Source: Bacteroidia bacterium
GTDB taxonomy: Bacteria > Bacteroidota > Bacteroidia > Flavobacteriales_D > Crocinitomicaceae
DNA: 37,901 nucleotides
Direction of reading: 5' to 3'
Assembly (NCBI GenBank): GCA_030426825.1
Contig: JAUHXX010000003.1
Coordinates: forward strand, 1-37,901
How positions within the stretch are numbered: position 1 is the first letter of the stretch; each line of letters opens with the position of its first letter. Shown one piece after another: positions 1 through 37,901 of the stretch. The position numbers were made by a program, and so were the translations under genes. The notes below the pieces were generated by a model. It had not been told where the DNA came from. It searched no databases and worked only from the letters and a program-made list of their open reading frames with translations.

Positions 1-579
1 GTAAGCCTTCAGGAACAAGAGAATGATCATCCTCCTGTTATTGAAAATGCGGAAGTTGCGTTGCAGAAAAAAATATCGGGGAAGGTATCACAGGAGCAGC
101 ATGCAACAAAAACTGAATTCCCAATTGAACAAATATGTCGCCTCATCAAAACTAACTTTGACACCGCTACTAAGGTTCAGCTCATGCATCTATTGGTTGG
201 CATTGCAGCAGCAGATGGTTTGTTAACTAAAAAAGAAGAGCAACTATTAAAAAGTATTGCGGTTGAAATCAGAATTCCTTTTGTAACCTACAAGCAAATC
301 TTAAGCATGTTTCGTTTTCGATACGAAGGCCAACAGCAAAAGAAAAAAAAGAAGACCTACACTTCGCTGCACCGCTTAAAAAATGCTTATTCGGTTCTTG
401 GCTTAACAACTGATGCAACAGAAAAAGAAATAAAAAAGGCTTACAGAAAACTAGCCGTTATTCATCATCCTGATAAAGTTGCGCATCTAGGACCGGAAAT
501 TCAGGCAGCTGCTAACGACAAATTTCTGGTGATTTCGGAGGCCTATGAATTGATCAAGAAGAAAAAAGGCTTTGCATAA
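1..579 (+). CDS. TerB-like / DnaJ-domain (DjlA-like) co-chaperone, 5'-partial at window edge
   Basis: Frame 1 is open from base 1 to the stop at 577-579, so the 61 TTG start in the ORF track is probably internal. TerB-like 'LLVGIAAADGLLTKKEEQLLKSIA' is followed by a C-terminal J domain, 'NAYSVLGLTTDATEKEIKKAYRKLAVIHHPDKV'. Confidence 0.8.
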   Translation, partial: VSLQEQENDHPPVIENAEVALQKKISGKVSQEQHATKTEFPIEQICRLIKTNFDTATKVQLMHLLVGIAAADGLLTKKEEQLLKSIAVEIRIPFVTYKQILSMFRFRYEGQQQKKKKKTYTSLHRLKNAYSVLGLTTDATEKEIKKAYRKLAVIHHPDKVAHLGPEIQAAANDKFLVISEAYELIKKKKGFA

Positions 580-1593
580 TTACCAAGCTTTTCTAACAAG
601 ATCCTTGGTGATTTTTGCAATTATTTCCTCCTGATTTGGGTGCTTCGTTTGCAAAAGAAAAGCATGTATTGTCGTAATAATTGAATTTCCTTCTTGAGGG
701 ATAAATGCCCAACCTTTTACAGATTTTTCTGTCCTTAAAATATTAGATTTCAAAATAATAGCATGTGAGAATAAACGGCCTTGAAAACCATATTTTCTGC
801 CCAACTCAAAAACAACATTCGAATCAAATTTTACTGTTTCAGAAATTAGAGGAAAGTCAATTATTAGCTCATCAACATCTCGCTGGTCAGTTTCTTTTAA
901 TTGAATATTGAAACGCACGGCATGCATTAACTGACTCGGCGTGGTAATGTCTGAAGACGTGAGCTGGCACTTAACATCTATCGTTTTAAACATATCAATG
1001 ACATCTATTGAATGATGTGTCCCGGCGGTTGAATCAAGATGCCTTGCTACTACATTTGCCGAAACTAATCTTTGATGATTACCTAAATCTTCAGAACGTC
1101 TTACTACTACCATATCGGCATGGTCAAGATTCTCCAGCTGCTTTCCACTAAACAAGCGCAGAATTGCAGCCGATCCGTGCGTATTACATGAAACTACGTG
1201 AACATATTTTTGTCCTAGTACAACTTCATTGTTCAAGCCAGACATGTACGATTTTCCGAATCCTTTCTCACTTCCTTGAGCACAAGCCCCAATTAAATTG
1301 GGCAATTGATCGTAACGATCTTTATTCACCATCCCTACTCCATTAGCGGTCGCTTCAAAAATATAGTTGATTTGTGGCAGAATTGTTCCTAACTGAGGAA
1401 AGTCATTGGATTTTGATGTTGTACAAATTTTTACGCCTTTTTGAATTAAGAGATTCAAATCTTCTAGCACCCAAGGCGTTAATGTTCTTTTACAGGCGTA
1501 AATTTCATCAATTTCAAGTAAGTCTTGATATTCTATCAAAAGGTTAATCAAGGTACTTCCAATATTTCCAATTCCGTTTACAAGTACTTTCAT
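580..1593 (-). CDS. Type II (archaeal-type) glyceraldehyde-3-phosphate dehydrogenase-like oxidoreductase
   Basis: N-terminal 'VLVNGIGNIGSTL' nucleotide-binding motif; 'VHVVSCNTHG' resembles the archaeal GAPDH active site SCNTTG; 'VVVRRSEDL' and 'GTHHSIDV' resemble the archaeal VRRAxDP / HHGPDV motifs. Confidence 0.65.
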   Translation of the reverse strand: MKVLVNGIGNIGSTLINLLIEYQDLLEIDEIYACKRTLTPWVLEDLNLLIQKGVKICTTSKSNDFPQLGTILPQINYIFEATANGVGMVNKDRYDQLPNLIGACAQGSEKGFGKSYMSGLNNEVVLGQKYVHVVSCNTHGSAAILRLFSGKQLENLDHADMVVVRRSEDLGNHQRLVSANVVARHLDSTAGTHHSIDVIDMFKTIDVKCQLTSSDITTPSQLMHAVRFNIQLKETDQRDVDELIIDFPLISETVKFDSNVVFELGRKYGFQGRLFSHAIILKSNILRTEKSVKGWAFIPQEGNSIITTIHAFLLQTKHPNQEEIIAKITKDLVRKAW

Positions 1594-2126
1594 GACTTAT
1601 GTATCCAATTGATTATTCTTTTTTTTCCTAAAAACGGAATTAATGAAGCCATTAATATGATTTTCATATCCAACAAAAAGTCTCCATTTCGAATATAGGA
1701 TAAATCTAAAAACCAACTCATTTTTCTACTGCAAACTGGTGACAACTGAGCAAGCCCAACTAATCCCGGTTTTACTTTCCAACGTTGCTTGTAATACTCT
1801 GAAGTCCATTCAAGACGCACAATATCTGCCTGAGTTAAAGGTCTAGGCCCAACAAAGCTCATCTGCATGCTTAGTATATTCAACAATTGCGGTAATTCAT
1901 CTATACCTGTTCTTCTCATAATTGCACCGATTTTAGTTATTTCCCCATTACGCATAGACCTGAATTTGATGATTTTAAATTCCGTTTTTTCGAGACCCAA
2001 TCTATTTTGAGTGAAGAAAGGAGATCCAAAATCAGATAAAAAGATAAATAACGTAACTAGGATAAGTAACGGTAAAAGCAAGATCAGTAATAAGCTCGCG
2101 AAAAATATGTCGAAAAGAGTTTTCAG
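1590..2126 (-). CDS. Bacterial sugar transferase (WcaJ/PglC-type phosphoglycosyl transferase), start codon uncertain
   Basis: 'FKIIKFRSMR', 'IGAIMRRTGIDELPQLLNILSMQMSFVGPRPL', 'VKPGLVGLAQL'. The ORF track starts at TTG 2081, but the family-typical N-terminus KTLFDIFFASLLL continues in frame upstream; 2126 is a hypothetical CTG start. Confidence 0.75.
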   Translation of the reverse strand: MKTLFDIFFASLLLILLLPLLILVTLFIFLSDFGSPFFTQNRLGLEKTEFKIIKFRSMRNGEITKIGAIMRRTGIDELPQLLNILSMQMSFVGPRPLTQADIVRLEWTSEYYKQRWKVKPGLVGLAQLSPVCSRKMSWFLDLSYIRNGDFLLDMKIILMASLIPFLGKKRIINWIHKS

Positions 2127-2213
2127 TAATTTAAATGTAGATAGAACTATTCGTTAAATACAAGTTTTATGATTTGGAACAAAAATCCCTTTTTATTTGC
2201 AGCTTTCTGACTA

Positions 2214-2729
2214 TTATTTAAGCTTTTTACCAAAAGATCGACTCATATTCTCTTTAATTTCTTCAGTATATCCTACTACTACGTTGGGAAATTGCTCCTT
2301 GAGGTATTTCAATACTTCCTGCACTCTTTTGCCCTTTATGCTCAAAACATGATGATCTCCGTCTTTGGTATAAGACCATATTTGATGATCAGATCCACCC
2401 CCTTGAACTGATATCACGTTTTCGTAAATCCATACCAAAAAACCTTGATCACCAGATTCAATAGCATTGATAATAGGATGTTTGCCCGTTCGCATATTAA
2501 TAGCTTCTTTGATATGTTTGATGGTTATTACTCCACCAAAGAAAAGGCATAGACCAGCTAAGGTCCAAATGACAATCATGCCGCCTAAAGGAATATCATC
2601 CATTTCTGAATCTGCTCCTGATAAAATTAACCAAGCGATAAACACACCAAAACCTGTAATACAAGTTCCTATGATGATGTTTTTGGTAAAAGATTTACTA
2701 ATCGCTTTTCTGAATCCATTGATATCCAT
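2214..2729 (-). CDS. Uncharacterised membrane protein with two predicted N-terminal TM segments
   Basis: Complete ORF of 171 aa; hydrophobic 'IIIGTCITGFGVFIAWLIL' and 'GGMIVIWTLAGLCLFFGGVITI'. No family recognised. Confidence 0.6.
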   Translation of the reverse strand: MDINGFRKAISKSFTKNIIIGTCITGFGVFIAWLILSGADSEMDDIPLGGMIVIWTLAGLCLFFGGVITIKHIKEAINMRTGKHPIINAIESGDQGFLVWIYENVISVQGGGSDHQIWSYTKDGDHHVLSIKGKRVQEVLKYLKEQFPNVVVGYTEEIKENMSRSFGKKLK

Positions 2730-2863
2730 TGCCTTGAGTTTACCACAAGTTAAATAAATTCACTTAAAACTCAATTTGCATTTTTCGCAAAATTTTTTTT
2801 CAACTAGTGAAATTCAATTCAAAAATTAGTGTATATCACCATAAATTTGATAAAAAAAGAAAT

Positions 2864-3016
2864 ATGGAAACTTCAACAATTAAACAAAACAAAAGAGTGG
2901 ATACGCAATTCAAACAAACAGTAAAAGAGCTGAACAAAGCTGAAATAGCCGCTTGGGGCCTTTTCATAGGTGTTGGAATTCTTTATATCATATTGAGTTT
3001 AGTAGTAGCGATATAA
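2864..3016 (+). CDS. Small single-pass membrane protein (METSTIKQ...), unknown function
   Basis: The ATG at 2864 is preceded by purine-rich 'aaaaaaagaaat'; one C-terminal TM 'AAWGLFIGVGILYIILSLVVAI'. The track start at 2807 looks too long. Confidence 0.5.
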   Translation: METSTIKQNKRVDTQFKQTVKELNKAEIAAWGLFIGVGILYIILSLVVAI

Positions 3017-3757
3017 CTAGAACCACCCTATGCTAATTCCAACTCCGAATAGTTGGAGTTTGCTGCTCATATCATTATTAAAAAGCATGGCCATGTCATA
3101 ATAGCCATATAACATGATATTATCTACACCTATTCTCAGTGTTGGGCCATAATGCAGACGATTGACATCTGGAAAATTAAATTCTTTGTATTCTGCACCT
3201 TCAATTCGCCACTTCGAAAAATACTCGAACATATATCCTGCTTTAAAGCCAGGGTAAAATTTGAATTTCCCCCTTTCACGTGCAGAACGCAATCTTAATT
3301 CAAACGGAATCTCAACGAAGTTAAATACAGTTCTATTGATCCATCTTTTAGGCGGATCGTAAAGCGATAATTGGGTGTAATACGATTCACCATCAGGCGT
3401 TTGAATGAAATTCATTTCGCCGTTTGATCTCACATTAAAGTGGCTATACCCTAGTCCAATGCCTATTCCAACACGACCTTTCTTATCGAACGGGACATCA
3501 AACATTAAGCTTAATGCATGACCGATTGCGTAAAACTTAGTGTCAACCCCATTTTTATCACCAATCCACGAATTCCAGAAAAAATCAGAATTAAAACGAT
3601 CAAATTTTGCAGGGCGATCTGGTGGAGGTGCCGTTAATCCAGTGTACAGTCGCATTACACCAGGTCGTCTATATTTAAAAGACTCTTCGGGAGCCTCTTT
3701 TTGACCAAAAGATACTACCGCGAACACTGTAAATAATATGACCGTAAGTTGTTTCAA
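3017..3757 (-). CDS. Outer-membrane beta-barrel protein (hypothetical)
   Basis: Signal peptide 'MKQLTVILFTVFAVVSFGQ'; alternating amphipathic strands with Gly/aromatic residues ('VGIGIGLGYSHFNV', 'KFYPGFKAGYMFEY', C-terminal 'FGVGISIGWF'). Confidence 0.6.
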   Translation of the reverse strand: MKQLTVILFTVFAVVSFGQKEAPEESFKYRRPGVMRLYTGLTAPPPDRPAKFDRFNSDFFWNSWIGDKNGVDTKFYAIGHALSLMFDVPFDKKGRVGIGIGLGYSHFNVRSNGEMNFIQTPDGESYYTQLSLYDPPKRWINRTVFNFVEIPFELRLRSARERGKFKFYPGFKAGYMFEYFSKWRIEGAEYKEFNFPDVNRLHYGPTLRIGVDNIMLYGYYDMAMLFNNDMSSKLQLFGVGISIGWF

Positions 3758-3758
3758 T

Positions 3759-4778
3759 CTACTTTATATTTTGTTCCCATTTCCAAGAATGCAACAAGGC
3801 ATCCTTTACTGAATAGTTGCATTGCCAATTTAAAACTTCCTTCGCTTTTGATGGATCTGCCCAAATTTGTACAACATCCCCTTCTCTTCTTGGTCCAATC
3901 TTATAATTAAGTTTTAAATCGTTCACTTCTTCAAAAGTATTGATTATTTCTAAAACAGTAGAACCCTTTCCTGTACCTAGATTAAAGGCCTCACAAACTT
4001 TGTTTTCCTGTTGTAATAACCAAGATATTGCGTTGACATGCGCTTTAGCCAAATCAACTACATGAATATAATCTCTAATACAAGTGCCGTCTGATGTCTC
4101 ATAATCAGAACCATGCACCGTTAACATTTCTCGAATTCCTTTTGCGGTTTGCGTTATATAAGGTACTAAATTATTAGGTACTCCCTGTGGTAATTCACCA
4201 ATTAACGCAGATTCATGAGCCCCAATCGGGTTAAAATACCTCAACAAAGCGACTTTTAAATTAGCGCTGGCGTTCACTGTAAAATTCAATAGTTGCTCAC
4301 CAACAATCTTAGTTGCTCCATAGGGAGATGTCGCATTTTGGATGGGTGTTGACTCAGTTACTATAGGATGTTTTGGCTCACCATAAACGGTACAAGATGA
4401 TGAAAACACAAGATGATTCACCTTGAAAGACTTCATAACCTTCAATAAAACGGCCAAAGAGTTCACATTATTCTGATAATACATTACTGGCTCATTCATA
4501 GACTCTCCCACTGCCTTATAGGCGGCAAAATGAATAACGCCAAAAATATCCGAATGCTCATTAAAAACGGCTTTCATTGAGTTTTCATCTGAACAATCAA
4601 TTTGATAAACCTTCGGGGACTCACCCGTAATTTGGGCTAAACGATCAATGATCCACGATTGTGAATTCCGGAAATCGTCAACTATTATTGGTTCATATCC
4701 AGCATTGAAAAGTTCAACCACAGTATGAGAACCAATATATCCTGCACCACCTGTAACAAGTATTTTGCGTTTAGCCAT
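3759..4778 (-). CDS. galE: UDP-glucose 4-epimerase
   Basis: 'ILVTGGAGYIGSHTVVEL' Rossmann motif, 'SSSCTVYGEP', 'SPYGATKIVGEQ' (YxxxK), 'ALLRYFNPIGAH', 'GTCIRDYIHVVDLAKAH'. Confidence 0.93.
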   Translation of the reverse strand: MAKRKILVTGGAGYIGSHTVVELFNAGYEPIIVDDFRNSQSWIIDRLAQITGESPKVYQIDCSDENSMKAVFNEHSDIFGVIHFAAYKAVGESMNEPVMYYQNNVNSLAVLLKVMKSFKVNHLVFSSSCTVYGEPKHPIVTESTPIQNATSPYGATKIVGEQLLNFTVNASANLKVALLRYFNPIGAHESALIGELPQGVPNNLVPYITQTAKGIREMLTVHGSDYETSDGTCIRDYIHVVDLAKAHVNAISWLLQQENKVCEAFNLGTGKGSTVLEIINTFEEVNDLKLNYKIGPRREGDVVQIWADPSKAKEVLNWQCNYSVKDALLHSWKWEQNIK

Positions 4779-4792
4779 TTGAGATAAAAACC

Positions 4793-5428
4793 TTACTTAC
4801 AATCTTTTATTAGCTTGGTTTGTACTGCAATATTTACATCAGACCAGAACTTATTCACTCCGTCCTCACCAGTGTGTTTAGCCTCACAAACTTTTCCTAT
4901 TTCATCAATAGAAGGTTGTCCACCAAAATCTAAGATGTCAATTGTCGTTTTCATTGTGATGGTTTCTTCATCTACAGTGACATCTCCTGAATACTCAACG
5001 GTGATGCCATTCATTGTAATTTTTAACTGAGCAGTTGTTTCGTTGATAGAAACCACTTCTCCGGTAATTGCTTCAGTTGAATCCATTGTTCCAAAAAACG
5101 AGTCTCTAATTTTAGGATCTCTAACAGGATCTTGAGAATTTACTGATGCAACAGGAATATCAAATGTAGCTCCGTTTAAAACGCCAAACATATCTTCACT
5201 TTCGTTAGCCTGAACGTTGATTTCGTCAAAAGACCCATCAACTCCAACCTTTTCGGTCAACTTAAATGCTGTCCAAGTTAAAATAGTTGCAGATTCATCA
5301 TAAGAATAAGTACAAACTTCCTGAACTGGTTCTTCAGTTTCTTCTGAAACCTCTTCAGTTTCTTCATTTCCTCCACAAGCCATCATTAAAGGTAATAGGC
5401 CTAACAACATTAATTTTCTGTGCTTCAT
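4793..5428 (-). CDS. YceI-like domain lipoprotein
   Basis: Lipobox 'LLPLMMACGG'; 'SATILTWTAFKLTEKVGVDGSFDEINV ... DIPVASVNSQDPVRDPKIRDSFFGTM ... ITGEVVSI' matches the YceI-like pattern. Confidence 0.75.
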   Translation of the reverse strand: MKHRKLMLLGLLPLMMACGGNEETEEVSEETEEPVQEVCTYSYDESATILTWTAFKLTEKVGVDGSFDEINVQANESEDMFGVLNGATFDIPVASVNSQDPVRDPKIRDSFFGTMDSTEAITGEVVSINETTAQLKITMNGITVEYSGDVTVDEETITMKTTIDILDFGGQPSIDEIGKVCEAKHTGEDGVNKFWSDVNIAVQTKLIKDCK

Positions 5429-5477
5429 TTTTACTGGTTTTAGTTGGTTAAATTTACGTATTATTATAACAATAGAA

Positions 5478-6464
5478 TTAATCTATTGTTTTCTCGTATC
5501 TGTCATCAAGTTGCTCTAAACGCCTCAGGGACTTTTCTTGAATAGCGCCATCAATGCTCGCATTTAATTCGAAGCCAATTAAAAGCGCATAAGAGATCAG
5601 ATAAATCCACAATAGCAAAATTAATATTGTACCTAAAGAACCGTATAACTCGTTGTAACTTGAGAAATATGCCACATATAATTCGTAGAAAACCGATATT
5701 ACCAATATGAGCACCGTTGCCAATGAAGCACCTGGCGAAAAGAATTTAAAATTATCTCGTTTTCTTGGCCCCATATAATAAAGAATCGCAACGCCGAAAT
5801 AAAGCAGAACGCCTAAAAACAGTACATCAATTCCAACATAAATTTGATCAAAATAGTCCTTGATAAATACGCTTGTTTCTGACCATTTTACAAGACCAAT
5901 TCTCACTAAAATAATAGAATAAAAGGTAACGATAATTCCAATAACGAAGACAAAGACGAAGCCCAAAGAAACCAACCTGATTGACCACCATTTTCTTTTC
6001 TTAAAGTTGAGTTTAGAACTATTAAAGGCCCTGATCAAAACGTTGAACCCGTTGGAAGTAAAATACAGAGCCAAAATAAATCCTACTGAAATCCATGAAC
6101 TGACACTAGAATGCTCATAGGCATCCATTCCTGACATAAATTTTGCAAATAACTGATCCGGAATAAGTGCAGAAATTATTGGTGCAATATCAGATTCGAG
6201 ATTGAGACCTGGAGTATATGAAGTTAAAACTACGAGCACTAGACCAAAAGGAATCATGGCTAAGAAAAAGTGAAATGCAACGGCAGCTGCCCTTAATCCA
6301 ATTAACCCTTTTCTTACCGAATAGAGAAAAAAGAAGATGATCTCCCAAAGTGACACCCCTTGAAACCCGGGCAACTTTATTTTTCGCGTTACATGAATAA
6401 ATTTTCGAATGTAAACCGCACGAAAGATGCGACCAATTCTTTTGATTTTATTCAGGACTGACAT
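5478..6464 (-). CDS. YihY/BrkB family membrane protein
   Basis: Multi-TM; 'GLRAAAVAFHFFLAMIPFGLVLV', 'WISVGFILALYFTSNGFNVLIRAFN', 'PGASLATVLILVISVFYELYVAYFSSYNELYGSLGTILILLLWIYL'. Confidence 0.85.
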   Translation of the reverse strand: MSVLNKIKRIGRIFRAVYIRKFIHVTRKIKLPGFQGVSLWEIIFFFLYSVRKGLIGLRAAAVAFHFFLAMIPFGLVLVVLTSYTPGLNLESDIAPIISALIPDQLFAKFMSGMDAYEHSSVSSWISVGFILALYFTSNGFNVLIRAFNSSKLNFKKRKWWSIRLVSLGFVFVFVIGIIVTFYSIILVRIGLVKWSETSVFIKDYFDQIYVGIDVLFLGVLLYFGVAILYYMGPRKRDNFKFFSPGASLATVLILVISVFYELYVAYFSSYNELYGSLGTILILLLWIYLISYALLIGFELNASIDGAIQEKSLRRLEQLDDRYEKTID

Positions 6465-6524
6465 ACTGACAAAGATAGAATTGTTAAAAGCATTTTATTA
6501 AATTAGCACAGCAAAAGATTTAGA

Positions 6525-7394
6525 ATGATTCAATATAATCCGAAAACCTGGTTTAGTCAATTACTTACTTTCTCAAAAGGAGACACATTTATTCTTCTTT
6601 GGAAAGAACTTGTATTAATGTCTCTTTTTACGGGATTTATTGCTTGGATTAAAATTACATATTACCCAGATTTAACAATGGTTGACCATCTAATGGGTGT
6701 TTATTCATTAGTCGGATTTGTTTTGTCACTTTTATTGGTTTTTAGAACAAATACTGCTTACGATCGTTGGTGGGAAGGGCGTAAGAAATGGGGTGAATTG
6801 GTGAACAACACTAGAAACTTTGCGATAAAGATTGCCTCAATGACAACTGACCCAAAGATTGATTCATTTTTTGCCCGGATGATCCCCAACTACGCAATAG
6901 CCATGAAAGAGCACTTGCGCGAAGGAGTGAAATTAGAAGAATTAAATCTGACTGAGGAAGAGGAAAAAGTTCTTGCAACCAAAGGTCATGTTCCAAGTTT
7001 TATTGCAAAATGGATGTATGCCAAATTGGATGAAATGAAACAGAATGATGATTTAACACAGGAAGAGTTTCTTTCAATGGATACAAACCTGAAAACCTTT
7101 TCGGATATCATTGGAGCCTGTGAGCGTATTAAAAACACACCGCTTCCATTTTCTTATAGCAATTTCTTGAAGAAGTTTATTTTCATTTACGTTACAACTA
7201 TGCCTCTTGTATTCGTGAACACTTTTGGGTATTATTCGATATTGATTGTTGTATTCGTATTCTATGCCCTGGTCAGTATGGAAATATTAGCAGAAGAGAT
7301 AGAAGATCCTTTTGGTAAAGACCCTAACGACTTACCAACGGATGAACTCAGCCAAAAAATAAAAGTAAACGTTGAGGAATTATTGATTGATTAA
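6525..7394 (+). CDS. Bestrophin family (UPF0187/YneE-like) ion channel
   Basis: 'FRTNTAYDRWWEGRKKWGELVNNTRNFA', 'ERIKNTPLPFSYS', 'EILAEEIEDPFGKDPNDLP' are hallmark bestrophin motifs. Confidence 0.9.
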   Translation: MIQYNPKTWFSQLLTFSKGDTFILLWKELVLMSLFTGFIAWIKITYYPDLTMVDHLMGVYSLVGFVLSLLLVFRTNTAYDRWWEGRKKWGELVNNTRNFAIKIASMTTDPKIDSFFARMIPNYAIAMKEHLREGVKLEELNLTEEEEKVLATKGHVPSFIAKWMYAKLDEMKQNDDLTQEEFLSMDTNLKTFSDIIGACERIKNTPLPFSYSNFLKKFIFIYVTTMPLVFVNTFGYYSILIVVFVFYALVSMEILAEEIEDPFGKDPNDLPTDELSQKIKVNVEELLID

Positions 7395-9094
7395 GGGGCG
7401 AACGATTTAGGTTTGCCACCAGGCCCTAGTTCCATTCCTTCAGAGAAATCCTTTTCGATTTTAACTTTTCCTTTTTTATCAAAAACGTACATTTTACCAT
7501 GTTTTAAACCGTCTTTGTAATCAATTTGAGTTGTTACATAGTGAGGACGCCAATTAAACATTAACATTTTCCCTTCGAGCCTGCCGTCTTTATAATTTAC
7601 TATTCGTTCGGGTTTTGTACCACCTGGAAAATAAAACACCCATTCTCCTTCTTCTTTTCCATTCTTATAGTTTCCCTGATGCGTTCTTTTACCGTCTTTC
7701 TGAGAATAAAAAGTCCATAAACCATTTCTCGAACTTTCTTTTAGGGTACGCTTGGCAAATGGACCATACTTTACGTGCTTTTTATAGTTGGTGATTTTAT
7801 AATCTCCTGATTCTAAAAGTCGTCCTTTCTCTGTGTATCGCGTCCATGTTCCAGTTTTCAAATCATGATCGTATGCTCCACTTAAGTGCATCTTTCCATT
7901 AGAAAAGTAAGAAAGCCATTCTCCATCCAAATGACCCATATCGAAATTTCCCTTATTTTTCAATTGACCATTATCAAAGTACTGCTCCCAGGTTCCATTC
8001 TCTTTCCCTTCTGCGAAATTTCCAGATTTCAACAATTGACCATTTTCGTACCAAGTCTCCCATAAACCTGTTTCTAAATCATTCTCATAACTTCCTTTTT
8101 TCCACATAGTTCCGTCTCGATAGAAAAACTCCCATTCTCCATGACGTTTACCTTTTTTAAAATATCCTTTACTTTCCAGGTGCACCGAGTCTCCTGGCAT
8201 CCAATATTTCCATAAACCATCTTGCTCGCCATCAACGAATTCTCCTTCAATGTCTACCGTTCCTACCTTCGTATACCAAGTCCATTTACCAGTTTTCTCA
8301 CCTTCTTTAAATTCACCTTCCGCCATTAACTGACCATTATCGAAGTATTTTTTATAATGTCCGTGGGGTTTATCATTTTTATAGGTGATTTGTCTATCTA
8401 CACCTCCTACATAATAGTAATACGTCCAATCTCCAACTTTTTCACCCTCTTTATATTGACCAATTACAAAAGGCTTCCCAACTGATGTGTATTCTTCAAA
8501 GTCACCATCTTTTAATCCGTCCTTATAAGAATAAAATTCTTGAAGATATCCTGTTGAACCGTAATAAATAAAGGTTCTACCATTTCCATCCTTAAGTGTT
8601 TGAGTTGAGTCTGTTTTCCAGAAATTTTTAACATAAGTAATGCTATCAATATTTTCTTCCTCCATCATGTGATAACCATTATTATAATAGTATTTCCAAT
8701 CACCAATGGGACGATCTAGCTTGTAATTACCAATTACCTTTAATTGCCCGTTAACAAACCACGATTGATAGATGCTGTCTTGTTTTCCATCCTTAAAATA
8801 TCCTTCTTCTTTTTTTGATCCTTCTGGATAATAACTAGTAGAAAGACCGTGTAATTCTCCTTTCTTGTAATTCAGCACTTCTTGGATTCTTCCTTGTCTA
8901 TCCCAATACTCCCATTTTCCGTGATTCAGGGTAGTCAAACCTTGAAAATCGTCTGCATAATAAAATCCTTTGCTACGCATTTTCGTCTTTTCAAAATCCC
9001 AATAGTCGATCATCAACTTATGTTTTGGCTTCGTTTGACTAAAAACAACGCCACATATGGAGATAGAGATAAGAAGAAAAAGTAATTTATTCAT
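7391..9094 (-). CDS. Secreted MORN/YwqK-like repeat protein
   Basis: Signal peptide followed by many approx. 22-24 aa repeats of the form 'G.W..Y..NGQL...GNF..GKENGTWEQYFDNGQLKNKGNF'. Confidence 0.85.
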   Translation of the reverse strand: MNKLLFLLISISICGVVFSQTKPKHKLMIDYWDFEKTKMRSKGFYYADDFQGLTTLNHGKWEYWDRQGRIQEVLNYKKGELHGLSTSYYPEGSKKEEGYFKDGKQDSIYQSWFVNGQLKVIGNYKLDRPIGDWKYYYNNGYHMMEEENIDSITYVKNFWKTDSTQTLKDGNGRTFIYYGSTGYLQEFYSYKDGLKDGDFEEYTSVGKPFVIGQYKEGEKVGDWTYYYYVGGVDRQITYKNDKPHGHYKKYFDNGQLMAEGEFKEGEKTGKWTWYTKVGTVDIEGEFVDGEQDGLWKYWMPGDSVHLESKGYFKKGKRHGEWEFFYRDGTMWKKGSYENDLETGLWETWYENGQLLKSGNFAEGKENGTWEQYFDNGQLKNKGNFDMGHLDGEWLSYFSNGKMHLSGAYDHDLKTGTWTRYTEKGRLLESGDYKITNYKKHVKYGPFAKRTLKESSRNGLWTFYSQKDGKRTHQGNYKNGKEEGEWVFYFPGGTKPERIVNYKDGRLEGKMLMFNWRPHYVTTQIDYKDGLKHGKMYVFDKKGKVKIEKDFSEGMELGPGGKPKSFAP

Positions 9095-9139
9095 TTCGGT
9101 TTCCGATTTTAGATATAACCGAATTGTGTTTGAATGTTA

Positions 9140-9802
9140 CTAGCCTTTTATATAAGCCATAATCCCTTGGGAGAAAAACAGCAACCCAAAACAAATCAGC
9201 ACAATTCCAAGCCCCAAATTTAAGTGACTCATCCATTGAGGAGTTAGTACCTCCTTTAGTTTTTTTGCACCAAGGATTTTTAATAGATCAATTCCAACAA
9301 AGGTGATGATGATAATTAACACGTAAAAAAAGACAGCATTTTGTCGCTCAAGTCCAAGGTGAGGTGGAGCTTCAGGCAATACCGTTAGTAGAGTCAACCA
9401 AAAAGCAAGGACTCCAACGTTCAAAATATTAAAGAGTAGGCCTTTCAGCATCATCATGAAATAATTGGTTGTTGGAAGGTCTTTTGTGTCTTGAACACTA
9501 ATTTTAGAAAGCTTTGGTTTCTTTTTTAGGACGTTCATTAATCCCATTGCTATGAAAAATGTGCCTCCAATAATTTTTAACCAAAAACTATTCTCGCTTT
9601 GCATGAGAGCGGTGACTTCTGAAAAGAATATATAGGCCAATGAGATATATAGTAAATCAGCTAAGATTACCCCCAAATCAAAAAAAACTGCATGTTTTAC
9701 TCCTTTATTGATACTTGTTTCTATCAAAACGAAAAAAGCAGGCCCCACTAAAACACTTAGCAGTAAACCATAACCAACACCAGTTAAAATAAATTCTCCC
9801 AA
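9140..9802 (-). CDS. LysE family translocator
   Basis: 'GVGYGLLLSVLVGPAFFVLIETSINKGVKHAVFFDLGVILADLLYISLAYIF'; six hydrophobic segments. Confidence 0.85.
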   Translation of the reverse strand: MGEFILTGVGYGLLLSVLVGPAFFVLIETSINKGVKHAVFFDLGVILADLLYISLAYIFFSEVTALMQSENSFWLKIIGGTFFIAMGLMNVLKKKPKLSKISVQDTKDLPTTNYFMMMLKGLLFNILNVGVLAFWLTLLTVLPEAPPHLGLERQNAVFFYVLIIIITFVGIDLLKILGAKKLKEVLTPQWMSHLNLGLGIVLICFGLLFFSQGIMAYIKG

Positions 9803-9851
9803 ATTGAAGTTTTTTCTTTCTTACGCGAGCAAAGACAATTTTGTTAGCGTT

Positions 9852-10625
9852 TTACAAAGTTACGTCAATCTCAACAGAAATTGGGCAATGATCAGAATGA
9901 ATTGCGTCAGCTAAAATAGAAGCATTTGTCAGTTTATCTCTTAATGATTCCGTCACAAAATGATAATCGATTCTCCAGCCTTTGTTATTTCCTCTTGCAC
10001 CCGCACGATAAGACCACCAAGAATAATGATGTGGATCTTGATTGAATTCTCTGAAGGTATCAACATATCCACTTTCAATAAACTGTGCTACCCAAGCTCT
10101 CTCTTCTGGTTTAAATCCTGAAGTATCCTTGTTTGTTTTAGGATTGTGAATATCTATTTCTGTATGACAAATATTTATGTCCCCCGAAATCAGCAAATTC
10201 GGTCTCGTTTTTCGCAATTCTTCGATATAAACATGAAAATCTGCTAAAAACTGCATTTTGAAAGCCTGTCGTTCATCACCTGACGTACCACTTGGAAAAT
10301 AACAGCTCAACACTGAAAAATCACCAAAATCTGCTCGGATGATTCTACCTTCCTTGTCATATTTTTCTATCCCACATCCGTATTCAATATGATCTGGTTT
10401 CGTTTTAGAGAAAATGGCAACGCTACTGTAGCCTTTCTTTTCAGCTGAAAACCAGTAGGTGTTATAACCCGCCTTCTCAAACTCTTCAATATCCAACTGA
10501 TCTTTATGTGCCTTTGTTTCTTGTATACATATGACATCTGGATTTTCTAATTTTAACCAGCCCATCCAGTCTTTTTTTAGAGCAGCACGAATGCCGTTAA
10601 CGTTGTATGAAATAAATTTTGCCAT
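9852..10625 (-). CDS. xth: Exodeoxyribonuclease III
   Basis: 'ISYNVNGIRAALKKDWMGWLKLENPDVICIQETKA', 'SCYFPSG', 'GDINICHTEIDIHNPK', 'WWSYRAGARGNNKGWRIDYHFVTE', 'SDHCPISVEID'. Confidence 0.93.
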   Translation of the reverse strand: MAKFISYNVNGIRAALKKDWMGWLKLENPDVICIQETKAHKDQLDIEEFEKAGYNTYWFSAEKKGYSSVAIFSKTKPDHIEYGCGIEKYDKEGRIIRADFGDFSVLSCYFPSGTSGDERQAFKMQFLADFHVYIEELRKTRPNLLISGDINICHTEIDIHNPKTNKDTSGFKPEERAWVAQFIESGYVDTFREFNQDPHHYSWWSYRAGARGNNKGWRIDYHFVTESLRDKLTNASILADAIHSDHCPISVEIDVTL

Positions 10626-10710
10626 TCGATTGTTTTGCCTAAAATTAATGTAATTTCATCAATTAAATCGTAAATCCTTTACGACATTAAGAATTAGCCT
10701 TGTAGCAATT

Positions 10711-12078
10711 ATGGCCAAATTAAAAACATCTTTTTTCTGTCAAAACTGTGGTGCTCAATCACCTAAATGGGTTGGTAAATGCTCCTCTTGTAATGAATGG
10801 AATACCTATGTCGAAGAAGTAATAGATAAAAAACCAAAATCTGCCACTCCTTTTTCATCCTCAACTCCACAAAGAGCTTCAAAAGCCCATAAGCTTAATG
10901 AAATTGAACAAAAAATAGAGCGAAGAATAGAATTACAAGACCATGAACTGTCTCGAGTTTTAGGCGGAGGAATGGTTCCTGGATCACTGATATTATTCGG
11001 AGGAGAACCAGGAATAGGAAAGTCAACTTTATTGTTGCAAATGGCTATTAAAGAAGCCGATAAAAAGGTTCTTTATATTTCTCGTGAGGAGAGTGAAACC
11101 CAAATAAAAATGCGTGCTGATAGAATTGGAAAAGAGAATGAAAACTGTTTTGTTTTAACCGAAACCTCCATGCAAAACGTTTTTATCCAAATTGAGGCCG
11201 TTCAACCTGATATTCTGATTATCGATTCAGTGCAAACTATGCAATCAGCACTAATAGAATCTTCACCAGGAAGCATTTCTCAGATTAGGGAATGTACCGC
11301 AGAATTGTTGCGCTACGCAAAAGAATCTGGAACCCCGGTTTTTTTAATCGGACATATAACAAAAGAGGGCTCACTTGCAGGACCAAAAGTACTGGAGCAT
11401 ATGGTAGATACGGTTCTTGTTTTTGAAGGAGATCGCAATCATGTGTATCGTATCGTTCGATCTGTTAAAAATCGATTTGGATCTACCAATGAAATAGGGA
11501 TTTATGAGATGCATGGAGCGGGCTTAAGAGCAGTAGAAAATCCGTCAGAAATATTGATTACGAACAATGAAGATGAATTATCCGGAATTTCAATCGCCTC
11601 TACCTTAGAAGGAGTTCGACCTATACTCGTTGAAGTACAAGCCTTGGTTTCAACTGCTGCCTATGGAACTCCACAAAGATCATCAACCGGATTTGACCTA
11701 AGAAGGCTGAATATGCTGCTTGCCGTACTCGAAAAAAGATGTGGTTTTAGGCTAGGCGCCAAAGACGTTTTTCTGAATATTGCAGGAGGAATCAAAGTCA
11801 ATGACCCAGCTATTGACCTTGCAGTGGTTTGTGCAATCATGTCATCCAACGCCAATATACCCATTTCAAATAAAATTTGCTTGTCAGCAGAATTGAGTCT
11901 CTCTGGAGAAGTTAGACCTGTAAATCGGATCGAACAAAGAATTTCTGAAGCAGAGAAAATGGGGTTTGAACAAATCCTTGTTTCAAAGCACAATAAGGGC
12001 ATTAAACGTTCAGACTTTGATATTGAGATTATTGAAATCGGAAAAATTGAAGAAGCAATCAAATCAATTTTCGGCTAA
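10711..12078 (+). CDS. radA: DNA repair protein RadA
   Basis: Zinc finger 'CQNCGAQSPKWVGKCSSC', Walker A 'GGEPGIGKSTLLLQ', 'SVKNRFGSTNEIG' (KNRFG motif), Lon-like C-terminal domain. Confidence 0.97.
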   Translation: MAKLKTSFFCQNCGAQSPKWVGKCSSCNEWNTYVEEVIDKKPKSATPFSSSTPQRASKAHKLNEIEQKIERRIELQDHELSRVLGGGMVPGSLILFGGEPGIGKSTLLLQMAIKEADKKVLYISREESETQIKMRADRIGKENENCFVLTETSMQNVFIQIEAVQPDILIIDSVQTMQSALIESSPGSISQIRECTAELLRYAKESGTPVFLIGHITKEGSLAGPKVLEHMVDTVLVFEGDRNHVYRIVRSVKNRFGSTNEIGIYEMHGAGLRAVENPSEILITNNEDELSGISIASTLEGVRPILVEVQALVSTAAYGTPQRSSTGFDLRRLNMLLAVLEKRCGFRLGAKDVFLNIAGGIKVNDPAIDLAVVCAIMSSNANIPISNKICLSAELSLSGEVRPVNRIEQRISEAEKMGFEQILVSKHNKGIKRSDFDIEIIEIGKIEEAIKSIFG

Positions 12079-12163
12079 ACCCTCTTCCATGTCGATTAAA
12101 GTATAGGATTTTTCGACAAGTTTATCTATCTTGCGCATCTATTTACGCGCTATTTGATTAGAT

Positions 12164-15100
12164 ATGAAAAACTTACTCTTATTCTCAGCATTGTTATTTG
12201 GTGCAACTTCTTTTTCGCAATCATGGAAAGATGTTGGAAACTATGGATTTATAAATGGTGGACCAATATATGATCACGAGATCGCAATTGCAAAAGACGG
12301 CACACCCTATGTCGCCTATTTAGATTGGAATAACTTCCCTTTCGTGCAATATTGGGATGGTTCGAATTGGATGATGATGAGTTCTCCAGTTTCTGTATCC
12401 TCTCAAGATTTAGAATTCATTGTAAAAGACGATACACTCTATTTAGGTGTAAATACTATTTCAAATAGTTATGAAGTCCATATGTATGCAGGCGGATCAT
12501 GGACTCCTTTAGATATTTCAGCTTTATCTTCTATTCCATATCAATCAGGTACGGCAAGGCTTTCAATAGATGAAAACAATGGTCAATTAACGCTGGGAAT
12601 AACTAGAGTAATTTGTTGCCTAAATTCAGGAGCACAATCAGAGGTGTATAGATGGAACGGCACGACATGGACGACCCATGGAAATACAGACTTTATCAAT
12701 ATGACTGGAGACCCAGACGCTTACGAAATTGAAGTTGTCAGCAGTGGAAATTACACCTATTATTTATCGCATCAATATGATTTTGGAGGCTCAATGCCTG
12801 TAAAACCTGGAACAGGCGGAAATGGCGCAAGTGATATTCTGACCGACAGGGACAACAGTGGTACTGAGGATATCAGACTTTATTATATAGATGAGAGCTC
12901 GCCAGTCACTTGGACAGTTATTCAAAATGGTCCAGACGACTGGATTGCAAACGAATTAGATTTAATTGCTATGGATGGTCTTACAAATAAAGACCCATTT
13001 TTTGTCGCAAGAGATTTTAATGTGAGTAACAGTATAAAATCGGGCAGAACAAATGGACTTACGGGTTATTCTTTTGAAAGCTCCTATTCAGCTGCGGCCA
13101 TTATTACTGATTTAGACATTAAAGTAATGAATACCGATTCAGCTCTAGTTTTATTCAATACCCAAACAGGTTCTGGACCAACTTGCCATGTTTTAAAAGA
13201 AGAGAACGGAATATGGCAAGAATTAGGAACAGAAGTTACTACTGTTGACCAACAACAAGTTGAATTGGGAATTTCTTTTTATACCAACAAACCCTATGTT
13301 TTCTATTATGATGGATCAGCTGCAGGTGTTAGAGTGTACAATGAAGTTCCAGCTTTCGCGACAAATTCATCAGTATACCCAATTTGTGAAAATGCATTAA
13401 ACTTCACAGCTGTTGATAGTTTATTATTTTCAGATGCCGATAATGACTCATTATGGATATTCGGAGTTTCTCAAAACCAATCTTTAGTGCAAGATGCGAA
13501 TATTGATTTCACTAGACTAAACGCTTTTGACCCTGCATCTCCCAATAATTATTTTTCCATGACGTTGGATGCTGAGCCTGCAGTAACAGGAAGTTCGAAC
13601 ATTGAAGTTTATGCAACAGATGGCATAGACACTTCAATAGTTCAATTAATCCCTTTTTCAATAGTTTCACCTACTACACCTACCATTACATTGCCTTCAA
13701 ATGATTTTTGTATAAATGACGAAACAACTCTTTTATCTCCTTATGGTACGCCCCTTGGTGGAACATTTGAAGGAACTGGAATTTATGGAAACAAATTATA
13801 CCCAGAACAAGTAGCACCAGGCTCTTATCCAATTGCCTATATCTATCAAGATGTTAATGGATGTATAGATACAACTGTTACCACCATTATTATGTACGAT
13901 ATTCCTACTGTTGCTTTATCAATTGTGGATGCAAGTTGTGGAATGAATGACGGTTCAGTAACTGCTTCAACTAGTGCTGGAAATCCACCTTATACGTTTT
14001 ACTGGAGTAGCGGAGCATCAACTGAAAGTGTAAGTAATTTGGCTCCTAACATGTATTACATGAATGTTTGGGATAGCCAAGGTTGTTATGTAATGGAGGC
14101 TGCCAACGTTTCATCTTCTGGGCTTTCTCTAAGTGGTACTGTAACGGATGTAAACTGTTTTGGCGGTACAACAGGGGCAATTGATTTAACAATCTCTGGA
14201 ACGGCTCCTTACCAGATATTTTGGTCAAACGGTATAACGAGTGAAGATCTAACTGGATTGGGTGCTGGTCAATACGAAGTGTTTGTAAAAGACGCTACTG
14301 GCTGTACAACAATGATGGGATTCACTGTTGATGGTCCAAGTGAGATCAACGCAAACTTTTCTAAAACTCCAGCTACTTGCGGATTTACAGACGGTAGTCT
14401 TATGGCAGCCATTGGTGGAGGAACTCCTCCGTTAGACTTTCAATGGTATGATAATTTGGCTACGCCAATTGGCACAAACAGTGCAACACTTGGTGCTGTT
14501 GGATTCGGTCAATATAGCGTAACTGTAACGGATAATTTAGGCTGTATGGCCTCATTTAACACGGTGCTTGGAGAAGCTGGTGGACCTGTTGTTGTTCCAG
14601 TTAACGTAACGGAGGCAACATGTGCGAATGATGGTACAATTGATATGTCAATTAATACGCCATTTGGTGTTCAAAGTGTTTCATGGAATTCCGGACAAAC
14701 TACTGAAGACATAACTTCTTTGGCTCCTGGATTTTATGCCATTACAGTAGTTGACAATATGGGTTGTACAACAGTTTCATCTGTTCAATTAAATCCAGAA
14801 CTTCCAGCTACAACCGAAATTTGTGTTGTTACCGTTGATACCTCAACAAATACTAACCTTGTTGTTTGGGAAAAACCCGCATCTACAACAATCGATCATT
14901 TTAAGATTTACCGAGAATCATCAGTTGCGGGAGTTTTCCAATATGTAGACCAAGTTCCTTACGCTCTTGAATCTAGATATACAGATACCATTGCATATCC
15001 TCAACTGAGATCTTGGAGATATAAAATCGTAACGGTCAATAATTGTGGAATTGAGTCTATTCCAAGTCCAATCCATAAAACTATTCACATGGTTACAAAT

Positions 15101-15655
15101 GATGCAGGTCCAGGTCAATATCAAATTAACTGGGATGAATATGAAGGATTTGCATATCCAACATTTTATGTTTGGAGATACACAGATGTAAATGGATGGG
15201 AAGAAATTCATACGGAAGCCTTCGGAGGAACCTATCAGCACATTGATACGCCACCATCAGAAATTGATTTAGATTATATCGTTTATGTTGAACCACCTTC
15301 AATTTGTACTTCTAGCTTAAAAGCAACTGATTATAATTCTTCAAGATCAAATAAAAATGGAAGTAGTTCAGCATTCCCAGGAGATACTGACCCACAAGAC
15401 GATTCAGGGTTGGATGAAGAAAATTTATTCGTCCAGGTTTATCCGAATCCTTCAGAAGGTTTGTTTCAAATTGTCCTTAATAATGAGTCTTCATTTGATT
15501 TAGAAGTTTATGATATCTCTGGTCAGTTGATTATGCGAACTAATGCCATTTCAAATCAATTGTTATTAGATTTAACGGACTTTGCTTCTGGTTCTTATTT
15601 AGTTAAAATAAAAACTAACGAAGTCATCATTAACAAGCAGATAATCAAAAGATAA
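12164..15655 (+). CDS. T9SS-secreted SprB-repeat surface protein (paralogue 1)
   Basis: Signal peptide; propeller-like N-terminus; Ig-like and SprB-type repeats ('VTDVNCFGGTTGAIDLTISGTAPYQIFWSNGITSEDLTGLGAGQYEVFVKDATGC'); C-terminal T9SS type A domain 'VYPNPSEGLFQI ... SGSYLVKIKTNEVIINKQIIKR'. Confidence 0.88.
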   Translation: MKNLLLFSALLFGATSFSQSWKDVGNYGFINGGPIYDHEIAIAKDGTPYVAYLDWNNFPFVQYWDGSNWMMMSSPVSVSSQDLEFIVKDDTLYLGVNTISNSYEVHMYAGGSWTPLDISALSSIPYQSGTARLSIDENNGQLTLGITRVICCLNSGAQSEVYRWNGTTWTTHGNTDFINMTGDPDAYEIEVVSSGNYTYYLSHQYDFGGSMPVKPGTGGNGASDILTDRDNSGTEDIRLYYIDESSPVTWTVIQNGPDDWIANELDLIAMDGLTNKDPFFVARDFNVSNSIKSGRTNGLTGYSFESSYSAAAIITDLDIKVMNTDSALVLFNTQTGSGPTCHVLKEENGIWQELGTEVTTVDQQQVELGISFYTNKPYVFYYDGSAAGVRVYNEVPAFATNSSVYPICENALNFTAVDSLLFSDADNDSLWIFGVSQNQSLVQDANIDFTRLNAFDPASPNNYFSMTLDAEPAVTGSSNIEVYATDGIDTSIVQLIPFSIVSPTTPTITLPSNDFCINDETTLLSPYGTPLGGTFEGTGIYGNKLYPEQVAPGSYPIAYIYQDVNGCIDTTVTTIIMYDIPTVALSIVDASCGMNDGSVTASTSAGNPPYTFYWSSGASTESVSNLAPNMYYMNVWDSQGCYVMEAANVSSSGLSLSGTVTDVNCFGGTTGAIDLTISGTAPYQIFWSNGITSEDLTGLGAGQYEVFVKDATGCTTMMGFTVDGPSEINANFSKTPATCGFTDGSLMAAIGGGTPPLDFQWYDNLATPIGTNSATLGAVGFGQYSVTVTDNLGCMASFNTVLGEAGGPVVVPVNVTEATCANDGTIDMSINTPFGVQSVSWNSGQTTEDITSLAPGFYAITVVDNMGCTTVSSVQLNPELPATTEICVVTVDTSTNTNLVVWEKPASTTIDHFKIYRESSVAGVFQYVDQVPYALESRYTDTIAYPQLRSWRYKIVTVNNCGIESIPSPIHKTIHMVTNDAGPGQYQINWDEYEGFAYPTFYVWRYTDVNGWEEIHTEAFGGTYQHIDTPPSEIDLDYIVYVEPPSICTSSLKATDYNSSRSNKNGSSSAFPGDTDPQDDSGLDEENLFVQVYPNPSEGLFQIVLNNESSFDLEVYDISGQLIMRTNAISNQLLLDLTDFASGSYLVKIKTNEVIINKQIIKR

Positions 15656-15665
15656 GCGCAATTTT

Positions 15666-15703
15666 CACAAAAAATGAGGGTCATTCTACCCTCATTTTTT
15701 GTG
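15666..15703. terminator. Bidirectional rho-independent-like hairpin
   Basis: Perfect 16-bp inverted repeat cacaaaaaatgagggt (15666-15681) / accctcattttttgtg (15688-15703) with a 6-nt loop and flanking A/T runs, just after the 15655 stop. Confidence 0.85.
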
Positions 15704-15748
15704 TTCTAACCTTAACATCTTTAACTTTAGACTCTTAAAATTACCCAC

Positions 15749-18700
15749 ATGAAATACCTATTAACCATTCTAACATTCATGGCAATTAGCCATGTTCATT
15801 CACAAGCTTGGAAAGAAATTATTGCTCCTGCTCAATTCGGAACAACTGATGAACAAGAATTTACAATTCTCGACAATAATCGTCCAGTTATGGCCACGGT
15901 GCAAAACGGCTCAGGTGAACCTAAAATTTATATTTGGGACGGAATGGCTTGGCAACAAATGCCTCAAATTGTTGCAGTACCTGTTACTGATATACAAATT
16001 GACCATGACGGAACAAATCCCATTATAGGATTCTTTAATACAGTTACTGGAAAATATGAAGTGTATATATGGGATGATCCCAATTGGAATATTATAGGAG
16101 ATACGGGTATTTTACAATATCATCCAGGTTCGATTAGGATGGTAAAAAGTGCTAATCCAACTGATATTTTCTTGAACTACTCAGAATTGGCAACACAAGA
16201 TGCCTATATGAAAAAATGGGATGGTTTTTCCTGGTTATTTCATGGAGGAAGTTATGATCCTGCCTATGCAGCAATCAGCCAAGTTACACCTGGATCTCAG
16301 GGCTCCAAATTATGGGCGTTAAATCAAGATCCAGGAAACTCAGAGATCAGATTACACAGCTCAGATGAGTTTTCACCGACATGGACATATTATACAAGTT
16401 CACCAGTTGATATGGGTCCTATCTTTTCTGACATGGCTACCATTCAAGGCCAATTTCCAATAGTAAGTTATGTTTCAACGAATTCACCAGATGACATTGT
16501 CGTGAGGCAACCTGACGGCTCATTTTATACTGATTATACGCCAATTAATGTAAGTGGTGGATTTGATGAACTAAGTTGTGCGTTAGATGATGGCAATGTT
16601 CCTTACGTTTATTTCAGAGAGTCTTTATCAACAGAAGGTAAAGTAGTTAAAGATGATGGCGGTGGATCATGGATCACGGTTGGAGGGCAAGTTCATTTAA
16701 ACGGAACTGAAGGTGATCTTCAATTATTTGCACCTTCAAAAAAACCATATTTAAAATATAAAACCGATAGCAACGAACCGCGTCTAGTTGTTTACAACAC
16801 TCCTCCTTCATATGGTTCAGACTCTGGAATTCAATCCGTTTGCCAAGATGATGTAGGTGCTTCTGTTTATAGCAACATCACGTTTAACGACTCTGATCAT
16901 GACAGTTTATATATATCAGCTGTTTCAAATACACCGGGCCTAATTACTTCAGGGAACATTGTTGTTACAAGAACAAATCCTTATAACCCGTTTAGCTCAG
17001 TAAATGATTTTAAAATAGACGTCACCCCTCAATCTGGATTGACAGGTTCTGCAAATATCGATTTGCATGTTATTGATGGAATTGATACACTCACTTATCC
17101 CATTGTAGTAGTCGTAAATGGATTACCTACTGTAGGTGCTGGTGCCGATCAATCAGTTTGTGAAGGCACTGCTGTTACCCTTTCTGGTTCTGGAGCAGTT
17201 AGTTATACTTGGGACAACAGTGTTATTGACGGCTCTCCTTTTACACCTCTAGTTGGGTCTATAGTATATACCGTTACAGGAACTGACGCTAACAACTGTC
17301 AAAACACGGATATGGCTACAGTGACTGTTAATGCTAATCCGGCTTTTAGTTACGGACATGATGATGTAACCTGTAATGGACTCAATGATGGAACCCTAAA
17401 CTTAAACGGCTTAGGAGCAAGTCAAAGTTTTGACGTTTATTATGATTTAGGTTCAACAGTTGGACCTTTGAATTTAAGTTCTGACACATTTGGTGACTTG
17501 ATAGTCCCATCATTGGGACCAGGATCTTATACAAATATTCAAGTAGTTGATGCAAATGGATGTTCATTTTCCGTTCCTGGACCTGAAGTCATAATTGAGC
17601 CAAGTGTTTTAACAAGTAATCCATTGTCCGATCAATTCATTTGTGATGGTGATAATGCAACTCTCAATGGTAGTGGGGCCGGTGGAAGTCCGACTTATTC
17701 ATATAATTGGGACAATAGTGTTGTTGATGGCGTTCCTTTTTCACCTTCAGTTGGAACAGTTACTTACAATTTAACCATCACTGATGCCAATGGGTGCACT
17801 GCTCTAGACAATGTTGACATAACTGTTTATGCTCTGCCGGTTGTAGATGCTGGAGTTGATCAAACAGTATGTGATGGAACCCCTGTTACCCTAAATGGTT
17901 CTGGTGCTTCAACCTATATTTGGGACAATGGAGTGACAGACGGCAGTCCTTTTACACCCACTGTTGGTTCTTTAGTATATACCGTTACTGGAACAGACGG
18001 AAATTCTTGCCAAAACACAGATATTGTTACAGTCACCGTAAATGCTAACCCTTCATTTTCGGTTTCAACAACTAACACAACTTGTTTTGGAATCAATGAT
18101 GGATCATTAACCTTGACTGGGGTTCCAGGAGGTTTAAACTATGATGTTTATTATGATTTAGGTTCAACTGTTGGACCATTAAATTTATCAGCATCAGGAG
18201 GGGGAGATATTATTGTGACTGGACTCGGTGCTGGCTCGTATACAAACATAACTGTTATAGATGCAAGCGGGTGTTCCGGAATTCATGGTGGACCAGAAGT
18301 CATCACTCAACCCACAGCTGTCGGAAGCAACCCTATTTCGGATCAATTTATTTGTGATGGAGATGCAGTTACCCTTAACGGAAGCGGAACAGGAGGTACA
18401 CCTGGATACACTTACACCTGGGACAATGGAGTTACTGACGGAGTATCATTTTCACCTGCTGTTGGTACAATTACCTATAACTTAACGATAACAGACGCAA
18501 ACGGTTGTATCGGAACAGACAACACTGACATTACAGTTTATGCTCTTCCAGCAGTGGACGCTGGAGTTGATCAAACAGTATGTGAAAATGATCAGGTTAC
18601 TTTGAGTGGTTCAGGGGCAGTATCTTATACATGGGATAATGGAGCTATGAACGGTATCTCATTTCCAGCATTGCCGGGAGTTACAGTTTATACGGTAACC

Positions 18701-21161
18701 GGAACTGACGCCAACTCATGTCAAAATACGGATATGATGACATTGACTGTTAACTCATTGCCTACAGTTGATGCTGGTGTGGATCAGACAGTATGTTTGG
18801 GATAATGGTGTGACTGACGGAGTAGGTTTTAACCAAAGTGTAGGTTTAATTACCTATACTGTAACAGGCACAGACGCAAATGGATGTGTCAATACTGACA
18901 TGGTTGATGTCACATCAATTTCTGCACCACCTGTCTTTACAAGTTCATCCACTGATCCATTAATTTGTGGTTCAGCTACTGGGACCATTACTTTATCTGG
19001 ATTAAATGGTTCAACGACCTATGATATCTATTATGACAATCCTACAACTCAAGGTCCATTTAATATGACTTCTACTCCAGGCGGAGATATTGTACTTACC
19101 GGTTTAATTGCTGGTTCTTATTCTAACTTTAATGTTGTTGCTGGAAATGGTTGTAACGAAATACTGGCGGGGCCTGAAAACTTATCTGACCCGGCTGCAC
19201 CTACCGTAATTGCTGGATCTGATCAAACAATTTGCGAAGGTGAATCAGTAGTGTTAACAGCTACTAATCCTGACAATGCACTAATTTCTTGGGATAATTT
19301 TGTTACAGACGGAAATCCAACCTCACCAACTTCAACAACTACTTACACAGTTACGGCTAGCTCTTCTGGTTGCGTTTCAACCGATCAATTGACAATTACA
19401 GTAAATCCATTACCTTCAATTTCTTTGCTTACCAATGACGAAAACTGTGGATTGTCTGATGGATCAGCTACTGCAACAATTACGAGTGGTTTAGCACCAT
19501 ACTCTATATACTGGAGTAACGGTTCTACTTCGAACACAGCATCTAACTTATCTGCAACATTCTATTACATCAACGTCACGGATGCAAATAATTGCTATGC
19601 AATGGAAGTCGCTACAATTTCATCATCTAGTATTACTTTGTCTGGAAGTGTAACCAATAATGCATGTGTAGGAGATCAAAACGGTGCAATTGACCTTACA
19701 GTTTCTGGTACAGGCCCATTCTTATATTATTGGTCAAATGGAGCCCAAGTAGAAGATATTTCTGGATTAGCTGCTGGACAGTATGAAGTTTATGTACAAG
19801 ATGCAACTGGATGTTCTTCTACAGCCTCATTTGTGGTTACAGAGCCAAATTCCATTGTTTCAAATTACACCACTACACCGGCAACTTGCGGAGTGAATGA
19901 CGGAACAATTTCTGCTGCAATCAATGGGGGAACTTCTCCTTACACCTATCAGTGGCAAGATGAAAATCAGATTGATATTGTTGGAGCCACTGGAGCAACT
20001 TTAAATTCGGCCGGGGCGGGAATCTACTATTTAAATATAGCTGATGCAAATAACTGCACAAGCCAAATGACAACGGTGCTTTCAGAAATTGGAGCTCCAA
20101 TAGTTACAGCCGATTCTTTAATGGCTTCGACTTGTGCAAATGACGGGTTCATCAATATAAACATCAACACGACAAATACAGTTGTTTCTACTATATGGTC
20201 GTCTGGTCAAACTACAGAAGACATCACGAATATAGGAGACGGAGTATACTCAGTAACTGTTGAAGACAATAATGGTTGTATTGGTTTAGCAAGCTTTACA
20301 GTGGGGCAAATAAAACCTGCTGCAGTTCCTATTTGTATCGTAACGGTTGATTCTGTGACCAATACAAACAAAGTCATTTGGGAAAAACCTGTCGCATCTG
20401 ACATTTCTGAATTTAGAATTTATAGAGAGTCATCAATTGCGGGGTCGTTCCAATTTGTTGATGCGGTAGCATATGACTCCTTATCAGAATATAATGATAC
20501 GATTGCCTATCCTGAATTAAGATCATGGCGATATGTGTTGACAACGGTTGACACATGTGGTGTTGAATCTTTGCCAAGTGAAGATCATAAAACTATTCAT
20601 TATACAAGATCAAATGATGGGGCGGGTAATTATGAATTGTACTGGGATCAGTACGAAGGATTTACCTATCCAACTTATCATGTATGGAGACATACGGATG
20701 TCAATGGTTGGGAAGAAATCCATACAGAATTATTTGGTGGAACACTATACCTTGCAGACACGCCACCATCTGAAACCGATTTAGATTATGTGGTAATTGT
20801 TTCACCTCCTTCTATTTGTACCTCAACATCATTTAAAGCAACTGATTATAATTCTTCAAGATCAAATAAAAATGGTAGTGGAAGTGCGTTCTTTGATGGA
20901 GATGATGACTCTGGAATTGAAGAATCTACAGTTTTAGTTGATATTTTTCCAAACCCTACTAATGGCAACGTATTTATCAACCCGATAAATGTAAGTTGGT
21001 ATAATGTTGAAGTTCTTGACCTTAGAGGTCGTTCAATACTCAGTTTCTTTGATGTTTCAGGTAAATTAAAACTTGATTTATCTCCATTAGAATCTGGATC
21101 TTACATTATTCAAATAAACTCAGATTTGGGAAGTTCGAATCAGAAGATCATCAAACAATAA
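15749..21161 (+). pseudogene. T9SS-secreted SprB/Ig-repeat surface protein (paralogue 2), frameshifted at ~18790
   Basis: ORF 15749-18805 ends in the middle of a repeat ('VDAGVDQTVCLG*'). The overlapping frame (ORF 18768-21161, TTG start) resumes at 'YVWDNGVTDGVGF', continues the same repeat architecture, and ends with the T9SS domain 'IFPNPTNGNVFI...GSSNQKIIKQ'. Confidence 0.85.
17132..18553 (+). repeat. Two consecutive 711-bp (237-codon) coding super-repeats
   Basis: Unit boundaries at 'gtaggtgctggtgccgatcaatcagtttgtga' (17132), 'gtagatgctggagttgatcaaacagtatgtga' (17843) and 'gtggacgctggagttgatcaaacagtatgtga' (18554), spaced exactly 711 and 711 bp. Confidence 0.85.
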
Positions 21162-21177
21162 GATAAAAAACACATAC

Positions 21178-21207
21178 AAAAGCCTTCTTTTCACCGAGAA
21201 GGCTTTT
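21178..21207. terminator. Rho-independent terminator
   Basis: aaaagccttct / agaaggctttt stem (11 bp), 8-nt loop, T-run; between the 21161 stop and the 21262 start. Confidence 0.85.
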
Positions 21208-21261
21208 TTTGTGGGCAATATTTTTAAGAATGTCAAGTTATAAGTTTGTAAATTTGAGTCA

Positions 21262-23559
21262 ATGAAGATCGTCACCCTTTTATTAATTCTTGCGTCCAAT
21301 TTTGGTATCGCTCAATTGGCTACCTATGATTGGAGAATTCATTTTTCTTCATACAATACGGTAGGTATTGCAGAATCATCAAATGAAATCTTTATGGCAT
21401 GCGAGAATGGTCTGGTTGAATTCGACTTAGAAGATAATACTGTAGAGGTTTTGACTTCTACAAATGGACTCTCTGATTTAGGTGTTTCTGCGATTCAAGG
21501 AAATGGTGACAATGTTGTTGCTGTTGGCTATGCAAATGGCAATGTTGACATCATAGAAGGCAATACAATTATCAATATCCCGTGGATTAAAACTGCACAA
21601 ATCGCAGGCGACAAAGCTGTAAATTCGTTTTATTTTGATGAAGATTTTATCTATTGTGCAACGAATATAGGTCTCGTAATTATCGATAATCAAAAGAAAG
21701 AAATAAAAGATACTTACTATCCCTTCGACAATCCGGTAATTTTTGACATCACCATTTTTGAAGACACCATTTACTGTGCTACAAATGATGGCATCTATTA
21801 TGCCGGTAAAAACCAATCATTTTTAAATGACAAAACTCAATGGAATCATTTCTCCTCTTTGCCTTCTAACTTAGAAAATCAAAGCATCAAACAGATAGAG
21901 ACCTTTGGTAATAAAATTGTTTACCTCTATGATGATATATTATATAAAAGCGATTCCCTCTACTACATAGAAAACGGGCAATTCTATACTTATTCCGATA
22001 ATCCAAAAGAAATAAATGACATTTATGTAGATGATAATGAATTACTCATTTCTACCCTAGGAGCCTTGGAAATTTTGGATAATAATCTATCCTTAATGAG
22101 CACAATTCATTCTGTGAACGGGGAAGTACCATCCGTTTCTGGGGCTATTAAAAAAGATGACAAATACTGGTTTTCAGATGATCGTAGTGGACTCGTATCA
22201 GGAACTACGTCCTGGGATACACGCTCGTTTTACTCGAATAGTCCTTATGCTGACGGCAGTTATAGGATTGATATTCAATACGGAACCGTATTAGTTGCAG
22301 GTGGTGGACTTACCCATAACTTGCAGAATAACTTTTTCAGAAATGGCGTTTATCGGTTCAAAGATGAAACCTGGACAAACTTCAACTATGAAACTCAAGA
22401 CAGTATCAACAATGCGACAAATTGGGATTTTGTATCGGTGGTAGTTAACCCTAATAACACAGATGAACTGGCATTTGGTAGTAATTCGGCTGGGGGGCTA
22501 ATGATGGTAAAGGATGGTGAAAACGTAACAGAGGTGTATAATAATACAAACTCGGCACTAGAACTAACCGGAGGTAAAATCGCAATAGGTGATATGAAAT
22601 ATGATAGTGACGGCAATTTGTGGATTCTAAACCCTGGTGTTGAACCGTTAAAGATGTTAACTCCAGAAGGCGTATGGCATTCTTTTTCTCTTGGTGCATC
22701 TGCAAAAAACCAATACACATACAGATTACTCATTGACCAGAATAATAACAAATGGGTTACCGTAAATCAAGTAGGATTAGTCGCATTTAACGAAGGTGGA
22801 ACTTTTGATGATCCTTCTGACGATCAATTGAGAACATTATCTGCATCTGAAGGTTACGGCAATCTTCCTTCTGTATTTGTTAAATCCTTAGCAGAAGACA
22901 TAGATGGTGAAATATGGATTGGAACTGAAACGGGAATGGTGGTACTTTATAATACTGCGAATATATTTGACGGTGGGTTTGGTGATTATGATGCCAGCTC
23001 AATTCTAATTGAAGTTGATGGAGAAGTAGAAGAACTTTTGGGTGAGTCCGATATCACCGCAATTACTGTAGATGGTGGAAACAGAAAATGGATTGGGACA
23101 AGTAGTTCTGGGATATTTTGTTTGTCTCCTGACGGTACGGAAGAAATTTTTAGATATTCTAAAGAAAACAGCCCTCTTATTTCTAACAACGTATTTGATA
23201 TCAGAACTGATTTGCTCTCTGGTGAAGTTTATGTCGCCACTGAAGCAGGACTTGTTTCTGTTCGAACAGATGCTACCTTAGGCGACCCTGAATTTAGTAA
23301 TGTGAAAGTTTTCCCGAATCCGGTAAGACCGGAATATTCTGGACCAATTACAATTCAAGGCTTAGGTTATGAATCTGATGTCAAGGTCACGGATATATCC
23401 GGAAACATAGTATACAAAACGCAATCAAATGGCGGAACTGTAGTTTGGGATGGATTAACATTGAGCGGAGAAAGAGCTCAATCAGGTGTTTATTTAGTTT
23501 GGAGTGCGGTAGCTGGAGCTAAAGGTAAAAACGTAGCTAAAATTTTATTAATTAATTAA
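21262..23559 (+). CDS. porZ: PorZ-like type IX secretion system beta-propeller protein
   Basis: Signal peptide, 'WRIHFSSYNTVGIAESSNEIFMACENGLVEFDLEDNTVEVLTSTNGLSDLGVSAIQ' typical of a PorZ N-terminus, two-component-regulator-type propeller repeats, C-terminal CTD-like 'VFPNPVRPEYSGPITIQGL ... SGVYLVW'; directly followed by recO. Confidence 0.75.
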   Translation: MKIVTLLLILASNFGIAQLATYDWRIHFSSYNTVGIAESSNEIFMACENGLVEFDLEDNTVEVLTSTNGLSDLGVSAIQGNGDNVVAVGYANGNVDIIEGNTIINIPWIKTAQIAGDKAVNSFYFDEDFIYCATNIGLVIIDNQKKEIKDTYYPFDNPVIFDITIFEDTIYCATNDGIYYAGKNQSFLNDKTQWNHFSSLPSNLENQSIKQIETFGNKIVYLYDDILYKSDSLYYIENGQFYTYSDNPKEINDIYVDDNELLISTLGALEILDNNLSLMSTIHSVNGEVPSVSGAIKKDDKYWFSDDRSGLVSGTTSWDTRSFYSNSPYADGSYRIDIQYGTVLVAGGGLTHNLQNNFFRNGVYRFKDETWTNFNYETQDSINNATNWDFVSVVVNPNNTDELAFGSNSAGGLMMVKDGENVTEVYNNTNSALELTGGKIAIGDMKYDSDGNLWILNPGVEPLKMLTPEGVWHSFSLGASAKNQYTYRLLIDQNNNKWVTVNQVGLVAFNEGGTFDDPSDDQLRTLSASEGYGNLPSVFVKSLAEDIDGEIWIGTETGMVVLYNTANIFDGGFGDYDASSILIEVDGEVEELLGESDITAITVDGGNRKWIGTSSSGIFCLSPDGTEEIFRYSKENSPLISNNVFDIRTDLLSGEVYVATEAGLVSVRTDATLGDPEFSNVKVFPNPVRPEYSGPITIQGLGYESDVKVTDISGNIVYKTQSNGGTVVWDGLTLSGERAQSGVYLVWSAVAGAKGKNVAKILLIN

Positions 23560-23560
23560 G

Positions 23561-24277
23561 ATGAGTTCTGGTCAAATTGAAGGGATTGTTCTTCAAAAAA
23601 TAGACTATTCTGAAACAAGCCTCATCATCAAAATGCTCACTGAAAGTCAGGGCGTTCAGAGCTTTATTTATCAAGGAGCAAAACGGAAAAACAAAAAAGG
23701 TAACCTTATTAGTCCTTTAGCGATTTTATCTGTCAATTATTATAACCGTGGAGATAGTGATTTACTAAAAATATCATCCGTTGAACCGTCTGTGATTTAT
23801 AAAGATATTCCTTACAACCCATACAAATCTTCAATTATTTTTTTTATGAATGAAGTGTTGAATGCAACACTAAAAGACAAGGAAGAAAGTTCCGAATTAT
23901 TTACTTTTCTTAAAAGCATTTTAGAAATTTTGGATTTATCTGATGAAACAGCAAACTTTCCGATTAAATTTTTATATCAATTATCTAAGTTTCATGGGTT
24001 CTATCCGCAGTTAGATAAGGACGGTTTATATCTTGATTTACAAGAAGGTAGATACGTTAAGTATTTACCCAATCATCCTTTCTATTTATCAGAACAAAAA
24101 TCTAAATTACTTTTGGCCTTTTCGGGCACGAATTTTGATGGAGTAAATGACCCAAAAATAGATTTAGCAACACGCAGAGAATTAGTCCATGATTTACTCA
24201 ATTATTACAAGGTTCTGTTCGATAAATTCCCAGAAATTAAAAGTCTTTCAATCCTTGAAGCTACTCTGCACGATTAG
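23561..24277 (+). CDS. recO: DNA repair protein RecO
   Basis: N-terminal OB-fold pattern 'EGIVLQKIDYSETSLIIKMLTESQGVQSFIYQGAKRKNKKGNLISPLAILSVNYYNR' and overall length match the Bacteroidota RecO. Confidence 0.9.
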   Translation: MSSGQIEGIVLQKIDYSETSLIIKMLTESQGVQSFIYQGAKRKNKKGNLISPLAILSVNYYNRGDSDLLKISSVEPSVIYKDIPYNPYKSSIIFFMNEVLNATLKDKEESSELFTFLKSILEILDLSDETANFPIKFLYQLSKFHGFYPQLDKDGLYLDLQEGRYVKYLPNHPFYLSEQKSKLLLAFSGTNFDGVNDPKIDLATRRELVHDLLNYYKVLFDKFPEIKSLSILEATLHD

Positions 24278-26663
24278 TCTTTTATTTTCTTTCTCTGTTT
24301 TAGCCCAAAACGTAACAATTCTAGATTCTTCCACAAATAAACCCGTAAAAGAGGTCTTTATATATTCCAAAGAAAACCCCAGAGGAGTTTTATCTGATAA
24401 AGATGGTGTAATCAGTTTGAGTAGTTTTGGAGCTGATGAAATGTTGATTATTCAGCACATTAGATTTGACAAACTCTATATTAGCAAGAAAGAAACACTT
24501 TCAGGCACAATTTATCTAGTTCCGAAAGAAAATCAATTACCCACCATTTATTACGATCACCCGCTGCGTTACAACGTTGATGAAAAAGACGAACCAGGAA
24601 GAATAGAGAAGATTACGAAAGAAATAGTCAAGCTTGAAAACCCTGCAACTTCTGCCGATATGTTACAAAACACGGGCGGAGTTTTGGTCCAAAAATCACA
24701 AGGTGGAGGAGGTTCACCGATTATAAGAGGTTTTGAGGCAAATAAATTATTATTGGTAATTGATGGGGTTAGGATGAACAATGCCATTTATAGAAGTGGC
24801 CATCTTCAGAACGCTATAACTGTAGATAATGCGGTTTTAGACCACACCGAGGTCATATTTGGCCCGAGCTCTTCGCTTTACGGTTCAGATGCTTTGGGAG
24901 GCGTTATACACTTTCACACAATAGATCCTGAAATCAACGGCATAGACAGTACCTATTTTCACGGCAATAGTTATTTGCGATTCAACAGTAACAACAGAAG
25001 TATGACAGGTCATTTTGACTTTTCAATAGGAAAAAATAAGTGGGCGCTATTATCGTCATTTACAGCCAGCAAATTTGGGGACATCATCAGTGGAAAAAAT
25101 CGAGCGTTTCATAATGATAGTACGTGGGGATTGCATCCAGAAGTTATTATTCAAAGTAATGGTTCAGATAGCATAGTTGAAAATTTAAATCCTCATATTC
25201 AAGCTAACAGCGGATATTCTCAATTTGACTTCTTAGAGAAATTTGTTTACCAATCAAATGATCATTTGAAATACACATTCAATCTCCAGTTTTCGACCTC
25301 ATCAAACGTGAATCGGTACGATAAATTAACTGAATATGCAGGGTCTGAATTAAGATACGCGGAATGGTATTATGGCCCACAGACTAGGTTCTTGGGTCAA
25401 TTCAAGGTAGACTTCAGTAAAAACCCAAACAACCCAAAAAATAAGCTCTATCATGCCGGTGTTTTCTCTTTGGCGTATCAAAAAATAGATGAAGACAGAA
25501 TTAGTAGAAGGTATCAAAATGCCATGAGAGAATATCAAGAAGAAGACTTAAACATTTTTTCTTTGAACTTAGATTTTAACAGGATTCTCACAAAAAATCG
25601 CATCTTTTTCTATGGATTGGAGGCCCAACATAATATGGTGAACTCTACCGCTTTTAACCGTAACATAAACACAGGATTAAGCTCGGACGTCCAAACAAGG
25701 TATCCGCAAGAAAGTAACTATTTAAGTTCAGGAATTTATGTGGAATTTAAAAAGAAGTTCAAAAACAAAGCCAATTTTACCACCGGTTTGAGGTATTCGT
25801 TTATCTATGCGAACTCTCAATTTAAAGACACAAGCTTCTTATCATTACCTTTTAACGAAGTCAATATTTTAACTGGCGCTCCATCTGGTAATGTTGGTTT
25901 TGTTTTACGACCAGATTCAGTAACAAAAATTTCTATTCAAGCCACAACAGGTTTTAGAGCACCAAATATTGATGATTATGGTAAAGTATTTGAAAAAAGC
26001 GGGTACACAGTGGTTCCAAACAATGGACTTAAACCTGAATACGCATTAGGTGGTGAGTTATCTGCTCAACGTTCTTTTGGAAAGGATTTGTTGAAGATTG
26101 GTGGAACCGTATATTCAACTTATTTGTTTAACGCAATGGTTCAAAGAGACTTCACATTGAATGGTCAAGACTCTATTATGTATGATGGTCAAATGACTAA
26201 AATTCAGTCTATTGTAAATACTGACAAAGCCATTATTTACGGCCTCTCAGCCTTTGTAAAAATCAATTTTACCTCAAAATTCAATTTTAATTACAGCTAT
26301 AATTATACCAAGGGTCAAGATTTATCTGCAAATACACCTTTAGAGCATATTGCTCCCCAATTTGGCAAAATATCGTTCCAATACGCCAGTAAAAAACTGA
26401 ATACTTCCATTTATAGTTTCTACAACTTTAGAAAAAAACTGTCCGACTATACACCAGGTGGTGATAACATTGATCTCACTCCAAATGAAGGGGGAACACC
26501 TCCTTGGTGGACTTTAAACTTTAGAATTAATTATACCTTTTATGAGAAATTATCCCTTCAATTTGCTGCCGAAAACATCTTAGATATGCATTACAGACAG
26601 TTTGCCTCAGGAATAACCGCTCCTGGTAGAAATTTTATGGTGAGTTTTAAAGCAGAGTTTTAA
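24255..26663 (+). CDS. TonB-dependent receptor (heme/transferrin-receptor-like class)
   Basis: CarboxypepD_reg-like N-terminus, plug 'GGVLVQKSQGGGGSPIIRGFEANKLLLVIDGVRMNNAIYRSGHLQNAITVDNAVLDHTEVIFGPSSSLYGSDALGGVI', barrel ending '...MHYRQFASGITAPGRNFMVSFKAEF'. Start placed at TTG 24255, giving signal peptide MKLLCTISLLFSFSVLAQ; the ORF track uses ATG 24189. Confidence 0.85.
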   Translation: MKLLCTISLLFSFSVLAQNVTILDSSTNKPVKEVFIYSKENPRGVLSDKDGVISLSSFGADEMLIIQHIRFDKLYISKKETLSGTIYLVPKENQLPTIYYDHPLRYNVDEKDEPGRIEKITKEIVKLENPATSADMLQNTGGVLVQKSQGGGGSPIIRGFEANKLLLVIDGVRMNNAIYRSGHLQNAITVDNAVLDHTEVIFGPSSSLYGSDALGGVIHFHTIDPEINGIDSTYFHGNSYLRFNSNNRSMTGHFDFSIGKNKWALLSSFTASKFGDIISGKNRAFHNDSTWGLHPEVIIQSNGSDSIVENLNPHIQANSGYSQFDFLEKFVYQSNDHLKYTFNLQFSTSSNVNRYDKLTEYAGSELRYAEWYYGPQTRFLGQFKVDFSKNPNNPKNKLYHAGVFSLAYQKIDEDRISRRYQNAMREYQEEDLNIFSLNLDFNRILTKNRIFFYGLEAQHNMVNSTAFNRNINTGLSSDVQTRYPQESNYLSSGIYVEFKKKFKNKANFTTGLRYSFIYANSQFKDTSFLSLPFNEVNILTGAPSGNVGFVLRPDSVTKISIQATTGFRAPNIDDYGKVFEKSGYTVVPNNGLKPEYALGGELSAQRSFGKDLLKIGGTVYSTYLFNAMVQRDFTLNGQDSIMYDGQMTKIQSIVNTDKAIIYGLSAFVKINFTSKFNFNYSYNYTKGQDLSANTPLEHIAPQFGKISFQYASKKLNTSIYSFYNFRKKLSDYTPGGDNIDLTPNEGGTPPWWTLNFRINYTFYEKLSLQFAAENILDMHYRQFASGITAPGRNFMVSFKAEF

Positions 26664-26703
26664 TTGAACTAAAGCTTCTAAGGTATCGAGTGACACAAAA
26701 TAT

Positions 26704-26734
26704 AAAAGGCGAGAAGTTGAACCTCTCGCCTTTT
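26704..26734. terminator. Bidirectional terminator between convergent genes
   Basis: aaaaggcgaga / tctcgcctttt 11-bp stem, 9-nt loop, T-run on + and A-rich on the other side. Confidence 0.85.
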
Positions 26735-26758
26735 TTAATGAATGATTCGTTCTGAGTT

Positions 26759-29746
26759 TTATCTCAATACAATCTTCTTAGTTACGCTTTCATCTCCAGA
26801 ATAAACTTTAACAAAGTAAACTCCTGAAGCCATTCCGCTTAAATCCATATTGACATTTTGATTTTTTACATCACCGAATGATCCAGCGTAAACTTGATCA
26901 CCAATAACATTAATCACCTCAATGTTCAAATCTCTACTTTCGTTCAAGTTGAAAATCAATTGGAATTCGCCATTTGTTGGATTAGGATAAAGCGTGAAAG
27001 AATTAGCTAATTCTTCAGCAATACCTTGCGGATTACTTACGGTAAGTGTAACATTTAATTCTGCTTCACAACCCGATCCATCAGTAACGTTACAACTGTA
27101 TGTTGTGGTAACTACAGGTGCTACATCAACTGTCTGTGTGGTAGCAATTTGAATTGGACCCGCACCTTCGTTAGCATACCATGTCCAAGATGCACCACCT
27201 GTTACAGCCAAAGTAGTATTGGTTCCGGCCATAATCGTTTGATCTGGTGTTATTGTTGGAGCAAACGTGTTCACGTTACCTACATCTACTGTTCCAGTCA
27301 CCTCGCAATTCGCGTTATCGGTGAATATGTAGTTATAAGTACCAGCAATTAAGTTAGAATAGGTTCCAGCCGTTTCAAAAGTTGCACCATTGTTAATGGA
27401 GTAGTTATACGGTCCGCCATTTCCACCTGAAAGTGTCACGTTAATTGTACCGTCAGCAGCAATACAGTTTTCATCACCTACGGTAAAGCTTGGTGTTATT
27501 GTTGGATTAACTGTAATTACATGAGGACCATCAATATCAGTTTCACAAGATCCATCAGCTTCTAAATTAAAGGTCCAAGTACCAGCTGTAAGAGTGGTAG
27601 TCAAGTTTCCTTGATCAAAGAAATAGTTATTTGTACCATCTGTAATGTCCCAGTAATAAGCATTCGTGTTCGTAGACCCGAAACCATTCATAGTCACATC
27701 CATACCCTCACATGTCTCTGTTGCAGGCCAAACAGCCACTGCATTTGGTGAAGGTCCATTAGAAGTTAATACATCTAAAATTAAAGAACAATCAGGGGCA
27801 CTTGTAAAGAAGCTGGTTGATGATTGCCAGTTAAAGTTAAGCGCTAAGTTTGGTTCGTAACCTTGAACCCATGTTGAACTAGGTCCTGAAGGTCTATCAG
27901 AGAAGTTAGTAGTTGCAAACAAAACTGTATCTTGAATAGTAGTGTTGCTATATTCAAACTCATAACCTACCCAGAATTCACCATTTACTGGAACTGGAGT
28001 AGTAAAATCAATTTCATTCCAAAATCCAGCATTTAAACTTGAAATTGGCACTGCTTCTGAACCAATCACAGCTCCTGGACCTGGAGTTGCACCATTGTTT
28101 GCCCAAACCGTGAATATGACATCATTTGCTGGACCTAAATCATCTGCCTGATAAACCGGTAAATACAACCTTTTAATCGTAGTAGGTGAATTCACAAAAA
28201 AGCTATCGGCAATGTGTTGCATTTGAAAATCATTTGTACCTGGCAAATAAAGAGAACCAGGATAGTATCCATCACCGCCGGTTAAACTATAAGCAGTCAT
28301 GTTTGCACCTTCGGCACTTGAATAATTACGAATCGTATCGCAGGCAGTAGTGCCTCCACCAGAAGCTACTACGTTAATATAAGCCGTCTTCGTTTCATTA
28401 TCTGTCCCGTAAGGATTTGAAGCATCTAATTGAATCTCATAGGTGCCAACATTTGCAAATTGCATAGTTACATTTTGATCTGTAGCAACGGTACCGTTTA
28501 CAAATGTCACCCCTGCAGCTGGATTTGATGTCCACGACCACATAGTAGGATAATTTGTAGATAAATCCGAGAAATTGATAGACCCACCTGCTACAATTGT
28601 AGTGATATCAGCAACAAAATCCGCAACTGGAGGCATTGGGTTAATTGGAACACAGCCTTGAGAGCTTAATAAGCTAGAACGAGAACCATTCAATACTGCT
28701 GTCATTAAGTTGGCTTGTTCTGTAGTATACATAACTTGACAATTCGAGTAATCCATAAAGTTCTCGTACTGAGTTTCAGTTCCTGAACAAGTTTGTTGAG
28801 AACCACTACAAGAACCAGAATAGTTAAAAGATGGTCCAGCAGTTACTGGTGTATCGGTTAAACCGTCATCTTGTCCACAACCTGATGCTGTGTTTGAATT
28901 TCCCCAAGTGTGAGAAAGACCTAAATAGTGACCGATTTCATGAGTTAAAACTCTATTCGTTGGTGGCATTCCTAAATTGTAATCAATAACGATTCCATCA
29001 ATAGATGCTGGTGGTAAAGCTGTTGTAGTTGGCTTATATGCGTATCCAGCAGTTCCAGAAGAAGCGCCATTGGTGATATCACAAATCCAAACATTTACAT
29101 AACTAGTTCTATCCCATCCTGGAGTACCTGTGTTTCCACCAGTGTTTCCTTTCATTTTATTTGATTCCGTATTTGGATCATAATAATCTTCAGTAGTAGC
29201 AACTCTATTGATTCCTAATTCTGTAAGTTGATTTCCCCATGGATCTCTTTGTGCCAAACAGAATTCTATGTCAGCATCTGCTGCTGTCCACCCAAACCCA
29301 GTTCTTAAGTTCCCTACATCAGAATTTGATGCTGTAAAATCAAGATTCACGGCATTCAACAAAGCGTTAATTGCTGCTTCACTTACATTTTCAGCAGGAT
29401 TATTAGGGTTGTGAACTACGTGAAAAATAATTGGAATAGTATACGTGGCTCTAGGAGTCATTTGACCTTGAGCATCCTGATTTTGTCTAATCTGTTGTTG
29501 TTTATATTCCTCTTGTATTCCATAAGAATTCACCCAGTCTTGAGTTAAAGCATCTGATAAACAATGATGTCCATCACACTGATGATTTAAATCAGGTGAA
29601 TTACTTAAATGTGAGTTGGTTGCTTGTACATTAAACGTTGCGACTTTTGCTCCGGCACCCTGTCCGATCTGAGCAATGGCTGACGTAAATGGCAAGAAAA
29701 AAAGCGCAGAAAGCGCTAAGCGAGTAACTGTTTTTCTCATATCCAT
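26759..29746 (-). CDS. T9SS-secreted M43 (pappalysin/cytophagalysin) zinc metalloprotease with PKD domain
   Basis: 'LTHEIGHYLGLSHTWG' zinc-binding motif; 'ENFMDYSNCQVMYTTEQANLM' Met-turn; PKD 'PVADFVADITTIVAGGSINFSDLSTNYPTMWSW'; C-terminal 'LYPNPTNGEFQLIF...KKIVLR'. Confidence 0.92.
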   Translation of the reverse strand: MDMRKTVTRLALSALFFLPFTSAIAQIGQGAGAKVATFNVQATNSHLSNSPDLNHQCDGHHCLSDALTQDWVNSYGIQEEYKQQQIRQNQDAQGQMTPRATYTIPIIFHVVHNPNNPAENVSEAAINALLNAVNLDFTASNSDVGNLRTGFGWTAADADIEFCLAQRDPWGNQLTELGINRVATTEDYYDPNTESNKMKGNTGGNTGTPGWDRTSYVNVWICDITNGASSGTAGYAYKPTTTALPPASIDGIVIDYNLGMPPTNRVLTHEIGHYLGLSHTWGNSNTASGCGQDDGLTDTPVTAGPSFNYSGSCSGSQQTCSGTETQYENFMDYSNCQVMYTTEQANLMTAVLNGSRSSLLSSQGCVPINPMPPVADFVADITTIVAGGSINFSDLSTNYPTMWSWTSNPAAGVTFVNGTVATDQNVTMQFANVGTYEIQLDASNPYGTDNETKTAYINVVASGGGTTACDTIRNYSSAEGANMTAYSLTGGDGYYPGSLYLPGTNDFQMQHIADSFFVNSPTTIKRLYLPVYQADDLGPANDVIFTVWANNGATPGPGAVIGSEAVPISSLNAGFWNEIDFTTPVPVNGEFWVGYEFEYSNTTIQDTVLFATTNFSDRPSGPSSTWVQGYEPNLALNFNWQSSTSFFTSAPDCSLILDVLTSNGPSPNAVAVWPATETCEGMDVTMNGFGSTNTNAYYWDITDGTNNYFFDQGNLTTTLTAGTWTFNLEADGSCETDIDGPHVITVNPTITPSFTVGDENCIAADGTINVTLSGGNGGPYNYSINNGATFETAGTYSNLIAGTYNYIFTDNANCEVTGTVDVGNVNTFAPTITPDQTIMAGTNTTLAVTGGASWTWYANEGAGPIQIATTQTVDVAPVVTTTYSCNVTDGSGCEAELNVTLTVSNPQGIAEELANSFTLYPNPTNGEFQLIFNLNESRDLNIEVINVIGDQVYAGSFGDVKNQNVNMDLSGMASGVYFVKVYSGDESVTKKIVLR

Positions 29747-29763
29747 AGATTTTTGATTCTGCC

Positions 29764-29794
29764 TAATTTAGTGAAATTCAGGGTTGAAACAAAA
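29764..29794 (-). promoter_or_regulatory. Possible Bacteroidota-type promoter for the M43 protease gene
   Basis: Reading the minus strand: TTTG - 19 nt - TAAATTAG, one mismatch to the -33 TTTG / -7 TAnnTTTG consensus, ~20 nt upstream of the start codon. Confidence 0.35.
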
Positions 29795-29828
29795 TCTTTG
29801 GCGGATATTCAACGATTAAACGGAATGT

Positions 29829-30524
29829 CTATAATATCTTAACAACTGTTTGATAGAAATTGTTAACAGAACCGATCACTTCATACTTGATGTAAAATGA
29901 ATCTGTCCATTCGGTAAAAGCTTTAAACTCGTGCATTGGAACATTGAATTCATCAAAGAAAATAATGTCGCCTGATCGCAAATAAGGAGTCATTAAGGTG
30001 AGTACATATAATGTGGCTGAATAAAGATCAGCATCCATGTGAATTACTTTTCTTTTTTCTGGGTCGAAATCCGTTAAAAACGGAATCAAAGTTTGTTGAA
30101 ATAATCCTTGATGAAAGCGACATCTTTCATCATCCATTTGTGGAGGCTCATCACCATTCGACATATCTCCAGCTTTAAAAGGACCCCAATCTTCTGGTAA
30201 ACCAGAAAAAGTATCAAAACCTTCGAATCGTGCATTTGGATTTTTTAATTCATTAGCCCACCAACGGAACGACCCTCCTTTAGAAACTCCAAATTCCAGA
30301 TAATTCACGTCATCAATCTGCTCTGACTTGATCACATGTCTAAACATTTCTTCTCTCTTGGTATACACAAACTTAGATGCGTAAAAATCTGAAAACGCAT
30401 TTTTCTTGTGCTTTTTAGCAAACCGAGACATTTTAGCTAAGTGCCCTAAAAAAATAAATATTTTACTTGGTATTAAAACGTGTAATTGCAACACGAAAAA
30501 CCAGCCTTTAAGTTTTCCTCTCAT
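29829..30524 (-). CDS. TylF/macrocin-O-methyltransferase-like class I SAM methyltransferase
   Basis: 'YLEFGVSKGGSFRWWANELKNPNARFEGFDTFSGLPEDWG' and 'HMDADLYSATLYVLTLMTPYLRSGDIIFFDEF'. Confidence 0.75.
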   Translation of the reverse strand: MRGKLKGWFFVLQLHVLIPSKIFIFLGHLAKMSRFAKKHKKNAFSDFYASKFVYTKREEMFRHVIKSEQIDDVNYLEFGVSKGGSFRWWANELKNPNARFEGFDTFSGLPEDWGPFKAGDMSNGDEPPQMDDERCRFHQGLFQQTLIPFLTDFDPEKRKVIHMDADLYSATLYVLTLMTPYLRSGDIIFFDEFNVPMHEFKAFTEWTDSFYIKYEVIGSVNNFYQTVVKIL

Positions 30525-30658
30525 GTTTTTGCTTATCTGGAATCAAAGATATAAAACCATTTTAAGTTTAATCTAATCCATACAAATAGTCCGTATTTAC
30601 ACCTACACGAATGCCAATTAACTTATAATCATTATATTACTGTTATTAAGCTATTATT

Positions 30659-32206
30659 TTGAACAAACTTTTCCTAATCATATCTCAACTTTTCTTTTGC
30701 AGTTTTTTGCTTAGTCAAGCCATTTCTTTTACAGATTCTGAAAAGTTATGGATTCAAGAACATCCAGTAGTAGAATTTGGTTATGAACCCAAGTGGGAAC
30801 CCTATGAGATTTATGATCAAGGAGAATACACTGGTATTGTAGGAGAATATGTTCAACGAATAGAAGATGCCACAGGTATTGAAATGCGACCTATTCCTGA
30901 TATTAGCTGGAAAAAATCTCTTGAAGGCTTGAAATCTGGATCTGTCAAAATGGTCCCCAGCTGTGCGATTGATGAGGAGCGCAAAAAATATTTGGTATTT
31001 ACGAAACCATACGTGTCAGACCCTCTTGTCATATCTACACGAAGAGAATACGAATTTGTCTCATGTCTTCAAGATTTATATGGTCACACAGTCGCCCTTC
31101 CAGAGGGTTATTGGACCACTTCACTGATTAAAAATGATCATCCCAAAATAAAAGTCATTGAAAAGCCAAGTATTCAGGCTTGTCTTGAAGCTGTGAGTTT
31201 TGAAGAAGCAGATGCTTATGTTGGTAGCTTAGGTGTCATTAGTTATTATGTCAATCATAAAGGTTTCACTAACCTTAAAATTGCTGCACCCACTAGGTAT
31301 GAGGATATAAAAATTGCCATGGCCTTTAATAAAGACTGGATAGTTTTTAGAGACATCTGTCAAAAAGTGCTCAATTCCATTTCTATTCAAGAAAGTAGTA
31401 GAATCAGACAGGATTGGATTTCGGTGAGATACGAATACGGGTTTTCATGGTCTAAGGCACTGACTTGGATGCTCATCATTGGTGGAATAGCTTTAGCCGC
31501 TTTATTACTCTTTTATCTCTGGAATAGATCTTTGAAAAAACAGGTTGCCGAAAAGACCAAAATGCAAGAAACATTGAAGGTCTCACTGGATCAAATTAAA
31601 AAGCAGGACAGAGAAAAGAAAGTCCTACTTCAAGAAATTCACCACAGGGTTAAAAATAATCTTCAAATCATCACCAGCTTAATTAGATTACAGGCAAGTA
31701 CGGCTGAAAACGAGGAGATCGAAAGTTCCTTGACAGATGCTACTGAACGAATACGAGCTATTGCATTGATACATGAAAAAATTTATAATACGTCAGAACT
31801 CAATTACATTTCAGCCCAAGAATACATCTCAGCACTTGCAAATGATATCATTTCTTCATTTAGTGATTCAAAAAAAGTAGATCTCGAAATCGATTGTGAA
31901 ACAAGTGAATTGGATTTGAAAGCAATCGTTCCTTTGGCACTTATCCTTAATGAATTGATCACGAACAGCTTAAAGTATGGTTTTAAGGGGAAGTCAACCG
32001 GAAAAATCACCATTTATTTAAAAGATAATTCAACAACATTAACATTGAACTATTTGGATAACGGTCAGTGGTTAGACAATCCTGGAAGTAAGAATTTCGG
32101 AACCTCTTTAATTTCAATTTTTACAGATCAATTAGAAGGCAGTTATAAATTAACTAAATCAGTCACTGGAACTCAGTATGACTTTGAATTCAAGGCCTAC
32201 AAATAA
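30659..32206 (+). CDS. Membrane histidine kinase with periplasmic SBP_bac_3-like sensor (HisKA_2 type), TTG start
   Basis: Signal peptide; 'VVEFGYEPKWEPYEIYDQGEYTGIVGEYVQRI' solute-binding-like domain; TM 'WMLIIGGIALAALLLFYLW'; 'LLQEIHHRVKNNLQIITSLIRLQ' H-box of HisKA_2; 'ILNELITNSLKYGF' N-box. Confidence 0.88.
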   Translation: MNKLFLIISQLFFCSFLLSQAISFTDSEKLWIQEHPVVEFGYEPKWEPYEIYDQGEYTGIVGEYVQRIEDATGIEMRPIPDISWKKSLEGLKSGSVKMVPSCAIDEERKKYLVFTKPYVSDPLVISTRREYEFVSCLQDLYGHTVALPEGYWTTSLIKNDHPKIKVIEKPSIQACLEAVSFEEADAYVGSLGVISYYVNHKGFTNLKIAAPTRYEDIKIAMAFNKDWIVFRDICQKVLNSISIQESSRIRQDWISVRYEYGFSWSKALTWMLIIGGIALAALLLFYLWNRSLKKQVAEKTKMQETLKVSLDQIKKQDREKKVLLQEIHHRVKNNLQIITSLIRLQASTAENEEIESSLTDATERIRAIALIHEKIYNTSELNYISAQEYISALANDIISSFSDSKKVDLEIDCETSELDLKAIVPLALILNELITNSLKYGFKGKSTGKITIYLKDNSTTLTLNYLDNGQWLDNPGSKNFGTSLISIFTDQLEGSYKLTKSVTGTQYDFEFKAYK

Positions 32207-32208
32207 AA

Positions 32209-32238
32209 AATCCGCCACGATCAATATCATGGCGGATT
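32209..32238. terminator. Hairpin between convergent genes
   Basis: aatccgcca (32209-32217) / tggcggatt (32230-32238) with inner gat/atc pairing; starts 2 nt after the 32206 stop. Confidence 0.75.
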
Positions 32239-32256
32239 CAAAATCAACTTTGTATT

Positions 32257-33486
32257 CTACTGAATATTCAATTTCTTTTTCATCTCTTTAGATAAACCAT
32301 CTTTATGCAAGTAGATGTTGATTGTTTTGTATTTAAAGTATGCTTCTGAAGCATAGAAATATCCATCACAATCATTGTAAGACGTTCCCCATGAATTTTT
32401 GATTAACAAATACTTGGTTCCGTTTTGGTCTTTGTATAAACCAACTGCATGCATACCATGATCATCAGTGGTTTGTTTACCATCATAACCTTTTTGTCTC
32501 AATTCTTGAGTAATTTCTAACTCTTCACCTGGCTCCATAAAGCAAGACGCTTTTTTCTCAGCACCAGCGTCAGAGAAATTTTTATTAGATTTTCCTGAAA
32601 CAAAAATGGTAGACTCATCTTTAGGTACTATTGCTAAACCAGATCTAAAACTAAAGTAATCTTCAGAAACATCAGCTCCCCATGCAAAAGAGTAACCTTC
32701 TCTTAAAGCATATTCAGCCGCTCCCCATAAGTCTTCTAAAGGAACGTTATAAGAACTACCCCATGCCCAGTTATCAGCAATTGCTAATTGACATTCTTGG
32801 TTGAACGGGTGATTTGAAAATGAAGTCAATGAAATATAATCATCCATATTTAATCCCAATTCATCTCTATATGATATGGGATTGTACTCTTTTCCATCCA
32901 CCTTGAATTTCATATCTTTCACATCCTCAGGAATGAATCCTAAATAAGAATTTAAGATTCCGCGCAATGCAGGCATCCAAGCATTGGTCATCACATCACC
33001 ATCACCCATTTCATCTCGCGCTTCTAAAAGACCTTTCATAGCACCTTTCAAAACAGCAGATAATTCAGCATGTGTATGTTTTTCTGAATCGTAATTGATC
33101 CCCTTGTATGCAGATTCTGGCACGATACCAAATCGGCTAATCACCCATGGAATGTCATGAAAAGCACCACCTTCATCAAAGTTGGTGTTGCCGTCTGTTC
33201 TGTAATATTTCTCAGCTTTACCAAGATACGCTTGATAAACAATAAACATCTCAGATAGAATCGGCATTGTTTTGCCTGTTCTCTTCAACTCTGTTTCAAA
33301 AAATGACAGCGCAGAAAAACTCCAACAAGTTCCTGTCCATCCTTGCGACTGAACTGGCGTTGCATCTAAATGAACCTCTTTCGTAAATTTATAACTGCTA
33401 CCCTCTTTATTTGTAATATCTGCTTTTTGTGCAAATGTTGATCCTAAAAAGAACACCATGGCCACTGCAGAAAATATCTTTTTCAT
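32257..33486 (-). CDS. C1 family cysteine peptidase (bleomycin hydrolase/aminopeptidase C-like), exported
   Basis: Signal peptide 'MKKIFSAVAMVFFLGSTFAQ'; catalytic 'QSQGWTGTCWSFSALSFFETEL', 'DDHGMHAVGLYKD', 'LLIKNSWGTSYN'. Confidence 0.9.
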   Translation of the reverse strand: MKKIFSAVAMVFFLGSTFAQKADITNKEGSSYKFTKEVHLDATPVQSQGWTGTCWSFSALSFFETELKRTGKTMPILSEMFIVYQAYLGKAEKYYRTDGNTNFDEGGAFHDIPWVISRFGIVPESAYKGINYDSEKHTHAELSAVLKGAMKGLLEARDEMGDGDVMTNAWMPALRGILNSYLGFIPEDVKDMKFKVDGKEYNPISYRDELGLNMDDYISLTSFSNHPFNQECQLAIADNWAWGSSYNVPLEDLWGAAEYALREGYSFAWGADVSEDYFSFRSGLAIVPKDESTIFVSGKSNKNFSDAGAEKKASCFMEPGEELEITQELRQKGYDGKQTTDDHGMHAVGLYKDQNGTKYLLIKNSWGTSYNDCDGYFYASEAYFKYKTINIYLHKDGLSKEMKKKLNIQ

Positions 33487-33599
33487 ATTCTAATAAATTG
33501 ATTTCGTTAAAATTAATCATTGCATTCGAATCACCCAAGCACAATGAGGTTTAATGGAAAATAAAGATGACGAATTTCAAGATTTGTGGTTGAATGGAT

Positions 33600-34886
33600 T
33601 TAATATTTCAGTACCCAGCCCGAAAATCCATTAGATTGTAATTGATCAACAGCCTTTTTAGCTGCATCTTTAGAGGCATAGCCACCTGCAGATACGCGGT
33701 GAAGTCCACCTTTTTTATCTAAAATTTGTGCAGAAAAACCTTTGCTGTTAAGATCAGCAACGAGATTGTTGGCATTGTCTTGAACAGAAAAACATCCTGA
33801 AATCACATGGTAATTCCCAGATTGTACTTCGTTGTTTTCATAGGTGTTGACTTGAGTGACTTCAACGACCTGTGTTTTATCGATTTCTTCTGTCAAAGCC
33901 AATTCCTCCTTTTGCAATGCAACAGGAACATAAAAATCTTCTAGCAATTCAAAATTATAAACTGATGCGTCAATATTTTCGGTCAACTCCTCTAAGCTTT
34001 TGAATTGTTCAATTTCAGCAAAGCTGGCCACATCATGTCTTAAATCATAAGTACGCTCTGCTTGTTTGTGAATGGGATTAAAATCAGAAAACTGCACCAG
34101 GCCAGTATCTAACGCGTCAGTTTCCATTGGAATCCAATATGAATAAAACAATATCGGAACAAAAACAGCCGCGGCAGTGTATTTCACTACAGTACCAAAT
34201 ACGTTTCGCTTTATCGGTTGATTGACTTCTTCAACAGTCTCCGTTGACTCAACTGATTCAATTTTCAACGATTCATCTAATTGTACCTTTTCCTTCGCAA
34301 CGAGTTTAGGTGTTTTTTCTTCAACAACTTTAATTGGTTCAACTACAACTTTATTTTCAACCTTAGTTTCCTCAACTTTTGATTCTTGAACATCTGGTTG
34401 TTTTTCAACTGGTCGCTGAATTTTAACGGTTTCAACTGAACGATTTTCTTTTTTTACTTCTGAAAATCTCACGAAATCTATCGATCTTAATCCGTAAGCT
34501 GCCAACAATAAATTGGTTTCTCGTGATTGTTCGAACTGAATTTTATCATTCTTGCGATACAAAAACCCGATTTCACCGAATTCTATGCGTTCGTTGTTCT
34601 TCAACTTTTCGTTCCATCCAGTAACTTCATCCGAAATAAAAGACAATGCTTGTACATAATCTACTTTTTTATCAATGGATATATAATTGCCAAGGAGCCC
34701 ATCATTGGTTGTGAGATGAGGGTTGAACAGTACACTTTTTGATGGAGGATGAATTTTTTTACTAAACTCCTCAACCACAGCCGATCTATAATTAGCCACA
34801 AATCCTCCGAAATTGGGAACAATGACACAATTATGCTCGTGTAGTAAATTTGATATGTAATCTTGCAATAACATCCTATCCAACAA
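33600..34886 (-). CDS. HU-CCDC81 domain / TM / SPOR domain protein
   Basis: N-terminal 'LLQDYISNLLHEHNCVIVPNFGGFVANYRSA' HU-CCDC81 pattern; TM 'YTAAAVFVPILFYSYWI'; C-terminal SPOR 'NYHVISGCFSVQDNANNLVADLNSKGFSAQIL...GLHRVSAGGYASKDAAKKAVDQL'. Confidence 0.85.
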   Translation of the reverse strand: MLDRMLLQDYISNLLHEHNCVIVPNFGGFVANYRSAVVEEFSKKIHPPSKSVLFNPHLTTNDGLLGNYISIDKKVDYVQALSFISDEVTGWNEKLKNNERIEFGEIGFLYRKNDKIQFEQSRETNLLLAAYGLRSIDFVRFSEVKKENRSVETVKIQRPVEKQPDVQESKVEETKVENKVVVEPIKVVEEKTPKLVAKEKVQLDESLKIESVESTETVEEVNQPIKRNVFGTVVKYTAAAVFVPILFYSYWIPMETDALDTGLVQFSDFNPIHKQAERTYDLRHDVASFAEIEQFKSLEELTENIDASVYNFELLEDFYVPVALQKEELALTEEIDKTQVVEVTQVNTYENNEVQSGNYHVISGCFSVQDNANNLVADLNSKGFSAQILDKKGGLHRVSAGGYASKDAAKKAVDQLQSNGFSGWVLKY

Positions 34887-35094
34887 AGTTAAGAAGATAT
34901 TTAATTATACGCCAAACCTTTTGATTCGTTACGGAATTGCAACATAATTTCGCCAAAAAATAAGAAATGTGTTTATCATTAACCACTTATATAAAAGGTT
35001 GAGCGCTTGACCCATTTGTTGAGCGTTCATCTCTATTTAACATTTTTAGTTAATTACCTTTACGGATATTTGCATATCATCTAATTACAAGCAC

Positions 35095-37515
35095 ATGTCA
35101 TTGTCTAAAGTTGTTTCATTATTCGCTTCACTATTTATCCTGTCAGTAGGTTCTGCACAAACCTTTACGGTTAAAGGAAATGCCTCTACCGAAGTTGAGC
35201 CTGTTCCATTCGCAAACATCTTGGTAAAATCAATAAAAGATTCGGCAGTAGTGAAGTTTGGTATCACTGATACTTTGGGCGACTTTACTATTTCAGGAAT
35301 TCCGAATGGAGACTATTTTATTCAAGCCTCTGCAGTGGGAATCACTAAATATGTGACAGAGAAATTTACGGTTAACGGAAAAGATGTGGAACTTGCACCT
35401 TTTCCCATGACACCGGACGATCAATTGGCTACCGTTCAGGTCGTAAAAATGAGGCCTATCATTGAAATTCACCCAGACAAAACGGTGTTTAACGTTGATA
35501 ATACTTTAAATGCTACAGGCTCAAACGGATTTGATTTATTGAGAAAAGCGCCAGGGGTAATAATTGACAACAGTAACAACATTATTGTTGAAGGCAAGGC
35601 TGGCGTTCAAGTTTATATTGATGGTAAACCATCCATTTTGGCAGGAGACGATTTAATCAACTTCTTAAAAACACTTCAAGCAGCAGATATTGATAACATA
35701 GAAATTATTACGCAACCCTCATCTAAATATGATGCAGCCGGTGGCGCAGGTATCATCAATATTATTTTGAAACGAGATAAAAAATTAGGAACAAACGGTA
35801 CCATAACGGCTGGATATGCATATGGGAAGAATCATCATGGAAATGGATCAATTTCACTGAATCATAGAAATAAAAAAGCCAACATCTATACATCTTATAG
35901 CAACAGTTTTGGTAAAAACTGGAACTTTTTCAATATGGAACGAACACAATTCGGATCTTTATATGATACCGAAACCATTAATAATAATTATACAGGATCT
36001 CATAACGGTAAAATAGGTGCAGACTGGTTTTTAAACCCAAAACACACCATAGGCGTCTTAGCATCTGGAAGCTACTTTGATTCAAGGGGTGAAGGCAATA
36101 CGGTAACGAATATTTTCACCAACACCTCTGATCAAACCCCAGCGCAAATATTAATTGCTGACAATTCGGGAACTGGTCTAAATTATAACGTTGCCGGAAA
36201 TGTCAATTACCAATTTACAGATACCTTAGGTCACGAATTTAGCATGGATGCCGATTACGCCATTTATAAACGTGAAGCTGATAATTATCAGCCCAATCTC
36301 TATTTAGACGGATCTACACAAGACACTTTATTCGAGAACAATTATCGAATGCTTACCCCTACCGATATTTCAATTTTTGCGGTAAAAGCTGATTATGCTC
36401 AAAACTTATGGAAAGGAAAATTAAGTGTCGGCGCAAAATTTTCACTTGTAAATACAGACAACACTTTTGAATTTTTTGATGTTCAAGATGGAGTTGAAAC
36501 CAAAAATGTAGATCGTTCCAATACCTTTTTATATCAAGAAAATATCAATGCTGCTTATCTAAACTACGCCAGGAAATTCGGCATGAAATGGAGCATTCAA
36601 GCTGGATTAAGAGCTGAGCACACCAGATCATTTGGTGATTTGAAAAGTACGCAATCCACAGCTGAAGACTCAGTAAGAAGAGAGTATATTAATTTGTTTC
36701 CAAGCGCTGGAATTACTTATATGCCGAATAGGAAACACATGTGGTCACTAACTTTTAGCAAAAGAATTCAACGACCTAATTACCAATCTTTAAATCCGTT
36801 CGTGAATCAATCAACAGAACTTTCATTTATGAAGGGGAATCCTTTTTTACAACCGCAATATGCCTACAACACCAAACTCTCGCATACGTTCAAATACAGA
36901 TTCACAACTTCGTTGAGTTACAGCTATACTGAAGATTTCTTTGCTCAGGTAACGGATACTTTAGGAGTTGATAAAAGCTTTTTAACTTCGTTAAACGTTG
37001 CTGATCAAAGCACCATCAATCTGGGATTAAGTCTACCGTTCACAATTAAACCTTGGTGGAATGTATACTTATCGGTGAACGCATTTTATTCATCATACTT
37101 AGCAAATGACCCTAAGTTTACGCCAATTACACAACAGACAGTAAGTTTCTATGGTCAAAACTCGTTTTTACTTCCAGGTGGATTCAAATTGGAATTATCA
37201 GGCTGGTTCTCTTCTCCTTCAGTATGGGGTGGAACTTATCGAACAAAGAGCATGGGCTCGTTTGATGCGGCAATTGAAAAGAAATTTTTGAATGATCGAC
37301 TATCATTGAGATTAGCTGGTTCTGACATCTTTTTCACCTCATTTTGGCAAGCAGATGCCGAATTTGGTGAAGTGGCATTTATTGGTTCTGGCGGATACGA
37401 AAGTCAACGCATTAAATTCAACCTGACTTATAATTTTGGTAATCGTGAGGTGAAGAAAACGCGTGATAGAAAAACCAGTTTAGAAGACGAGGACAAAAGA
37501 ACAGGAGGCGAATAG
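35095..37515 (+). CDS. TonB-dependent receptor / outer-membrane beta-barrel family protein with carboxypeptidase-regulatory-like N-terminus
   Basis: 'GNASTEVEPVPFANILVKSIKDSAVVKFGITDTLGDFTISGIPNGDYFIQASAVG'; plug-like 'GFDLLRKAPGVIIDNSNNIIVEGKAGVQVYIDGKPSIL...IEIITQPSSKYDAAGGAGIINIILKR'; long beta-barrel. Confidence 0.88.
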   Translation: MSLSKVVSLFASLFILSVGSAQTFTVKGNASTEVEPVPFANILVKSIKDSAVVKFGITDTLGDFTISGIPNGDYFIQASAVGITKYVTEKFTVNGKDVELAPFPMTPDDQLATVQVVKMRPIIEIHPDKTVFNVDNTLNATGSNGFDLLRKAPGVIIDNSNNIIVEGKAGVQVYIDGKPSILAGDDLINFLKTLQAADIDNIEIITQPSSKYDAAGGAGIINIILKRDKKLGTNGTITAGYAYGKNHHGNGSISLNHRNKKANIYTSYSNSFGKNWNFFNMERTQFGSLYDTETINNNYTGSHNGKIGADWFLNPKHTIGVLASGSYFDSRGEGNTVTNIFTNTSDQTPAQILIADNSGTGLNYNVAGNVNYQFTDTLGHEFSMDADYAIYKREADNYQPNLYLDGSTQDTLFENNYRMLTPTDISIFAVKADYAQNLWKGKLSVGAKFSLVNTDNTFEFFDVQDGVETKNVDRSNTFLYQENINAAYLNYARKFGMKWSIQAGLRAEHTRSFGDLKSTQSTAEDSVRREYINLFPSAGITYMPNRKHMWSLTFSKRIQRPNYQSLNPFVNQSTELSFMKGNPFLQPQYAYNTKLSHTFKYRFTTSLSYSYTEDFFAQVTDTLGVDKSFLTSLNVADQSTINLGLSLPFTIKPWWNVYLSVNAFYSSYLANDPKFTPITQQTVSFYGQNSFLLPGGFKLELSGWFSSPSVWGGTYRTKSMGSFDAAIEKKFLNDRLSLRLAGSDIFFTSFWQADAEFGEVAFIGSGGYESQRIKFNLTYNFGNREVKKTRDRKTSLEDEDKRTGGE

Positions 37516-37517
37516 TT

Positions 37518-37901
37518 TCAGTAATTTCTCGACTTGTAATCGTAGTACAAGTCGAAATAACTTTTCGTTTCTATAAGAACTAAACCACCTGTGGTGTCTC
37601 CATATTTAGCAGGGATACCGCCATAATAGATCTCGGCACTTTGGAATGAAGATTTAGGGATTTCTGTTGAACCTATGATTTTAACGCCATCAATAAACAC
37701 CTCAACATCTCCCCTTCTTGAACCTCTTACCAGCTCGGTCTCTTGAAAGTCTACCATTAAAATTCCAGTGGTTCGATCAGGCCCAACCAACTGTCGTAAA
37801 GGACTTTCATAAAACTCACTGACTCCGATAAAATCCTTTTTAAAGGGATGATTGAGATCATTATCATAATAGATTGGAGGAGGCCAACATCCTAAATCGC
37901 A
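37518..37901 (-). CDS. TonB-receptor plug-like protein lacking a following barrel, 5' end outside window
   Basis: The minus-strand frame is open to the window edge (upstream of the TTG 37790 it reads CDLGCWPPPIYYDNDLNHPFKKDFIGVSEFYESPLRQ). 'VEVFIDGVKIIGSTEIPKSSFQSAEIYYGGIPAKYGDTTGGLVLIETK' is plug-like; a stop follows 16 aa after 'LVLIETK' (SYFDLYYDYKSRNY*). Confidence 0.6.
   Translation of the reverse strand, partial: CDLGCWPPPIYYDNDLNHPFKKDFIGVSEFYESPLRQLVGPDRTTGILMVDFQETELVRGSRRGDVEVFIDGVKIIGSTEIPKSSFQSAEIYYGGIPAKYGDTTGGLVLIETKSYFDLYYDYKSRNY
37529..37555. repeat. Perfect inverted repeat (possible terminator hairpin inside a 3' coding end)
   Basis: tcgacttgta (37529-37538) / tacaagtcga (37546-37555), 7-nt loop; lies in the last codons of the minus-strand CDS ending at 37518. 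Confidence 0.5.

Follow-up and report, generated by a model that had tools for sequence, protein, structure and literature searches.

In a 37,901-nt stretch of a draft Crocinitomicaceae genome (the window; the genome is G000 below), an accessory gene for a T9SS-exported adhesin, adhesin 2, probably carries a real and evolutionarily young loss-of-function deletion. The gene spans 15749–21161 and is split into two open reading frames, ORFa and ORFb, so that its signal peptide and its sorting domain do not lie in a single reading frame; the change of frame falls at 18792–18796. The loss, of about 47 nt within a single Ig-like repeat, would have moved the reading frame by +1. The features on which the analysis draws are the following, in window positions.

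10711–12078, + strand: radA, bordering the slot on the left, 92% identical in the congener G003
12164–15655, + strand: adhesin 1, an intact tandem paralogue of 1163 aa with a signal peptide and a type A sorting domain
15749–18805, + strand: ORFa, 1018 aa, the N-terminal part of adhesin 2, with a signal peptide and Ig-like/PKD/SprB-like repeats and without a sorting domain
17141–17331, + strand: sibling class-A Ig-like repeat A1, 16 residues from Cys to Trp
17852–18042, + strand: sibling class-A Ig-like repeat A2, 16 residues from Cys to Trp
18563–18754, + strand: sibling class-A Ig-like repeat A3, 16 residues from Cys to Trp, immediately preceding the broken repeat
18747–21161, + strand: ORFb, in the +1 frame relative to ORFa, 804 open codons, without a signal peptide
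18792–18796, + strand: TATGT at the junction, where about 47 nt are absent by comparison with the sibling repeats
21178–21207, no strand assigned: inverted repeat lying between ORFb and porZ, with T following it on either strand, a probable terminator
21262–23559, + strand: porZ, a component of the T9SS, bordering the slot on the right

Adhesin 2 is split within one Ig-like repeat

ORFa opens with MKYLLTILTFMAISHVHSQA, in which a Sec signal peptide is present as judged by eye. ORFb is bounded upstream by a TGA at 18744–18746, its earliest starts being TTG at 18768 and ATG at 18771, and it encodes an Ig_7 domain, three SprB repeats and a type A T9SS sorting domain, the last at residues 726–797 (TIGR04183/PF18962; 54.9 bits against a cut-off of 23, and 49.8 against a cut-off of 27). 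A preliminary description of this DNA had ended the first frame at 18805 and placed the sorting domain in a different frame; the TAA at 18803–18805 is read directly in the sequence, and it is indeed the ORFb frame that carries the domain.

The DNA at the frame change is GATCAGACAGTATGTTTGGGATAATGG, and the Cys codon of the Ig-like repeat here nearly abuts its Trp codon. Read in the ORFa frame, positions 18782–18805 are GAT CAG ACA GTA TGT TTG GGA TAA, and the alternative frame over the junction gives TAT GTT TGG GAT AAT GGT (Y V W D N G). Only 1 nt is left between Cys and Trp in this repeat, compared with 16 residues (48 nt) in its siblings. Because that spacing is found in all three same-class siblings (17141, 17852 and 18563) and in the G003 ortholog, we take 47 nt (2 mod 3) to be missing, which bears out the out-of-frame gap of about this size that had been described. 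Among 53 repeats in a wider set, Cys–Trp spacings of 16 and 21 residues are the most frequent, and a parent of the 21-residue class would give a gap of 62 nt, also 2 mod 3. Very similar Ig-like repeats, with both 16- and 21-residue Cys–Trp spacing, occur in a distant adhesin of the MAG UBA6051 (L062). Adhesin 2 also holds a 26-bp exact direct repeat at 17849 and 18560, 711 nt (237 codons) apart; to judge from the sequence, gain or loss of this 711-nt unit could occur without a change of frame.

T9SS cargo combines a Sec signal peptide with a C-terminal domain recognised by the T9SS (PMC12618676, PMC8545088). Because ORFa has only the Sec signal and ORFb only the sorting domain, adhesin 2 is expected no longer to be displayed at the surface. 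Its product would be a 1018-aa N-terminal fragment that could be exported by Sec and, lacking the sorting domain, should not be carried to the surface by the T9SS; ORFb, even were it translated, lacks a signal peptide. The C-terminal part of adhesin 1 is 48% identical to ORFb, and the presence of this intact upstream paralogue may make the loss of adhesin 2 tolerable.

An intact ortholog occupies the same slot in a congener

The gene order in the window is radA, adhesin 1 (intact), adhesin 2 (broken), porZ and a gene at 23561–24277 that, judging by its sequence, we take to be recO. The inverted repeat at 21178–21207 probably separates ORFb from porZ, so that the break in adhesin 2 need not affect porZ. 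The preliminary description had called for a comparison of the locus in related strains. In the congener G003, the interval between radA and porZ holds a single intact adhesin of 1434 aa in one frame, 52% identical to ORFb; one half of it matches ORFa (window frame 2) and the other ORFb (window frame 3). A scan of genome contigs with ORFb gave no match, and one with the G003 ortholog identified G003 as an uncultured Flavobacteriales MAG. Together with the sibling repeats, this single-frame ortholog in the same slot supports the earlier proposal that the protein is truncated by an out-of-frame deletion.

We surveyed the slot in genomes in which radA lies next to porZ on a stretch that reaches porZ. 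One adhesin, of about 1593 aa, is present in G025; a 150-aa ORF stands in place of an adhesin in L063; and radA and porZ lie 72–114 nt apart with no adhesin between them in ten genomes (G001, G002, G022 and seven more, L064–L070). The radA–porZ gap, which corresponds to 12079–21261 of the window, is an accessory adhesin slot, in that it holds 0, 1 or 2 adhesin genes across genomes, with two here. A literature search on the radA–porZ–recO neighbourhood found nothing relevant.

A short repeat may have mediated the deletion

The deletion possibly arose by mispairing at a short repeat. TATGT had been described as present on both sides of the inferred junction. A single copy does stand at the junction (18792–18796); the right-hand copy would have belonged to the parent sequence, and it is absent from that position in all three siblings, which have TATACT, TATATT and TATACA there. 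A right-hand TATGT requires that the parental Tyr-Val-Trp was spelled TATGTTTGG, and a parent with TATACT or TATATT would leave a junction microhomology of just 0 or 1 nt (worked by hand). Because 12 of the 53 repeats in the wider set have TATGT at the right-hand position (9 of these 12 come from one locus), its presence in the parent is possible, and TATGT microhomology at the deletion ends is plausible. Of random deletions of 30–70 nt in the adhesin 2 gene, 0.7% have a microhomology of at least 5 nt.

The break is young or an assembly artefact

Past the break, no stop interrupts 784 codons, although any of 332 single-base changes would introduce one; the break is therefore either young or not real. 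If ORFb has evolved free of selection, neutral divergence since the break is bounded (95%) at 0.027 substitutions per site when stops alone are counted; allowing for indels at 5% or 10% of the substitution rate lowers the bound to 0.016 or 0.011. A break that is not real would equally be expected to show no further decay. The reading that competes with a deletion is an artefact other than repeat collapse, such as a chimeric read, a join made in closing a gap, or an assembly path through a minority strain, with the gene intact in most cells. We regard such an artefact as a realistic, if doubtful, explanation. The assembly of G000 is a MAG-like draft of 402 contigs, 93.1% complete and 3.4% contaminated, and spurious frameshifts, which depend on coverage and assembler, are well documented, especially in low-coverage assemblies (PMC11017572). 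The composition is coding-like on either side of the break (third-position GC 0.25 and 0.24) and, as noted above, no decay follows it.

Several observations weigh against an artefact. A loss of 47 nt is unlike a homopolymer-type error, and the exact repeats at the junction are short: in a search of the window plus 21 other stretches of G000, the longest exact repeat crossing the junction is 10 bp and the longest within 18650–18950 is 13 bp. As repeats of 10–13 bp fall below usual assembler k-mers, a collapsed repeat, which the preliminary description had offered as an alternative, is disfavoured, and we rejected it as the cause of the gap. Nor does the assembly appear to be generally error-ridden, because no other frame break was seen among the genes matched in G003 or among the sampled sorting-domain genes. 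The neighbours of adhesin 2 are unbroken: the remaining window genes syntenic with G003 all match in single frames. In a check across the genome (21 stretches of G000 plus family searches), 14 of 15 sampled interior sorting-domain ORFs carry a signal peptide in frame with the domain, as scored by a crude hydrophobicity rule, and ORFb is the sole exception. We therefore favour a genuine deletion, and infer that it is present in cells.

The 3.6-Mb draft has a large repertoire of T9SS cargo, with about 147 sorting-domain matches above the Pfam cut-off. On contig C186 (L041, 6462–12382), two SprB-rich genes lie next to each other, one of at least 923 aa, truncated where the contig ends, and a second of 1050 aa. 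We considered this pair as a second broken adhesin and rejected it: the two are separate genes with similar C-terminal ends, and the second opens with its own signal-peptide-like MRLKIKHTLLLF. A 439-aa ORF on C109 was rejected as a broken sorting-domain gene as it has its own signal peptide, and sorting-domain matches on C382 and C1 that contain an internal stop were rejected because they extend beyond the gene's own stop.

Reversal and frameshifting find little support

No tandem repeat or array was found at the site of the frame change, and no second copy of the lost segment adjoins the junction. With no tandem copy remaining there, slippage cannot restore the adhesin 2 frame, and the suggestion that the break might be reversible, as in phase variation, is left without support. 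A different switch can be conceived, in which a sibling repeat (A2 or A3) acts as donor for gene conversion and the frame is restored, giving a mixed population of which part shows the adhesin. The siblings, 0.2–1.6 kb upstream, do hold comparable segments, and the 26-bp direct repeat makes recombination within the gene conceivable. However, the 40 nt to the left of the junction are only 75–78% identical to the siblings, which is poor for homologous exchange, the route by slippage is closed, and no pair of intact and broken alleles was seen in the single genome of the species analysed. We consider this switch very improbable; were a mixed population found, gene conversion would be a route to varying T9SS surface proteins. 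A literature search on phase variation of SprB-type adhesins found nothing relevant. Least credible of all is a programmed +1 ribosomal frameshift that fuses ORFa and ORFb into one long product: the ORFs overlap at 18747–18802 in the direction required, but no +1 slippery site was recognised by eye in the overlap, the ortholog requires no shift, and we rejected this reading because the fused product would still be short of about 16 residues from the middle of the Ig-like repeat.

Significance and comparison with known systems

A young deletion in adhesin 2 would have little significance beyond this genome. It illustrates neatly how a single small out-of-frame deletion can abolish a repeat adhesin whose intact duplicate stands next to it, and it cautions that, in draft assemblies of metagenome type, a break in a repeat gene should be checked against reads before it is called a switch.

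Three known systems invite comparison. Phase-variable surface genes that switch by tandem-repeat slippage are similar in that a surface gene is out of frame; adhesin 2 differs from them in having no tandem repeat at its break and hence no reversible substrate. Deletions between short direct repeats, by illegitimate recombination or slipped mispairing, likewise remove tens of nucleotides, and the adhesin 2 junction could have had a 5-nt repeat, but the second copy of that repeat is not seen in its sequence. Frameshift pseudogenes of T9SS repeat adhesins differ from adhesin 2 in nothing of substance, save that its break may be an artefact: they have the same domains (Por_Secre_tail, PF18962/TIGR04183; SprB repeat, PF13573; Ig_7, PF19081), and in them, too, one out-of-frame deletion parts the signal peptide from the sorting domain.
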